Source of the DNA: Dyella sp. RRB7
Lineage (GTDB): Bacteria; Pseudomonadota; Gammaproteobacteria; Xanthomonadales; Rhodanobacteraceae
Length of the DNA stretch: 64,000 nt
Assembly: GCF_022761115.1 (NCBI RefSeq)
Contig: NZ_JAKWJS010000001.1
Location: 1,178,001-1,242,000, forward strand
Direction of reading: 5' to 3'
Below the pieces are notes generated by a model. It searched no databases. It saw only the letters and a program-made list of their open reading frames with translations, and was not told where the DNA came from. Position numbers and translations under genes: made by a program. Below, piece after piece: positions 1-64,000 of this stretch (positions are counted from its first letter, which is position 1; every line of letters begins with the position of its first letter).

Positions 1-901
1 GGCTGGCCAGTTCGCGGCCCAGCGCGACCGCGGCCGGCGCCAGCGCTTCGGCGATCTCGCTGGCGGTTTCCACCAGCCGGGCGCCATCGCGAATCAGCCG
101 ATGGCAGCCCTGGGCGAGCGGATTATGAATGGAACCGGGCAGCGCGAATACCTCGCGGCCCTGCTCGGCCGCCAGGCGGGCCGTGATCAGCGATCCGGAC
201 TGCAGGCCCGCCTCGACCACCAGGGTACCCAGCGCCAGCCCGGAAAGGAGGCGATTGCGGCGCGGAAAGTGGTCGCCACGGGCCGGCGTGCCCGGCGGAA
301 ACTCGCTCACCAGGGCGCCATGCGCGGCGATGCGGCGCGCCAGCTCGCGATGCTTGGGCGGATAGACCCGGTCCGGCCCGGTGCCGATCACCGCTAGCGT
401 GGGCAGGCCCGCATCCAGCGCGCCCAGGTGGGCCGCGCCGTCGATGCCATCGGCCATCCCGCTGGTGATGGTGAAACCCGCCAGGCCCAGCGCCTGGGCA
501 AAGGCGCGGGCGTGGGTCCGCCCGCCCAGGGTGGCCGCGCGCGCGCCCACGATGGCCACCTGGGGATGCAGCAGCAGGCTGGGGTCCCCCACCACGAACA
601 ACGCCGCTGGCGGCTGCGGGATGGCCTCCAGCAGGGGCGGGAAGTCCTCGTCCGTGCAGCACAGCAGTCGCCGGCCCGGTTCGGCCAGCCAGGCGAGGTC
701 GGCGGCCAGCCGTCTTTCATCGGGCTGCCGCAGCCATCTGCCGGCCTCATCGGGCAGCGTGGCCTGGCGCTGCCGGAGGGCGGCAAGCGCCGCCGCGATG
801 TCGCCGCCATGTTCGGTCAGTTGCGCACGCAGGCCGCTCGGCCCGAGGCTGGGTGTGCGCAGGAGTGTCAGCCAGGGGAGAAAGTCATTCGCATGGTCCA
901 T
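1..901 (-). CDS. dprA: DNA processing protein DprA (Smf), 3' part cut off by window edge
   Basis: DprA loads RecA onto incoming single-stranded DNA during natural transformation and acts in the cytoplasm. The frame from the ATG at 901 stays open to base 1, so the C-terminus lies outside the window. Visible are an N-terminal SAM-like region followed by the Rossmann-fold DNA_processg_A domain, with VAIVGARAAT, the glycine-rich segment TSGMADGIDGAAH, then GTGPDRVYPPKH and SEFPPGT, all typical of the family. About 300 codons are present. It lies 84 bp downstream of the LysM gene on the same strand, and a strong hairpin sits in the gap, so it may be partly uncoupled from that gene. The dprA-LysM-def-fmt-rsmB neighbourhood is common in gammaproteobacteria. 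Confidence 0.93.
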   Translation of the reverse strand, partial: MDHANDFLPWLTLLRTPSLGPSGLRAQLTEHGGDIAAALAALRQRQATLPDEAGRWLRQPDERRLAADLAWLAEPGRRLLCCTDEDFPPLLEAIPQPPAALFVVGDPSLLLHPQVAIVGARAATLGGRTHARAFAQALGLAGFTITSGMADGIDGAAHLGALDAGLPTLAVIGTGPDRVYPPKHRELARRIAAHGALVSEFPPGTPARGDHFPRRNRLLSGLALGTLVVEAGLQSGSLITARLAAEQGREVFALPGSIHNPLAQGCHRLIRDGARLVETASEIAEALAPAAVALGRELAS

Positions 902-933
902 GGCCGCCAAGCCTAGGGGCGGCCCCAAAGGGA

Positions 934-959
934 AACGGCGCGGTTTTCACCGCGCCGTT
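934..959 (-). terminator. Hairpin between the LysM gene and dprA
   Basis: A perfect 10-bp inverted repeat (AACGGCGCGG / CCGCGCCGTT) with a 6-nt loop lies just after the LysM stop codon. On the minus strand it is followed by TTTCCCTTT rather than an unbroken U tract, so it may terminate or attenuate transcription into dprA. Confidence 0.55.
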
Positions 960-985
960 CTGTCGTCCCATAACGCTGCGGTGGC

Positions 986-2116
986 TTACTCGGGCAGTTC
1001 GAGCTTGTCGAATTTATGCACCGGACGCACGCCATCCATGATCAGGCCATAGCTGACCCGGTCGAAGGTGCGGAACACCATCACATGGCCCACGAACTCC
1101 TGCGGCAGCGTCACGCTCTTGCCGGTGCCGCGGTCCCAGCTGTCGCTGGCCACGTCGTCGGCAATGGTTTCGCCCGGCTGGTAGATCGAATAGGTCTGGC
1201 CGTTCTCGACGCCGTCCTGCGAGCCGATGTTGAGCGCCACCACCTGGCTGCGGCCCACGGCATCGTAGGCGTCGAGCGCAAACGCGATCACGCGGGCATT
1301 GCCTGGCAGCGATTTGGGCGCATGCGGGTAGTAGTAAGGGTCATACGGCTTGTCGTCGACCGGCAGGATGCGATCGCCCTTGCGGATCTCGACGGTGGAG
1401 TCAAGCAGCAGCAGGCTGCTCGGATCGCCCGTGCGCAGCACCTCGGCGGTACCGATCACGCTGACCTCGGTGCCGATATCCTCGCCGCGGCCGTAATGGC
1501 CATCGGCACGGAAATCTTCCGACCAGGGGCTCTTGACCGTGGAGGCATCGGAATCGAGCGTATGGGCCACCAGGTCGGCACCGCCATCACGTCCGGCCTT
1601 GCCGTTGAAATTGCGGAAGGTCTGGGTGGGACGCACGATGGCGTAGCGCTGGCCAGGATTGGCCTGCAGGTTGCGCACATAGACCAGGCGCCCGACCGTG
1701 CCGCGCAGGTCGGCCTCCTCGAAGCCCACCACGTACGGCAATGACTTCACCTGATCGGAGTCGAGCACCCGCATCTCCCTCAGGAACATGCGCAGCTCGG
1801 ACAGCGGAATGGCGGGGATGGCGTCGCCTTCAGCGCGCACGCGCGGCTGCAGGGCCAGACGCGGGCCGTTGATGAAGGAGAGATTGAGCACGTCGCCCGG
1901 ATAGATCAGATGCGGATTCTGCACCTGCGGATTGGCCTGCCAGATTTCCGGCCACAACCAGGGCTTGGACAGGAACCGCGCCGAAATCGCCCAAAGCGTG
2001 TCGCCCTTGCGCACGGTATAGGTATCGGGGTGATCGGCACGCAGTTGCGCGCCCGCAGCATAAACAGCCACCGTGACCAGCATGCCGGCCAGCAGCCCAA
2101 TGGACTTTCTGATCAT
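986..2116 (-). CDS. LysM domain-containing envelope protein
   Basis: The protein has 376 residues. It starts with a hydrophobic export segment (about residues 6-22) and then a single LysM peptidoglycan-binding module at about residues 32-80, with YTVRKGDTLWAIS at its start and LIYPGDVLNL at its end. The remaining 290 residues are a conserved but uncharacterised region found in proteins encoded next to dprA. A periplasmic, cell-wall-associated role is inferred. The open frame extends upstream to 2716, but that part runs antisense through def. The ATG at 2116 is chosen because a G-rich ribosome binding site (GGGGGA) lies 9 nt upstream and the export signal begins directly. It is divergent from def, with 189 bp between the starts. 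Confidence 0.88.
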   Translation of the reverse strand: MIRKSIGLLAGMLVTVAVYAAGAQLRADHPDTYTVRKGDTLWAISARFLSKPWLWPEIWQANPQVQNPHLIYPGDVLNLSFINGPRLALQPRVRAEGDAIPAIPLSELRMFLREMRVLDSDQVKSLPYVVGFEEADLRGTVGRLVYVRNLQANPGQRYAIVRPTQTFRNFNGKAGRDGGADLVAHTLDSDASTVKSPWSEDFRADGHYGRGEDIGTEVSVIGTAEVLRTGDPSSLLLLDSTVEIRKGDRILPVDDKPYDPYYYPHAPKSLPGNARVIAFALDAYDAVGRSQVVALNIGSQDGVENGQTYSIYQPGETIADDVASDSWDRGTGKSVTLPQEFVGHVMVFRTFDRVSYGLIMDGVRPVHKFDKLELPE

Positions 2117-2305
2117 AAACGGGAATCCCCCATCCCCCGACGCTCGGGCGAGTGTAACCGAACAGTTCAAGCACGCAACTGGCGCCAGTTGGCAAAATGG
2201 CATGCCAGACACGAGCTTGGCGACGTACAATAAGGCCCATTCTAGATCGCGCCCGGGCTTGGTTTTTACCGATTTGCCCGCAGTTTGCGCGCTGAGGCAA
2301 AGCTT

Positions 2306-2815
2306 ATGTCCGCACTGACCATCATCGAATTTCCCGATCCCCGCCTGCGCACCCGCGCCGAGCCCGTGCGCGTGTTCGACGCCGAACTGAAGCAGTTCGT
2401 GGCGGACATGTTCGAAACCATGTACGCCGCCAATGGCGTGGGTTTGGCCGCGACCCAGGTCAACGTGCACCGGCAGGTGCTGGTCGCCGACATGAGCGAC
2501 GAACGCAACCAGCCGCTGGCGCTGATCAACGCGCAGATCATCGAGAAGGACGGCGCCCAGGTTTATCAGGAAGGCTGCCTGTCGTTCCCCGGCATCTATG
2601 CCGACGTCACCCGCGCCCTGAAGGTGAAGGTGAAGGCGCAGGACGTGGACGGCAACGAGATCATCGTCGAGGCCGAAGGCCCGCTGGCGGTGTGCATCCA
2701 GCACGAGATGGACCATCTCGCCGGCAAGGTGTTCGTCGACTATCTATCGCCGCTGAAGCGCTCGATGCTGCTCAAGCGCATGGAAAAGCAGCGCAAGCAG
2801 GCGGCCAGCGCTTGA
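2306..2815 (+). CDS. def: Peptide deformylase
   Basis: Removes the formyl group from the N-terminal methionine of nascent proteins at the ribosome, using a bound Fe(II) or similar metal. The 169-residue length equals the E. coli enzyme. All three signature motifs are present: GVGLAATQ (44-51), EGCLS (89-93, metal ligand Cys91) and HEMDH (133-137, ligands His133 and His137 with catalytic Glu134). An in-frame TTG at 2285 exists, but the ATG at 2306 gives the family N-terminus and is preceded by a GAGG element. The stop codon overlaps the TTG start of fmt (TTGA), so the two genes are probably translationally coupled. A possible -10 hexamer TACAAT lies at 2226-2231. Confidence 0.97.
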
Positions 2816-3738
2816 AGCTCCGCGTCGTTTTCGCGGGCACTCCCGAATTTTCCGTTCCCTGCCTTGAAGCGTGCCGCGCCAGCGGCGCCGAGGTGGTGGC
2901 TGTCTATACGCAACCCGATCGCCCCGCCGGGCGCGGCCGCAAGCTGACGCCCAGCCCGGTCAAGCAGGCGGCGCTGGCGGCAGGCATTGCGGTCGAACAG
3001 CCCGAGGCGCTGAAGTCGGCCGAGGTGCAGGCCACGCTGGCCGCCTACCGGCCCGACCTGATGGTGGTGGTGGCCTATGGCCTGATCCTGCCGCGCAAGG
3101 TGCTGGCCATGCCGCGCCTGGGCTGCTGGAACGTGCACGCCAGCCTGCTGCCGCGCTGGCGCGGCGCCGCGCCGATCCAGCGCGCGATTCTCGCGGGTGA
3201 CCACGAAAGCGGCGTCGACCTGATGCAGATGGAAGCGGGCCTGGATACCGGGCCGGTGCTGCTGGAACGACGCACGCCGATCGGCCGCGAGGACACCGGC
3301 GGTTCGCTGCATGACCGTCTGTCCGCGCTCGGCGCCGACGTGCTCGCCGAAGGCCTGGCGCGGGTGATGGCCGGCGACACGCTGGTGCCCCGTCCGCAGC
3401 CCGACCAGGGCGTCACCTATGCGCACAAGCTGGACAAGGCCGAGGCGCGGCTGGATTTCAACCGCCCCGCGATCGAGCTGGAACGCCAGGTGCGTGCGTT
3501 CGATCCGTGGCCGGTGGCCGAAGGCGAGATCGCCGGCGAGCCGCTGCGCATCTGGGCGGCGCAAGCCATCGAGCGCGACCACCATGCCGAACCAGGCAGC
3601 GTGCTCGGCGCCGGGCGCGACGGCATCGACATCGCCTGCGGCCAGGGCGCTTTGCGCGTGACCGCCTTGCAGCGCGCGGGCGGCAAGCGCATCGGCGCGG
3701 TCGACTACCTCAACGCACGCCCCGAACTGCGCCGCTGA
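2812..3738 (+). CDS. fmt: Methionyl-tRNA formyltransferase
   Basis: Formylates initiator Met-tRNA using 10-formyltetrahydrofolate. The 308-residue protein shows the N-terminal formyltransferase fold with the hallmark [13 protein letters not shown] (about 111-123), the catalytic Asn107/His109 (in CWNVHAS) and Asp145 (in GLDTGP), followed by the C-terminal OB-like tRNA-binding domain. The start is a TTG at 2812 whose last two bases belong to the def stop codon. The frame is also open upstream to 2692, but that part lies inside def. It is followed after 7 bases by rsmB on the same strand. Confidence 0.97.
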
Positions 3739-3745
3739 GGTTGCC

Positions 3746-5044
3746 ATGAGCCAGGACACCCGCGCCCTCGCCGCCCAGGCCCTTGCCGACATCGCCCTGC
3801 GCGGCGCCTCGCTGCGCGATGCCATGGAGCGCTACGCGCCGCGACTCGCCGATTCGCGCGACCGCGCGCTGTTGATGGCCCTGCTGAGCGACGGCGTGCG
3901 CTGGTGGCTGCGCTTCGACCCCGCGCTCGACCAACTGCTGGACAAGCCGCTGCGCCAGAAGGAACCGGCCATCCACGCCCTGCTGGTGCTGGGCCTGGTG
4001 CAGCTGGAGATTCTCCAGCTACCCGATTACGCCGCCGTGGCCGCCACCGTGCAGGCGACGCGAACGCTGCAACGTCCGCGCATGGCCGGCCTGGTGAATG
4101 CGGTGCTGCGCCGCTGGCAGCGCGAGCGCATCGAATTGCTCGCCAGGCTCGACGCCAAGCCGCAGACGCGGCATGCCCATCCCGCGTGGCTGGCCAAGGC
4201 CATCGCCCATGACTGGCCCGCCCAGGCCGATGCCGTGATGGCGGCCAACAATATCGAGCCGCCGCTGATGTTGCGCGTGAATCGCCGCCGCACATCGCGC
4301 GATGTATTCATCGATCGACTGCGTTCGGACGGCTATACGGCCGAACCGCATGCCTGGCTTGTCGACGCCATCGTGCTGCCGCACAGCAGCGACATCACCC
4401 GCATGCCTGGCTTCGCCACTGGCGATTTCGCCGTGCAGGACGGCGCCGCGCAGATCGCCGCCGACCTGGCCAAAGTGCGCGACGGCCAGCGCGTGCTCGA
4501 TGCCTGCGCCGCGCCCGGCGGCAAGGCCTGCCACGTGCTGGAACGCGCCGAGGTGGCGCTGACCGCGCTGGAATTCGAGCCGAAGCGCGCGCAGCGCATC
4601 ACCCAGAATCTCGACCGCCTTGGCCTGGCCGCCAACGTGGTCATCGGCGACGCCGGGCAACCGGCGGCATGGTGGGACGGCCGGCCGTTCGACCGCATCC
4701 TGATCGACGCGCCCTGTTCGGCCACCGGCGTGCTGCGCCGACGGCCCGATGTGCGCCTGCATCGCCGCGAAAGCGATATCGCCGCGCTGGTGGCGCAGCA
4801 GAGCCGCATCTTGTCCTCGCTGTGGCCGTTGCTGGCACCGGGCGGGCGGCTGGTCTACATCACCTGCTCGCTGCTGCGGCGCGAAAACGATGCGGTGGTG
4901 GATGCCTGGCTGGCCGGCCAGGCGGATGCCCGGTCCATCGCGTTCGAGCTGCCGGTCGGGCAGGCCGCCAGCGTGGGCTGGCAGATCCTGCCCGGCGATG
5001 GCGACCTGGACGGCATGTACTATGCCGTGCTCGAAAAGGCCTGA
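3746..5044 (+). CDS. rsmB: 16S rRNA (cytosine(967)-C(5))-methyltransferase RsmB
   Basis: Methylates C967 of 16S rRNA using S-adenosylmethionine. The 432-residue protein has an N-terminal NusB-like RNA-binding domain (about 1-135) and a C-terminal Rossmann methyltransferase domain. Visible are motif I LDACAAPGGKA (251-261), motif IV DAPCSATGV with Cys324, and motif VI YITCSLLRREN with the second catalytic Cys374. The start ATG at 3746 follows the fmt stop by 7 nt, so it is probably the third gene of a def-fmt-rsmB operon. Confidence 0.96.
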   Translation: MSQDTRALAAQALADIALRGASLRDAMERYAPRLADSRDRALLMALLSDGVRWWLRFDPALDQLLDKPLRQKEPAIHALLVLGLVQLEILQLPDYAAVAATVQATRTLQRPRMAGLVNAVLRRWQRERIELLARLDAKPQTRHAHPAWLAKAIAHDWPAQADAVMAANNIEPPLMLRVNRRRTSRDVFIDRLRSDGYTAEPHAWLVDAIVLPHSSDITRMPGFATGDFAVQDGAAQIAADLAKVRDGQRVLDACAAPGGKACHVLERAEVALTALEFEPKRAQRITQNLDRLGLAANVVIGDAGQPAAWWDGRPFDRILIDAPCSATGVLRRRPDVRLHRRESDIAALVAQQSRILSSLWPLLAPGGRLVYITCSLLRRENDAVVDAWLAGQADARSIAFELPVGQAASVGWQILPGDGDLDGMYYAVLEKA

Positions 5045-5148
5045 CGCCAGCTGCGGGCTCGGCGCAGAATGACCGCGCCCGCGACCCAAGGCACCGCCCT
5101 TTAGGCTCAACCCGTTACGACGCGGCACCGCCGCTCCGGAATCCACGC

Positions 5149-6879
5149 ATGCTCGCTTCTTCCCAAGCCACCTCGCAGGAACGCCGCCGGTTCTGGCTGT
5201 TTCTGCTGTTCGCCCTGGTCGTGATCGGCGCCGGCATCGGCCTGCGCGATCCCTGGCCGTCGGACGAGCCGCGCTTCGCGCTGGCGGCCAAGCAGATGGT
5301 GGAGAGCGGCGACTGGCTGTTCCCGCATCGCGGCAGCGAGCTGTACTCGGACAAGCCGCCGATGCTGTTCTGGCTGGAGGCCGCCAGCTATACGGTGGTC
5401 GGCAGCTGGCGCATCGCCTTTCTGTTGCCGTCGCTGCTGGCCGCACTGGGCACGCTGCTGCTGGTCTACGACCTCGGGCGGCGGCTGTGGAACCGGCAGG
5501 TCGGGCTGTATGCCGCATCGGCGCTGCTGATCACGTTCCAGTTCGTCTACCAGACCAAGCGCGCGCAGATCGATCCGCTGGTGATGTTCACCATCACGGC
5601 GGCGAACTGGGGCCTGCTGGTGCACATGCTGAAGGGGCCGAACTGGCGCGCGTTCTGGTTCGGCTGTTTCTGCGCGGGCCTGGGCGTGATCACCAAGGGC
5701 GTGGGCGTGCTCGCGCTGCTGATGTTCCTGCCTTATCTCGTTGCCGCTTTCGGCCACTGGAATGGCGTGGCGCGCATGGGCGCGGGCGCCTGGTGGCGCT
5801 GGCCGCTGGGCCTGGTGGCATTGCTGGCGGCCGTGGCGCTATGGCTGGTGCCGATGCTGCTGGGCGCGAAAAGCCATGCGGGCGACCCGGCCTATGCGGC
5901 CTACGTCAACGACATCCTGTTCCACCAGACCGCCGGCCGCTACAGCAAGTCGTGGGATCACCACCATTCGCCGCTGTACTACATACCCATCGTGCTGTTC
6001 ACCTGGCTGCCGCTGTCGCTGACCTATCCGGGTACGCTGCCGCGCTGGTGGCGCGCGCTGAAGGCCAAGGACGCGCGCATCCTGCTGCCGCTGGGCTGGA
6101 TCGTGCTGCTGCTGGTGTTCTTCTCCATCCCGAAGGGCAAGCGCGACGTCTACATCATGCCGGCGCTGCCGATGCTGGCGCTGGTCAGCGGGCCGTACCT
6201 GGAGGAATTGCTGCACAAGCGCTGGCTGCGCGTGGCGGGCCTGCTGTTCATCGGCATCATGGGCGCCGCGATGCTCGGCGTGGGCGGCGTGGCACTGGCG
6301 GCGCATCCGAAGTTCGCCAGCGAATTCGCCACCGCGCGCGGCTTCGAGGACGGCGGCCACGCGCTGTGGTGGATGTTCGTGGTGATCGGCGCCGCGCAAC
6401 TGCTGCTGATCGCCACCCTGCGCGTGCGCCGCGCGGTGGCGGCGGTGGTCGGCGGCATGGCCGTGATGTGGCTGGTGTGGAGCCTGTGGGCTTATCCCAT
6501 CCTCAACGATTCCAGCTCCGCCGCCGGCCTGATGCAGGACGTGCGCGAGCGCCTGCCGCCCGGCGATGAGCTGGGCATGGTCGCCTGGAAGGAACAGAAC
6601 CTGCTGATGCTCAATCATCCGGCCACCGATTTTGGCTTCACCCGACCGTGGCACGAGCAATACGCCGCCGCGGTGAAGTGGCAGGCGCAGGACCCCGCGC
6701 ACCGCTGGCTGTTCGCGCTCGACGCGGTGATGGCCAACTGCGTGGACCGCAGCAAGGCGGTAAGCCTGGGGCATGCGAACCGGCGCGAATGGTGGATGTT
6801 CAAGGCCGATGCGGTGGTGCCGGGCTGCCTGCCCGACGAAAACGTCGACCGCGTGTCGGCGGCGTCGCTGGAAGAGTGA
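5149..6879 (+). CDS. ArnT-like GT-C glycosyltransferase (family 39), membrane protein
   Basis: A polytopic inner-membrane protein of 576 residues resembling ArnT and protein-mannosyltransferase-type GT-C enzymes, which move a sugar from a polyprenyl phosphate carrier onto an envelope acceptor on the periplasmic side. The first periplasmic loop carries the acidic catalytic pair Asp39-Glu40 in WPSDEPRFAL, followed by the family-typical YSDKPPMLFWLEA. About a dozen hydrophobic segments follow. The frame is open upstream to 4669, but that part overlaps rsmB. The ATG at 5149 is chosen because it begins just before the first membrane segment. The actual donor sugar and acceptor cannot be told from sequence. 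Confidence 0.85.
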   Translation: MLASSQATSQERRRFWLFLLFALVVIGAGIGLRDPWPSDEPRFALAAKQMVESGDWLFPHRGSELYSDKPPMLFWLEAASYTVVGSWRIAFLLPSLLAALGTLLLVYDLGRRLWNRQVGLYAASALLITFQFVYQTKRAQIDPLVMFTITAANWGLLVHMLKGPNWRAFWFGCFCAGLGVITKGVGVLALLMFLPYLVAAFGHWNGVARMGAGAWWRWPLGLVALLAAVALWLVPMLLGAKSHAGDPAYAAYVNDILFHQTAGRYSKSWDHHHSPLYYIPIVLFTWLPLSLTYPGTLPRWWRALKAKDARILLPLGWIVLLLVFFSIPKGKRDVYIMPALPMLALVSGPYLEELLHKRWLRVAGLLFIGIMGAAMLGVGGVALAAHPKFASEFATARGFEDGGHALWWMFVVIGAAQLLLIATLRVRRAVAAVVGGMAVMWLVWSLWAYPILNDSSSAAGLMQDVRERLPPGDELGMVAWKEQNLLMLNHPATDFGFTRPWHEQYAAAVKWQAQDPAHRWLFALDAVMANCVDRSKAVSLGHANRREWWMFKADAVVPGCLPDENVDRVSAASLEE

Positions 6880-6882
6880 CGC

Positions 6883-8004
6883 TCAGCGCCGGCGCGCATC
6901 CAGCAGGCGCCGGTACACCGCCTCGGTGCGCTGCACGAACTGCGGCAATCCGAATTCGCGCTCGGCATGCCGGCGCGCTGCCGCACCCATGGCGGGCAGC
7001 GCGGCGCGTTGCTCCAGCAGGCGAGCGACCGCCGCCGCGATCGCGCGGCGATCACGCACCGGCACCAGCCAGCCATCCACGCCGGCATCGATATTCTCTG
7101 GCAACCCCGCATAGTCGCTGAGCAACACCGGCTTGCCCATCGCCATCATCTCGCGACAGGCGAACGAGATGGTCTCCACGTCATAGGACAGCACGAAGCC
7201 CACGTCGAGCGCGGCCACCAGCGGGCGGGGATCGGTCAGCACGCCGGGAAACACCACCTGGCCGGCCAGGCCAAGCGCCTCGACACGCGCCAGCTGCTCC
7301 GCCTTGGGCGGCACGCCGGCAATCAGCACACGTACGCGCTGGCGCGTCTCGACCGGCAACTGCGCCAATGCTTCGAGCAGATCCATCCAGCCCTTGTAGC
7401 TGGCGGTGCCGGCATTGCTGCCCAGCAGCAACACGGCTTCATCGCCACCCTGCCACCGCTGTCGCTCGGCCGCCGCCAGCCCGGCGGGCCATGGCAGCCA
7501 GTGATCAATGTCCACTCCGTTGTAGACGGTATCGAGCCGGCATCGCCGGTAGGCGGTATGCAGAAGCTCGCGCCGGGTGAACTCGCATACCGCGATGACC
7601 TGGTCCGTCACCCGCGCCCGCAGCCAATGACCCAGGCCACGCACCGGCTTGGAGTTGTGCTTGGTCCACACCAGCGCGGGGCGCGTCGGCGGCATGGCCG
7701 AGAGCACCAGCCGATGATCCGCCGAACCGTTGACGTGCACGATGTCGAACGCCTGTGTACGCAAGTAGTGCGCCAGCTGCGCGCGGGCGCGTCGGCGTGC
7801 CCTCCATCTGTTCAGCCCGTTCGGGAACGGCTGGTCGATGACGAACACGCCAGGCAGGGTGCGCGCCTCGCGATTCAGGCGACTGCCGGGCGGCGCCGCC
7901 ACGTGAACCTCATGAGACGCTGCCAGGGCTGCCGCCAGTTCGCGGATGTAGGTGGTGTGGCCACCGCCATCGCCGGCATGGAAGTTGGTATAGAGCAGCT
8001 TCAT
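6883..8004 (-). CDS. Glycosyltransferase family 4, GT-B fold
   Basis: A 373-residue cytoplasmic GT-B transferase, the last gene of a five-gene minus-strand glycan operon. The N-terminal acceptor domain begins with NFHAGDGGGHTTYI, and the C-terminal donor domain carries the retaining E-x7-E signature (ETISFACRE) followed by MAMGKPVLLSDYAGLPENI. Its ATG at 8004 overlaps the stop of the preceding GT2 gene as ATGA, which indicates translational coupling. The sugar specificity is not predictable. The open frame extends 19 codons further upstream, but that part lacks homology-like sequence. Confidence 0.88.
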   Translation of the reverse strand: MKLLYTNFHAGDGGGHTTYIRELAAALAASHEVHVAAPPGSRLNREARTLPGVFVIDQPFPNGLNRWRARRRARAQLAHYLRTQAFDIVHVNGSADHRLVLSAMPPTRPALVWTKHNSKPVRGLGHWLRARVTDQVIAVCEFTRRELLHTAYRRCRLDTVYNGVDIDHWLPWPAGLAAAERQRWQGGDEAVLLLGSNAGTASYKGWMDLLEALAQLPVETRQRVRVLIAGVPPKAEQLARVEALGLAGQVVFPGVLTDPRPLVAALDVGFVLSYDVETISFACREMMAMGKPVLLSDYAGLPENIDAGVDGWLVPVRDRRAIAAAVARLLEQRAALPAMGAAARRHAEREFGLPQFVQRTEAVYRRLLDARRR

Positions 8005-8879
8005 GTCGCGCGCTCGTCCTCGCGCAGCAGCTCGGTGTGCTGGTTGATGCCACGCTCGCACCAGGTGATGCGCTGCGTGCGGGTGGCATGGAACAGCCGA
8101 TTGTTCGGCAGCGCCATGTCATCGACATCCGGCGGCGAACGCGAGTTGTGCCACAGGTGGACGGCCAGCGCCGCCCACTTCAGCGCGCGACGGCGCAGCC
8201 CGGTGTTTTCCAGGCGCGCGGCCAGTTCGCGATCCTCCGCGCCATAGCCTTCCATGCGTTCGTCGAAGCCGTTCACGCGCAGGAGGTCGTCGCGCCAGAA
8301 ACTCATGTTGCAGCTCATCACGCGGCCGCCATTGCGCGAGCGCGCCTTCCAGCGCGCCAGCCACGGTGCGCGGAACGCGTACAGCCGGCGAGTGCCGTCG
8401 AATTCCTCGAAATCGGCATGCACCCACGGGGTGAACACCGGTTGGCCACCGGCGAGCAGGCGTTGCGATTCTTCCTGTGTCGCCTTCAGGCGGCCGCCCT
8501 GCAGGAAATAGCCGCGCTCGGCCAGCATCAGGTGATCGGCGATGAAACGCGGGTGCACCAGCATGTCGCCGTCGAGCAGGATCACGTAATCACCCCGGCT
8601 GGCCGCGATGCCGCGATTGCGCGCACGCGCGGCGCGGAAACCGCGATCCTCCTGCCACAGGTGCCGCAGCGGCACGGGGAACGTCAGCGCCATGCGAGCG
8701 ATCAGCGCGGCGGTGTCCGGTCCCGAGCCGTCGTCGGCCACGATCACTTCGCACGGAAGTTCGGTCTGCCGTGCCAGGCCTTCCAGCACCCGCTCCAGCG
8801 CCGCCGGCCAGTTGTAGGTCAACACCACCACACTGACGCGCGGGATCACGGCAGCATCCACTGGCATGGCTTCGCTCAC
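8001..8879 (-). CDS. Glycosyltransferase family 2
   Basis: A 292-residue inverting GT-A transferase. Visible are the N-terminal nucleotide-sugar fold VSVVVLTYNWP, the VADDGSG acidic site, and the metal-binding LLDGDM motif, followed by a galactosyltransferase-type C-terminal segment (GYGAEDRELAARL). The GTG at 8879 is chosen as start because it overlaps the stop of the preceding gene as GTGA; an ATG at 8867 is the alternative. It sits between another GT2 and a GT4 gene in the same operon, so it probably adds one residue of the same oligosaccharide. Confidence 0.88.
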   Translation of the reverse strand: MSEAMPVDAAVIPRVSVVVLTYNWPAALERVLEGLARQTELPCEVIVADDGSGPDTAALIARMALTFPVPLRHLWQEDRGFRAARARNRGIAASRGDYVILLDGDMLVHPRFIADHLMLAERGYFLQGGRLKATQEESQRLLAGGQPVFTPWVHADFEEFDGTRRLYAFRAPWLARWKARSRNGGRVMSCNMSFWRDDLLRVNGFDERMEGYGAEDRELAARLENTGLRRRALKWAALAVHLWHNSRSPPDVDDMALPNNRLFHATRTQRITWCERGINQHTELLREDERAT

Positions 8880-9814
8880 GCGCGCCGACCGTCCTTGCGG
8901 CGCTGGCGCCAGCCGCGGCGCAGGATGGCGACGGAACGCTCCACGCGCTTCATCCATCCGGCGCCACTGCGACGGATGGCGATCTTGGCGTAGCGGCGCG
9001 CCTCATCCCAGGACGGCTCCGGCTTGCTGCGGAACTCCAGCTTGGTCAGGTCGAGCGTGAAGATGTTCATGCGCATGCGCTCGGCGTAATAGTTGATGAG
9101 CGTGCGCGAGCGATAGCAATTGGTGAACTGGGTTTCCTTGTGCCGCGCATGCCACCAGCCGTTGGCGCCATGCACGCGGTAATGCACCATGCCCGTCGGC
9201 AGGAAGTATTTGCGCGCGCCGAGCACGCTGGTGCCGAACACCAGGCAGTTGTCGGCCGAAATGCGCCAGGTGTCCTGGAACGTCGAGGGCAGGTCCAGCG
9301 CCCGCTGCGCCCACGAACGGCGCATGGACAACGCGGACGTGGCGGCGCCGTACCAGTAGGCGGTTACCCAGGTACTGATGGCGGTATAACCCAGATCGGT
9401 GGGACGGTCCGCATAGCCGAGCACCCCTTGTTCGTTGCCGAACAGGTTGACGTCGGTGAACACGAAGTCGATGTCGCGGCGGTTGTCGTAGAGCTCGCCG
9501 ATACGCGCCAGGTAGTTCTTGTCCCAGTGATCATCGGCATCGAGGAAGCAGACGATATCGCCGGTGACGCCATCCAGCCCCTTCACGAAGGCGGAGAGCT
9601 GCCCGCCATTGCTCACGCAGCGCAACGTCACCCGCGGATCGTCGCCGTACTGCTCGACAAGCCACGCCGCGGAACCATCGGTGGAACCGTCATCCATCAC
9701 GATCAACTGCGCCGCGGCACGCGTCTGGGCCAGCACGCTCTCGATGGCCGTACCGACATAGTCGCGGTAGTTGTAGTTGGTGATGACGACGCTGAAGCTG
9801 ACGCTGTTGCTCAT
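8876..9814 (-). CDS. Glycosyltransferase family 2
   Basis: A 312-residue GT2 enzyme. It starts with [20 protein letters not shown], has MDDGSTDGS at the nucleotide-binding site and [10 protein letters not shown] as the DxD metal-binding motif. The C-terminus is rich in Arg and Lys, suggesting a peripheral contact with the inner membrane. Its ATG overlaps the stop of the upstream UDP-xylose synthase gene as ATGA. Being coupled to that gene, it is a reasonable candidate for a xylosyltransferase, but this is inference from position only. Confidence 0.88.
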
Positions 9815-10761
9815 ACCCGTACCTCGCCCGCCAGCTGCTTGCGGAAGTAGGCAATGGTCTCACGCAAGCCGTCGTCGAGGCTCACCTGCGGCTGCCAGCC
9901 CAGCTTTTGCCTGGCCAGCGCGATGTCCGGCTGGCGCTGGCGCGGGTCATCCGACGGCAGCGGGCGGAACACCAGCTTGGAACGACCGCCCACCAGCTGC
10001 AGCACCTTTTCCGCCAGCTGCAACATGGTGTGCTCGACCGGGTTGCCGATATTCACCGGCCCGGTGAAGCCGGCCTCGCTGTTCATCATGCGCACGATCA
10101 CTTCGATCAGGTCGTCGACGTAGCAGAAGCTGCGCGTCTGGCTGCCGTCGCCGTAGATGGTGATGTCCTCGCCGCGCAGCGCCTGCACGATGAAATTGCT
10201 CACCACGCGGCCGTCGTTGGGGTGCATGCGCGGGCCATAGGTGTTGAAGATGCGCACCACCTTGATGTCGAGGTTGTTCTGCCGGTGGTAGTCGAAGAAC
10301 AGCGTCTCGGCGCAGCGCTTGCCTTCGTCATAGCAGCTGCGGAAACCGATCGGGTTGACGCGGCCCCAGTAATCCTCGCGCTGCGGGTGCACTTCCGGGT
10401 CGCCATACACCTCGCTGGTGGAGGCCTGCAGGATGCGAGCGCGCGTGCGCTTGGCCAGGCCCAGCATGTTGATGGCGCCATGCACGCTGGTCTTGGTGGT
10501 CTGCACCGGATCGTACTGGTAGTGCACGGGCGAGGCCGGGCAGGCGAAATTGAAGATGCGGTCGACCTCCACATAGAGCGGAAAGGTCACGTCGTGCCGC
10601 ATCAGCTCGAAGTAGGGGTGGTTGAGCAGATGGGCGATGTTCTGCTTGCTGCCGGTAAAGAAGTTGTCCACGCACAGCACGTCGTGGCCATCGCTCAACA
10701 GCCGATCACACAGGTGCGAGCCGAGAAAGCCCGCACCACCGGTTACCAGCACCTTGTTCAT
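9811..10761 (-). CDS. UDP-glucuronate decarboxylase (UDP-xylose synthase)
   Basis: A 316-residue short-chain dehydrogenase/reductase of the UXS type, which converts UDP-glucuronate to UDP-xylose with a tightly bound NAD. The NAD-binding GGAGFLG lies at 8-14. The active-site elements are STSEVYGDP (about 114-122) and Tyr144-x3-Lys148 in CYDEGKR, preceded by NPIGFRS, a combination characteristic of UDP-xylose synthases rather than of UDP-glucose epimerases. The ATG at 10761 begins the Rossmann fold directly. It lies between the O-antigen ligase gene and the glycosyltransferases in a single operon, implying that xylose or a derivative enters the surface glycan. Confidence 0.87.
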
Positions 10762-10805
10762 CGTGAAGCCCCCGAGTCCCCAATCCACATCGGGGTACTT
10801 TAAAT

Positions 10806-12017
10806 TCAATGGATAGGAGTTGTCCGGTCCACCGTACGCTGGCGCCAGGCCAGGCCCAGCGCCAGCGCGAACGGCAGCCACACCAGCAGCCAGGCGGGAC
10901 GGGGGCTATCGAGCATCTGCGGCATGTCGAACTGCAGCACCACCGAGGCGTAGACCCACAGCGCCAGCACCAGGCGCCCCTGCATCAGGCCGCGGCTGCG
11001 CCAGCCCTGCCAGCCCACCAGCAGCCACAGCGCCAGCGTAAGCAGCAGGCCCGGGATGCCCAGTTCGACCAGCATCTGCGTCAACACATTGTGGGTATGG
11101 GTATAGGGCTGCCCGTACACCATCAGCGTGAAGGGCACCCCCTGCCCAAGCCCAAGCCATGGCTGCTGGGAAGCCAGGTGCATCGACTGCGCGAAAAGCT
11201 CCGGACGCAACGACGTACCACGCTCCATCAGCAACGCCGACCGCCAGGACAAGGCAAGCACGACCGCCGCGAACACACCCAGGGCGAGCCAGCGATAACC
11301 CCGGCCGGGCCGCCACAGCGGCATCAGCACCAGGGTGGCGCAGAGTGCCAGCCAAACATTACGCGTATGCGTAAAACCGACGAACACCAGCAACACCGCC
11401 ATCGCGACATAGCGCAATGCGGACCACTGGCGCCCGGCGATATCCAGCTGGCTCAGCCACAGCGCCACCACCCCCATCAGGGCGGCCGCGTAGTTGGCCG
11501 TGGCGATGGTGCCCTCGCCGATGATGCGGCCGTCCGACACCGGCGTGATGGCGAAGGTGACGCAATAGAAGGCGGCGCAAGCCGCAATGGCGACGCCCAC
11601 CGATAGCAGCAGGCCGCGAATGCGCGCCACCTCGTCGGCGGCGAACGCCTGCCATCCGAGCACGAAGGCCAGCACGCTGAGCAGGCGTCCCAACTCGTCG
11701 CCGGGACGCGACAGCTTGCCCCATGCCAGCGATGCGGTGGCCCATGCGAGCAGCAACAGGAACACGCGAAAGGCCGGCAATGGCCACAACTGGCGCCATA
11801 CCCGGGCGCGCTGCGAAAAGGCCAGCCACAGCGCGGGCAGATACAGCAGCACGATCAGGCTGGCCTGGTAAGCCTTGCCCGGATTGAACGAGACGCCCGC
11901 CGGCATGATCACCATGCCGAGCATCATCCAGGCGATACCCATCCCTACGATCGAGCGTCCGATTTCGCGACTGCGCGGCTCGACTTGTGCGTTCAATGAG
12001 GTCGCCCTGCTTTCCAT
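10806..12017 (-). CDS. O-antigen ligase/polymerase family membrane protein
   Basis: A 403-residue polytopic inner-membrane protein with about ten to twelve hydrophobic segments and a large periplasmic loop between about residues 270 and 325 ([23 protein letters not shown]...[15 protein letters not shown]). The pattern GLG-Q-G...HTHN is typical of the Wzy_C/O-antigen ligase superfamily (WaaL). Such proteins either attach O-antigen to lipid A-core or polymerise repeat units; the sequence does not separate the two. It is the first gene of the five-gene minus-strand operon and is divergent from the GT2 gene at 12231. Confidence 0.85.
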
Positions 12018-12230
12018 ACTGCCTGTTTGCTTCGATCGTCGTTACGGCCCGGGGGACGCCCCGCCCGTTCGGCGTCGAACGGCGCCGATGCCCCCGATAG
12101 TCTCGGGCCTGGGGCGCCCTTTGTCAGCACATAGTGCATACCGGCAGCTGAAAATGAGCCGACCATCGCACGGCGCCGGGATGCCGCGGGAAGCACGGAA
12201 GGCCGGGCGAATCCGGCTAGAATCCGCGCC

Positions 12231-13046
12231 ATGCCTACCTTGCCCCTCACCCTCGTGGTCATCACCTACAACGAGGCGAAAAATATTGCGCGCTGCCTGG
12301 ACAGCGTGCCGTTTGCGGCCGAGAAGCTGGTGATCGACAGCGGCAGCACCGACGACACCGTCGCCGTGGCGCAGGCGCATGGCGCCCGCGTGGTGCAACA
12401 GGCGTGGCTGGGGTTTGGCGCCCAGCGCAATTTCGCGACTACCCAGTGCAGTAACGAGTGGATCCTCGCGCTCGACGCGGACGAATACCTCTCGCCCGCG
12501 CTGGCCGGGGAACTGGCGCAGCGCCTGCCCGAACTGATGGCCAGCGATATCTGCGCGGCCTACCTGCGCCGCGCCACCATCTACATGGGCGCGCCGATGC
12601 GCTGGTACCTGCCGGCGATGGGCGAAAAGATGGCACGCCTGTTCCACCGCGACCGCGCACGCTGGGCCGACGTGCGCGTGCACGAGTCGCTGCGTTTCGA
12701 CGGCCCCTCGGTCACGCTGAAGGCCCCGTTCAACCACGAGAACAACCCGAGCCTGCCGCAGAAGCAGATCAAGGTGTTGCGTTATGCCGAGCTGAAATGC
12801 CGCGACTGGCTGGAAAAAGACAAGCCGGCGCGCATGTGGCAGACACCGTTCGTGTTCCTGCTAGCCTTCATCAAGGACTATGTTTTCCGGCTGGCCTTCA
12901 TGGACGGCTGGCGCGGTTTCATCATCGCGCAGACGGCCGCCTCGTATGCCGCCTACAAGCGCATGCGCTACTACGAAATGCGCCGCAATCCCGCCTCGCT
13001 GGAAAGCGCGGCGGATGCCCTGGTCCGCCACGGAATCGATCGATGA
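12231..13046 (+). CDS. Glycosyltransferase family 2, WaaE/KdtX-like
   Basis: A 271-residue GT2 protein. TLVVITYNEAKNIARCLDS and VIDSGSTDDT mark the N-terminal fold, ILALDADEYLS the metal site, and the C-terminal half has the family's RLFHRDRARWADVRVHE and a hydrophobic re-entrant segment. It resembles LPS core glucosyltransferases of the WaaE/LgtF type, an assignment made from overall motif pattern only. It overlaps the following glycerophosphotransferase-like gene as ATGA. A TAGAAT -10-like hexamer lies about 10 bases before the start. Confidence 0.85.
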   Translation: MPTLPLTLVVITYNEAKNIARCLDSVPFAAEKLVIDSGSTDDTVAVAQAHGARVVQQAWLGFGAQRNFATTQCSNEWILALDADEYLSPALAGELAQRLPELMASDICAAYLRRATIYMGAPMRWYLPAMGEKMARLFHRDRARWADVRVHESLRFDGPSVTLKAPFNHENNPSLPQKQIKVLRYAELKCRDWLEKDKPARMWQTPFVFLLAFIKDYVFRLAFMDGWRGFIIAQTAASYAAYKRMRYYEMRRNPASLESAADALVRHGIDR

Positions 13047-14071
13047 GCAAGCAGCACTACCTTCTCTACGGCTCCGAGCGCTACGCGCTGGCCATCCTGC
13101 GTCCCGTGCAGGAGGCCATCCGCGCCCGTGGCGACGAAGCGGCCTGGTTCTTCGACGGCCCCGGCGCGGAAGACCTGGTGGAAGGCGAGCGCCTGCTCAC
13201 CGTCGAAGAGGTGCGCGCATGGCAGCCGCGCGCGGTGATCACCTCCAGCAACGCGGTGCCGCACTTCTTTCCCGGCGTGAAGGTGGAAACCTTCCACGGC
13301 TTTGATGCCGGCAAGCCGCGGCATATCTATGTGCGCGGTTTCTTCGACCTGTACTGCACCACCGGGCCGCGCGACACGGCGAAGTTCCAGGCCATCGCCG
13401 ACCGGGTCGGCCACTTCTCCGTCATCGAGACCGGCTTTCCCAAGCTCGATCCCTTCATGCGGGAGATCACCGGCCCGATTCCGCCGGTGCGCCAGCCGCC
13501 GGTGATCCTGTACCACTCCACCTTCTCGCCCTCGTGGAGCGCCGCCGAAACCTTGTACGAGGAAGTGAAGCGCCTCTCGCGCGATGGGCGCTGGCGCTGG
13601 ATCGTCACCTTCCATCCGAAGATGAACCCGGAGACGACGGCCAAGTTCAAGGCGCTGCAGAACGAATACCTGACGTTTGCGGAGAACGACAACATCCTGG
13701 AGCTGTTTCCGCAGGTGGACATGATGTGCTCGGACACCTCGTCGGCGCTCAACGAGTTCCTGCTCACCGGCAAGCCGGTGGTGACTTTCAAGAACCGTCG
13801 CCCGGGCCCGCAGCTGATCGACATCGACGAGGTGTCGCAGTTCGAGCCGGCCATCGAGCGGGCGCTGGCGCGGCCGCCGGAACTGATGCAGGCCATCCGC
13901 GAGTACGGCGATGCCATCCATCCGTATCGCGATGGCCATTCCAGCGAGCGGATCCTGCAGGCCATCGATACCTTCATCGCGGCGGGCGGGCGCAACCGGC
14001 GGCGCAAGCCCTGGAATTTCTGGCGCAAGCTGAAGATTCGGCGGCGGATCGGCTATTGGGGTCGGGCCTGA
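13043..14071 (+). CDS. CDP-glycerol glycerophosphotransferase-like protein
   Basis: A 342-residue soluble-looking protein of GT-B architecture. Features such as VETFHGFDAGK, ILYHSTFSPSWS, VTFHPKMNPET and MMCSDTSSALNEFLLTGKPVVTF match the glycerophosphotransferase family that builds poly(glycerol phosphate) in Gram-positive teichoic acids. In Gram-negative bacteria related proteins occur in LPS and capsule loci and may transfer glycerol phosphate or another phosphopolyol to core sugars. It is coupled to the WaaE-like gene (ATGA overlap). The C-terminus is strongly basic. The exact donor is unknown. Confidence 0.78.
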   Translation: MSKQHYLLYGSERYALAILRPVQEAIRARGDEAAWFFDGPGAEDLVEGERLLTVEEVRAWQPRAVITSSNAVPHFFPGVKVETFHGFDAGKPRHIYVRGFFDLYCTTGPRDTAKFQAIADRVGHFSVIETGFPKLDPFMREITGPIPPVRQPPVILYHSTFSPSWSAAETLYEEVKRLSRDGRWRWIVTFHPKMNPETTAKFKALQNEYLTFAENDNILELFPQVDMMCSDTSSALNEFLLTGKPVVTFKNRRPGPQLIDIDEVSQFEPAIERALARPPELMQAIREYGDAIHPYRDGHSSERILQAIDTFIAAGGRNRRRKPWNFWRKLKIRRRIGYWGRA

Positions 14072-14089
14072 GGTCCCGGTTGCGCGGGA

Positions 14090-14130
14090 CCCTAACCCCG
14101 CGGGAGCGGGGCTGGGGCGAGCCCTGCATC
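14090..14130. repeat. Short C/G-rich hairpin, possible intergenic repeat remnant
   Basis: The gap before the second GT39 gene contains CCCCGC GGGA GCGGGG with flanking pyrimidine/purine-rich sequence. It resembles the short C-rich intergenic repeats of Xanthomonadales, but only one copy is seen in this window, so a repeat status is inference. Confidence 0.3.
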
Positions 14131-14187
14131 CAAACCGCCTCCACCCGCTCGGGCTAGAATCGCCTCATCTCACCAAGAAGACTGCCC

Positions 14188-15894
14188 GTGGTATCCAGCA
14201 GCTACAGCCGCTCCGAACACCTGCGCTCCCTCTGGCCATGGCTGCCCCTATGGGCGCTGGCCGCCTTGCTGGCGATCTTCTCGCACGGGCCGATGCCGCT
14301 TTACTCCACCCGCACGCTGGCGGTGGCGTGGGAGATGTGGAACCACCATTACTGGCTGGTGCCGCACATCAACGGCGCGCCCTACAGCGAAAAGGTGCCG
14401 CTGCTGTTCTGGCTGATCCACGCCGGCTGGTTCGTGTTCGGCGTCAACGACATCTGGCCGCGCGTGCTCGAGGTGATCTTCGGCGGCACCCAGCTGGTGC
14501 TGGTGTCGTTGCTGGCCCGGCGACTGTTCCCTAATCGCCCCTGGGTGGCCAAGGCCGCGCCGTGGATACTGCTGGCGCTGGGTTATGCCTTCCTGTTCGG
14601 CCTACAGATCATGTACGAGGTGCTGCTGGCCGTCTGCGTGCTGGCGGCCCTGCTCTGCCTGACGCCCAAGGCCGGGCGCGCCGAGCCGCGTTGGCTGCTG
14701 TTCGGACTGTGCATTGGCGCCGGCCTGTTGACCAAGGGCCCGGTCATGCTGCTGCACATCGCCTTTCCCTGGCTGCTGGGGCCGCTGTGGAACGACTGGG
14801 CCCGCGACCACCGCGCGCGCTGGTACGGCCGTGGCGTGCTGTCGGTGCTGCTGGGTGGCGCCCTGCTGTTGGCCTGGGCCTTGCCGGCCGGCTTCAGCGG
14901 CGGCGAAGCGTATCGCCAGCGACTGTTCTTCACCCAGACCGCCGGACGCGTGGTCAATGCGTTCGACCATGCCCGCCCGTTCTGGTGGTACGTGCCGATC
15001 ATCCCCGCGCTACTGTTCCCCTTCAGCGGCTGGCCGCGTGCCTGGGTGGCCTTGTGCACCCTGCGTCGCCCGCTCGATAGCGGCCTGCGCTTCGCGCTGT
15101 GCTGGGTGCTGCCGGTGATGCTGGTGTTCTCGTTCATCAGCGGCAAGCAGATGTACTACCCGCTGCCGGAGTTCGCCGGTGGCGCACTGTTGATCGCCGG
15201 CGCGGTGGCCGCGCTGCGCGACCAGCGACCGGCGCTGGCCAACAACCCCTGGCTGGGCACCTGGCCGCTGGGCGTGGGCGGCATCCTGTTCGGCATCTTC
15301 CTGTTCGTGTTGCCGGTGCTGGTGTCGCACAACGACCTGCACGGGGAATGGTTCGACAGCACCCAGCGCTACAGCCGCTTCTTCAGCGTGGTGTTCGTGC
15401 TGTTGGGCGCACTGCTGTTGCTGCGCGGCCGCGGCGAGATGCGGCGCCTCGCTTTCGCCGGCTTGGTCGGCACGCTGGCGCTCAACACGCTGTTTACCCT
15501 GACCATGTGGCAGAACTTCGACCTGCAGCCCTCGGCGCAGCTGCTGGGCGCCGCCGATGCGGAGCACCGCGCCATCGGGATACTGGGCAACTACGAAGGG
15601 CAGTTCCATTTTGCCGGACGCCTGACCGGGTCGCTCGAACGGCTCTACGAGGGCCCGTCGCTGCAGACCTTTGCCCATGAGCACCCGGATGCGCTGGTGG
15701 TGGAGCACCCGGACAAGCTCACCAACAACACCTTGCGCTATGCGCTGCTGGTGCAGCCGTTCCGCTCGGGCTGGGTGGTGATCTGGCCGGCGGCCACGCT
15801 GGCCGATCTGCGCGCCGGACGCGTGCCGCCTGAACCAGCGCACCCGACCCGGGTCTACCAGGTCGACGAGTGGCGCTTCCGCGCCCTGCAGTGA
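14188..15894 (+). CDS. GT39/ArnT-like membrane protein lacking the acidic catalytic pair
   Basis: A 568-residue polytopic membrane protein with the same layout as the ArnT-like protein encoded at 5149-6879, including the family's PYSEKVPLLFWLIH segment after the first membrane helix. In the first periplasmic loop, however, the Asp-Glu pair found at 39-40 in the other protein is replaced by Tyr39-Ser40 (PMPLYSTRTLAV). Catalysis of the usual type is therefore doubtful, or another residue serves. The start is a GTG at 14188 with an AAGAAG element upstream. It is followed after 4 bases by a TPR gene, which probably forms an operon with it. A TAGAAT -10-like hexamer lies at 14155-14160. Confidence 0.8.
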   Translation: MVSSSYSRSEHLRSLWPWLPLWALAALLAIFSHGPMPLYSTRTLAVAWEMWNHHYWLVPHINGAPYSEKVPLLFWLIHAGWFVFGVNDIWPRVLEVIFGGTQLVLVSLLARRLFPNRPWVAKAAPWILLALGYAFLFGLQIMYEVLLAVCVLAALLCLTPKAGRAEPRWLLFGLCIGAGLLTKGPVMLLHIAFPWLLGPLWNDWARDHRARWYGRGVLSVLLGGALLLAWALPAGFSGGEAYRQRLFFTQTAGRVVNAFDHARPFWWYVPIIPALLFPFSGWPRAWVALCTLRRPLDSGLRFALCWVLPVMLVFSFISGKQMYYPLPEFAGGALLIAGAVAALRDQRPALANNPWLGTWPLGVGGILFGIFLFVLPVLVSHNDLHGEWFDSTQRYSRFFSVVFVLLGALLLLRGRGEMRRLAFAGLVGTLALNTLFTLTMWQNFDLQPSAQLLGAADAEHRAIGILGNYEGQFHFAGRLTGSLERLYEGPSLQTFAHEHPDALVVEHPDKLTNNTLRYALLVQPFRSGWVVIWPAATLADLRAGRVPPEPAHPTRVYQVDEWRFRALQ

Positions 15895-15898
15895 GCCC

Positions 15899-16225
15899 AT
15901 GAACGAGACGCTGATCGCCAACCTGCGGGCGCAGCGCGGCGGCCCGCGTGATGGCGCACTGCTGCGGTTCTCGCTGGGCAATGCCCTGCTGACCGCCGGT
16001 GACGCGGCCGGCGCCGCGGAGGAACTGCGTCAAGCCGTGGCATTCGACCCCAATTATTCGGCCGCCTGGAAGCTGCTCGGCAAGGCCTGCCTGGCGCAGG
16101 ACGACAAGCCGCGCGCCGCCGAGGCGTGGCGGCAAGGCATTGCCGTAGCGCAGGCGCGCGGCGACAAGCAGGCCGAGAAGGAAATGACGGTATTCCTGCG
16201 CCGGCTGGAGCCACCCGCGCGCTGA
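15899..16225 (+). CDS. Small tetratricopeptide-repeat protein
   Basis: A 108-residue protein predicted to be all helical, with about two TPR-like units (LGNALLTAGDAAGAAEELRQAV, truncated here, and LLGKACLAQDDKPRAAEAW). No signal peptide is visible, so it is probably cytoplasmic. It starts 4 bases after the GT39-like gene and converges with the lipid A acyltransferase gene, with 3 bases between stops. TPR proteins act as protein-protein adaptors; a role in assisting the upstream membrane protein is inferred only from position. Confidence 0.75.
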   Translation: MNETLIANLRAQRGGPRDGALLRFSLGNALLTAGDAAGAAEELRQAVAFDPNYSAAWKLLGKACLAQDDKPRAAEAWRQGIAVAQARGDKQAEKEMTVFLRRLEPPAR

Positions 16226-16228
16226 CGC

Positions 16229-17122
16229 TCAGTGGTTCTGGGTGTCGTACGGGCTGGGCCGGTCATCGGCCGAATAGCGCTTGTAGTGCCACTGGTACTG
16301 CGCGAAGGCCAGCTCCACGCAGTTTTCCACGCCACGGTTGAGCGCGCGGCAGGCCACGGCCATGTCCGCATCGGCTAGGCCCTCCGGCGCGGGCAACAGA
16401 TGGATGCGATAGCCGGCACCGGCCGGCAGGCGTTCGGCGAAGGCGAACAGCACGGTGGCCCCGGTGCGCGCGGCAAGGCGCGGCAACAACACCATGGTCA
16501 GCGCATCGCGGCCGAAGAACGGCGCAAACTCGCCTTCGCCGGCGCGCGGCTTCTGGTCCGGCAGGATGCCCACCGTGCCGCCGGCAGCGAGCCGCTTGTA
16601 CAGCGTGCGCACGCCCGCGCCCTCCGCCCGCACCTGCTCCGGCGCCAGCGCGCCGCGCACCTTGCGCAGCAGGCCCTCGACCGCGGCGATGCGCGGCGGC
16701 CGATAGAGGATCGCCATCGGCGTCTTGCGGCAGAGCCAGTAGTTGAGCAGCTCCCAGCAGCCCAGGTGCGGCGCGGCGATGATCACGCCCTTGCCGGCCG
16801 CCAGCGCCGCATCGAACAGCGCCTCGCCACGCACCTCGCGCACCAGGTCCAGCGCCCGCTCGGCATCGTTGCCCCAGATCTTGGCGATCTCGGTGGCCGA
16901 CTTGCCGCTCTCGACCATCACCGCGCGCAACAGCGCGGCCTGTGCCGCGTCGTCCAGGGCGGGCCGCGCGATCCGCAGGTTCACCGCCGTGTTGTGCGCG
17001 GTACGGCTGTGGCGCCAAAGGGAAAGCCGGCCGATGCCGGCGCCGATGCCATGCAGCGTGCGCAGCGGAAGCTTGCCGAGCAGGCGCAACAGCAGGTAGA
17101 GGAGGGCAATGTCGATTCGCAT
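16229..17122 (-). CDS. Lipid A biosynthesis lauroyl/myristoyl acyltransferase (LpxL/HtrB family)
   Basis: A 297-residue inner-membrane-associated acyltransferase that adds a secondary acyl chain to lipid A precursors. The catalytic H-x4-E motif is seen as His119-LGCW-Glu124 ([10 protein letters not shown]), and [19 protein letters not shown] is the conserved substrate-binding segment. A short N-terminal hydrophobic stretch anchors it. The frame runs 15 codons further upstream, but the ATG at 17122 gives the family N-terminus. Its location beside the glycan cluster fits LPS assembly. The acyl chain used is not predictable. Confidence 0.9.
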
Positions 17123-17261
17123 GAGCGGCGCAGTGTACCCGCGCCCGGCCGGCAGCACGCGGGTCAACCACCCGCCGGGCCCGGCGTTCCCGATGCCAGA
17201 GGCTACCGCCCGCGAGACTCAGGCCCTAAGCTTCGTGGCATCGCCAGCCGTCACCCCACTC

Positions 17262-17717
17262 ATGATCGCCCTGATCCAGCGCGTCCTGTCCGCCCGTGTC
17301 GATGTCGAACAACCTGATGGCGTGCAGGAGACCGTGGGCTCGATCGGGCCCGGGTTGCTCGCCCTGGTGGCCGTGCAACCCGGCGATGACGAACCGCGCA
17401 CCCGTCGCATGCTCGAGCGACTGCTCGGCTACCGCGTGTTTGCCGACGAGCACGGCCGCATGAACCGCTCGCTCACCGACACGGCAGGCGAATTGCTGCT
17501 GGTCAGCCAGTTCACCCTCGCTGCCGATACGCGCTCGGGCATGCGCCCCAGCTTCACCCGCGCCGCCTCGCCCGACGAAGGGCGCCGCTGGTTCGATCGG
17601 CTGGTCGAACTGGCCCGCGCGGTGCATCCCAGGGTGGAAATCGGGCGCTTCGGCGCCCATATGCATGTGCACCTGGTCAACGACGGACCAGTGACGTTCT
17701 GGCTGGAGACGCCATGA
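17262..17717 (+). CDS. dtd: D-aminoacyl-tRNA deacylase
   Basis: Hydrolyses D-aminoacyl-tRNA (and Gly-tRNA(Ala)), recycling mischarged tRNA in the cytoplasm. The 151-residue protein begins [15 protein letters not shown], has the catalytic-site segment [12 protein letters not shown] and the C-terminal [10 protein letters not shown], which holds the Gly-Pro motif that enforces D-chirality. The frame is open back to 17109, but the ATG at 17262 matches the conserved N-terminus. It is followed by a 165-bp gap containing the rpoD promoter. Confidence 0.95.
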
Positions 17718-17824
17718 CCGATATCACCACGGCATGTCTCGCCCAACACTTACAAAATCACCGGAAGATGCCTATTTGGCGCGATTTTTGCGTGTCGGCC
17801 ATCCCGATCTTCTCACTTGAAAAC

Positions 17825-17853
17825 TGGTCAAAAAAGCATCACATGGGTATACT
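17825..17853 (+). promoter_or_regulatory. Candidate sigma-70 promoter of rpoD
   Basis: TGGTCA (17825-17830) and TATACT (17848-17853) are separated by 17 bases, matching the -35 and -10 consensus at 4 of 6 and 5 of 6 positions. The -10 lies about 30 bases before the rpoD start codon. No experimental support is available. Confidence 0.6.
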
Positions 17854-17882
17854 GATCGGTTCCTGCATACGCGGCGGTAGGT

Positions 17883-19739
<1,857 letters not shown>

Positions 19740-19762
19740 GTACCACGCTGGTGCAAGTGACG

Positions 19763-19790
19763 AAAAGCCCCGCGCAAGCGGGGCTTTTTG
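19763..19790 (+). terminator. Rho-independent terminator of rpoD
   Basis: An 8-bp perfect stem (AGCCCCGC / GCGGGGCT) with a GCAA loop, preceded by AAAA and followed by TTTTT, begins about 25 bases after the rpoD stop. The A and T flanks extend the stem and make it work in both directions in principle. Confidence 0.92.
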
Positions 19791-19816
19791 TTGTGCGCTC
19801 CTGCACGTGGGGCGGC

Positions 19817-20188
19817 TCAACCCATGTCGTAGAAAAACTGTTCCAGCACGATCTGGTCGTTCTTCACGTGATACACACAGACTTCGGTCATGGTGACGCG
19901 GCCCGGCTCCTTCATGGTCACGTCCAGCGTCATCACGATGCTGAACCAGTGGCCGGCGATGAGCGGCTCGCTGACCTCGATACGATGAATCTCCGAGACG
20001 CTGGCCTGGAAGCGCCTGCCTTTTTCCAGGATCGCATCCAGGCCCTTCACCGTGCCCAGCGGGCCATTCGCCGCGGCCTCGGGCTCGATGCTCACCGCAT
20101 CCTTGGCATACAACTCGTGCTGTGCTTCCTCGAACTGGCCATGACGGCACATGGCCACCAGCCGCTTGGCGACGGATTCGGTACTCAT
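19817..20188 (-). CDS. NTF2/SnoaL-like protein
   Basis: A 123-residue protein with the alpha+beta cone fold pattern of SnoaL/NTF2-like proteins: an N-terminal helical part (AKRLVAMCRHGQFEEAQHEL), then YAKDAVSIEPEA and C-terminal strands ending in QIVLEQFFYDMG. The family includes isomerases, hydrolases and non-enzymatic ligand binders, so no reaction can be assigned. The ATG at 20188 is preceded by a GGAG element. It converges with rpoD across the terminator. Confidence 0.75.
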   Translation of the reverse strand: MSTESVAKRLVAMCRHGQFEEAQHELYAKDAVSIEPEAAANGPLGTVKGLDAILEKGRRFQASVSEIHRIEVSEPLIAGHWFSIVMTLDVTMKEPGRVTMTEVCVYHVKNDQIVLEQFFYDMG

Positions 20189-20278
20189 GGTGCATCTCCG
20201 GCTGACAGGACGACCGAGCGTAGCGCCGCCCGTCACAGCCGGATGTGAAGGCGCGTCGCCGCCACCGCGCCGACGCCG

Positions 20279-21883
20279 TCAATGCTTGCCGATGTTGTCC
20301 GTCTCGTCGATGAAGCGCGCTACGTTGTCGTGCAGCTGCTTCAACGAATCCTCGTGGGCGTAGACCATGTGGCCTGACGGATACCATGCGTAGGAGATGT
20401 TCTTCTGCAGGCTGTCGGGAATCGGCATGTGATGCATCTCGTAGTCGGCTGCGTAATAAGGCGTGGCCAGGTCGTAGTAGCCGCCGTGCAGCGACACGCG
20501 CAGATGGGGGTTGGTCTTCATCGCCTTGGCCAGATCAGGCAATACGTTGGTGCTCTGCTGCAGCGCTTCGTCGGAGCCGGGCACGCCGTGCTTGAATTCC
20601 CAGCCATCGAGATCGGCGAACAGGCGATAGCTCTGTCCTTCGCCGAATTTCAGCTGGCGGCGCACATAGTCGTTGAACGCCGCCACATAGGCCGAGCTGA
20701 TCGCCGAGCCTTGCGGGTCGTACTCGGCCGACTTGCTCAACGGATCCAGCGAGGGGCCGGAGAAGCGGCTGTCCAGCCGTCCGGTGGTCATGCCGTCGTC
20801 GGCCTGCAGTTCGTGCTCGAACATACCGCCGTCCACGCGCAGATTGGCCTTGAGCAGATAGGCCACGGGCAAGCCGGTGTACTGATGCAGCTTCTGTGCG
20901 ACGGCCTGTCGGCGCGCCTCGTCCAGCCGCGTGCCGGCCATCAGGGCGGTGGCGTATTCCGTCGTGGCGTATTGCTCGACTTCGCGCAGGAACGGCTCCA
21001 GCGCGCCGGGCTGCTGCGGCAGCTTGTGGTGGTAATAGGCCGTGGCGGCATAGGTGGGAAGCGCCAGCACATAGGGCAGGTCAACGCCCGGGTTGGCGCT
21101 TGCACCGCCAATGTAGGTATCGAAGCTGAGAATCTGCGAGAGCAGGATCACGCCATTGAGATCGACGCTGTCCTCGTTCTCCAGGATGTTGGCCACCACC
21201 GCCGAACGGGTGGTGCCGTAGCTTTCGCCGAACAGGTACTTGGGCGAATTCCAGCGGTTGTACTTGGACAGGAACTGGGTGATGAACTGCGCGAAGGCAT
21301 GGCCGTCGCCGTCGACGCCGAAGACCTGCTTCCTGCGTTCCTTCATCAGCCCATCGCGCTTGCCCTTGTCGGGCTCGTCGGCGATCAGTCGGCTGAAGCC
21401 CGCGCCGGGCGCGTCGATGAACACCAGGTCGGACGCATCCAGCAGGCTGTAGTCGTTGTTGACCAGGCCATAGGGCGCGGCGGGGGTATGCGAATCATCG
21501 CTGGTGACCACGCGCCGTGGGCCGAAGGCGCCCATATGCAGCCATACCGTGGCCGAACCCGGGCCGCCGTTGTAGATGAAGGTGATGGGTCGCTTGCCCG
21601 GTTCGGCGCCCTTCCTGAAATAGGCGGTGTAGAACATGCTGACCTGCGCCTCGGACTCCTTGTCGCCGCTGCCATGCAGCACCAGGGTGCCAGCCACCGC
21701 CTTGTAGTCGATGCTCTTGCCCTCGACCTTGACCGTGCCCGAGGTCTCCGAAGACTGCGGCTTGAGCAGCTCGGCATTGGGCTTGTCGTCGGGCTTGGCA
21801 TCCGTGTCGTTCTTGTCGGCGGCATAGACGCCCGCACTGAGCATCAACGCGGCAAGGGCGGCGGCGAGGGAGAGCTTGCGCAT
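20279..21883 (-). CDS. Secreted serine carboxypeptidase-like protein (peptidase family S10)
   Basis: A 534-residue protein with an N-terminal Sec signal peptide (positively charged start, hydrophobic core, cleavage after about residue 21 at VYA-AD). The alpha/beta-hydrolase fold shows the oxyanion and nucleophile motifs NGGPGSATVWLHMGAFGP and FGESYGTTRS (nucleophile Ser), a candidate acid in YYDLATPYYA, and the catalytic His in SGHMVYAH, which ends the S10 pattern. Bacterial S10 proteins are periplasmic or secreted carboxypeptidases with mostly unknown substrates. It stands alone between the NTF2-like and EamA genes on the same strand. Confidence 0.88.
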   Translation of the reverse strand: MRKLSLAAALAALMLSAGVYAADKNDTDAKPDDKPNAELLKPQSSETSGTVKVEGKSIDYKAVAGTLVLHGSGDKESEAQVSMFYTAYFRKGAEPGKRPITFIYNGGPGSATVWLHMGAFGPRRVVTSDDSHTPAAPYGLVNNDYSLLDASDLVFIDAPGAGFSRLIADEPDKGKRDGLMKERRKQVFGVDGDGHAFAQFITQFLSKYNRWNSPKYLFGESYGTTRSAVVANILENEDSVDLNGVILLSQILSFDTYIGGASANPGVDLPYVLALPTYAATAYYHHKLPQQPGALEPFLREVEQYATTEYATALMAGTRLDEARRQAVAQKLHQYTGLPVAYLLKANLRVDGGMFEHELQADDGMTTGRLDSRFSGPSLDPLSKSAEYDPQGSAISSAYVAAFNDYVRRQLKFGEGQSYRLFADLDGWEFKHGVPGSDEALQQSTNVLPDLAKAMKTNPHLRVSLHGGYYDLATPYYAADYEMHHMPIPDSLQKNISYAWYPSGHMVYAHEDSLKQLHDNVARFIDETDNIGKH

Positions 21884-21971
21884 GGGTGAAACCTCTGGGA
21901 AGCGCGAGGCGCGCGAAAGGCCCAGCTTAGGCAGCAGCCCGGGGCGCTTTATATGCGCCAGAAGTCATTGC

Positions 21972-22829
21972 TCAGCCCCGCGCGATCAGCCCGATCGCCA
22001 GCAATGCCAGCAACAGGCCCAGTACATTGACCCGGCTCAACCGCTCGCGGAAGGCCAGCGTACCCACCAGGGCACCCAGTGCCACCACCCCAAGGTTCAT
22101 GCTGGCGAACACCAGCGACGGATGATCGGGCAGCGCCTGGTGGCCGCGCACGTAGAACACGATGTTGCCGAAGTTGGCCAAGCCCAGCAGCAGCCCGGCG
22201 ACCGCATCGCGCAGGGTGAAGAAGGTACGGTCATGCCAGCGTCGCCAAAGCAGCAACACCACCGAGACCAGCAGCGCCAAGGCAAACATCGCCTGCAGCG
22301 AGGCCGCGAACGGGGTGCCGGCCTGGGCTACGCGCTTGAGCAGGATGTCGATGGCGCCAAAGCCGACGAACACCACCAGCGGCCACAACCAGCCACCCTG
22401 GTCGCCGTCCGCGCTGCGGCCTTCCTTGCGCCACACCATGCACAGCAAGGCCAGCAGACCCAGCACGATGCCGGCCCCTTTGCCGGCATTGAGCCGCTCG
22501 CCGAATAGCAGGAAGGCGGCGAGCAGGGAGATCAGCAAGGACAGCCGCTGCGATGCATCCGTGCGCACGATGCCCGCGCTGCGCACGGAGGCCGCTAGCG
22601 CCAGGAAGATCAACGGCAGCAGCAGCCCCAGGCCGACGAAACCCAGCCACGGCGCCTGCGCACTGCGCAGCCCCTCGAGCGAGGGGTGAAACACCACCGC
22701 GGTCAGCGCGCTGGTGGCCACGTAGTTCCATGCGATGGCCTGTCCTACATCGACCTGTAGGCGGCGGGCCAGCTTGAGCAGCACCGACACCAGCACGCTG
22801 CAGGCAACGCTCATCCATACATAGATCAT
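21972..22829 (-). CDS. EamA/DMT-family transporter
   Basis: A 285-residue membrane protein with about ten hydrophobic segments arranged as two EamA repeats, the layout of drug/metabolite transporters. The start MIYVWMSVACSVLVSVLLK at 22829 begins the first helix; the open frame upstream to 23072 overlaps the regulator gene. The cargo is not known. It lies 47 bp downstream of the FtrA-like regulator gene on the same strand, so the regulator may share a transcript with it. Confidence 0.83.
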   Translation of the reverse strand: MIYVWMSVACSVLVSVLLKLARRLQVDVGQAIAWNYVATSALTAVVFHPSLEGLRSAQAPWLGFVGLGLLLPLIFLALAASVRSAGIVRTDASQRLSLLISLLAAFLLFGERLNAGKGAGIVLGLLALLCMVWRKEGRSADGDQGGWLWPLVVFVGFGAIDILLKRVAQAGTPFAASLQAMFALALLVSVVLLLWRRWHDRTFFTLRDAVAGLLLGLANFGNIVFYVRGHQALPDHPSLVFASMNLGVVALGALVGTLAFRERLSRVNVLGLLLALLAIGLIARG

Positions 22830-22876
22830 GCAAAGTCCTTCAGGGGCGGCAGGGTGCGGTCGTATGGGCGCGGAGG

Positions 22877-23878
22877 CTAGCGGGCGTGTGTGAAACGCTC
22901 GCGATAGCGCGCCGGACTCAGCTTGAGATGATGGCGGAAATGGTGGCGCAGTGTATCGGCCGTGCCAAACCCGCAGACATCCGCGATCCGCTCCACCGGC
23001 AGATCGCTGCCCTCCAGCAGTTCGCGCGCGCGGTTCAGGCGCTCGCGGGTGAGCCATTGCTTGGGCGAGCACCCGGTGGCCTCATCGAAGCGGCGCAGCA
23101 GGGTGCGTTCGCTCATGCGTGCGCGCTCGGCCAGCTCGGCCAACGGCAGGGGCTGGTCGAGATGGCGACGCATCCATTCGAGCAACTTGCCCAGCGTGGC
23201 GCCCTGTTCCGGCAAGGGCGACTGGATGAACTGCGCCTGCCCACCGTCGCGATGCGCCGGCACCACGGCACGGCGCGCAACGGTGTTGGCGACTTCCGGC
23301 CCGTAGTCGCGACGGATCAGGTGCAGCGACAGATCGAGCGCGGCGGCGGAACCGGCCGAGGTCAGCAGACTGCCTTCGTCGACGTAGAGCACGTCGGGCT
23401 CGATACGGATGCGGGGAAACCGTTCTGCCAACGCATCGACGTAGCGCCAGTGGGTGGTGGCGCGGTGTCCGTCCAGCAAGCCGGTGGCGGCGAGCACGAA
23501 CACGCCCGAGCAGAATGACAGCAAGCGCGCGCCGCGCGCATGCGCCTTGCGCAAGGCATCGAGCAGCGCCGGTGGCGGCACGGCATCAACGCCACGCCAG
23601 CCCGGCACGATCACCGTGCCGGCCACGGCGAGCTTTTCCAGGCCGGCATCCGCCAGCACCCGCATGCCACCTGCCGCGCGCATCTCCCCCCGGTCCACGG
23701 CGCACAGGCCGAAGCGGTACCAGTCCCGCCATTCTGGACGCGGCAGGCCAAACATTTCCACCGCTATGCCGAATTCGAACGTGCACAGCCCGTCATAAAC
23801 CAGCACCGCCACGTTCCGGTTTGGCGGAGCGGATGGACGTCTGAAACGCTTTGGCGGTTTTTTCATGATGGCTGTCAT
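22877..23878 (-). CDS. GlxA/FtrA-type AraC-family transcriptional regulator
   Basis: A 333-residue regulator. The N-terminal DJ-1/PfpI-like domain (about 20-190) includes VAVLVYDGLCTFEFGIAVEM and the nucleophile-elbow segment LLSFCSGVFVLAATGLLDG. The C-terminal AraC domain (about 230-330) has two helix-turn-helix motifs, LAELAERARMSERTLLRRF and ERIADVCGFGTADTLRHHF. FtrA-type proteins often regulate a divergent rhodanese gene, and here one starts 66 bp away in the opposite direction. The ATG at 23878 is used; one at 23866 is the alternative. Confidence 0.87.
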   Translation of the reverse strand: MTAIMKKPPKRFRRPSAPPNRNVAVLVYDGLCTFEFGIAVEMFGLPRPEWRDWYRFGLCAVDRGEMRAAGGMRVLADAGLEKLAVAGTVIVPGWRGVDAVPPPALLDALRKAHARGARLLSFCSGVFVLAATGLLDGHRATTHWRYVDALAERFPRIRIEPDVLYVDEGSLLTSAGSAAALDLSLHLIRRDYGPEVANTVARRAVVPAHRDGGQAQFIQSPLPEQGATLGKLLEWMRRHLDQPLPLAELAERARMSERTLLRRFDEATGCSPKQWLTRERLNRARELLEGSDLPVERIADVCGFGTADTLRHHFRHHLKLSPARYRERFTHAR

Positions 23879-23944
23879 TCTTGCCAATGTCGGCAGCGGA
23901 CGCCAGTGCCGATACTGGGGCCGACCACCCCCCAGGAGCCACGC

Positions 23945-24340
23945 ATGAGCAGTGTCGTCCAACGCTTTCCCGCCGCCGCCAGCCATGATGCGCTGGCCCA
24001 TTTCCAGGCGCGCCTCGGCTTCGAGACCGACTGTGCCGACGTGTATTACGCGACGCAGCACGAGACCGCGGATTTCGTGCTGCTCGACGTCCGCACACCC
24101 GCGCTCTACGCCGTCGGCCACGTGCCCGGCGCCATCAACATGCCCACGCGCACCATCAGCGACCAGCGTCTTGCCGACTATCGGCCGGACACGCTGTTCG
24201 TCGTTTACTGCGCGGGGCCGCACTGCAATGGGGCGAACAAGGCCGCCGTGAAACTCGCCCAACTCGGTCGCCCGGTGAAGGAGATGATCGGCGGGCTTAC
24301 CGGCTGGCTCGACGAAGGCTTCGGTCTTGAACGCGGCTGA
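23945..24340 (+). CDS. Rhodanese-like sulfurtransferase
   Basis: A 131-residue single-domain rhodanese. The conserved DVRTPALYAVGHVPGAINMP is seen, and the active-site loop CAGPHCNGANKA begins with Cys89, the predicted persulfide-carrying residue; a second Cys (94) sits in the loop. Typical of the rhodanese encoded beside FtrA-type regulators. Role: sulfur transfer or detoxification, unconfirmed. The downstream acetyltransferase overlaps its 3' end by 14 bases. Confidence 0.88.
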   Translation: MSSVVQRFPAAASHDALAHFQARLGFETDCADVYYATQHETADFVLLDVRTPALYAVGHVPGAINMPTRTISDQRLADYRPDTLFVVYCAGPHCNGANKAAVKLAQLGRPVKEMIGGLTGWLDEGFGLERG

Positions 24341-24806
24341 TGCCGTGCCGGTGTTGATCCGCCGCGCAGGGGCGGCGGATGTACCGACGTTGCTGCCCCT
24401 GTGCGCGGCGCACGCGGCTTATGAGCGCCTGCCGCAGGCCGGCGAACAGCGCCTCGATGCGCTTGCCCGCGCACTGCAGGGCGAACCGCCGCCACTGTAC
24501 GCATGGATAGCCTTCGCCGCGGAACAAGCGGTGGGTTACGCCAGCGCCACGCTGGATTTTTCCACGCTCGATCGCGCCAGTTACCTCCACCTGGATTGCC
24601 TCTACGTGGCGGACGACTGGCGCAATCGCTCGATCGGCGCGGCCTTGTGGGAGCGGGCGCGTACCCACGCACTCGACCTTGGCTGTCGCGCGATCCAGTG
24701 GCAGACGCCGGCGTGGAACATCGATGCCGCGCGCTTCTATCGGCGGCTAGGCGCGACGGAGATGGCCAAGCGCCGTTACAGCTTCCGGCTTCGAGAAGGC
24801 GACTGA
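24327..24806 (+). CDS. GNAT-family N-acetyltransferase
   Basis: A 159-residue protein with the GNAT fold: LIRRAGAADVPTLLPLC at the start, the acetyl-CoA-binding motif A around VADDWRNRSIGAALWERA, and NIDAARFYRRLGATE at the C-terminus. The substrate is unknown. The TTG at 24327 has a GAAGG element 8 nt upstream and overlaps the rhodanese gene; GTG codons at 24345 and 24351 are alternatives. Confidence 0.82.
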   Translation: MNAADAVPVLIRRAGAADVPTLLPLCAAHAAYERLPQAGEQRLDALARALQGEPPPLYAWIAFAAEQAVGYASATLDFSTLDRASYLHLDCLYVADDWRNRSIGAALWERARTHALDLGCRAIQWQTPAWNIDAARFYRRLGATEMAKRRYSFRLREGD

Positions 24807-24860
24807 CGCGCCGGGCAAACACGCCCCATGCGAAGATGCGCATATTTTTCGGGAGGCCTC

Positions 24861-25166
24861 ATGCTGGAACTGCGTCCCACCTGCGAACACTGCAACACAT
24901 CGCTGCCGCCGGCCTCGACCGAGGCCATGATCTGTTCCTTCGAATGCACGTTCTGCCGGGACTGCGTGGCGCTGTTGCACAACGTCTGCCCTCATTGCGG
25001 CGGCGGCTTCGCACCGCGCCCGGTTCGCCCAGCGCATGACTGGAAGCATGGCAATCCCCTGGCCAACCATCCGGCCACCACCAAGGTGACTCACAACCCG
25101 GTGGATCTGGCCGCCCACGCTGTGCTGGTCGCCCAGCTGAAACACCGTTCCCCTGCACCGCGCTGA
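24861..25166 (+). CDS. DUF1272-family small cysteine-rich protein
   Basis: A 101-residue protein starting MLELRPTCEHC. Several C-x2-C pairs (CEHC, CTFC-x-DC, CPHC) make a treble-clef-like zinc site likely. This pattern and the following GGGFAPRPVRP are characteristic of DUF1272, whose function is unknown. The ATG is preceded at 7 nt by GGGAGG, a strong ribosome binding site, which decides the start over the frame's earlier ATG at 24828. Confidence 0.87.
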   Translation: MLELRPTCEHCNTSLPPASTEAMICSFECTFCRDCVALLHNVCPHCGGGFAPRPVRPAHDWKHGNPLANHPATTKVTHNPVDLAAHAVLVAQLKHRSPAPR

Positions 25167-25266
25167 TGCCCGCACGCCCAGCCCCGGCGACGATTTCTTG
25201 ACGCACGCAGGCTTAAAGATGGCACGGCACGTGCTTGCTCCGGACAACTATCCATAGAACACGGCG

Positions 25267-27447
25267 ATGTACGAGCGAGATGGGCGGAACAACAGCCGGC
25301 TGGCATGGTGGGGCGAAACGGCCGTGCTCTTCGCGGTGGTGCTCGCCAGCGTCAGCTATTCGCTGCTGCTGACGCGGCACACGGGCAATATCGCCACCAT
25401 CTGGCTGCCCAACGGCATCGTCGTGGGCACGCTGCTGAGCGTTTCGGGCAAGAAATGGCCGCGTTACCTGCTGACGGCTTTCGCCGCTTACCTGCTTGGC
25501 CAATATCTGACCGGGGGCGGCGGGCTGGCCAGGTGGCTGCCCGCGCGCCCGGCGCTTGGCCTGATCAATGGCGTGGAGATTCTGGTCGTGGCCGGCACCG
25601 TCCGCCGTGCCTTTCCGCGGTTCGCCAACGATACGAGTTTTCTCATGCTGGGCCGCATCGCCATGGGCGCCACGCTGGTCGCCTGCGTGCTGTCCGCCCT
25701 GCTGGCCGGCACCTTGTTGTCGCTGGCCATGGGCACGGCCTTCTGGACGACGGTGGACTTATGGTTGCGCTCGCATCTGCTGGGCATGGTGATCGTGGCC
25801 ACGTTGACGCTGGTCGCACTGACCCAGCGCAGTCGCATGCTGGGCGTACCCGGCCGACGACTGCTTTTGCTGCGCGATGTCACGCTGCTCGTGGCCGTCA
25901 CGCTCGGCGTATTCGCGCAGTCGCGCTATCCGCTGCTGTTCCTCGTGTTCGCGCCGTTGCTCTACGTGGTCTTCCACCATCGCTTTCCCGGGCTGGTCAT
26001 CGGCATGTCGGTGGTGGCGCTGATCACCACCGTGGCCACCGCCATGGGCGATGGCCCGTTTGAGCTGATTGCCCATGCCACAACCGGCGAGCGCGCGCTG
26101 CTGGCGCAGATCTACCTTGGCGTCGTCTGCGCTTCGGTGTTGCCTGTAGCGCTGGCGCTGGCCGACCGTCGTCGGCTGGTGCGGCAGGTGCATGACAGCA
26201 AGAACCGTTATCGCCTGCTGGCCGAGTACGCGAGCGACCTGGTGATGCGCATCGCGCGTGACGGCACGCGGCGCTATGTGTCGCCCTCCGTCCGCGACCT
26301 GCTGGGCTGGGAAGTCAGCGAATTCATGACGCCCCGGCCCGACCTGATCCACCCCGACGACCGCGAGCGCGTGGCGGCGGCGGTGGAGACCTTGTGGGCC
26401 ACCGGCAAGCCCTCGCTCACCCACTATCGCCTGCAGCGCCGCGCAGGCGACTACATCTGGATCGAGGCCCTGGTTCGCATCGCCCCCAGTCCCGATCGGC
26501 CCGACGAAATGGAGCTGATCTATACCGGCCGTGACGTGACCGAGAGCATCCTCGCCGAACAGGCATTGGCGGACAGCGAGAAGCGCCTGCGCACGATCAC
26601 CGACAACGTACCGGCGGTGATCGCCCATATCGACGCCCAGGAGCGCTACAGCTTCGTCAACGGCTATGTGCGGGAGATTACCGGCCAGGAACCGGACGAC
26701 ATGGTCGGGAAAAGCGTGCAGGAAGTGCGCGGGCATGTGCTGTACCCCGTGCTGAAACCACATATCGACCGCGCCCTTGCGGGCAAGTCTTCGACCTTCG
26801 AGTACGAAGCCGACTACGGGGGGCACCACCACTATTTCCAGACCACCTACCTGCCGGCCACCACCGCCACCGGCGAACAGAACGGCTTCTACGCGCTGAC
26901 CACCGAAATCACCCGCATCAAGCTGGCCGAACAGCAGCTGGCCTATCTCGCCCACAACGACATGCTTACCGGCATTGCCAACCGGCGCCACTTCAACGAC
27001 GGCATCCGCCGGGCCATGCAACATGCCTCCATCACCCAGTCGCCCTTGCTGGTGATGCTGGTCGATGTCGATCACTTCAAGCAGATCAACGACAGCTATG
27101 GCCACGGCGCGGGCGATACCGTGCTGCGCGAGATCGCGACACGACTCAAGGCCGCCATCCGCAAGTCCGACCTGCTCGCGCGCCTCGGCGGCGATGAGTT
27201 CGTCATCCTGTGCGACGACATCGACTCGATCGATGTCGCCGAAGCCATGGCGCAGAAGATCACCGCCGCCATGGAGGAACCCATCGCCCTGGGCGACCGG
27301 GACCTGCCGGTGACGCTGAGCGTGGGCGCGGCCCTGTGCCGGGACATCGGCTCGGTCGATGCCATGATGCAACGAGCCGATGAGGCGCTGTACCGCGCGA
27401 AGGGCGACGGGCGGGCGTGTTACCGGTTGAGCGTCAGCGGCCTGTGA
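25267..27447 (+). CDS. MASE1-PAS-PAS-GGDEF diguanylate cyclase
   Basis: A 726-residue inner-membrane sensor. The N-terminal 300 residues form a MASE1 domain with about eight membrane segments (begins ETAVLFAVVLASVSYSLLL, contains the typical IWLPNGI). Two PAS domains follow (about 315-440, with WEVSEFMTPRPDLIHPDD; and about 440-555). The C-terminal GGDEF domain has an intact active site at 641-645 (RLGGDEFVIL) and a product-inhibition I-site RKSD five residues upstream, so it should make c-di-GMP and be feedback-inhibited. No EAL domain is present. The sensed signal is unknown. Confidence 0.93.
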   Translation: MYERDGRNNSRLAWWGETAVLFAVVLASVSYSLLLTRHTGNIATIWLPNGIVVGTLLSVSGKKWPRYLLTAFAAYLLGQYLTGGGGLARWLPARPALGLINGVEILVVAGTVRRAFPRFANDTSFLMLGRIAMGATLVACVLSALLAGTLLSLAMGTAFWTTVDLWLRSHLLGMVIVATLTLVALTQRSRMLGVPGRRLLLLRDVTLLVAVTLGVFAQSRYPLLFLVFAPLLYVVFHHRFPGLVIGMSVVALITTVATAMGDGPFELIAHATTGERALLAQIYLGVVCASVLPVALALADRRRLVRQVHDSKNRYRLLAEYASDLVMRIARDGTRRYVSPSVRDLLGWEVSEFMTPRPDLIHPDDRERVAAAVETLWATGKPSLTHYRLQRRAGDYIWIEALVRIAPSPDRPDEMELIYTGRDVTESILAEQALADSEKRLRTITDNVPAVIAHIDAQERYSFVNGYVREITGQEPDDMVGKSVQEVRGHVLYPVLKPHIDRALAGKSSTFEYEADYGGHHHYFQTTYLPATTATGEQNGFYALTTEITRIKLAEQQLAYLAHNDMLTGIANRRHFNDGIRRAMQHASITQSPLLVMLVDVDHFKQINDSYGHGAGDTVLREIATRLKAAIRKSDLLARLGGDEFVILCDDIDSIDVAEAMAQKITAAMEEPIALGDRDLPVTLSVGAALCRDIGSVDAMMQRADEALYRAKGDGRACYRLSVSGL

Positions 27448-27491
27448 GGCAATGCCGGCGATAGTTGTTCGCAAAGGCCATCCTTGGCCAA

Positions 27492-27515
27492 CCGCTGGCC
27501 CTCTGGTGCCAGCGG
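27492..27515. terminator. Hairpin between convergent genes
   Basis: CCGCTGGC and GCCAGCGG form an 8-bp stem with an 8-nt loop between the convergent diguanylate cyclase and secreted-protein genes. There is no strong U tract, so termination is inferred from position. Confidence 0.35.
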
Positions 27516-27524
27516 GGTATCCGT

Positions 27525-28091
27525 TTACTGGGCAAAGCTCATGTTGACCGGTGCGGCAGGCAGCTCGGGGCGAGGCAGGTCGGTGGTGGGAACGTCCTTG
27601 CCCACCGTCTCGAGCCTGAAATCCTCGGCCTGCACTTCGCCTTTTTTCTCGAGCAGGAAACCGAACGCGATGTCGGTGGCATCGGCCGGAACGTCCAGCA
27701 CGATGCTGTAATCCTTCCAGTCGTTGTCGCCGTGCAGGGCGCGAAGCTCCATGTTGTCGAAGCCGAGGATGCGGCGATCCGGGCCATCCACGCGCATCCA
27801 CAGGCCGGTCTTGTAGGCGTCCTTGCTGCGGAGGAAACCGGAGAGCCGCACCCGCTTGCCGCGATAGGCGTCCGCCTTGATGGTCTGCATCAGCGAGCCG
27901 AAGCCGTTGTTGTCCTTGATCGATCGAATGAATGCGGCATTGCCGCCAGGCTGGCGCGTGCTCGGCTGTGAACCGATGGCATAGCTGTCCTGTGCCGGCC
28001 CATTGATGAACCAGCCCTTGGGAGCCGCGGCGTGCGCGACACCCATGGCCAGGCAACCAAGCAACGCTATAAATGCGAGACCTTTCTTCAT
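27525..28091 (-). CDS. Secreted beta-sandwich protein of unknown function
   Basis: A 188-residue protein with a clear Sec signal peptide (MKKGLAFIALLGCLAMGVAHA, cut after about residue 21). The mature part is rich in beta strands and resembles carbohydrate-binding-like domains (VRLSGFLRSKDAYKTGLWMRV, then FDNMELRALHGDNDW, VLDVPADATDIAFGFLLE), but no binding function is proven. The ATG at 28091 has AGGAGA 8 nt upstream. It lies 19 bp downstream of the putative anti-sigma gene, so it probably belongs to that operon and may be its output. Confidence 0.75.
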   Translation of the reverse strand: MKKGLAFIALLGCLAMGVAHAAAPKGWFINGPAQDSYAIGSQPSTRQPGGNAAFIRSIKDNNGFGSLMQTIKADAYRGKRVRLSGFLRSKDAYKTGLWMRVDGPDRRILGFDNMELRALHGDNDWKDYSIVLDVPADATDIAFGFLLEKKGEVQAEDFRLETVGKDVPTTDLPRPELPAAPVNMSFAQ

Positions 28092-28110
28092 GAGGCACAT
28101 CTCCTGTGGG

Positions 28111-28470
28111 TTACAGTCTTCCATCGGTCGGCGAGGTGTCGACCATCAGGTATTGCTGGGTGGTGGATGCACCCGGCGTGACATCCATGCGTTGCAGATA
28201 GGCACGCGTTGATACGTCCCTAAGCCCTGGCACCGGCGATTCACCCTCCGCGACAGTCACCGGGCGGGCACGCATGGCATACAGCGCGAGGGAAAGCACG
28301 ACTGCCGCCGCGGTGGCAGTGACCAGCCGGACGCTCCAGGCCGTCACCCGTCGACGCCTTGCGGCGCGTTCGGCCAGCGCCAGGACAAGGCCGTCGACAC
28401 GCGGCGTCGTGCGCTCCCGCGCACCCTGCCGATAGAGCGCGACGAGGTCATCCAGCGACTCGTCATTCAT
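28111..28470 (-). CDS. Putative membrane-anchored anti-sigma factor
   Basis: A 119-residue protein with a short cytoplasmic N-terminus (about 1-43), one hydrophobic segment (about 44-65, WSVRLVTATAAAVVLSLALYA) and a small periplasmic tail. It is translationally coupled to the upstream ECF sigma gene (ATGA overlap), which is the usual arrangement for an anti-sigma factor. It lacks the His-x3-Cys-x2-Cys zinc signature, so it is not a zinc-type anti-sigma. The assignment rests mainly on context. Confidence 0.6.
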   Translation of the reverse strand: MNDESLDDLVALYRQGARERTTPRVDGLVLALAERAARRRRVTAWSVRLVTATAAAVVLSLALYAMRARPVTVAEGESPVPGLRDVSTRAYLQRMDVTPGASTTQQYLMVDTSPTDGRL

Positions 28471-29162
28471 CGCCAGCCCTCCAACGCTTCGCGCAGACGA
28501 CGCTGGGCGTAACGCAGACGGCTTTTGACGGTTTCGCGGGACACGCCTGTGACGGAGGCAATGTCTTCAAGACCGAGTCCGGCCTCCGCCCTCAGCAGGA
28601 ACGCCTCCCTTTGCGGCAACGGCAGTTGCTGTACGGCGGCCTGCAAGGCGTCGCGCAAAGCGTCGTTGTGCAGATGGCACTCGGGCGTGTGGTGCACGGC
28701 ATGGCCATGCCGTTCCAACACCTCCGGCTCATCGCTGTCCACCGCGTGCTGCCCATCGGGTGCATGCCGGGTCAATGCCCGCCAGCGGTCAGCCGCACGC
28801 CGGTGGGCCATCGAAAACAACCAGGCGGCAAAGGCATGGCCGGGACGATAGCCATCCTTGCTGCGGATCACCGAGATCCACGCCTCCTGGAATACCTCTT
28901 CCGCTTCACTGGGGCTGTTGGCCAGGCGCAACGCGTAGCGATGCAGCTTGTCGCGGTAACGCAGGTAGAGCACGCGGAAAGCCGCGGCATCGCCTTGCTG
29001 GTAGCGCCCCATGCAGTCTTCGTCGGGCAACGTGCTCAGGGGCGATAGCGCAGCGGCATCGACCTGTGGTTGTCCCTGCCAGGCTGTTTGCTGCTGGAGA
29101 AAAGCCAGGGCGTTGGCGAACGCCTCGGACACATCAACCGACATTGTTGGAGCACAGCGCAT
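28467..29162 (-). CDS. ECF-type RNA polymerase sigma factor
   Basis: A 231-residue sigma-70-family protein. Region 2 is seen in FRVLYLRYRDKLHRYALRL and SEAEEVFQEAWISV; region 4 in LPLPQREAFLLRAEAGLGLEDIA and VTGVSRETVKSRLRYAQRRL. Before region 2 there is an N-terminal extension of about 50 residues of unknown role. The start at 29162 is favoured by an AGGGA element 9 nt upstream; a second ATG lies at 29144. It heads a sigma/anti-sigma/secreted-protein operon. Confidence 0.88.
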   Translation of the reverse strand: MRCAPTMSVDVSEAFANALAFLQQQTAWQGQPQVDAAALSPLSTLPDEDCMGRYQQGDAAAFRVLYLRYRDKLHRYALRLANSPSEAEEVFQEAWISVIRSKDGYRPGHAFAAWLFSMAHRRAADRWRALTRHAPDGQHAVDSDEPEVLERHGHAVHHTPECHLHNDALRDALQAAVQQLPLPQREAFLLRAEAGLGLEDIASVTGVSRETVKSRLRYAQRRLREALEGWR

Positions 29163-29230
29163 GGAGCCCAGTCCCTAGGGTGTTACCTCCATATTCGCCG
29201 GATTTCCCCTCATGGGGTTAAACCGCCGGC

Positions 29231-30562
29231 TCACTCCCTCGCCGCCAGCGTCTGGTTCACCCGCAACGCCAGCAGCGTGCACGCCACGCCCGAGAGCAGG
29301 TAGACGCTGACCGCCACCAGCCCGAAGCGCGCGGACAGGCCCAGCGCCACCAGCGGGGCGAAGGCAGCGCCGATCAGCCACGCGAAGTCGGTGGTGAGTG
29401 CGGCGCCCGCGTAGCGAAAGCGGCTTTCGAAATTGGAGGTGACGCTGCCCGCGGCCTGGCCGTAGGACAGGCCCAGACCGCCGAAGCCCAGGATGATGAA
29501 GGCGTCCTGCCCCAGCGTTCCGCCGCCCAGCAGCCACGGCGTGATCAACGCGAAAATGGCGATCAGCGCGGCCATGGTGCCCAGCGTGGTGCGCCGGCCG
29601 ATGCGGTCCGCCAGCAGGCCCGACACGATCATGCCCAGGATGCAGGCGAACGCGCCGATGATTTCAGCCACCAGCACCGCATTCACCGATTGGGTGGAGC
29701 CCAGCACGATCCACGACAGCGGGAAGATGGTTACCAGGTGGAACAGCGCATAGCTGGCCAGTGCCGCGAAAGCACCGATGAAGATGTTGTAGCCCTGCGT
29801 GCGCAGCAGCTCGACGATGCCGATGGGTTCCAGCTCGCGCTCTTCCATGGCCACGGTGTATTCCTCGGTCACCACCAGGCGCAGGCGCGCGAACAGCGCC
29901 ACCACGTTGATGGCAAAGGCGACGAAGAACGGATAGCGCCAGCCCCAGTCGATGAAGTCCTCCTGGCTGAGGCTGGCGTGCAGGAACAGGAACAGGGCGC
30001 CGGCCACCATGAAGCCGATCGGCGCGCTGAGCTGGCCCAGCATGGCATACCAGCCGCGTTTCGCCGGCGGCGTGTTGAGCGCCAGCAACGAGGGCAGGCC
30101 ATCCCAGGAACCGCCAAGCGCAAGGCCCTGCAGTATTCGGAACAGGATCAGCAACGCGATCGACCAGGCACCGATGACCTTGTAGCTCGGCAGGAAGGCC
30201 ATGCCGGCAGTGGCGCTGCCCAGCAGGAACAGCGCGATGGTGAGCTTGGTGCCGCGGCTCCAGCGTCGCTGGAAACCCACGAACAACGCGGTGCCCAACG
30301 GGCGCGCGATGAAGGCCAGTGAAAAGATCGTGAAAGCCAGCAGCATCCCATCGAGCTGGCTGGCGAACGGAAACAGCACGGCGGGAAACACCAGCACGCA
30401 GGAAATACCGAACACGAAGAAGTCGAAGTGTTCGGAGGTGCGGCCGATGATGACGCCGATGGCGATCTCGCCGGGCGCCACCTTCGCATGGCTCTGCAAC
30501 CGCCCGATGTCCTCTACCGTGGTGCCGTCCGGCCTGCCGTGTTCCTGGTACGTGCTTGACAT
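29231..30562 (-). CDS. MFS transporter (metabolite:H+ symporter type)
   Basis: A 443-residue protein with twelve predicted membrane helices. The motif FIARPLGTALFVGFQRRWSRGTK between helices 2 and 3 and the later ADRIGRRTT are typical of metabolite:H+ symporters, a family that transports organic acids and betaines. The substrate cannot be named. It is divergent from cyoA, with 147 bp between starts. No adjacent metabolic gene points to its cargo. Confidence 0.85.
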   Translation of the reverse strand: MSSTYQEHGRPDGTTVEDIGRLQSHAKVAPGEIAIGVIIGRTSEHFDFFVFGISCVLVFPAVLFPFASQLDGMLLAFTIFSLAFIARPLGTALFVGFQRRWSRGTKLTIALFLLGSATAGMAFLPSYKVIGAWSIALLILFRILQGLALGGSWDGLPSLLALNTPPAKRGWYAMLGQLSAPIGFMVAGALFLFLHASLSQEDFIDWGWRYPFFVAFAINVVALFARLRLVVTEEYTVAMEERELEPIGIVELLRTQGYNIFIGAFAALASYALFHLVTIFPLSWIVLGSTQSVNAVLVAEIIGAFACILGMIVSGLLADRIGRRTTLGTMAALIAIFALITPWLLGGGTLGQDAFIILGFGGLGLSYGQAAGSVTSNFESRFRYAGAALTTDFAWLIGAAFAPLVALGLSARFGLVAVSVYLLSGVACTLLALRVNQTLAARE

Positions 30563-30709
30563 AGTCGTTACTCGGAAAGAGGGAGGATGGCGCGGCCGCA
30601 GTCTGGCACCGCCACGCCTCTCGCGTCATGGGAAAAATTTACCTGTTCCTGTGGAGCGCCGTTTGGCGTACCGTTTTCACCATCCCGCTTGTGGGTTGCG
30701 TCGTCGGAC

Positions 30710-31690
30710 ATGTCTATGAAGGCTTTCCGTGGACTGCTGTTAGCTGCCGCCACCCTGCTCTCGGGTTGCCAGACCGTGCTCATGTCGCCATCGGGCGACC
30801 TGGCGCTGCAGCAGCGCAATTTGATCATCACCTCAACGCTGCTCATGCTGCTCATCATCGTACCGGTGATCGTGCTGACGCTAGTGTTTGCCTGGCATTT
30901 TCGCGCTTCGAACAAGAAAGCCGCCTACGATCCCGAGTGGGACCACTCCACCGTGCTGGAGCTGCTGATCTGGTCGGCGCCGCTGCTGATCATCATCGCA
31001 CTCGGCGCGGTCACCTGGGTCAGCACGCACAAGCTCGACCCCTACCGTCCACTCGATCGCCTCTCGGCGGGCCATCCGGTGCCTGCCGATGCCAAGCCGC
31101 TGACCGTCAACGTGGTCGCGCTCGACTGGAAGTGGCTGTTCATATACCCCGAGCAAGGCATTGCCACCGTGAACGAGCTGGCCGCGCCGGTCGACCGGCC
31201 GATCCGCTTCCAGATTACGGCCACCTCGGTGATGAACTCGTTCTTCATCCCCGCGCTGGCCGGCCAGATCTACGCCATGCCCGGCATGCAGACCACGCTG
31301 CAGGCGGTGATCAACCAGCCGGGCGACTTCCAGGGCTTCTCGGCCAACTACAGCGGCCAGGGTTTCTCGGGCATGCACTTCGTGTTCCACGGCATGCACG
31401 AGGATGCGTTCAAGCAATGGGTGGCGCAGGCCAAGGCCAGCGGCGGCGACCTCAGCCGTGAGGCCTATGTGAAGCTGGCGCTGCCCAGCGAGAACGATCC
31501 GGTGCGCTACTACGCCACGGTGGAGCCGGGCCTTTACCAGGCCATCCTCACCCATTGCGTGCAACCGGACAGTCCTTCATGCATGACCCAGATGAAGGCG
31601 CCAGGCGATGACAACGCTGGCGCCATGCATTCCGGTAACGCTGCCGCGGGCATGGCCGACATGCGTGCGGCCCGCCCCTCGTCCGATTGA
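30710..31690 (+). CDS. cyoA: Cytochrome bo3 ubiquinol oxidase subunit II
   Basis: Subunit II of the quinol-oxidising terminal oxidase. The 326-residue protein begins with a lipoprotein signal ending in the lipobox LLSGC, then two membrane helices and a periplasmic cupredoxin domain (from about residue 130). It lacks a CuA site as expected for a quinol oxidase, having VVALDWKWLFIYPEQGIA and GMHFVFHGMHEDAF. The C-terminus is extended with a Met/His-containing tail (GAMHSGNAAAGMADM). ATG codons at 30710 and 30716 are both possible; neither has a clear ribosome binding site. First gene of cyoABCD-SURF1. Confidence 0.93.
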   Translation: MSMKAFRGLLLAAATLLSGCQTVLMSPSGDLALQQRNLIITSTLLMLLIIVPVIVLTLVFAWHFRASNKKAAYDPEWDHSTVLELLIWSAPLLIIIALGAVTWVSTHKLDPYRPLDRLSAGHPVPADAKPLTVNVVALDWKWLFIYPEQGIATVNELAAPVDRPIRFQITATSVMNSFFIPALAGQIYAMPGMQTTLQAVINQPGDFQGFSANYSGQGFSGMHFVFHGMHEDAFKQWVAQAKASGGDLSREAYVKLALPSENDPVRYYATVEPGLYQAILTHCVQPDSPSCMTQMKAPGDDNAGAMHSGNAAAGMADMRAARPSSD

Positions 31691-31714
31691 TCCCCTTGCG
31701 CCCCGGTGTCCACG

Positions 31715-33718
31715 ATGCTTGCCCATCCCGACCTTACCAAGCTGATCTTCGGCCGCCTCACCCTGGACGCGCTGCCCTTGCACGTGCCCATCGTGCTGGG
31801 CACCTTCGCCGTGGTGGCCCTCGGCGGCCTAGTGCTGCTGGGCGCCATTACCTACTTCAAGCTGTGGGGCTATCTGTGGCGCGAGTGGTTCACCAGCATC
31901 GACCACAAGAAGATCGGCATCATGTACATGATCCTGGGCTTCGTGATGCTGCTGCGCGGCTTCGCCGACGCCATCATGATGCGCGCCCAGCAGGCCATCT
32001 CCTTCGGCGACAACGCGGGCTACCTGCCGCCCGAGCACTATGACCAGATTTTCACCGCGCACGGCGTGATCATGATTTTCTTCGTCGCCATGCCGATGGT
32101 GACGGGCATGATGAACTTCGTGATGCCGCTGCAGATCGGCGCGCGCGACGTGGCGTTTCCGTTCCTCAACAACTTCAGTTTCTGGATGACCGTGGCCGGC
32201 GCCATGCTGGTGATGGCCTCGCTGTTCATCGGCGAGTTCGCGCGCACCGGCTGGCTGGCCTATCCGCCGTTGTCCGATATCGCCTCCAGCCCCGACGCGG
32301 GCGTGGACTACTACATCTGGGCGCTGCAGATAGCGGGCGTGGGGACGCTCCTGTCGGGTATCAACCTGCTGGTCACCATCGTGAAGATGCGCGCGCCCGG
32401 CATGACGCTGATGAAGATGCCGGTGTTCACCTGGACGGCGCTGTGCACCAATGTGCTGATCGTGGCGGCCTTCCCGGTGCTGACCGCGGTGCTGGCCCTG
32501 CTGGCGCTGGACCGCTACGCGGGCACCAACTTCTTCACCACCGAGCTTGGCGGCAACGCCATGATGTACGTGAACCTGATCTGGATCTGGGGCCACCCGG
32601 AGGTGTACATCCTGGTGCTGCCGGTATTCGGCATCTTCTCCGAGGTCACCGCCACCTTCAGCCGCAAGCCGCTGTTCGGCTATACCTCGATGGTGTACGC
32701 CACGGTGGTGATCACCGTGCTGTCGTACCTGGTGTGGCTGCACCACTTCTTCACCATGGGCTCGGGCGCCAGCGTCAATTCGTTCTTCGGCATCACCACC
32801 ATGATCATCTCGATCCCCACCGGCGCGAAGATCTTCAACTGGCTGTTCACCATGTATCGCGGCCGGGTGGAGTTCGAGGTGCCGATGATGTGGACGGTGG
32901 CCTTCATGGTCACCTTCGTGATCGGCGGCATGACCGGCGTGCTGCTGGCGGTGCCGCCGGCGGACTTCTCGCTGCACAACAGCCTGTTCCTGATTGCGCA
33001 CTTCCACAACGTGATCATCGGCGGCGTGCTGTTTGGCCTGTTCGCCGGCATCACCTACTGGTTCCCCAAGGCGTTCGGCTTCAAGCTCGATCCGTTCTGG
33101 GGCAAGTGCGCGTTCTGGTTCTGGGTGGTGGGTTTCTATTTCGCCTTCATGCCGCTGTACCTGCTGGGCCTGATGGGGGTGACGCGACGCCTGAGCCATT
33201 TCACCGACCCGGCGCTGCAGATCTGGTTCCAGCTGGCCGCGTTCGGCGCGCTGCTGATCCTGCTGGGCATCGCCTGCATGATCATCCAGTTCGCGGTGAG
33301 CATCCGCCGCCGCGAGGCGCTGCGCGATGTCACCGGCGACCCATGGAACGGGCGCACGCTGGAATGGTCCACCTCGTCGCCGCCGCCGAAGTACAACTTC
33401 GCCTTCACCCCGCTGGTGCACGACCATGACGCGTGGTGGATGATGAAGAAGTACCACTACCGGCGTCCGCTGGACGGCTTCGTGCCCATCCACATGCCGA
33501 TGAATACCGGCGCGGGCATCATCCTGGCGGGCCTGAGTTTCGTGTTCGGCTTCGCCATGATCTGGTACATGTGGCCGCTGGCCATCGTGTCCTTCGCCGG
33601 CATCCTGGTGGTGGCGATAGCGCACACCTTCAACTATCACCGCGATTACTACCTGTCGGCGGACGAAGTGCGCCGTGTCGAGGCATCCCGTACGGAGCTG
33701 CTGGCGAGCCATGTCTGA
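31715..33718 (+). CDS. cyoB: Cytochrome bo3 ubiquinol oxidase subunit I
   Basis: The catalytic haem-copper subunit of 667 residues (E. coli has 663). The CuB/haem ligands are seen in [15 protein letters not shown], the His pair in [10 protein letters not shown], and haem ligands in [13 protein letters not shown]. About fifteen membrane helices are predicted. An in-frame GTG at 31706 precedes the ATG at 31715. It starts 24 bases after cyoA and overlaps cyoC by 8 bases. Confidence 0.97.
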
Positions 33719-34349
33719 CTTATCCTCCACCGTCCTCCCGGGCAACGCCTCCGCGCCGCCGCTGACCTTCTACGACACCGCGGAGAGCCACCCGCCCAAC
33801 GGCACCCTGCTGGGCTTCTGGGTGTACCTGATGAGCGACTGCCTCATCTTCGCGTGCCTGTTCGCGGTGTACGGCGTGCTGGGGCGCGAGTATGCCGGCG
33901 GCCCCACCGGTGCGCAGGTGCTGGAGCTGCCCGCGGTGGCGGTGAACACCTCGCTGCTGCTGCTTTCCTCCATCACCTACGGCTTCGCCGTGCTGGAGAT
34001 GCAGCGCGACCGCCAGCGCCCGATGATGCTGTGGCTCACCATCACCGGTTTGCTGGGCGCGGGCTTCATCACGCTGGAACTGCGCGAGTTCGCCCACCTG
34101 ATCTCGATCGGCGCCGGGCCGCAGCGCAGCGCCTTCCTGTCCTCGTTCTTCACCCTGGTGGGCACGCACGGCCTGCACGTGACCTGCGGCATCATCTGGC
34201 TGATCGTGCTGATGACGCAGGTGGCGAAGAAGGGCCTGATTCCCGCCAACAAGCGCCGGCTGATGTGCCTGTCGATGTTCTGGCACTTCCTGGACGTGGT
34301 GTGGGTGGGTGTCTTCAGCTTTGTCTATCTGATGGGAGTGCTGCCATGA
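33711..34349 (+). CDS. cyoC: Cytochrome bo3 ubiquinol oxidase subunit III
   Basis: A 212-residue membrane protein with five predicted helices, typical of haem-copper oxidase subunit [24 protein letters not shown] and [18 protein letters not shown] are the family's conserved segments, and the C-terminus has [20 protein letters not shown]. It overlaps cyoB by 8 bases and cyoD by 4 (ATGA), consistent with coupled translation. Confidence 0.95.
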
Positions 34350-34735
34350 GCGCGCACGACGAACTGCAGCACGCCCACGACGATGGCCACGGTCACGACG
34401 ACCTGGGCATCCATGCCACCTTCGGTGGCTACATGACCGGCTTCGTGCTGGCGGTGGTGCTGACGGTGATCCCGTTCTGGCTGGTGATGGGGCACGTGAT
34501 TGCCAAGTCCAGCACGGCGGCGGTGGTGATCCTGGCGCTTGCCGCGGTGCAGATCGTGGTGCACATGATCTACTTCCTGCACATGAACGCGAAATCCGAA
34601 GGCGGCTGGAACATGCTGGCGCTGGTGTTTACCATCGTGCTGGTTGTCATCACGCTCAGCGGATCGATCTGGATCATGTATCACCTCAACAGCAACATGA
34701 TGCCGTCGATGATGGATCCGGCGAACCTGCCTTGA
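34346..34735 (+). CDS. cyoD: Cytochrome bo3 ubiquinol oxidase subunit IV
   Basis: A 129-residue protein with three membrane helices, matching the small subunit IV needed for CuB insertion in the related E. coli enzyme. The cytoplasmic N-terminus is rich in His and Asp (HAHDDGHGHDDLGIHATFG), which could bind metal. The conserved IVVHMIYFLHMN is present. It overlaps cyoC and lies 28 bases before the SURF1 gene. Confidence 0.93.
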   Translation: MSAHDELQHAHDDGHGHDDLGIHATFGGYMTGFVLAVVLTVIPFWLVMGHVIAKSSTAAVVILALAAVQIVVHMIYFLHMNAKSEGGWNMLALVFTIVLVVITLSGSIWIMYHLNSNMMPSMMDPANLP

Positions 34736-34763
34736 CGCGTACTTCCATCGACGCGAGTCATCC

Positions 34764-35543
34764 ATGAGTTTTATCGAAGAACCGGGCCGCCCGCCGCGCG
34801 GCCCCGTGGCACTGGCCCTGTTCGCCCTGCTGGGTCTGGTGCTGTTTTCCGGCTTCATCGCGCTGGGTACCTGGCAGGTGTATCGCCTGGCGTGGAAGCG
34901 CGAGCTGATCGCACGCGTGGACCAGCGCGTGCATGCCGCGCCGGTCGCCGCGCCCGGGCCGGCGGCGTGGGCCAGCGTGACGGCTGCATCGTCCGAGTAT
35001 CGGCATGTACGCTTGCAGGGACACTTTCTGTACGACCGCCAGACCCCGGTGTGGGCGGCCACGGATTTCGGCAGCGGCTACTGGGTGCTGACCCCGCTGC
35101 GGCAGGCGGACGGCTCCATCGTGCTGGTCAATCGCGGCTTCGCGCCCACCGACTGGTGCGGCCTGAAGGGCCAGTGCGCGGCGGGCCCGGACGGCGAGGT
35201 CACGGTGACGGGCCTGCTGCGCATCAGCGAGCCGGCCGGCGTTTTCCGTCGCAACGATCCCGCACGCAACAGCTGGTACACGCGCGATGTGCCGGCCATC
35301 GCCAGTGCGCGGGGACTGCGCGATGTCGCTCCCTACTTCGTCGACGAGGACGCCGCCCCCGGCACGCCGGATGCCGCCCACCCCGCCTGGCCGCAGGGTG
35401 GGCTGACCGTGATCGCCTTCCCCAACAATCACCTCAGCTACCTGATCACCTGGTATCTGTTGGCGTTGATGGTGCTGGCAGCGGCGGTCTACGTGGGGCG
35501 TGACGAGTACCGGTTGCGCCAACAGGCCCGAAGGCGTCGGTAG
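34764..35543 (+). CDS. SURF1-family oxidase assembly protein
   Basis: A 259-residue protein with two membrane helices, one near each end, and a periplasmic domain between. FIALGTWQVYRLAWKRELI, GYWVLTPLRQ and IVLVNRGFAP are the family signatures. SURF1 proteins help deliver haem to haem-copper oxidases. Its place directly after cyoD suggests that it serves the bo3 oxidase, and a cyoE haem O synthase gene is not seen next to it. Confidence 0.9.
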   Translation: MSFIEEPGRPPRGPVALALFALLGLVLFSGFIALGTWQVYRLAWKRELIARVDQRVHAAPVAAPGPAAWASVTAASSEYRHVRLQGHFLYDRQTPVWAATDFGSGYWVLTPLRQADGSIVLVNRGFAPTDWCGLKGQCAAGPDGEVTVTGLLRISEPAGVFRRNDPARNSWYTRDVPAIASARGLRDVAPYFVDEDAAPGTPDAAHPAWPQGGLTVIAFPNNHLSYLITWYLLALMVLAAAVYVGRDEYRLRQQARRRR

Positions 35544-35569
35544 GAGCGCATGGGGTTGGGGGCTGGCCG

Positions 35570-36079
35570 CTACCTGGACAGGAACGACTTGCCCTGCTTC
35601 AGCACCGTGCCGCAGACCTTGGTGGTGATCTGCGATTTCATGTCGCTGGAACCGCCACCGACGCTGGACAGATCCATGCTCTTGCCGTCGCTGCCCTGCA
35701 GGATGCCCTTCGCGCCACTGAGGTAGCCCGAATCGCTGGTGGGATCACCGCCGCCGCCGGACTTCTTCTTGCCGGTCAGCTCACCCAGCATGTCGCTGCC
35801 GCCCGAGCCATGGTCGGCGCTGCTGGTGGACGAGCTGCCCATCTTGCCCAGCAACTGATCCTTGATGCCTGAAGCACCCGAGTCGCCGCCGAGGTAGTTG
35901 TTCTTTACGCAATAGTCCAGCAGCCCGGCCACATTGCCCATACTGCCGGACGACATGGAGCCGCCGCCGGGGATCATACCGCCGAGCTTGCCCAGGTCCT
36001 GCGCGCCCGCCGTGCCACAGGCGAGGCCAAGAACCGCGGCCAGACAGGCAATGGTGGTACCACTGATGCGCTTGTTCAT
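35570..36079 (-). CDS. DUF2501 (YjjA-like) secreted protein
   Basis: A 169-residue protein with a Sec signal peptide (cleaved after about residue 26, GTAGA-QD). The mature sequence is rich in Gly and Ser and low in complexity, with LLDYCVKNNYLGG near the middle and KVCGTVLKQGKSFL at the C-terminus, both family-typical. The two conserved Cys may form a disulfide. Function unknown. It converges with the SURF1 gene. Confidence 0.82.
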   Translation of the reverse strand: MNKRISGTTIACLAAVLGLACGTAGAQDLGKLGGMIPGGGSMSSGSMGNVAGLLDYCVKNNYLGGDSGASGIKDQLLGKMGSSSTSSADHGSGGSDMLGELTGKKKSGGGGDPTSDSGYLSGAKGILQGSDGKSMDLSSVGGGSSDMKSQITTKVCGTVLKQGKSFLSR

Positions 36080-36234
36080 GTGCTTCCCTCCGTCAGGTCC
36101 GCGCATTCAACACCCAGCTTCGTCACGGCTGCGTCAGCGCGGCCGGAGCCTGCGCGTTCCCTCGTATTGGCCCGGCGCGCCTACAATCGGCGTCACGCGC
36201 CAACCCGGCACCTTGAACCCACGGAAGCAATGCG

Positions 36235-36594
36235 ATGAAGCGATATGTGGCCTTTGCGGCCCTCACGGCCCTCCTGGCCGGTTGCACCAGCACGCAGACC
36301 CTGCGCGACTCCAAGCCGACTGCCGTCTACGAAGGCGGGGGCACGGCCGAGGATGTCGCCACCTGCGTCAATGCCGCCTGGTCGAGCAAGCCCGTGCACC
36401 TTTCGACGATCGTGCTCTACTCCGGCACCACCATCGAACTGCGCGAAACCGAGGGCGGCCCCGTCGTCGCCCTGGTCGATATCAAGCCCGTGGGCGCCAA
36501 GACCGTGGCCACCTATTACTCGCAGTTCAGCACGGACGACACCTGGTACTTCGACCATGTCGAGAGCTGCATGGATGCCACGCCGGCGGGTTGA
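36235..36594 (+). CDS. Small lipoprotein of unknown function
   Basis: A 119-residue protein with a lipoprotein signal: charged start MKR, hydrophobic stretch and lipobox LLAGC (Cys17). The mature part has two Cys (in ATCVNAAW and ESCMDATP) and no recognised domain. A TACAAT -10-like hexamer lies at 36182-36187. The neighbours do not suggest a role. Confidence 0.75.
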   Translation: MKRYVAFAALTALLAGCTSTQTLRDSKPTAVYEGGGTAEDVATCVNAAWSSKPVHLSTIVLYSGTTIELRETEGGPVVALVDIKPVGAKTVATYYSQFSTDDTWYFDHVESCMDATPAG

Positions 36595-36625
36595 TCCCGC
36601 CGCCGACGCCAAACCGTTTCAACGG

Positions 36626-36650
36626 AGGGTGGCCGCATCGCGGCCGCCCT
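36626..36650. terminator. Hairpin between convergent lipoprotein and pcp genes
   Basis: AGGGTGGCCGC and GCGGCCGCCCT form an 11-bp stem (one G-U-type position) around a 3-nt loop, ending immediately before the pcp stop codon. The U tract is missing, so it may act with Rho or only protect mRNA ends. Confidence 0.45.
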
Positions 36651-37304
36651 TCAGTCCAGCGTGCCAGCGCCCAGTTTGTCATCCACCAGATGGCTTGCTG
36701 CCGCCTGCATGGCCAGCGCCAACCCACGCACCACATCGCCCTGCGCCATGCTCGGCGCCTGCGCGAAGCGCACGGCCTGAACCGGCAAATAGGGGATATG
36801 GATAAAGCCGGCGCGCACGCCTTGGCGCTGCACCGCCAGGTGCAGCATCAGGTAGGCGATGTGATTGCATACAAAGGTGCCGGCGGTGTTGGACACTTCC
36901 ACCGGCAACCCATCGGCCTGCAGCGCGGAGAACATGGCCTTGATCGGCAAGGTGCTGAAGTACGCGGCCGGACCACCGGCGATCACCGCCTCATCGATGG
37001 GCTGCGCACCGGCGTTATCGGGAATGCGCGCGTCCTGCACATTGATCGCCACCCGCTCGATCGATAGCCGGCTACGGCCACCGGCCTGGCCCACGCCGAG
37101 CATGATCGTCGGCTCGACCTCACGCACCGCTTGCTCCAGCGCGCGGCGTGAATCGTCGAACGCCGTGGGCAACAGATGCGCAACGACCTGATGCCCGGCG
37201 ATGCTCCTGCCATGCAACTCGTGCACGGCTTCCCATGAGGGGTTGATGTCTTCATTGCCGAACGGGGTGAAGCCCGTCAACAGGATGCGCGGCGTCTTGC
37301 TCAT
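36651..37304 (-). CDS. pcp: Pyroglutamyl-peptidase I
   Basis: A 217-residue cysteine peptidase that removes N-terminal pyroglutamate from peptides. The triad is complete: Glu83 in SIERVAINVQD, Cys146 in SNTAGTFVCNHIAY, and His169 in AGFIHIPYLP. The ATG at 37304 is preferred over 37310 because an AAGG element lies 7 nt upstream. It is the last gene of the 5-oxoproline operon, 13 bases after the DUF979 gene, and would supply 5-oxoproline to the PxpABC enzyme. Confidence 0.94.
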   Translation of the reverse strand: MSKTPRILLTGFTPFGNEDINPSWEAVHELHGRSIAGHQVVAHLLPTAFDDSRRALEQAVREVEPTIMLGVGQAGGRSRLSIERVAINVQDARIPDNAGAQPIDEAVIAGGPAAYFSTLPIKAMFSALQADGLPVEVSNTAGTFVCNHIAYLMLHLAVQRQGVRAGFIHIPYLPVQAVRFAQAPSMAQGDVVRGLALAMQAAASHLVDDKLGAGTLD

Positions 37305-37317
37305 GACCATGCCTTGT

Positions 37318-38286
37318 TCAACGAAATACCAGCAACCACATCATCACTACGGTCACGCTGAAAATACCCACCGCGCTCCACCACTGCGCGCGGATCACCC
37401 CATAGGGATTGCGCAGCTCCAGCAGGGCAGCGGGCACCAGGTTGTAGTCGGCGGCCATCGGCGTCACCAGGGTGCCGCAATAGCCGCACAACATGCCCAT
37501 GGAGCCGAGAATCGCCGGGTTGGCACCGTACTGCTTGACCAGCAGCGGCAGGCCGATGCCGGCCATCATCACCGGGAACGCCGCGAACGCGTTGCCCATG
37601 ATCACGGTGAACAACACCATGCCCAACGCGAACACCAGCAGGCAGGCGAGGGCGCTGCCGCTGGGCAGGATGGCATTGGCCAGGGCCGCAATGGCCGCGC
37701 CCACGCCACTTTGCGTAAACACCTCGCCCAGCGCCGCGAGCAGCAGGGGCAGCAAAGCCGCCCAGCCGATGGCATCGAGCAGGCGCCGCCCCTCGCCCAG
37801 GCCCTGATGCACGGGCACGCGGGCGACGCGCGAGGCGGCAAACAGCGCGACGACGCAAGCCACCACCAGCCCGGTCAAGGTCATCTGTGGCGTGGCAAAT
37901 ACGGCATGACCCGCAATGGACAAGTGCGCGCCAAACAAAGCCACCAGCAAGGTGACCAAGGGAATCATCAATGCCGGCACGAACAATTTGTGGCCCAGCC
38001 GTGTCGCCGATTGCAGGCGCCGCTCGGTATCGCCGGTTTCGGCCTGCGGGTGACGGTGCAGGCGAGGCGCGAGCAGGGCCAGCGCGATCACCGCGCCTCC
38101 GGCCACCTGCGCCGGCAGCACGTTACCCGCCGCCTGTTGCGCCAGCACGTAATCGCCACCACCGAACAAGGCGCCGAGCAACAGCCAGAACGCTCCCCGC
38201 CAAACCTGGCCTTCGCGCAGATTGCGCCCGCCGGTGTACACCAGAAATGCGGCGATCAGCCAATAGCCGTACTGGATGCGCAACAT
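37318..38286 (-). CDS. DUF979 membrane protein, probable 5-oxoproline transporter component
   Basis: A 322-residue membrane protein with about nine hydrophobic segments. LQYGYWLIAAFLVYTGGRNLREG-like N-terminus and the later VIMGNAFAAFPVMMAGIGLP and GYCGTLVTPMAADYNLVP are typical of DUF979. DUF969 and DUF979 genes are known to cluster with 5-oxoprolinase genes, and together are thought to form a permease. It starts 2 bases after the DUF969 stop. Confidence 0.87.
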   Translation of the reverse strand: MLRIQYGYWLIAAFLVYTGGRNLREGQVWRGAFWLLLGALFGGGDYVLAQQAAGNVLPAQVAGGAVIALALLAPRLHRHPQAETGDTERRLQSATRLGHKLFVPALMIPLVTLLVALFGAHLSIAGHAVFATPQMTLTGLVVACVVALFAASRVARVPVHQGLGEGRRLLDAIGWAALLPLLLAALGEVFTQSGVGAAIAALANAILPSGSALACLLVFALGMVLFTVIMGNAFAAFPVMMAGIGLPLLVKQYGANPAILGSMGMLCGYCGTLVTPMAADYNLVPAALLELRNPYGVIRAQWWSAVGIFSVTVVMMWLLVFR

Positions 38287-38288
38287 GC

Positions 38289-38975
38289 TCAGCCCACCCG
38301 CAAGCGCGCGGCGCGCCGCTGAAGCCGCCGCTGATAAAGCCAGATACGCAGCGACTGGATCACGAAAGCGGCAATCGCGGTCGGCAGCGCCCACAGTGCA
38401 ATCGACAACGGCGTGAGATCGATGCCGTGCTGCGCATAGAAGCTCTGGATCAGCAGCACCGCACCCAGCGCGATAAACACGTCTTCACCGAAGAAACGCC
38501 CCACGTTATCGGTGGCGGCCGCCACGGCGCGCAGTTCATCGCGATCAGCGTCATCCATCGTCGGCAGAATTCGCTCCACCGCAGCTTCGCCCATCGGCGC
38601 CAGCAACGGGCGCACCGTCTGCGGCGCACCGGCGACGCCGGTGAGGCCGAACATCGCCAGCACCTGACGCACCAGCAGATAGCCCACCAGCAGGCGGGCC
38701 AGCGTCATGCCGTGCAATTGAGTCATCCAGCGCTGCGCGTGTTCTCGCAACCCCGCATGTTCGAGCAGACCAATGGCGGGCAAGGTAAGCACGAACATCA
38801 GCAGCATGCGGCTGGAGACGAAACTCTTGCCCAACAGTGCAAGCAAGGCTGGTACGGGCAGCCCCGCCAGCAACCCACTGACCAGGGCGGCACACACCAC
38901 CACCGGCACCGGATTGAAACGCAAGGCAAAGCCCACCACGATCACCGCGACGCCGAGCAAGGGCCAATAGTTCAT
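38289..38975 (-). CDS. DUF969 membrane protein, probable 5-oxoproline transporter component
   Basis: A 228-residue membrane protein with about five or six hydrophobic segments. SSRMLLMFVLTLPAIGLLE and FGEDVFIALGAVLLIQ are characteristic of the family. It overlaps the end of pxpA by 4 bases (ATGA) and precedes DUF979, the standard order. Transport of 5-oxoproline is inferred from the operon. Confidence 0.87.
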   Translation of the reverse strand: MNYWPLLGVAVIVVGFALRFNPVPVVVCAALVSGLLAGLPVPALLALLGKSFVSSRMLLMFVLTLPAIGLLEHAGLREHAQRWMTQLHGMTLARLLVGYLLVRQVLAMFGLTGVAGAPQTVRPLLAPMGEAAVERILPTMDDADRDELRAVAAATDNVGRFFGEDVFIALGAVLLIQSFYAQHGIDLTPLSIALWALPTAIAAFVIQSLRIWLYQRRLQRRAARLRVG

Positions 38976-39763
38976 GCGCTGACACCGGTAGTAGGCGAGG
39001 CGGCGACGACAATGCCGGCAGCGTTGAGTGCGGCGCGCAGATTACGCGCGAAGGCCACCGCGTGGGCGCCATCGCCATGCACGCACAAGGTATCGGCCTG
39101 AAGTTCCACGATATCGCCATCCACCGCGCGCACCCGGCCCTCACGCACCATCGCCATCGCCTGCGCAATGGCCTCATCGTTCTCGGTAATCACCGCGTCT
39201 GGTTCGCGACGCGGCTGCAGCGAGCCGTCACTGCGATAGCGCCGATCCGCAAACGCCTCGGCTGCCACGGGCAGACCGGCAGCGCGACCCGCATCCACCA
39301 GTGCGGAACCGGCCAGCCCCACCAGGCGCAGGAGCGGATCGAAATCGCGGACGGCGCTGGCAATCGCCTCGGCAAGCCGGCCATCACGCGCCGCCATGTT
39401 GTACAGCGCGCCGTGCGGCTTCACGTGCCGCACGCGCGACCCCGCTGCGTGGGCGAAAGCGTGCAGCGCACCGATCTGGTACAGCGTCATCGCGTAGGCT
39501 TCGTTGGGCGTCACCGCCATCTCGCGACGACCGAACCCCTGCAGGTCGGGCAGCGATACATGGGCGCCGATGGCCACCCCATGCGCCACCGCCAGGGCCA
39601 CCGTGCGACGCATGATGTCCGGATCGCCGGCATGGAAGCCGCAGGCGATATTGGCCGAACTGACCACGGCGAGCAGCGCGGCATCGTCGCCCATGCGCCA
39701 CGCGCCAAAGGACTCGCCCAGGTCGCTGTTGAGATCGATGGTCTTGGAAACGTCGGACGTCAT
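38972..39763 (-). CDS. pxpA: 5-oxoprolinase subunit PxpA (LamB/YcsF)
   Basis: A 263-residue subunit of the ATP-dependent 5-oxoprolinase that opens 5-oxoproline to glutamate. The family hallmark DLNSDLGESFGAWRMGDD opens the protein, and ANIACGFHAGDP and RHVKPHGALYN follow, residues of the TIM-barrel-like active site. It overlaps pxpC and DUF969 by 4 bases each. Confidence 0.95.
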   Translation of the reverse strand: MTSDVSKTIDLNSDLGESFGAWRMGDDAALLAVVSSANIACGFHAGDPDIMRRTVALAVAHGVAIGAHVSLPDLQGFGRREMAVTPNEAYAMTLYQIGALHAFAHAAGSRVRHVKPHGALYNMAARDGRLAEAIASAVRDFDPLLRLVGLAGSALVDAGRAAGLPVAAEAFADRRYRSDGSLQPRREPDAVITENDEAIAQAMAMVREGRVRAVDGDIVELQADTLCVHGDGAHAVAFARNLRAALNAAGIVVAASPTTGVSA

Positions 39764-40743
39764 GCGGATTCCAGTCGTCGTTCAATGCGGTCCAGCAGTC
39801 GCTGCAGGCGCAGGCGACGACGCGCCAGCCGTTGCGTCGCCTCCGCCAGCGTGGTTTCGCGGAAGCTTATGGTATCGCCGGGCCGTCGCTGCGCCAGTCG
39901 CGCCAGATCCACCGCGGCAAGCTGGCCGATGCGGGGATAGCCACCGGTCACCGGCGCCTCCGCCTGCAGCAGGATCGGCTGGCCCGCGGGCGGCAGCTGC
40001 AAGGTTCCCGGCACGGTCGCTTCGGAAACCAGTTCAAGCGGCCGGCGCAAGTTCAAGCGATGGCCATCCAGCCGGCTGGCGGTGCGATTGCTGTCCTTGC
40101 TGATGGCGAAAGTGTTTTCGAACAAGGCGCGTTGCGATGCATCATCCAGCTGATGGAAATGGTGGCCGCGCAGCAACGCCAGCGGCGCGCGCCCGTAGTC
40201 GAACCAGGGTTGCGGATCGAGCCCCCAGCGCAGCAGTTGCGGCACCTCGATGGTCGCCAAGCCCGGCAAGGGTGCGCCATCGCCGATCGCAAGACGGTCG
40301 CCCGCCTGCAAGGCCCGGCCACCGAAGGGGCCCATGCGCGCGTGCAGGTCGGTGCTGCGGCTGCCGAGCACGGGCGCCAAGGCAAACCCGCCCCGCACGG
40401 CGAGATATCCCCGGCAACCGTCACGCATGCCGCCCAGTTGCAGCACGCTGCCGGCGGGCACGATGCAACCGGTCCAGCCGGGCAGGGCTTGCTGGCCGAC
40501 GCGCGCGTCGGTGATTGCACCCGTCAGCGCGATCATCGTGGTCCGCTCGAAGCGCAGCGTCGGTCCGACCAGCGTGAACTCCAGCGCCGCTTCATCCGGC
40601 CCATTGCCCACCAGGGCATTGGCCAGTCGCCACGCGGGCCAGTCCATCACCCCCGCGCGCCCCACGCCCAACGCCGCGTGACCGGGGCGGCCACCATCCT
40701 GCAACGTGGTCAGCAGGCCGGGCTTCAACACCGTGAGGCTCAT
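39760..40743 (-). CDS. pxpC: 5-oxoprolinase subunit PxpC
   Basis: A 327-residue subunit of the PxpABC complex (older name: biotin-dependent carboxyltransferase family, allophanate hydrolase subunit 2 type). TLQDGGRPGHAALGV and AGVMDWPAWRLANALVGN begin the protein, and MLQ-type conserved segments RLDGHRL and GGYPRIGQLA follow near the end. It is coupled to pxpB and pxpA by ATGA overlaps. Confidence 0.94.
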   Translation of the reverse strand: MSLTVLKPGLLTTLQDGGRPGHAALGVGRAGVMDWPAWRLANALVGNGPDEAALEFTLVGPTLRFERTTMIALTGAITDARVGQQALPGWTGCIVPAGSVLQLGGMRDGCRGYLAVRGGFALAPVLGSRSTDLHARMGPFGGRALQAGDRLAIGDGAPLPGLATIEVPQLLRWGLDPQPWFDYGRAPLALLRGHHFHQLDDASQRALFENTFAISKDSNRTASRLDGHRLNLRRPLELVSEATVPGTLQLPPAGQPILLQAEAPVTGGYPRIGQLAAVDLARLAQRRPGDTISFRETTLAEATQRLARRRLRLQRLLDRIERRLESA

Positions 40744-41459
40744 CGGCGTGACTCCGCCGCTGCCAGCCGCTGGTATTCGTCCGGGTCGATCGCGCGGAAT
40801 CGCACGCCATCGCCCGGCCGCAGCAACGACGGCGACGCCGCAGCGAGATCGAACAACACCCGTGGCGTGCGACCGATCAACTGCCAGCCGCCGGGCAGCG
40901 CCTGCGGATAGATGCCCGTCTGGATGCCACCGATCGCCACGCTGCCTGCCGGCACGCTGAGGCGCGGATCGCCCCTGCGCGGCACCGCCAGCGCCGGATC
41001 GAGGCCCAGCAGATAGGGGAAGCCCGGCGCAAAGCCCAGCATCGCCACGCGATAGCGCGCGGCGCTGTGGCGAGCTATCACTTGCGCCACGGACAACCCC
41101 GTATGCGCGGCGACGTCATCGAGATCGGGCCCCGCGACGCCGCCATATAGCACCGGGATATCCACCTCGCGCGTGCCGTGCACCGTCTCCGGCCCATCCT
41201 GCAAGGCTGCCAGTACCGCCTCGTGCAGACGCCGATGGGACGACAGCGGGTCGCCATCGCTCCACTGCGCCAGATCGAAGCGCAGCAGCAAACTGGCATA
41301 GGCCGGCACACACTCGATGCCTGCCAGCCGCTCCTGCAGGCGCGCTGCCGCGGCATGTACCCGCGCATTGATCGACAGCTCCATCGCCTCGCCGAACCGC
41401 AGCAGCAAGGCATCCTCCGCCAGGGGCTCCATCTGCAAAGCTGGCCACATCGGGATCAC
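40740..41459 (-). CDS. pxpB: 5-oxoprolinase subunit PxpB (KipI-like)
   Basis: A 239-residue subunit of the PxpABC 5-oxoprolinase, also related to the KipI kinase inhibitor. The hallmark MLGFAPGFPYLLGLD and RRGDPRLSVPAGSVAIGG are present. The frame opens with GTG at 41459; ATG codons at 41450 and 41432 are alternatives, and MEPLAEDALLLRFG at 41432 resembles many family members. It is the first gene of the operon, so the promoter should lie in the adjoining gap. Confidence 0.93.
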   Translation of the reverse strand: MIPMWPALQMEPLAEDALLLRFGEAMELSINARVHAAAARLQERLAGIECVPAYASLLLRFDLAQWSDGDPLSSHRRLHEAVLAALQDGPETVHGTREVDIPVLYGGVAGPDLDDVAAHTGLSVAQVIARHSAARYRVAMLGFAPGFPYLLGLDPALAVPRRGDPRLSVPAGSVAIGGIQTGIYPQALPGGWQLIGRTPRVLFDLAAASPSLLRPGDGVRFRAIDPDEYQRLAAAESRR

Positions 41460-41800
41460 GCTACCCCACCATCCTCAACGCCACATCCATCTACCAGGGA
41501 ACTCTACAGCGACGACGCTGGAAGCAGGGATGCGGCATCCCTTCCGCCTCATGAAGGTCAATCGTCGCCGACGGTATGGGGATGCCTGAGCGAGGCTTCG
41601 AGGGCGTGCGTCATCGGGACCGCAATGTCATTCTGGCCCACCAGCACGGGCTAGGCATTATCGAAACTACTATCGCGCCATGGCGGCGACGCTCTCCTTG
41701 AAAACGCTTGGCAAACCGGCTTCCGGCTCGCCCAGCGCCATGCCGGCATTGGCCGCGGATGCCATGGTGGAGCAAGGCGAGCAACGCCAGGGTCGCTCGA
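41460..41800. other. Gap upstream of pxpB, no gene supported
   Basis: About 340 bases without a convincing gene. It must hold the pxpB promoter, but no clear -35/-10 pair was found. A small hairpin GGGATG-CGG-CATCCC lies at 41527-41541. An open frame starting at 41680 runs into the antisense of the lysine-rich gene and gives a Phe/Ser-rich product that looks like an artefact. Confidence 0.5.
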
Positions 41801-41902
41801 CTACTTCGCGTTCTTCTTTTCCTGCTTCGCGGCCTTTTTTTCTTTCATGGTTTTGGCCGGCTTTTTCTTTTCGCTTTTCTTTGAATCCATACCCTTGCTC
41901 AT
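41801..41902 (-). CDS. Lysine-rich 33-residue peptide
   Basis: A short open frame encodes 33 residues, 14 of them Lys, with no aromatic residue and only three Met, beginning MSKGMDSKKSEKKKPAK. A GAGGGA ribosome binding site lies 6 nt upstream of the ATG. Both AAA and AAG codons are used, unlike the G+C-heavy codons of neighbouring genes. The product would be strongly basic and disordered, compatible with binding nucleic acid or ribosomes, but no function is known. It stands alone between pxpB and the gene-poor stretch. Confidence 0.55.
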   Translation of the reverse strand: MSKGMDSKKSEKKKPAKTMKEKKAAKQEKKNAK

Positions 41903-42256
41903 GTCGCTTCCCTCATGATGGTTAAAGTCAGCTCCCTTTTACTCCGGAAGCCGCACCAGGTTACGTCGTTTGACACGGCGCCGCTTGGGAAACCGGCCCG
42001 GTATCGAAGACGGGTAGCCGATGATTCGGCGCAGCGCGGGAACGCGCCGCGGTTATGGCCACGGCCACCGCATCGAACTTTGAATCCCAATCCGTTGAGC
42101 GGGCGAGTGCCTGCATCATTTGGCGGACATCCTTGCCGTGGATTCTTTACGCGTTCTATATGGCCGGCCGCTCCCGCCATATCGCTTCTTTATGGAACGG
42201 CACCGCACAATGACCCGGTGAGGACGTTTACCAGACGCCTGTCTTGGGAGTAGCGC
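41903..42256. other. Gap with no supported gene
   Basis: About 350 bases. A 112-codon frame starting at 41915 crosses it but lacks a recognisable domain and has unusual composition. A consensus -35 hexamer TTGACA occurs at 41970-41975 with no matching -10 at the proper distance. The base composition is less G+C-rich in places than the flanking genes. Confidence 0.4.
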
Positions 42257-42466
42257 GTGCGGAACATCTGGCTGATTGCAATGGCTTTGCTCTTCCTGGT
42301 CTCGGTATCGGAGCTTGTCGTTGGCGGCAACGATCATGTGAGCGTCTGGCGCGGCCTGGCACTGAGCTCGATATACGCCGGTTTCTGCCTTACCCAGCGA
42401 CGGCTATTCACGCCGGCATCGCGACGGGCCGTCAGATCGCTACGGCATCGCCAACTTATCGACTGA
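42257..42466 (+). CDS. Possible small membrane protein
   Basis: A 69-residue frame starting with GTG, with GGGAG 6 nt upstream. The N-terminus is hydrophobic (NIWLIAMALLFLVSVSELVVGG), giving one or two membrane segments, and the C-terminus is Arg-rich (RRAVRSLRHRQLID). No homology is recognised. Location in a gene-poor stretch with otherwise few open frames makes it uncertain. Confidence 0.4.
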   Translation: MRNIWLIAMALLFLVSVSELVVGGNDHVSVWRGLALSSIYAGFCLTQRRLFTPASRRAVRSLRHRQLID

Positions 42467-42514
42467 CCATTCCGGACGACCGCGTCCGCGCAGCGCGGCT
42501 CGATGAAACCCCAA

Positions 42515-42608
42515 GGAGGTTCGGAAGGCTTGCAGCTGGGGGCCGCAAGCCGGGTGTGCGGGCAGCAACCTGAGCTTGCGGCTCCGGCTGCAAACCTTCC
42601 GGACCTCC
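42515..42608. repeat. 94-nt nested inverted repeat
   Basis: Outer arms at 42515-42536 and 42587-42608 match at 20 of 22 positions, and both exceptions can pair as G-U in one strand's RNA. An inner perfect 9-bp stem pairs 42542-42550 with 42574-42582 (GCCGCAAGC / GCTTGCGGC). The whole could fold as one long stem-loop. It lies downstream of the FadL-type gene. Nature unknown: structured RNA, remnant mobile repeat or REP-like element. Confidence 0.6.
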
Positions 42609-42618
42609 ATCGCTGAAA

Positions 42619-42651
42619 CAGCATCCGCTATCGGTGGGATAGCGGATGCTG
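42619..42651 (-). terminator. Perfect 14-bp hairpin downstream of the FadL-type gene
   Basis: CAGCATCCGCTATC and GATAGCGGATGCTG are perfect inverted repeats around a 5-nt loop, 24 bases past the stop codon of the porin gene. On the minus strand TTTC follows. Probably the transcript end of that gene. Confidence 0.6.
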
Positions 42652-42674
42652 CGGTCCTTCCGGTTCGGCCGCGA

Positions 42675-44051
42675 TCAGAAGTGATAGGTGCCGGTGACGC
42701 TGACCACATCGCCCGAATCGTCGAAGTAGCCGTTCATCGTGCCCGCGCCAAGGATCGGCGAGTTGGTCAGATTGATCGACGTATGGCCGACGAACTGGTG
42801 CTGGTAGCCCAGGTCGAAACTGAGATGGTCGGAGGCCTTGTAGCCAAAGCCGACGCCCAGCAATTTGCGGGCGCCGTCGGGCACTCGCGGATCGCGGCTG
42901 ATGATGTTGGAGGGCGTCTCGTCATAACCGATGCCGCCGTGCAGCGTCCATCGATCGGTCAACTTGTAGTCGCCGCCGATGGCGTACAGAAAGCTGTCCT
43001 TATAGTCCTCCGGCAACGCCACCAGCTGCTGACCATTGGAGACCAGGATCAGGTTCTTGAAGCTGGACCAGTTGGTCCATTTGGCGGAGGCCGCGATCGA
43101 AAGGCGATCGGAGAACACATGCAGCCAGTCCACGCTGGCATAGGCCGGCGTGTTGAGCGCGGCGGTGGCATCGCCGCCAGCGGGATTGATGCTCGGCAGG
43201 CTGGGGTCGAGCACCGGCGCCAGCGCCAGCAGGGATTTGCCGGCCGCGCTGCCGTAGAGGTCGTAGACACCGCTCAGGTTCTGCTGCACGCGTGAGTGGT
43301 AGCTGAGGCCAAGCGTGTCCTGCTGGGTCGGCTTGAACACGAAGCCGCCGAAATAGCCGAAGGCGAACTTCTTCTTCACGTTGACGTTGAGCCGCACATC
43401 GTTCTGCTGCGGCGGCAGCGGCAGGCCAAACAGCGCCTTGGCGGCACCATTGGGGTCAAGCACGGTATTGAGCTGCGCATTGGTGCGCTGGCCCATCACA
43501 CCCAGGCCCACCGAGAACTCGTCGTTGACCTTGAACGACGCCGACAGACTCGCCGCCACCGCTTGCAGCTTGGTCTCGGTACCGAAATAGCGGCCCTGCC
43601 ACGAATTGTTGTACTTGCTTGTCAGGCCATAGGGCACAGCCAGGCTGCCGCCCAGGACAAAGCGGCTGCTGACCGGCGCCACCCAGGCGAGGTTGGGAAA
43701 CGGCACGAACTTGCCAAAGCCATTGGGGTTGCTGCCGCTGGTCGGATTGCCATCCACATCCAGGGTCTGCCCGCTGAATTGCGCCTGGGGGCGGATCATG
43801 GTGCCGGTGGCCTGCAGCATCGGGCCATCAATGAACGCCATCGCCGCCGGGTTGTTGAATGCCGCCGTGGGATCGTTCGGGAACAGGGAACCACCCGCGT
43901 TCGCGCGGGCCCAGCCGGCGGCGTTGTCGGTGGGCAACTGGAAGGATCCCGCGAAAACGGCCGTGGGCAGCGTCAACGCGGATACCACGGCCAGTGCGAT
44001 GGCAGTGCGGACGCCATGACGGGACATGCGGGGCTTGTAGTCGTGCTTCAT
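42675..44051 (-). CDS. FadL/OmpP1-type outer membrane porin
   Basis: A 458-residue outer membrane protein of the FadL (TodX) family, which takes up long-chain fatty acids or hydrophobic compounds. A Sec signal peptide is cleaved after about residue 34 (TAVFA-GS). The mature N-terminus FQLPTDNAAGWARANAGGS and NNPAAMAFIDGP show the conserved hatch and NPA motif. The rest is beta-strand-rich and ends with the outer-membrane signature VSVTGTYHF with a terminal Phe. The ATG at 44051 has GGAGAG upstream; the frame's upstream extension to 44708 runs through other genes. Confidence 0.92.
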   Translation of the reverse strand: MKHDYKPRMSRHGVRTAIALAVVSALTLPTAVFAGSFQLPTDNAAGWARANAGGSLFPNDPTAAFNNPAAMAFIDGPMLQATGTMIRPQAQFSGQTLDVDGNPTSGSNPNGFGKFVPFPNLAWVAPVSSRFVLGGSLAVPYGLTSKYNNSWQGRYFGTETKLQAVAASLSASFKVNDEFSVGLGVMGQRTNAQLNTVLDPNGAAKALFGLPLPPQQNDVRLNVNVKKKFAFGYFGGFVFKPTQQDTLGLSYHSRVQQNLSGVYDLYGSAAGKSLLALAPVLDPSLPSINPAGGDATAALNTPAYASVDWLHVFSDRLSIAASAKWTNWSSFKNLILVSNGQQLVALPEDYKDSFLYAIGGDYKLTDRWTLHGGIGYDETPSNIISRDPRVPDGARKLLGVGFGYKASDHLSFDLGYQHQFVGHTSINLTNSPILGAGTMNGYFDDSGDVVSVTGTYHF

Positions 44052-44320
44052 GTTCGCTTTCTCTCCATTCTGACGACGGAAAACAACGGTGATGCAAGGT
44101 ACTTCAAGATGCTTTACCGGACTCACGCTATCGCGCGCACATCTCACCCAACACCGGTCGACTCCCGTGGATACGGATGAGTATGTTGACTGAGAGTAAC
44201 CCCAAGCGGACGCGACTACCTGCTGCAGTGCCGCATGGATGGCGGCGCCGATTCGCTGGAGGGACAAGGACCAAGCCCGCCGCCATGCCTGCGCGTGCGT
44301 CCGCCATCCTCCACGCTCGC

Positions 44321-44458
44321 TCAGCGCAAGGCACCCGGAGGAAAGTGCACGATCCACGCGATGATGACGCCATAGCCAAGCGCTGCCAGCAGCACGCAGG
44401 CAAGCACCGTGATCACCAGGCGCAGAATGCCTTTGGTCACAAACAAGGTTCGGTTCAT
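44321..44458 (-). CDS. 45-residue single-pass membrane protein
   Basis: A short frame encodes 45 residues with one long hydrophobic stretch (LRLVITVLACVLLAALGYG, then VIIAWIV) and a positively charged N-terminus, starting MNRTLFVTKGI. The ATG has GGAG 7 nt upstream. It lies in an otherwise empty gap between the FadL-type gene and the next gene. Function unknown; small membrane proteins of this kind often bind larger membrane complexes. Confidence 0.6.
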   Translation of the reverse strand: MNRTLFVTKGILRLVITVLACVLLAALGYGVIIAWIVHFPPGALR

Positions 44459-44650
44459 GGCGACACTCCAAAGCCCCAACTGCCAACGGCATTCCCGATC
44501 CGTTCGCGTGATTCTGCATGCTGCACGTACCTGAGCGGCATGGTCGAGCCTGACTGCTACGGAAGGCTGGACGCCCTCCGCAACCGCTCATTGCTTGCCA
44601 ACGCCATGCCCTGATAGGTTGCGACCACCCACCCCCAGGCAGGAGTCCGA

Positions 44651-45220
44651 ATGAACGCGTCGTCCCCGGCAGTCCATGAAGATCGTATCGCCCGGCTTGA
44701 ACGTTCACTGCGACGCACGCAGTGGAGCGTACTTGGCTTGTTGATCCTGGTGGTGGCGCTGGCGCTCGCCTGGTATGGCATCGGCGGCGTGGCGCAACGG
44801 GAGATCGTGACGAAACGTATCGCCGTGGTGGACGACACCGGCGCCATCCGCATCCGTATCGGAGAAGACCAGAAGGATACCCAGCGCGCCAGTCGCGCGG
44901 CTGGCGTGGTCTTGTACGACACGACCGGCCATGAGCGCGGCGGCATGGCGACCATGGCTAACGGCCGGGTTGCGTTCGGCCTGGATGCGCCGAACATCGC
45001 TGCGGGTCAGGCATCCGACCGTGTCGGCATGATGGTCGATGCCAAGGGCCACGTGCTGTTCGCCGTGGCTGACAACCAGGGCACGCCCGCCGTGCTGGTG
45101 AAGTCGTCCGATGTGGGCGGCACGCTGCAGGTGCTCGAAGCCTCGCCGGATCAGAAGCAGATCCAGGTGCGCACGCTGGGCGTCAAGGGCGATACGCAGT
45201 CCACCATGGGCGGCGGCTGA
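44651..45220 (+). CDS. Membrane-anchored protein of unknown function
   Basis: A 189-residue protein with a short cytoplasmic start, one membrane segment (about 25-48, SVLGLLILVVALALAWYGIGG) and a periplasmic part rich in beta strands. Loosely similar units (AVVDDTGAIRIRIG, GVVLYDTTGHERGG, MMVDAKGHVLFAVAD) suggest a repeated strand-turn pattern. No known domain recognised. An AGGAG element precedes the ATG. It converges with eda. Confidence 0.75.
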   Translation: MNASSPAVHEDRIARLERSLRRTQWSVLGLLILVVALALAWYGIGGVAQREIVTKRIAVVDDTGAIRIRIGEDQKDTQRASRAAGVVLYDTTGHERGGMATMANGRVAFGLDAPNIAAGQASDRVGMMVDAKGHVLFAVADNQGTPAVLVKSSDVGGTLQVLEASPDQKQIQVRTLGVKGDTQSTMGGG

Positions 45221-45227
45221 CACACCG

Positions 45228-45251
45228 GCCCTGCGCCACCCGGCGCAGGGC
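45228..45251. terminator. Hairpin between convergent genes upstream of eda stop
   Basis: GCCCTGCGCC and GGCGCAGGGC form a perfect 10-bp stem with an ACCC loop between the two converging genes. No U tract follows on either strand, so a bidirectional end signal is likely but unproven. Confidence 0.5.
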
Positions 45252-45264
45252 TCTCACACGGACA

Positions 45265-45915
45265 TCAGGCGCCCGCGCGCAACGCCGCGGCCTCGCGTGC
45301 CAGCAGCTCGATGCCGGCCCAGTCGCCGCCATGCAGCTTGTCGGCAGGGGTAAGCCACGAACCGCCCACGCACACCACGTTGGGCAGCGAGAGGAAATCC
45401 GGCGCGCTGGCCAGGCTGATGCCGCCGGTGGGGCAGAAGCGGATCTGCGGCAGCGGGCTGGCCCAGGCGCCGAGCAGCTTGTGGCCACCGGCAGGCACGG
45501 CCGGGAAGAACTTCAAATGGTGATAGCCGCGCTCCAGCAGGGTCATCGCCTCGCCAGCGGTGGCCACACCCGGCAGCAGCGGCAGCTCGCTGTCGTCGGC
45601 GGCATCAAGCAGGCCCGGCGACACGCCGGGCGACACGGCGAAACGCGCACCGGCCTTGTGCGCGGCGCGCAGGTCCTTGGCGCTGAGCACCGTGCCCACG
45701 CCCACGACCGCGCCTTCGACTTCCTCGGCGATGGCGCGAATCGCGTCCAGCGCGGCAGGCGTACGCAGGGTGACTTCGATGGCGGGAATGCCGCCGGCCA
45801 CCAGCGCGCGCGCCATCGGCACGGCGGCGCGCGCGTCTTCGATGATGACCACCGGCACCACCGGCGCCAGGCGCAGGGTGGATTCGATCAGCTTCTGTTT
45901 TTGTTCGATGCTCAT
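45265..45915 (-). CDS. eda: KDPG aldolase (2-dehydro-3-deoxyphosphogluconate aldolase)
   Basis: Splits KDPG into pyruvate and glyceraldehyde-3-phosphate, the last Entner-Doudoroff step. The 216-residue TIM-barrel protein has the Schiff-base lysine Lys135 in HHLKFFPA and catalytic Glu47 in [16 protein letters not shown] is the phosphate-binding loop. The ATG at 45915 matches the family start; the longer frame lies inside edd. It is the last gene of zwf-pgl-edd-eda, with 38 bases before it. Confidence 0.96.
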
Positions 45916-45953
45916 GGCGTTCCGTGGATTCGATGGCAGTGAGGTAGGGCGTT

Positions 45954-47771
<1,818 letters not shown>

Positions 47772-47841
47772 GATCGAACTCCGGAAAAGTCATGCGGCGC
47801 GCGACATGGCGCGCCATCCATACGGGGGCGGCGCCGATGCC

Positions 47842-48555
47842 TTACGGGCACCAGTACACGGCCACCGGCACGCGCGGCTGGGTAAGCACGGCGCGCACAG
47901 GGAAATTGGCGGCCTCGCCCAGGCCCAGCCGGGCGTCGGCCAGCAACTGGCGCTTGGCCTCGCCCTCGATATGCAGGTACAGCGCCCGCGTATCGAGCAG
48001 GGCGGACAGCGTGAAGGTGATGCGCGGCTCGCCCGCACCCGCGGCGCGCATGGGCAGCACGCGTACCGTGCCGTTGATGTCCAGCGCCTCGGACAGGCGA
48101 TCGCCCCCGGGGAAGAACGAAGCGGTGTGGCCGTCGTTGCCCATGCCGAGCACCACGGCATCGAACGGCAACGGCAGTGCCGCCATGCGCGCGCGCACCA
48201 CGGCCAGCCCGGCCTCGGGCGTGGGCGCATCGGCGTACAGCGGAACGAACTGCGCGGCGGAGGCGGCGTGCTGCAGCAGCAGCGCCTTCACCATGCCGGC
48301 GTTGGAGCGTTCGTTGGTTTCAGGCACCCAGCGCTCATCGACCAGGGTGACCTGCACCTTCGACCAGTCCAGCACTTCGCGCGACAGGCGTTCGAAGAAA
48401 TGACGCGGCGTGCTGCCGCCGGAAACCGCCAGCAGGGCAGCGCCACGTTCGGCGATGCCTTCGCGCAGGCGCTCGGCCACGCGCTCGGCCAGGGCCACGG
48501 CCAGTGCCTGGCAGTCGGTAAAGCTATGGGTCGTGACGTTCAAGATGGGCGACAT
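47842..48555 (-). CDS. pgl: 6-phosphogluconolactonase
   Basis: Hydrolyses 6-phosphogluconolactone to 6-phosphogluconate. The 237-residue protein is of the DevB type, with VSGGSTPRHFFERL, VDERWVP and GMGNDGHTASFFPGG, the residues forming the phosphosugar pocket. The ATG at 48555 matches the family; the frame's upstream part is not conserved. It follows zwf with a 135-bp gap and precedes edd. Confidence 0.94.
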   Translation of the reverse strand: MSPILNVTTHSFTDCQALAVALAERVAERLREGIAERGAALLAVSGGSTPRHFFERLSREVLDWSKVQVTLVDERWVPETNERSNAGMVKALLLQHAASAAQFVPLYADAPTPEAGLAVVRARMAALPLPFDAVVLGMGNDGHTASFFPGGDRLSEALDINGTVRVLPMRAAGAGEPRITFTLSALLDTRALYLHIEGEAKRQLLADARLGLGEAANFPVRAVLTQPRVPVAVYWCP

Positions 48556-48690
48556 GATGAGAGTGGAACAAGGCGGCACGGCGGACACACGCGCGGCAAG
48601 GGAGACGGGGACAGGGCGCAGTGTAGGCGAGGCATCGCGATGCACGGGTGAAGCGTCCGTGCATCGCCGTGGAAGGCTTGCCAGCGTGGC

Positions 48691-50160
48691 TTAATCACCA
48701 CTTTCCTCGTTCCAGGTGCGGCCGTCGCGCTCGATCAGCGCCACCGCCGCACTCGGACCCCAGGTACCGGCCGTGTAGGGACGCGGCTGTTCGCCGCTGG
48801 CGGCCCAGGCGTCAAGAATGGGATCAGCCCAGCGCCATGCCGCCTCCACTTCGTCGCGGCGCATGAACAGCGTGGGATTGCCGCGCACCACGTCGAGCAA
48901 CAGGCGCTCGTAGGCATCGGGCTGCTGCACGCCGAACGCTTCGGCGAAACTCATGTCCAGCGGCACGTGGCGCAGGCGCAGGCCGCCAGGGCCCGGGTGC
49001 TTGATGGTGAGCCACAGCTTGATGTCCTCGTCCGGCTGCAGGCGCAGCACCAGGCGGTTCTGCGCCAGCACGCCCGCCGAGGCGTCGAAGATGGAATGCG
49101 GCACGGCCTTGAACACCACCGCGATCTCGGACACGCGCTCCGGCAGGCGCTTGCCCGTGCGCAGGTAGAACGGCACGCCGGCCCAGCGCCAGTTGGCGAT
49201 CTCGGCCTTCAAGGCCACGAAGGTCTCGGTATTGGACTTGCCGCCGGCGAGTTCTTCCAGATAACCCGGCACGCTCTGGCCTTCGGCAGCGCCGGCGCGG
49301 TACTGGCCGCGCACGGTCATCTGCGCGGCATTGCTTTCGTCGATGGGCTTGAGCGAACGCAGCACCTTGAGCTTCTCGTCGCGCACCGCATCGGGCTGCA
49401 GCGAGGAGGGCGGCTCCATCGCCACCATGCACAGCAGCTGCAGGATATGGTTCTGCACCATGTCGCGCAGGGCGCCGGCGTGGTCGTAATAGCCCGCGCG
49501 CTGGCCCACGCCCAGCGTTTCGGCCACGGTGATCTGCACGTGGTCGATATGCTCGGCATTCCACAGCGGCTCGAACAGCGCATTGCCGAAGCGCAATGCC
49601 AGCAGGTTCTGCACCGTTTCCTTGCCGAGGTAATGGTCGATGCGGAAGGTCTGCGATTCGTCGAAGACGCGACCCACCGCATCGTTGATCCGGTTGGCGC
49701 TGGCCAGGTCGCGGCCGATCGGCTTCTCCAGCACCACCCGCGCCTTGCCCTGGTTGAGCCCGTGCCCGCCGAGGCGATCGCAGATGTCGACGAACAATTC
49801 GGGCGAGGTGGAGAGATAGAACACGCGGACGTGGTCGGGCTGCTCGCCGATCAGCTTGGCGAATTCGTCCCAGCCTTCGTCCTTGCGCGCGTCGAGCGAG
49901 CGATAGGCCACCTGGCGCAGGAAGGCATCGATCCTGGCCGCATCGCCGCCGCCTTCCAGCAACGCCTTGCGCAACATGGCGCGGTAGCCGTCGTCATCCA
50001 GCCCTTCGCGGGCGATGCCGATGATGCGGCTGGCCTCGGGAATCTGTCCGTCGATGAAGCGGTGGTACAGGGCGGGCAGCAGCTTGCGTACGGCGAGGTC
50101 GCCGGTTCCGCCGAAGATCACCAGGTCGAAGGGCTCGACCGGCTGGGGAGAAGCAATCAC
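48691..50160 (-). CDS. zwf: Glucose-6-phosphate 1-dehydrogenase
   Basis: Oxidises glucose-6-phosphate to 6-phosphogluconolactone with NADP. From the GTG at 50160 the protein has 489 residues (E. coli 491). FDLVIFGGTGDLA is the coenzyme-binding loop, EKPIG (145-149) a coenzyme-pocket motif, and RIDHYLGKE (173-181) contains the catalytic His. An ATG at 50205 is an alternative, but the GTG is preferred: GAGGTGA, almost the full anti-16S complement, lies 5 nt upstream, and the ATG lies inside a palindrome that looks like an operator. First gene of the operon, divergent from gntR. Confidence 0.96.
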   Translation of the reverse strand: MIASPQPVEPFDLVIFGGTGDLAVRKLLPALYHRFIDGQIPEASRIIGIAREGLDDDGYRAMLRKALLEGGGDAARIDAFLRQVAYRSLDARKDEGWDEFAKLIGEQPDHVRVFYLSTSPELFVDICDRLGGHGLNQGKARVVLEKPIGRDLASANRINDAVGRVFDESQTFRIDHYLGKETVQNLLALRFGNALFEPLWNAEHIDHVQITVAETLGVGQRAGYYDHAGALRDMVQNHILQLLCMVAMEPPSSLQPDAVRDEKLKVLRSLKPIDESNAAQMTVRGQYRAGAAEGQSVPGYLEELAGGKSNTETFVALKAEIANWRWAGVPFYLRTGKRLPERVSEIAVVFKAVPHSIFDASAGVLAQNRLVLRLQPDEDIKLWLTIKHPGPGGLRLRHVPLDMSFAEAFGVQQPDAYERLLLDVVRGNPTLFMRRDEVEAAWRWADPILDAWAASGEQPRPYTAGTWGPSAAVALIERDGRTWNEESGD

Positions 50161-50192
50161 TTCAGTCACCTCAAGGCGATGCGGGGAGTGAC

Positions 50193-50212
50193 ACGTGGCA
50201 TGCATACCACGT
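50193..50212. promoter_or_regulatory. 20-bp near-perfect palindrome, candidate operator for zwf
   Basis: ACGTGGCATGCATACCACGT is palindromic except for one symmetrical pair. It contains TGGCA/TACCA half-sites and lies 33 bases before the preferred zwf start, as expected for a dimeric GntR-type regulator. Binding is inferred. Confidence 0.5.
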
Positions 50213-50229
50213 GCAATGCCTGTTGATCG

Positions 50230-50256
50230 TACCAGTGACATACCAGACAACACCAG
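50230..50256. promoter_or_regulatory. TACCA/TACCA/CACCA direct half-site array
   Basis: Three 5-base half-sites in direct orientation begin at 50230, 50241 and 50251, about one helical turn apart. With the nearby palindrome and the sites at 50310 and 50345 they form a dense TGGTA/TACCA cluster in the zwf-gntR gap. Confidence 0.4.
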
Positions 50257-50309
50257 TTCCCCGGAGCCTCTTCGGCAAGCCGCCTGGCACATGGATTGGC
50301 GCGTGAAAT

Positions 50310-50317
50310 TGGTACCA
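50310..50317. promoter_or_regulatory. TGGTACCA perfect palindrome
   Basis: An 8-bp palindrome built of two TGGTA/TACCA half-sites in the middle of the divergent region. Possible regulator contact site. Confidence 0.3.
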
Positions 50318-50344
50318 CCGAAAAATCGCGCCAGAACGCCCGAT

Positions 50345-50370
50345 TGCCAGACTGGTATGGTCATTGGTAT
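50345..50370. promoter_or_regulatory. TGCCA-TGGTA-TGGTA sites just before gntR
   Basis: TGCCA (50345), TGGTA (50353) and TGGTA (50365) lie 10-35 bases before the gntR start codon, a position suited to autoregulation. Confidence 0.4.
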
Positions 50371-50379
50371 CTTTCTCGT

Positions 50380-51132
50380 ATGGAAACCGCCCTCGTCAAC
50401 GAATACCGCCGGCTCAGCCGCGACCCGGCCACCAGCCAGCCATTGGCCTATCTGCGCCTGCGCCGGGCGATCCGCAACGTGGTCGAGCACCGCGATATCG
50501 AACCGGGCCAGGCGCTGCCGAGCGAGCGCGATCTCTCGCGCCTGTTGCAGCTGTCGCGGGTAACCGTGCGCAAGGCCATCGCCGGCCTGGTCGAGGAGGG
50601 CTTGCTCAACCAGCGCCATGGTGCGGGCACCTTCGTGGCCGAGCGCATCATCAAGCCGATGTCGCGGCTCACCAGCTTTACCGAGGACCTGCGCGCGCGC
50701 GGCCTCAATCCGCGCTCGGAATTCTTCGAGCGTGGCGTGGGCGAGGTGACCCCGGAAGAATCGATGGCGCTCAACCTCTCGCCCGGCGTGCTGGTTGCCC
50801 GCCTGCACCGTGTGCGCTACGCCAAGGACGAACCGCTGGCGATCGAACGCAGCGTGGTGCCAGCCAGCATCCTGCCCGACCCGCTGGTGGTGCACGATTC
50901 GCTGTACGAGGTGCTGGAACAGCTGGGCAGTCGTCCACGCCGCGCATTGCAGCGCCTGCGCGCGGTATCGCTGGGTGCGCAGCAGGCGCGTCTGCTGCAC
51001 GTGCCGGTGGGTAGCGCGGGGCTCAATATCGAGCGGCGCAGTTTTCTCGATGATGGCCGCGTGGTGGAGTTCACGACTTCGTGGTATCGCGGCGATATCT
51101 ACGATTTTGTGGCTGAGTTGCAGACTGATTGA
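50380..51132 (+). CDS. GntR-family (HutC/UTRA) transcriptional regulator
   Basis: A 250-residue regulator. The N-terminal winged helix (about 15-85) has LPSERDLSRLLQLSRVTVRKAI as its recognition helix region (split here: LPSERDLSRLLQLSR, then VTVRKAI) and GAGTFVAERI. The C-terminal UTRA ligand-binding domain (about 100-245) contains LTSFTEDLRARGLNPRS and VHDSLYEVLEQLG. UTRA regulators usually bind a sugar phosphate. It is divergent from zwf and so probably controls the Entner-Doudoroff operon; the effector is unknown. The ATG at 50380 is preferred to the frame's earlier start at 50296, which lies in the operator region. Confidence 0.9.
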   Translation: METALVNEYRRLSRDPATSQPLAYLRLRRAIRNVVEHRDIEPGQALPSERDLSRLLQLSRVTVRKAIAGLVEEGLLNQRHGAGTFVAERIIKPMSRLTSFTEDLRARGLNPRSEFFERGVGEVTPEESMALNLSPGVLVARLHRVRYAKDEPLAIERSVVPASILPDPLVVHDSLYEVLEQLGSRPRRALQRLRAVSLGAQQARLLHVPVGSAGLNIERRSFLDDGRVVEFTTSWYRGDIYDFVAELQTD

Positions 51133-51265
51133 TCGTCTTGGTTCTTTAGTTTGCTGGGGCTTTTTGCATTCACCCAACGTGATCGCCAGGGTGCCGCCAA
51201 CGCAAGGATGACGACCAGAGAACGGGCACCAGTCACCCCGACGACACCTTCCACCACCGACTTAC

Positions 51266-51300
51266 GGCACATTCGCCGGCCCCCATTTGCGTGCATAAAG
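51266..51300 (+). promoter_or_regulatory. Conserved block upstream of the first RND permease
   Basis: GGCACATTCGCC, ten bases, then TGCGTGCATAAAG. The same two blocks recur before the second permease. The position (82 bases before the GTG) suits a promoter with CATAAA as -10, or a regulator site. Confidence 0.5.
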
Positions 51301-51382
51301 ACTGCGGCTGGCGCACGCCTCCATCGCGCGCCATCAACGACGGCGCGACAGGGGCGCGCCAACACCAAGGGTCGGGACACCC

Positions 51383-54300
51383 GTGAACCTGTTCGCGCCA
51401 CTGATACGCCGTCCGATCGGCACCTCGCTGCTGGCGTTGGGCCTCGCCCTGGCCGGCCTGTGGGCCTACCTGCTGCTGGGGGTGGCGGCACTGCCCACGC
51501 TCGAATTCCCCGGCATGGTGGTGTACGTGGAAGTGCCCGGCGCCAATGCGCAGACCATGGCGTCGACCGTGGCCGCGCCACTGGAACGGCACCTGGGCCG
51601 CATTCCCGGCATCAAGGAGATGCATTCGGAAAGCAACGACGGCTCCACTTCGATCCAGTTGCTGTTCAACTTCGGCAATTCCACCGACAAGCTGTCCCGC
51701 GATGTGCAGGCGGCGATCAATGCCAGCATGGAAGACCTGCCGTCGAGCATGACGGTGCCGCCGCGCTACTTCAAATTCAATACGGCCAATATTCCGGTGC
51801 TGCTGCTCTCGCTCACCTCCGAGACGGTACCGCCGGACAGGCTCTACGACCTGGCCGATACGCTGATCAACCCCGCGCTGGCGCAGATTCCCGGCGTGGC
51901 CCAGGTGCGCGTGATCGGCGGACGGCCGCGCGCCGTGCGCGTGGAGCTCAACACCGCCGCGCTCGCCGCCAAGCAACTTACTTCCAACGATGTGGCCAAC
52001 GTCTTGCGCGCCGCCAACGTGACTTCGCCGCAGGGCACGCTCAGCGACGGCAGCTCGCAGATGACGGTGACCGCCAACGACTCGCTGCATGACCCGCAGG
52101 AGTTCGCCAACCTGTTGATCGCCATGCGCAATGGCGCGCCGGTACGGCTTTCCGATGTGGCCAGGGTCACCAGTGGCCAGCAGGACGAATTTCAGGCGGC
52201 CTGGTTCAACAACCATCGCTCGGTGGCCATCCGCATCAGCAAGCGTCCCGAGGCCAATGCGGTGGCGACCGCCGATGCGGTGCGCGCAAAGCTGCCGCAG
52301 ATGCGCGCCTGGCTGCCGGCCGACCTGCAGATCACGCCCATCTTCGACCTCACCCAGACCACCAAGTCGGCGCTGCATGAAGTGCAGGTGGCGCTGATGC
52401 TGAGCGTGGTGATGGTGGCGGTGGTGATGCTGGTGTTCCTGCGCCGCATAGGCCCCACCCTGATCGCCATGCTGAGCGTGCCGCTGTCGCTGGCCGGCGC
52501 GTTCGCCGTGATGTGGTCGCTGGGCTATACGCTCAACACCTTGTCGCTGATCGCGCTGGTGCTGTGCATCGGTTTCGTGGTGGACGACGCCATCGTGGTG
52601 ATCGAGAACATCGTGCGCCACATGGAGCACGGCGCGCCGCCGCTGGAGGCCTCGCTGGTGGGCGTCAACGAGATCGGCTTTACGGTGGTGTCGATCACGC
52701 TGTCGCTGATCGCGGTGTTCGCGCCGCTGCTGTTCGGCAACAATGAGTTCACCAATTTGCTGCGCGAGTTCTCGGTGACACTGGCCTCGGCGGTGGTGAT
52801 TTCAGCCATCGTTTCGCTCACGCTGACGCCCGCGCTATGCGGTCGCTACCTGACCCTGGCCAACGCGGGCGGGCGCGAGCCGAACCGGCTGGAGCGGGCG
52901 CTGGAACGCTTCGATCGATCCCTGCACCGCGTGTACGAACGCGCGCTGGACTGGGCCATGCATCATCGCCGCCTGATGCGCTGGCAGCCGCTGATCCTGC
53001 TTACGCTCACCTTCGGCATGGCCACGCTGGTGGTGAAGTTGTATGGGTTCAACTTCATGCCGCCGGAGGACATCGGCATGATCCAGGGCGATGTGCGCGC
53101 CGATGCCAACATCTCGCCCACGCTGATGGCCGAGCGCGCCAAGCGCGCCGGCGCTCTCATGCTGCAGGACCCGGCGGTGCTCGATGTCACCACCTTCCTC
53201 GGCAGCGACAACGCGGGCGGCGCGGTGGGCAACCAGGCCACCATGTTCGTGGATCTCAAGCCGCGCGGGCATGGCCCGGGCCAGCGGCCGGATGCCGTCA
53301 AGGACGTGATCGCGCGGCTGAACAAGGCGTACGAGAAACTGCCCGAGCTGCGCGTGTCGCTCAATTCCATCGGCTTCTTCAACGACAACAGCGACAGCAA
53401 TCGCGGCAGCCAGAGCTTCCAGCTGATCAGCAGCGACAATGTCGACCTGCAGCCGTGGGCGCTTAAAGTCACCCAGCTGCTGCGACAGCACAAGGAGTTC
53501 CGCGACGTCAGCAGCGACTACGACAGCGTCGACAAGCAGCAACTGCTGAAGGTGGACCGCGCGGCCGCCAGTCGCCTGCAGGTGAACATGGGCCTGATCG
53601 ATTCGGCGCTGTACAACGCATTCGGCCAGAACCAGGTGTCGATCATCTATTCGGACATCAACCAGTACTGGGTGGTGCTGACCTCGACCGCCGCGCTCAC
53701 GCTGAACTCGGCCACCCTGCTCAACACCTATGTGCGCAGCAACAGCGGCAGCATGGTGCCGTTGTCGGCGGTGGCGCATATCGAGCCGCAGGTGTCGCCC
53801 TCGCTGGTGATCCACACCAACCAGCTGGAAGCGACGCAGATCTACTACAACACCGAGCATGATTTCCCGCAGGACAAGGCCAATGCGCTGATCGCGCAGA
53901 TCGTCGCCGATGCACGGCTGCCGGCCGGCGTGCAGCTCGGTTATTCGGGCGCCGCCAAGAACCTGGAGGAAACCCGCTCCAACGCCAACGTGCTGCTGAT
54001 CGGCTCGATCCTGGCCATGTATATCGTGCTGGGCATCCTGTACGAGAGCCTGGGCCATCCGTTGACCATCCTCTCCACCCTGCCGGCGGCGGGTGCGGGC
54101 GCCTTCCTGGCCATGCTGGCCACCGGCATGTCGCTGTCGTTGATGGCGATCATCGCGATCCTGATGCTGATCGGCATCGTGAAGAAAAACGCGATCCTGA
54201 TGGTGGACTTCGCCCTGGTGGCCCAGCGCGAACGCGGCCTGTCGGCGCCCGACGCCATCCGCGAGGCCGCCCTGGTGCGCTTTCGCCCGATAACCATGAC

Positions 54301-54532
54301 CACCCTGGTGGCGATGGGCGCGGCGTTGCCGCTGGCGATCGGCTTTGGCGTCGGCTCGGAGATGCGCCAGCCGCTGGGCGTGGCCATCGTCGGCGGCCTG
54401 CTGGTCTCGCAGCTGCTGACGCTGCTGAGCACGCCGGCGATCTATCTGTGGAACTACGACCGCAAGCTGCGCAAGGCGGCGCGCCGGGAACGGCGGGCGG
54501 CCAAGCGGGCCTTGAAGGCGCAGACGGCCTAG
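51383..54532 (+). CDS. RND efflux permease, MdtB/MdtC type (first copy)
   Basis: A 1049-residue inner-membrane proton-driven efflux pump of the HAE1 class. It has twelve membrane helices and two large periplasmic loops. The proton-relay residues are present: Asp401-Asp402 in GFVVDDAIVV (helix 4) and Lys935 in KKNAILMVDFA (helix 10). The N-terminus MNLFAPLIRRPIGTSLLALG is of the MdtB/MdtC type, whose members work as heterotrimers. The start is a GTG at 51383 with weak upstream pairing. No adaptor gene is adjacent. Residues 881-1049 are identical at DNA level to the second copy. Confidence 0.93.
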   Translation: MNLFAPLIRRPIGTSLLALGLALAGLWAYLLLGVAALPTLEFPGMVVYVEVPGANAQTMASTVAAPLERHLGRIPGIKEMHSESNDGSTSIQLLFNFGNSTDKLSRDVQAAINASMEDLPSSMTVPPRYFKFNTANIPVLLLSLTSETVPPDRLYDLADTLINPALAQIPGVAQVRVIGGRPRAVRVELNTAALAAKQLTSNDVANVLRAANVTSPQGTLSDGSSQMTVTANDSLHDPQEFANLLIAMRNGAPVRLSDVARVTSGQQDEFQAAWFNNHRSVAIRISKRPEANAVATADAVRAKLPQMRAWLPADLQITPIFDLTQTTKSALHEVQVALMLSVVMVAVVMLVFLRRIGPTLIAMLSVPLSLAGAFAVMWSLGYTLNTLSLIALVLCIGFVVDDAIVVIENIVRHMEHGAPPLEASLVGVNEIGFTVVSITLSLIAVFAPLLFGNNEFTNLLREFSVTLASAVVISAIVSLTLTPALCGRYLTLANAGGREPNRLERALERFDRSLHRVYERALDWAMHHRRLMRWQPLILLTLTFGMATLVVKLYGFNFMPPEDIGMIQGDVRADANISPTLMAERAKRAGALMLQDPAVLDVTTFLGSDNAGGAVGNQATMFVDLKPRGHGPGQRPDAVKDVIARLNKAYEKLPELRVSLNSIGFFNDNSDSNRGSQSFQLISSDNVDLQPWALKVTQLLRQHKEFRDVSSDYDSVDKQQLLKVDRAAASRLQVNMGLIDSALYNAFGQNQVSIIYSDINQYWVVLTSTAALTLNSATLLNTYVRSNSGSMVPLSAVAHIEPQVSPSLVIHTNQLEATQIYYNTEHDFPQDKANALIAQIVADARLPAGVQLGYSGAAKNLEETRSNANVLLIGSILAMYIVLGILYESLGHPLTILSTLPAAGAGAFLAMLATGMSLSLMAIIAILMLIGIVKKNAILMVDFALVAQRERGLSAPDAIREAALVRFRPITMTTLVAMGAALPLAIGFGVGSEMRQPLGVAIVGGLLVSQLLTLLSTPAIYLWNYDRKLRKAARRERRAAKRALKAQTA

Positions 54533-54546
54533 ATCACGCCTTGCCG
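54023..54546 (+). repeat. 524-bp perfect direct repeat, copy 1
   Basis: Base-for-base identical to 57446-57969 (offset 3423). It covers the last 169 codons, the stop codon and 14 bases beyond it of the first permease gene. Sequence diverges immediately outside both ends. Confidence 0.97.
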
Positions 54547-54656
54547 TTCCCCTCCAGGGCACCCCAACGTAAGCGCTCCGTCAGCTTGTCGCGCACAGGG
54601 CGCGCTCCTGCCGGCGGGCTCTGGGAGCCCCTGTCTTTCGGCACGGACGGACTTCA

Positions 54657-54692
54657 GGCACATTCGCCTGTCACCTCACTGCGTGCATAAAG
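54657..54692 (+). promoter_or_regulatory. Conserved block upstream of the second RND permease
   Basis: GGCACATTCGCC, eleven bases, then TGCGTGCATAAAG, matching the block at 51266-51300 with one extra spacer base. It lies 113 bases before the GTG start. Surrounding sequence is not similar, so selection for function is plausible. Confidence 0.5.
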
Positions 54693-54805
54693 TGCCCATG
54701 ACTGCGCTCTTCGCCCGCCTTGCGCGTGAACGCGCGCCCCTGACGCCTCCCGGCCGCTACCATGGCGAGCGGCGTGCGCAGCCCTTTTTCGGTATGGAAA
54801 CCTGA

Positions 54806-57800
54806 GTGAACATTTTTGCTCCCCTGATCCGCCGTCCCGTGGGCACCTCGCTGCTGGCAGTGGGGTTGTTGCTGGCCGGCCTGTTTGCCTACCGCCTGTT
54901 GGGCGTGGCGGCGCTGCCGTCGCTGGAATTCCCCGGCGTATACGTCACCGCGTCGATGCCGGGTGCCAGCGCGCAGACCATGGCATCGACCGTGCTCGCC
55001 CCGCTGGAGCGCCACCTGGGCCGCATCCCCGGCATCGACGACATGTACGGCAATGCCAGCGAGGGTTCGGCGTCGGTCCAGATCCGCTTCACCTTCGATC
55101 GCACGGCGGACCAGGCCGCACGCGACGTGCAGGCCGCCATCAACGCGGCCCAGGCCGATTTGCCGGCGATGCCCAGCCCGCCGCAGTATTTCAAGTTCGA
55201 TACCTCGCAGATCCCGATCCTGCTGGTGTCGCTTACCTCCACCGGCTTGCCGCCGGACAAGCTGTACGACCTCACCGATACCCTGCTGAAGCCCGCGGTG
55301 TCGCAGATACCGGGCGTGGCCCAGGTACAGGTCTTCGGCGGTACGCCCCATGCGGTGCGCGTGGAGCTGGACGTCAACGCGCTGGCCGCCAAGGGCCTGA
55401 CCGCGAACGACGTCAGCAACGCGCTGATCGCCGCCAACGTCACCTCGCCGCAGGGCATCCTGAGCGACGGTCGTTCGCAGATGACGGTGACCGCCAACGA
55501 CGGCCTGCGCGACGCCGCCGATTTCGCCAAGCTGCTGGTCGCCGTGCGCAATGGCGCGCCGGTGCGCCTGTCGGACGTGGCCCGGGTCACCAGTGGCCAG
55601 CAGGACATCTACCAGGGTGCCTGGTTCAACGACCAGACCACGGTGGCGATGCAGATCAGCAAGCGCCCGGAAGCGAACGCCGTGGCCACCGTGGAAGAGA
55701 TCCGCCGGCGCCTGCCGGAGTTCCGCCAGTGGATGCCGGCGGACGTGCAGATCACGCCCATCTTCGACCTCACCCAGACCACCAAGTCGGCGCTGCACGA
55801 GGTACAGGTGGCGCTGCTGATCAGCATCGTGATGGTGGTGCTGGTGATGCTGGTGTTCCTGCGCAGGATGCGCCCCACCCTGATCGCCACGCTGAGCGTG
55901 CCGCTGTCGCTGGCCGGCGCCTTCGTGGCGATGCTGGCGCTGGGCTACACGCTCAACACGCTGTCGCTGGTGGCGCTGGTGCTGTGCATCGGCTTCGTGG
56001 TGGACGACGCCATCGTGGTGATCGAGAACATCGTGCGCCACATGGAGCATGGCGAGCCGCCGCTGCAGGCCGCGCTGATGGGCGTGCGCGAGATCGGCTT
56101 CACGGTGGTATCGATCACGCTGTCGCTGGTGGCGGTGTTCGCGCCGCTGCTGTTCGGCAACAACATGCTGATCATGCTGCTGCGCGAGTTCTCGGTGACG
56201 CTGGCGGTGGCGGTGGTGATCTCCGCCATCGTCTCGCTGACCCTCACCCCCGCGCTGTGCGGCAAGTTCCTCAAGCATGAGGCGCCGGGCGAGCACGTGC
56301 CCGGCCGCATGGAACTGGCGCTGGAGCGTTTCGACAAAGGCTTTCAACGCGCATACGAGCGTGCGCTGGACTGGGCCATGCGCCATCGCCGCCTGATGCG
56401 CTGGCAGCCGATCATCCTGCTGCTGCTGACGTTCGGGCTGGGCGCGGCAGTGGTGGCGACCGCCGGCGGCAACTTCATGCCCGAGGAGGATATCGGCATG
56501 ATCCAGGGCGACATCCGCGCCGATGCCAATATCTCGCCCACGCTGATGGCGGCGCGTGCGCAGCGCGCGGCGGCGATCATGAAGGCCGACCCCGCCGTGC
56601 TCGATGTGCTCACCACCCTGGGCAGCAACGACGGCAACGGCGCGGTGGGCAACGCGGGCAGCATGTTCGTCGACCTCAAGCCGTTGGGCAAAGGGCCCAA
56701 CGACCGCCACGACAGCGCCAAGGTGGTGATGGACCGCCTGGCCAAGCAGTACGACGTGCTGCCCGACATCAAGGTATCGCTGAGCCTGGTGCAGTTCCTC
56801 GGCGGCGGCGGCAGCGGCGACAAGGGTGGCCAGTACGAGTTCCAGCTGATCGGCACCAATGGCGAAGACCTGCAGCCGTGGACGCTCAAGATGGTGCAGC
56901 AGCTGCGCAAGATGAAGGAGCTGCGCGACGTCGGCAGCAATTTCGACCTGGTGGGCAAGCAGCAGTTGCTGAAGGTGGACCGCGAGGCCGCCAGCCGCAT
57001 GAAGGTGAGCATGGGCGATGTCGATACCGCGCTGTTCAACTCGTTCGGCCAGCGCCAGGTGTCGGTGATCTATTCGGACATCAACCAGTACTGGGTGGTG
57101 CTGACCTCCAGCGCCGCCACCTCGCTGAGTCCCGAGTCGCTGCTCAACGTGCGCGTGCGCAGCGCTGGCGGCGAGATGATTCCGCTGTCGGCGCTGGCGC
57201 ATCTGGAGCCGAACATGAGCCCGATGCGCATTCGCCACCACAACCAGCTCGAAGCCTCCACCATCAACTACAACCTGGCCACCGGCGTGACCCAGGATGT
57301 CGGCGTGAAGCTGGTGGAAAACGCCGCCATCGGCGTGGGCCTGCCGGCGGGCGTGCATGTGGAGTTCACCGGGCAGAACGAACGCCTGCAGCAAGCCAAG
57401 TCCAACGGCATGGTGCTGCTGATCGGCGCCGTCGTGGCCATGTACATCGTGCTGGGCATCCTGTACGAGAGCCTGGGCCATCCGTTGACCATCCTCTCCA
57501 CCCTGCCGGCGGCGGGTGCGGGCGCCTTCCTGGCCATGCTGGCCACCGGCATGTCGCTGTCGTTGATGGCGATCATCGCGATCCTGATGCTGATCGGCAT
57601 CGTGAAGAAAAACGCGATCCTGATGGTGGACTTCGCCCTGGTGGCCCAGCGCGAACGCGGCCTGTCGGCGCCCGACGCCATCCGCGAGGCCGCCCTGGTG
57701 CGCTTTCGCCCGATAACCATGACCACCCTGGTGGCGATGGGCGCGGCGTTGCCGCTGGCGATCGGCTTTGGCGTCGGCTCGGAGATGCGCCAGCCGCTGG

Positions 57801-57955
57801 GCGTGGCCATCGTCGGCGGCCTGCTGGTCTCGCAGCTGCTGACGCTGCTGAGCACGCCGGCGATCTATCTGTGGAACTACGACCGCAAGCTGCGCAAGGC
57901 GGCGCGCCGGGAACGGCGGGCGGCCAAGCGGGCCTTGAAGGCGCAGACGGCCTAG
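54806..57955 (+). CDS. RND efflux permease, MdtB/MdtC type (second copy)
   Basis: A 1049-residue RND permease, the same length as the gene before it, with Asp401-Asp402 and Lys935 of the proton relay conserved. The N-terminal half differs markedly, especially in the substrate-binding periplasmic loops (for example TASMPGASAQTMASTVLAP and YFKFDTSQIPILLVSLTS), while the last 169 residues are identical. It begins with GTG at 54806. With the first permease it probably forms a heteromeric pump, but the periplasmic adaptor and outer-membrane channel genes are not in the window. Confidence 0.93.
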   Translation: MNIFAPLIRRPVGTSLLAVGLLLAGLFAYRLLGVAALPSLEFPGVYVTASMPGASAQTMASTVLAPLERHLGRIPGIDDMYGNASEGSASVQIRFTFDRTADQAARDVQAAINAAQADLPAMPSPPQYFKFDTSQIPILLVSLTSTGLPPDKLYDLTDTLLKPAVSQIPGVAQVQVFGGTPHAVRVELDVNALAAKGLTANDVSNALIAANVTSPQGILSDGRSQMTVTANDGLRDAADFAKLLVAVRNGAPVRLSDVARVTSGQQDIYQGAWFNDQTTVAMQISKRPEANAVATVEEIRRRLPEFRQWMPADVQITPIFDLTQTTKSALHEVQVALLISIVMVVLVMLVFLRRMRPTLIATLSVPLSLAGAFVAMLALGYTLNTLSLVALVLCIGFVVDDAIVVIENIVRHMEHGEPPLQAALMGVREIGFTVVSITLSLVAVFAPLLFGNNMLIMLLREFSVTLAVAVVISAIVSLTLTPALCGKFLKHEAPGEHVPGRMELALERFDKGFQRAYERALDWAMRHRRLMRWQPIILLLLTFGLGAAVVATAGGNFMPEEDIGMIQGDIRADANISPTLMAARAQRAAAIMKADPAVLDVLTTLGSNDGNGAVGNAGSMFVDLKPLGKGPNDRHDSAKVVMDRLAKQYDVLPDIKVSLSLVQFLGGGGSGDKGGQYEFQLIGTNGEDLQPWTLKMVQQLRKMKELRDVGSNFDLVGKQQLLKVDREAASRMKVSMGDVDTALFNSFGQRQVSVIYSDINQYWVVLTSSAATSLSPESLLNVRVRSAGGEMIPLSALAHLEPNMSPMRIRHHNQLEASTINYNLATGVTQDVGVKLVENAAIGVGLPAGVHVEFTGQNERLQQAKSNGMVLLIGAVVAMYIVLGILYESLGHPLTILSTLPAAGAGAFLAMLATGMSLSLMAIIAILMLIGIVKKNAILMVDFALVAQRERGLSAPDAIREAALVRFRPITMTTLVAMGAALPLAIGFGVGSEMRQPLGVAIVGGLLVSQLLTLLSTPAIYLWNYDRKLRKAARRERRAAKRALKAQTA

Positions 57956-57969
57956 ATCACGCCTTGCCG
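57446..57969 (+). repeat. 524-bp perfect direct repeat, copy 2
   Basis: Identical to 54023-54546. It starts one base after the third position of the Tyr880 codon, where the copies differ (TAT in the first, TAC in the second), and ends 14 bases after the stop codon. Confidence 0.97.
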
Positions 57970-58000
57970 CTCCTACAAAGCGGCAAAAGGTGCGCCGGCA

Positions 58001-58456
58001 TCAATCGCTAGGACTCGTACACGCCGCATAGCGCTTGCCTTCCACCTGCACCACGTCATGTCCCTGCAGGCTCACGCTGCCGGTGTAATGCTCGGCCGAA
58101 TCGAAATCCACCCGGCCGCGGCCGGCGCCGGGACAGGCGAGGGTCCACGCCAGTGCCGTGCTGCTGCGGTGTTCGCCACTGCGCTTGCATGAGGCAGGCA
58201 CAGGAAGATGGGCGAATTCGGCCCACGGATCGGCACCTTCATCCACGCAATGCCACTGCACGGTGGGCTGGCCGGCGTGACCATGGTCGAAGCTGCGCAT
58301 GACGATCTTCCACAGGCCGGGCATGGCCTGGAAATCGCCCGGGTCGGCACGCCCCGATGCACCGGCGATCGCCGCCGCCAGCAACACGGCCACCGCGATG
58401 GCGCGGGCGATCGCATGACCGCGGCAGGTCTGTGCGGGTGGGCTGAAAGAGGTCAT
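58001..58456 (-). CDS. DUF3617-like exported protein
   Basis: A 151-residue protein with an N-terminal export signal (about 1-40, hydrophobic IARAIAVAVLLAAAIAGASG). The mature part begins with AMPGLWKIVMRSF and has Cys residues in WHCVDEG and SCKRSGE, and ends GKRYAACTSPSD. The pattern resembles DUF3617 periplasmic proteins of unknown function. The ATG at 58456 is chosen because it starts the export signal. Confidence 0.68.
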   Translation of the reverse strand: MTSFSPPAQTCRGHAIARAIAVAVLLAAAIAGASGRADPGDFQAMPGLWKIVMRSFDHGHAGQPTVQWHCVDEGADPWAEFAHLPVPASCKRSGEHRSSTALAWTLACPGAGRGRVDFDSAEHYTGSVSLQGHDVVQVEGKRYAACTSPSD

Positions 58457-58487
58457 GGCTGTGGATACTCCGGCCGGACGGTGGAAC

Positions 58488-58515
58488 CGCCCTGCCTGCT
58501 GGCGCAGGCAGGGCG
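58488..58515. terminator. 11-bp perfect hairpin after the phosphoesterase gene
   Basis: CGCCCTGCCTG and CAGGCAGGGCG flank a 6-nt loop just past the phosphoesterase stop on the minus strand. No U tract follows. Confidence 0.4.
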
Positions 58516-58529
58516 TCATGCTTATTCCA

Positions 58530-60542
58530 TCAGTCCTGTGTTTCAGTTGCCGCCACGTAGCCGTGGCCATTGCCGCCGAAGTCGAACATGTTCATCAAAT
58601 TGCCGATGGCCGGCGCATTGAGCGGTACGTAGGGGTTGTTGGGCAGCGACACCGGGTTGGGCAGGTTGTCGCGGCTGCGCTCCGAGATGGTCTCGTGCAG
58701 GCCCCAGTTGGCCTCGACGAATTTGTCGAACGAGACATGGTCGTAGTACGTGTGCACCACGCGGCCACCTTCGGAGTAGCGCGAGATCACCAGCAGCGGG
58801 ATGCGCGTGCCATCGCCGAAGAAGTCGATCGGCTGGACATAGCCCGAATCGTAATAGCCACCGCCTTCATCGAAGGTGACCATGATGACCGTGTCGGCCC
58901 ATACCTTCGGGTTGGCCTTGGCCAACTCCACGATCTTCTGCACATAGCCTTCGAACAGGTCGAGCTTGGACGAGGCCGGGTGGCCATCCAGGATGCCGTC
59001 CGGCTTGGCGATCGACACCGCCGGCAGCGTGTCGTTCTGGATGTCGTTGTACAGGTCGCTCAGATCCTGGTTGTTGGCGCGCAGCGTGGGGTTGGTCATC
59101 ACCTGCGTGGAGTACAGGAACGGATCGCAGATGTTGCAGAACGTGCCCGCCTCGCCGGCCTCCGTGCCGTTGCTGAAGCCTTCGCCATAGTACTTCCAGC
59201 TGACATGGTGACGCGTCAGCAGCAGTGCGATGTTGTTCTGGCGCGTCGGCGGGATGGTGAACTGGTTGGCGCCCAGCGGTGCCGGCGTGCCGTCGCCGAG
59301 GTAGCCCGGGTTGTAGTTGTTGACCAGGTAGTAGGCATCCTTGCGGCAGTCGGTGCCGTGGAAGCTGCGATACGGCAGCGACTTCAGGTAACCCTTCACC
59401 GCGGAGACCCCCGGCTGGGCATCGTCGGCGCAATTGACGTAGGAGCCGCCGCTGTAGCCGTCCTGCACGTACCAGTTGTTGGTGCCGCTCTGCGCGTTGG
59501 GGTTTTCGATCTGGTTGGACGGCGGCGTGGCGGGCTCGCCGTTGCTGTCGGCGTAGTAGATCAGGTCGCCATAGCCCAGCATGATGTGGTTGGCGCCGGT
59601 GCCGCCCATCACCGACTGGTGGAAGTTGTCGCTGAGCGTGTAGGTCTTGGCCAGCTCGGCGAAGTAGGGCGCATCGCCCTGGGCCATGTTGAGGAACTGC
59701 ATGGCGGTGGAACCTTCGCCGGTGCTCTCGTCGTTGAAGCCGGCCGCCTGCGCGTTGCCGTTGGTGCCGGCGCCGACGGTGGTTTCCACCCATGGGAACA
59801 GGTCGGCACGGCAACCGCTGGGGTTCTTCTCGGTGGCGGCGCTGACGTCGCAGTCGAGCTGCTGCCACATCTGGAAGAAGCGATGCACCGGGCTGTTGGC
59901 GTAGTCGTCGTAGCTCAGCGAGGCGTGCATGTTGACCGGCGCGTTCGCCAGCGTGGCCGGGAAGCGCGTATCGAGCGCGTCCTTGGGCAGGCCGGTGCCG
60001 CCGGCGGCCAGCTCGCTATAGGCCGCCGTGGGAAGGCCTGGCTCGATGGCCTGTGCCTGTGCCGCCGAGGCGAACGGCGCCTGGGTCGGCGCGCTGCCGG
60101 TATTCATCGCGGGCAACTGCGGATAAGCAGTGGTATGCGGCGGCGCCACCGAGAACGCGCCCGTGCTGGAGGCCTGCCACTGGCGGGCCTCCGCAACCTT
60201 CGGGCCCGGTGTGCCATCGGCGTTGACGATGCCTTCGGACAGCAGGTTGTGGACGCTCTGCCCCTTCGGCGGCGTGTAAGTGGCAAACACGTGGTCGAAG
60301 GTGCGGTTTTCGCCGATCAGCAAGATGACGTGCTTGATCGGCGTAGTGGTGCGATCACTGCGGTCCTCGCCTGCGCCAGGCGTATGCAGCACGGCGACAC
60401 TCCCTGCCGTCGCGGGCTGGCTGGTGGCGCTGTCGTTCTGTTCGGTGGGATTGCTTTGCGCGCTGACAACACCGGCCAGGCCGGCGGCCAGCGTGCCGAT
60501 GACAAACGGCAGGAACCGCTTGCGGACATGCGTCATAGACAT
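58530..60542 (-). CDS. Secreted phosphoesterase (phospholipase C / acid phosphatase superfamily)
   Basis: A 670-residue protein with a Sec signal peptide (VRKRFLPFVIGTLAAGLAG, cleaved at VSA-QS). The catalytic domain starts with HVILLIGENRTFDHVFATY, the family metal/nucleophile motif ENRxFD, and later has TRHHVSWKYYGEGF and VTFDEGGGYYDSG, which hold further metal ligands. The pattern is closer to AcpA-type acid phosphatases than to haemolytic phospholipases C, whose typical motif is DEHGGFYD. The ATG at 60542 has AGGAGA 8 nt upstream. The substrate is unknown; a role in phosphate acquisition or lipid turnover is possible. Confidence 0.87.
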   Translation of the reverse strand: MSMTHVRKRFLPFVIGTLAAGLAGVVSAQSNPTEQNDSATSQPATAGSVAVLHTPGAGEDRSDRTTTPIKHVILLIGENRTFDHVFATYTPPKGQSVHNLLSEGIVNADGTPGPKVAEARQWQASSTGAFSVAPPHTTAYPQLPAMNTGSAPTQAPFASAAQAQAIEPGLPTAAYSELAAGGTGLPKDALDTRFPATLANAPVNMHASLSYDDYANSPVHRFFQMWQQLDCDVSAATEKNPSGCRADLFPWVETTVGAGTNGNAQAAGFNDESTGEGSTAMQFLNMAQGDAPYFAELAKTYTLSDNFHQSVMGGTGANHIMLGYGDLIYYADSNGEPATPPSNQIENPNAQSGTNNWYVQDGYSGGSYVNCADDAQPGVSAVKGYLKSLPYRSFHGTDCRKDAYYLVNNYNPGYLGDGTPAPLGANQFTIPPTRQNNIALLLTRHHVSWKYYGEGFSNGTEAGEAGTFCNICDPFLYSTQVMTNPTLRANNQDLSDLYNDIQNDTLPAVSIAKPDGILDGHPASSKLDLFEGYVQKIVELAKANPKVWADTVIMVTFDEGGGYYDSGYVQPIDFFGDGTRIPLLVISRYSEGGRVVHTYYDHVSFDKFVEANWGLHETISERSRDNLPNPVSLPNNPYVPLNAPAIGNLMNMFDFGGNGHGYVAATETQD

Positions 60543-60836
60543 GACTTCGATCTCCTGCAGGCACCCGTCGAAGGGCTGCAATCGAGTGATCCCCCTGATA
60601 TCGGCCGCCTTCCGTCGCAACGGTGGGAGGGTGGCCGGCGGCGAGTCTGGTCCGCCCTGATGACGCTGCCTTGGCATTACTGCGACAGCGCAGGGGGCCT
60701 TGCGTGACAACCGTGCGACGGCGCAAGTGTTTGCGCACGATCATGGAATGACGTCTTCGCCAGGCATTCCGCAGGAATGCGCCTCACGCCCGATCGCCTA
60801 TGCACGCGGCGCAAATTCTTCGCGTGAAGCGTGCGC
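60543..60836. other. Gap between phosphoesterase and multicopper oxidase genes
   Basis: Nearly 300 bases without a gene. It holds two small hairpins: GCGCAA-GTGT-TTGCGC at 60721-60736 and GCATTCC-GCA-GGAATGC at 60764-60780. The phosphoesterase promoter and the multicopper oxidase transcript end must be here, but neither is clear. Confidence 0.4.
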
Positions 60837-62495
60837 TCACGCCGGTTCTTGCGCTTTCGCGTTTTGCGACGCCGGCAGCAATTGATAGGGCCGCATCATT
60901 TCGTTGTCTTCATGCTCAAGCAGATGGCAATGCCACACATAGCGTCCTGGCTCGCCCTCGAAGCGCGCGATGATGCGGGTGACCATGCCGGGGTCGGCGC
61001 GCACGGTGTCCTTCCAGCCGGCCTCGTGCGGCGGTGGCGGTTGGGCGGGGCCGGTGTACTTGAGCGTTTTCGACGCGTTCCAGGCGAACAGGTCGAACGG
61101 GCGCCGCTCGATCACCTGGAAACGCACCAGGTGCAGATGCACCGGATGCACGTCACCGGTGAGGTTCACCAGGCTCCAGATTTCCACACTGTCCTGCACG
61201 GGGCTTTCGGTGACCGGCGCCGACCAGTGCTTGCCGCCGAGCATCATCATCATCGGGTTGCCGCCGGCATCGTCCTGCTCGCCCAGCGTCAGTACGCGGT
61301 CGCGCACCGCGCTGGCCGGATCGATGCGCGGCACCGCGCGCAAGCTTGCCGGCCATGCCGAGGTGTCGCGGCGACCGCGATCGCGCACGCGAAATTCGAG
61401 AATGGCTTCGGACTGCTGGCGCAGCTGCACGGTCTTGCCGTCCATGCCGGCAAAGTCCACCACCACGTCGGCGCGCTCGGCCGGGTAGAGTTCCACCCGC
61501 TGGCGCGGCAGCGGGGCGGCCAGCAGGCCCTGGTCGCTGGCTATCTGCTGGAACGGCTGGCCGCTGGACAGCGAAAGATCGTAGAAGCGCGCATTGGCCG
61601 CGTTGACCAGCCGTAGCCGGTAACGCCGTGGCTCCACTTGCATGAACGGATAGAGCTTGCCGTTGCACAGAATGGCGTTGCCGTTGCACTCCGACACCCA
61701 TGGCGCCGCGGGGTCGTCGGATAGCGGGTAGTAGAGCTGCCCGTCCTTGGCGATCAGCCGGTCGCACAGGATCAACGGCAGGTCGCACTCCCCCGCGGGC
61801 AGGCCCAATGCCTGTTCTTCCGGATCGCGCACCAGGTACGCGCCGATCAGTCCGGCGTAGATGTTGAGCCGGGTGATGCCCATCGCATGATCGTGGTACC
61901 ACAGCGTGGCCGCGTCCTGGCCGTTGGGATAGTGATAGACGGCCGAATGCCCGGGCGCGAACCAGTCTTCCGGATAGCCATCGCTGGCCGCGGGCGCGCG
62001 GGCGCCGTGCACATGCGCCACGGTGCGCACCTCCGGCTTGCCGCGCTCGGCGCCGTGGATGTTGTGGTCGATCGGCAGGAAGTGCCGCTGCGGCAATGCG
62101 TTCACCCACTCCACCAGCAACGGCTGGTTGCGCATCGCCTCCAGCGTGGGGCCGGGCGACGAGCCGCCATAACCCCATTGCGGCGTCGGCGGCAGATCGC
62201 GATGCAGGCGTGCGCTGAAGGCGCGCATCTCCATCCGGTAGAACGGCAGCAACCTGCCGGGATACGCCGCATGCGCACGGTGTTCCAAGGGCCGGGCCAC
62301 CGGTGGAATCGGCAGTGCATCGACGAAGCGCGCCAGCGTCACCGGATTGACCAGCGGCACCTTCGGCGCGGCGAGCTGCGGCATCGTCATGGGCATGCCG
62401 CCGAGAGGCGTGGCCCGCAGACCCGCCCCGGCAACGACGTAGCCGCCGACCACGCCGGCGGCGCCCTGGAGAAAACGTCGGCGCGTGAACGTCAT
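60837..62495 (-). CDS. Multicopper oxidase (CotA-like laccase/bilirubin oxidase), Tat-exported
   Basis: A 552-residue three-domain multicopper oxidase. A Tat signal with the twin arginines opens the protein (FTRRRFLQGAAG). All four copper-binding motifs are seen: HNIHG/HVHG, LWYHDHAMGITRLN, HPVHLHLVRF and HCHLLEHEDNEMM, which hold the type 1, 2 and 3 copper ligands. The WYHDH...GITRLNIYAG pattern is typical of CotA-like laccases and bilirubin oxidases. Periplasmic location is inferred from the signal. Possible roles: copper tolerance or oxidation of phenolics. It is transcribed towards the phosphoesterase gene. Confidence 0.92.
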   Translation of the reverse strand: MTFTRRRFLQGAAGVVGGYVVAGAGLRATPLGGMPMTMPQLAAPKVPLVNPVTLARFVDALPIPPVARPLEHRAHAAYPGRLLPFYRMEMRAFSARLHRDLPPTPQWGYGGSSPGPTLEAMRNQPLLVEWVNALPQRHFLPIDHNIHGAERGKPEVRTVAHVHGARAPAASDGYPEDWFAPGHSAVYHYPNGQDAATLWYHDHAMGITRLNIYAGLIGAYLVRDPEEQALGLPAGECDLPLILCDRLIAKDGQLYYPLSDDPAAPWVSECNGNAILCNGKLYPFMQVEPRRYRLRLVNAANARFYDLSLSSGQPFQQIASDQGLLAAPLPRQRVELYPAERADVVVDFAGMDGKTVQLRQQSEAILEFRVRDRGRRDTSAWPASLRAVPRIDPASAVRDRVLTLGEQDDAGGNPMMMMLGGKHWSAPVTESPVQDSVEIWSLVNLTGDVHPVHLHLVRFQVIERRPFDLFAWNASKTLKYTGPAQPPPPHEAGWKDTVRADPGMVTRIIARFEGEPGRYVWHCHLLEHEDNEMMRPYQLLPASQNAKAQEPA

Positions 62496-62545
62496 CCGGC
62501 CACCCTAGGCAGGCCGGATGACAGCTATGTGGCAACGGTGCTCGG

Positions 62546-64000
62546 TCAATCCACCGAAGCTGGTACGCCCTGGCCGGTGGTGGGCGCCTGCTGGCCCGCC
62601 ACCGATGCCTTGTCGGGCTGCACCTCGATCGGCGTGGACAGCATGTGTGCCTTCCGCCAGCCGCCCCACGTGTAGTACCCCATCGCCATCAGCATCGAGG
62701 CGAGCGAGCCGAGCGGGAAACTCCACCAGATCGAGTCGGCGCCGATGCTTGGCGCCAACGACAACGCGAACGGCGGGCGGATCAGCCACATCGAGATGAA
62801 CAGGATCACCAGCGGCGGCACCACCGCACCGGTGGAGCGCACCACGCCGAACAGCACGAAGGTGACGCCGAAGAACATGAACGACCACACCGCGATGCTG
62901 TTGAGGTGCCGCGCCAGCGCCAGCGCTTCGCTGTCACCGGGCAGGAACAGGTTCAGCGCGCTGCCGTTGAACACGTAGATCAGCGCGATCAGCGCACCGC
63001 TGAGCAGGAAGTTGTACAACACGCCCACTTTGGTGATGCGGCTGACACGATCCCACAGCCGCGCACCCACGTTCTGCGCCGCCATCGAGGACACCGCCGC
63101 GCCGATGGCCATCGCCGGCATCTGCACGTAGGTCCACAACTGGGTGGCCGCGCCGTAGGCGGCGGTGGTCTTGGAGCCGTAACCGTTGACCATATGGATC
63201 ATGATCATCGCCGAGGTGGAGATCACGATCATCTGCAGGCCCATCGGCAGGCCCTTGAACACCAGCGAACGCAGCACTGGCAGATCCGGCCGCAGGAAGC
63301 GCAGCTCGCCACGGGTGAGGCGCAGGAAGTGCTTGCGCGCATACAGCGTCGACAGCAGCGCCACCAGCGCCACGCTCTGCGCGATCAGCGTGGAGGTGGC
63401 CGAACCGGCGATGCCCAGGCGCGGAAACGGACCCACGCCGAAGATCAGCAGCGGATTGAGCACGATGTCCATCAACACCGACAGGCCCATGAACACGAAC
63501 GGCGTGCGCGAGTCGCCGGCGCCACGCAGGGTCATCATCAGGAAGTTGTAGAAATACATCGACGGTACGGCGATGAAGATGATGCGCAGGTACGGCACGG
63601 CGAACACCTGCGCATCGGCCGGCGTGCCCAGCAGGCGCAGCATCCACGGCGTGCCGGCATAGCCGCCCAGCGCCACCAAGATCGATACCGCCACGAAGAA
63701 GGTCACGCCGGTGCCAACCACGCGCTTGGCCTCGAGCATGTTGCGCGCGCCCAGGCTCTGGCCGATCAAAATGGTGCAGGCCATGCTCAGGCCGAATACC
63801 GCGCCCAGCAGCAGGAACAGGATGAGGTTGGCGTTGCTCACCGCGGTGAGCGCGGCCTCGCCCAGGTAATGGCCGATCCACATGGCGTTGACCGAGCCAT
63901 TGAGCGACTGCAGCACCGTGCTGCCCAGGATCGGCAACGCGAACATGAGCAAGGTGCGTGCGATCGGGCCTTCGGTGAGTAACGGCTGCCTGCCGGCGAT
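62546..64000 (-). CDS. MATE-family efflux transporter, 5' end beyond window
   Basis: A membrane protein of at least 485 residues with the twelve-helix MATE layout, which exports organic cations or drugs using Na+ or H+. Family segments seen are IGHYLGEAALTAVS, ILIGQSLGARN, TLRGAGDSRTPFVFMG and AAQNVGARLWDR. An ATG lies at 63952, but the frame stays open to base 64000 with PLLTEGPIARTLL, the usual start region of the family, so the true start is outside the window. The C-terminus has a hydrophilic tail of about 30 residues. Confidence 0.9.
   Translation of the reverse strand: MAGRQPLLTEGPIARTLLMFALPILGSTVLQSLNGSVNAMWIGHYLGEAALTAVSNANLILFLLLGAVFGLSMACTILIGQSLGARNMLEAKRVVGTGVTFFVAVSILVALGGYAGTPWMLRLLGTPADAQVFAVPYLRIIFIAVPSMYFYNFLMMTLRGAGDSRTPFVFMGLSVLMDIVLNPLLIFGVGPFPRLGIAGSATSTLIAQSVALVALLSTLYARKHFLRLTRGELRFLRPDLPVLRSLVFKGLPMGLQMIVISTSAMIMIHMVNGYGSKTTAAYGAATQLWTYVQMPAMAIGAAVSSMAAQNVGARLWDRVSRITKVGVLYNFLLSGALIALIYVFNGSALNLFLPGDSEALALARHLNSIAVWSFMFFGVTFVLFGVVRSTGAVVPPLVILFISMWLIRPPFALSLAPSIGADSIWWSFPLGSLASMLMAMGYYTWGGWRKAHMLSTPIEVQPDKASVAGQQAPTTGQGVPASVD

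Follow-up and report, generated by a model that had tools for sequence, protein, structure and literature searches.

Recurrent concerted evolution of prokaryotic paralogues has been described for 26 genes, tuf included, in the part of the study drawn on here (PMC6053082), and the words RND, transporter and efflux are absent from its main text. Homologous RND permeases encoded together as a pair are known from MdtB/MdtC (PMC12802153), and a term search of the accessible portion of a report on two-permease RND systems of this type (PMC7015380) returned neither gene conversion nor recombination. In meningococcal tpsA, as outlined in an excerpt of its description, the 3' end of a gene is replaced from a related downstream copy (PMC3848433). 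Gene conversion itself is already known; relative to the literature searched the locus described here is new, and among the titles and abstract openings of that literature no report of conversion between RND paralogues was found.

Here we analysed a 64-kb stretch (the window) of the genome of a soil bacterium, assigned to Dyella by its relatives, in which two RND permease genes, A and B, end in the same sequence. Most likely the cell copied this identical last sixth of the genes from A onto B. The wider pattern very probably reflects recurrent, module-limited gene conversion between two RND permease genes whose duplication predates the divergence of the Dyella species.

Results

Two tandem RND permease genes

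Genes A and B lie in tandem, adjacent, co-directional and equal in length (Table 1). Both match ACR_tran over their full length, with scores well beyond its gathering cut-off of 28, as expected of HAE-type RND proteins. The strings DDAIVV (from codon 401 of A) and KKNAI (from codon 934) also occur in the B translation; we take the Asp pair in TM4 and the Lys in TM10 to be the proton relay residues of the AcrB/AcrD/AcrF family. Both proteins fall short of the curated cut-offs of all NCBIfam models listed, including MdtB (best score 940 against a cut-off of 1584) and MdtC (971.7 against 1774). By sequence, the top-scoring solved relative of A is MdtB (9lyq). No adaptor (membrane fusion) gene was recognised among the four window neighbours and the nine ORFs scanned beside the L024 and L051 pairs. 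A conserved bipartite motif precedes each gene, and the whole 4.08-Mb genome contains two exact copies of it.

Table 1. Features of the A/B locus, in window coordinates
Feature	Position	Strand	Basis
Gene A, RND permease, 1049 aa, predicted GTG start	51383..54532	+	Pfam ACR_tran, 887.7 bits
Gene B, paralogous RND permease of 1049 aa, predicted GTG start	54806..57955	+	Pfam ACR_tran, 915.6 bits
Identical tract in gene A, the probable donor, from codon 881 through the stop and 14 nt beyond	54023..54546	+	sequence comparison
Identical tract in gene B, the probable recipient, at any rate where it spans the loop motif	57446..57969	+	sequence comparison
GMSLS, codons 915-919 of A, motif separating A genes from B genes	54125..54139	+	
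A-type GMSLS in B, codons 915-919; QTQ[LVI]T in 21/21 other true B genes	57548..57562	+	
Conserved bipartite motif upstream of A	51261..51300	+	genome search
Conserved bipartite motif upstream of B	54652..54692	+	genome search

An identical 3' tract on diverged genes

Over codons 1-880 the two genes share 0.74 of their nucleotides and 0.67 of their residues. The tract that follows starts in frame at codon 881, runs through the stop codon (510 nt) and continues for 14 nt past it. The sequence-only reading had described perfect identity over 524 bp, synonymous sites and stop included, and this proved exact and maximal: 524/524 positions agree, as do all 99 comparable fourfold-degenerate sites in codons 902-1049, although exact 100% as opposed to about 99% identity depends on one assembly of 19 contigs. 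The abrupt edges that it had also described are real in that no further base matches beyond either end, but codons 872-880, just before the tract, are already similar; A and B agree at just 0.52 and 0.59 of nucleotides in the two 30-codon windows that span codons 812-871. Judged from hydropathy and the general RND topology, the left edge of the tract falls close to where TM8 ends (hydropathy peak at codon 877), and TM9-TM12 lie within it together with the cationic tail, so that the earlier assignment to helices 10-12 and the C-terminus held for the tail and was too narrow for the helices.

The longest aligned coding run shared by A and B in the window genome is 507 nt, against a maximum of 109 nt among 506 cross-genome A-B pairs from 23 genomes (L037 included), which excludes both chance and amino-acid constraint as sources of the identity.

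Phylogenies of the two parts of the genes disagree. In the tree of codons 1-869, A genes stand apart from B genes, with a split older than the species. The same tree shows that the second gene of L037 is not a true B, and this genome was dropped from the counts of 22 Dyella pairs used below. In window trees of these pairs, the A|B split was recovered in 22 of 34 windows (11/11 starting at codons 1-301 and 11/11 starting at codons 541-841) and lost in seven windows within codons 331-600 and five within codons 871-1049; homogenisation thus does not extend to the whole gene. Topology tests (iqtree) bear out recent conversion between old paralogues: codons 541-870 reject A and B of the window genome as sisters (p-AU 8e-5), and in codons 881-1049 it is the A|B split that fails (p-AU 0.0037). 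A quick version (treekit) of the latter test, with a quick tree in which identical rows were left free, did not reject the split (p-AU 0.125); the iqtree run is the fuller of the two. When only the window pair was freed, codons 881-1049 gave p-AU 0.059 and p-SH 0.027, so recurrence beyond the window genome is borderline by that one test. The claim that the substrate-binding loops are left free to diverge did not survive, since the A|B split persists in all 22 windows that start at codons 1-301 or 541-841; the loop domains are therefore kept apart, not released.

The direction of copying is visible at the loop motif. Of 22 true B genes, that of the window alone lacks QTQ[LVI]T at codons 915-919, and it has the A letters there instead, so the recipient carries donor-type states at these codons and A was the donor, at least over the motif. 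Because the block holds just seven nucleotide sites diagnostic for A versus B, direction is readable at the motif and not along the whole tract, over which the window sequence is closer to A-type than to B-type references in only 8/14 cases (0.850 vs 0.837).

By the right tract edge lies a REP-like motif. With the search pattern applied, it follows both genes in four of 23 genomes (G018, L024, L092 and L094), and was rejected as a general cause of that edge; the window genome has a single reverse-strand copy, after A.

Recurrence within Dyella

Comparison of synonymous sites in relatives, as the sequence-only reading had proposed, supported the conversion and added that it acts mainly on TM8-TM12 and recurs within the genus. 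The within-genome excess in third-position identity is greatest over codons 881-1049, where identity reaches 0.742 vs 0.644 in permuted pairs (22 pairs), and without the five recent cases it is still 0.701 vs 0.639 (17 pairs). Ten of the 22 pairs exceed all of their own cross-genome comparisons in this block, the pattern of recurrent concerted evolution, compared with 2/22 in codons 561-870; two pairs (L033 and L042) are less alike there than the average of their own cross comparisons. At finer scale there is no excess at codons 841-880 (0.538 vs 0.538, 21 pairs); it sets in at codon 881 and lapses at 911-930, over the motif that marks B. Owing to an assembly gap, L022 was left out of part of the own-cross and fine-scale comparisons, and one fine-scale test was run without either L022 or the window genome.

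The longest within-genome run surpasses all 506 cross-genome pairs in five of 23 genomes, every time in the 3' block. Long recent tracts are present in two of them, the window genome and L094 (339 nt), and shorter outlier runs in three more. An excess of up to about 0.03 extends across much of the remaining gene, rising to 0.04-0.05 in codons 351-450, and may in part reflect shared codon usage. Exact runs of at least 25 nt shared by an A and a B gene from different genomes are concentrated in codons 351-450 and 901-1000 (L037 included in part). Thirteen Rhodanobacter-type pairs, from which single copies were kept out, showed no block-limited excess, and recurrence is thus shown for Dyella only.

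Alternative explanations

The most serious rival, though an improbable one, is that a short-read assembler collapsed both 3' ends, being similar, to a single consensus sequence. The window genome consists of 19 contigs, and in L022, which is among the five outliers, the tract region is interrupted by a gap of 100 N and includes a repeat of 77 nt, the pattern that assembly breakage on a shared repeat would leave. Moreover, two of the four one-contig genomes (G006/L024 and G019) show little elevation. The other two, however, are raised by 13 (L089) and 21 (L097) points at codons 1001-1049 in a comparison that also took in L037, with L089 but not L097 above all its cross pairs over codons 881-1049. 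Both window copies, with different flanks, lie in one 1.4-Mb contig, the window is free of N, and the 339-nt tract comes from a separate assembly. We know of no assembler that merges copies differing at 10-20% of sites; near-identity must therefore be real. Slightly less probable again is transfer of the B tract from the gene of another strain, which in a single genome would look the same as internal conversion if the donor were a near-identical relative. Perfect identity makes the neighbouring A the simplest donor, however, and the pattern is repeated within genomes.

A recent duplication in tandem, whether of just the 3' end or of an entire gene whose other parts then diverged fast, would suit the adjacent, co-directional arrangement, and is nonetheless very unlikely: the remainder of A and B follows the old split in the tree of codons 1-869, which led us to reject it, while the equal gene lengths and the nearly unchanged register (spacing 3420-3423) indicate that no sequence was added. 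Least credible of all is that purifying selection or codon constraint holds both 3' ends alike. Few regions of the proteins are as well conserved as this block, with cross-genome A-B nucleotide identity of up to 0.90, but the excess is found at third positions and within genomes only. Cross-genome fourfold identity in the block (0.58-0.63) lies inside the range of other regions (0.49-0.74), so that codon constraint was rejected, and the window genes agree at every fourfold site compared.

Discussion

Gene conversion between A and B would proceed by homologous recombination exchanging the 3' module, perhaps seeded at long exact matches in the helix blocks kept by purifying selection. Recombination may then extend to the ends of homology, codon 881 on the left and beyond the stop on the right, and be resolved as a non-reciprocal copy, in the window genome from A onto B. 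Conversion of the TM9-TM10 loop would usually be lost by selection because the loop is specific to each paralogue, the window genome being the exception. The likely outcome would be a common proton-driving, trimer-forming membrane half on periplasmic halves that remain specialised. More tentatively, and with considerable doubt, the TM8-TM12 half could serve both permeases as a common cassette, copied between them again and again in Dyella, with selection each time removing conversion of the short TM9-TM10 loop by which B differs from A; this strain would then be a natural loop swap. If so, assembly or coupling of B, bearing the loop of A, should be A-like.

The sequence-only reading had also expected a hotspot for deletion or fusion. 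Neither event was seen among the 20 genus genomes, of which 19 have both copies; the twentieth (G004, 86% complete, 220 contigs) has no close copy of A or B. Four Rhodanobacter-type loci (L032, L040, L044 and L047) each have one permease of the A/B type in the stretch retrieved; the tree of codons 1-869 groups each of them as B-like, ruling out fusions of an A start to a B end.

The locus lends itself to comparative study of conversion that acts mainly on the membrane half of two pumps and leaves their periplasmic domains apart; within the exchanged half it singles out a short loop that is probably specific to each paralogue. On the practical side, phylogenies inferred from the 3' ends of these RND genes will be misleading in Dyella, and pairs of this kind can cause a short-read assembly to break at that point, as in L022.

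As far as the consulted parts of the published descriptions go, A and B resemble MdtB/MdtC (PMC12802153) in being homologous permeases encoded together, and differ in scoring under both NCBIfam cut-offs and in having no adaptor gene among the neighbours scanned. As in tpsA (PMC3848433), a 3' end is replaced from a related copy, but in the excerpt on that system the donors are shorter cassettes and the event is rare, whereas here full-length genes exchange a membrane domain. Like the cases in the portion of PMC6053082 used here, the paralogues within a genome are closer than orthologues, at synonymous sites too and across species; there the unit is the gene, whereas in Dyella only the 3' module is homogenised and the remainder stays split.

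Identical 3' ends of the tandem permease genes

A sequence-only reading had proposed that the 3' ends of the tandem RND permease genes A and B are exactly identical, and had attributed this to gene conversion between paralogues. Comparison of the two copies confirmed the identity (524/524 positions), with a mismatch at the next base on either side; in both genes the tract takes in the stop codon and 14 nucleotides beyond it. Over codons 1-880 A and B are 66.9% identical in protein and 74.0% in DNA (72.2% in protein when the tract is counted), and nucleotide identity is 0.52-0.59 in codons 812-871. All comparable fourfold sites in codons 902-1049 agree (99/99). By hydropathy, the tract extends from near the end of TM8 through TM9-TM12. 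A second, smaller block of higher A-B similarity lies at approximately codons 302-451.

Features of the permease locus in the window
Feature	Position	Remark
Bipartite motif before A	51261-51300
Gene A	51383-54532	tract from codon 881, in frame
Tract copy in A	54023-54546
Bipartite motif before B	54652-54692
Gene B	54806-57955	tract from codon 881, in frame
Tract copy in B	57446-57969
GntR/UTRA regulator		upstream of the pair
DUF3617-like protein		downstream of the pair; below cut-off
Phosphoesterase		downstream of the pair
Multicopper oxidase		downstream of the pair

Both proteins match Pfam ACR_tran along their full length. Neither reaches the cut-off for any NCBIfam model listed; RND_permease_2 ranks first (988 and 1007 bits versus a cut-off of 1250), followed by MdtB and MdtC. 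By sequence, the top-scoring solved structure for A is that of MdtB (9lyq). The scan of the pair's neighbours in the window revealed no recognisable adaptor gene, and neither did that of nine ORFs beside the pairs of two relatives' loci, L024 and L051, where a TonB-dependent receptor lies upstream. Given these scores and neighbours, A and B may be orphan permeases conserved as a pair.

A bipartite motif, CTTNNGGCACATTCG..GCATAAAG, starts ∼120-160 nucleotides before A and before B, and by eye its halves resemble an imperfect inverted repeat. The pattern GGCACATTCGN{12,22}GCATAAAG has exactly two occurrences in the 4.08-Mb genome, at these sites, and a looser form precedes 43/77 related genes. 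The motif is a possible operator or promoter.

Permease pairs in related genomes

A scan of genome contigs (Dyella, Rhodanobacter and MAGs) yielded 35 loci. Two copies of the tract region were present in 19/20 genomes of the window's genus; in the twentieth (G004; 86% complete, 220 contigs) no permease segment was more than 46% identical to B. After removal of duplicates, 23 Dyella-type genomes yielded an A and a B; one of them, L037, whose second gene is of another type, was excluded from counts on 22 pairs.

In the single-contig genome G019, A and B are oppositely oriented and ∼20 kb apart (L105 4616 (-), L106 9884 (+)), an arrangement that an inversion with a breakpoint between the two genes would produce. 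The order is reversed, B-like gene first, in 3/13 Rhodanobacter-type pairs (L035, L043, L046). The 1.3-kb A-B gap of L024 (Dyella jiangningensis) holds a 188-aa ORF (9172-9738) without a Pfam match, and in L028 (Dyella subtropica) the pair is followed by a third, cut-off permease of the same type (from 12736), of which the stretch contains 771 aa and which shares ∼70% identity with A and B. The B proteins of L025 (9658-13252; 1175 aa) and L033 (9447-12999; 1184 aa) have, by eye, an extension of more than 120 aa with hydrophobic stretches in place of the cationic tail.

Recurrent exchange within genomes

If the A/B split predates the species, an A gene is not expected to resemble the B of its own genome more than the B of another. 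Within-genome third-position identity in codons 881-1049 was 0.742 versus 0.644 permuted (z 9.9, 22 pairs), and 0.701 versus 0.639 in the 17 pairs left after removing the genome of the window (W), L094, G018, L022 and L092. Outside this 3' block the excess was 0.00-0.03 in 50-codon windows up to codon 850, reaching 0.04-0.05 in codons 351-450. Twenty of the 22 pairs lay above their own cross-genome mean in the 3' block; 10/22 topped all their own cross comparisons there and 2/22 did so in codons 561-870. The longest within-genome exact run exceeded those of all 506 cross-genome pairs in 5/23 genomes, always in the 3' block (W 507, L094 339, G018 123, L022 119 and L092 119 nt). L022 is a weaker case because the tract region of its gene A (ORF from 5925) contains a 100-N gap and a repeated 77-nt stretch, where the assembly probably broke on the 3' end that A and B share. 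The 13 Rhodanobacter-type pairs showed only small third-position excesses, spread along the gene (within-genome versus permuted, 0.693 versus 0.677 in codons 881-1049 and 0.657 versus 0.638 in codons 1-300).

The attribution to gene conversion also held, as the trees of the tract and of the rest of the gene disagree and conversion recurs in relatives. A genes are separate from B genes in the tree of codons 1-869; in that of codons 881-1030, five genomes have their A grouped with their own B (W, L094, L023, L022 and L039, the last with support of only 0.15). Using iqtree2 with 22 pairs, the A/B split was rejected in codons 881-1049 (delta lnL 190, p-AU 0.0037); freeing the W pair alone gave a borderline result (delta lnL 137, p-AU 0.059, p-SH 0.027), and a quicker tree test of the split in the 3' block gave p-AU 0.125. 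In codons 541-870 the split tree was as good as the free tree, and placing the two W copies as sisters was rejected (p-AU 8e-5). Sliding trees without L037 recovered the split in 22/34 windows and lacked it in codons 331-600 (7 windows) and 871-1049 (5 windows); it was found in 23/34 when W, L094 and L022 were also dropped. In L094, third positions of A and B are 100% identical in codons 351-400 and the genes are sisters in windows 331-450 (support 0.91-0.997); this locus has what we read as a second conversion block around TM4.

The within-genome excess was followed along the 3' end in 20 genomes (W, L022 and L037 excluded). It was nil in codons 861-880, appeared in 881-910 (p 0.0014 to 0.0002), lost significance in 911-930 (p 0.21, 0.11) and had p of 0.004 or less in 11/12 windows from codon 931 to the end (971-980, p 0.051). 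The dip coincides with a short motif at codons 915-919, presumably in the periplasmic TM9-TM10 loop: QTQ[LVI]T is found in 21/21 true B genes other than that of W, and in 0/23 A genes. The B gene of W has GMSLS, the letters of A, indicating that at least this stretch was copied from A onto B.

Discussion

Taken together, the results make A/B a well-supported real case of recurrent, module-limited gene conversion. Exact A-B runs of at least 25 nt (462 cross-genome pairs) fall mostly in codons 351-450 and 901-1000, which are also where the A/B split is lost. This clustering would fit homologous recombination seeded by conserved helices, and the lapse of excess at codons 915-919 would fit selection against converting the loop. 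Alternatively, the lapse may reflect separate conversion events on each side of the loop instead of selection. The genome of the window has two further tandem RND pairs, which share only 68-79% identity in alignable segments (overlapping genomic sequence aside) and are thus probably too diverged to exchange.

Recurrent concerted evolution has been reported for 26 prokaryotic genes (PMC6053082), in a study whose main text does not contain the words RND, transporter or efflux; a term search of the available text of PMC7015380 returned neither gene conversion nor recombination. MdtB2C was found to be active and homotrimeric MdtB inactive (PMC12802153), and why two permeases are needed is described there as unclear. 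Gene conversion is already known as a process; within the literature searched, the A/B locus and its loop gap appear to be new.
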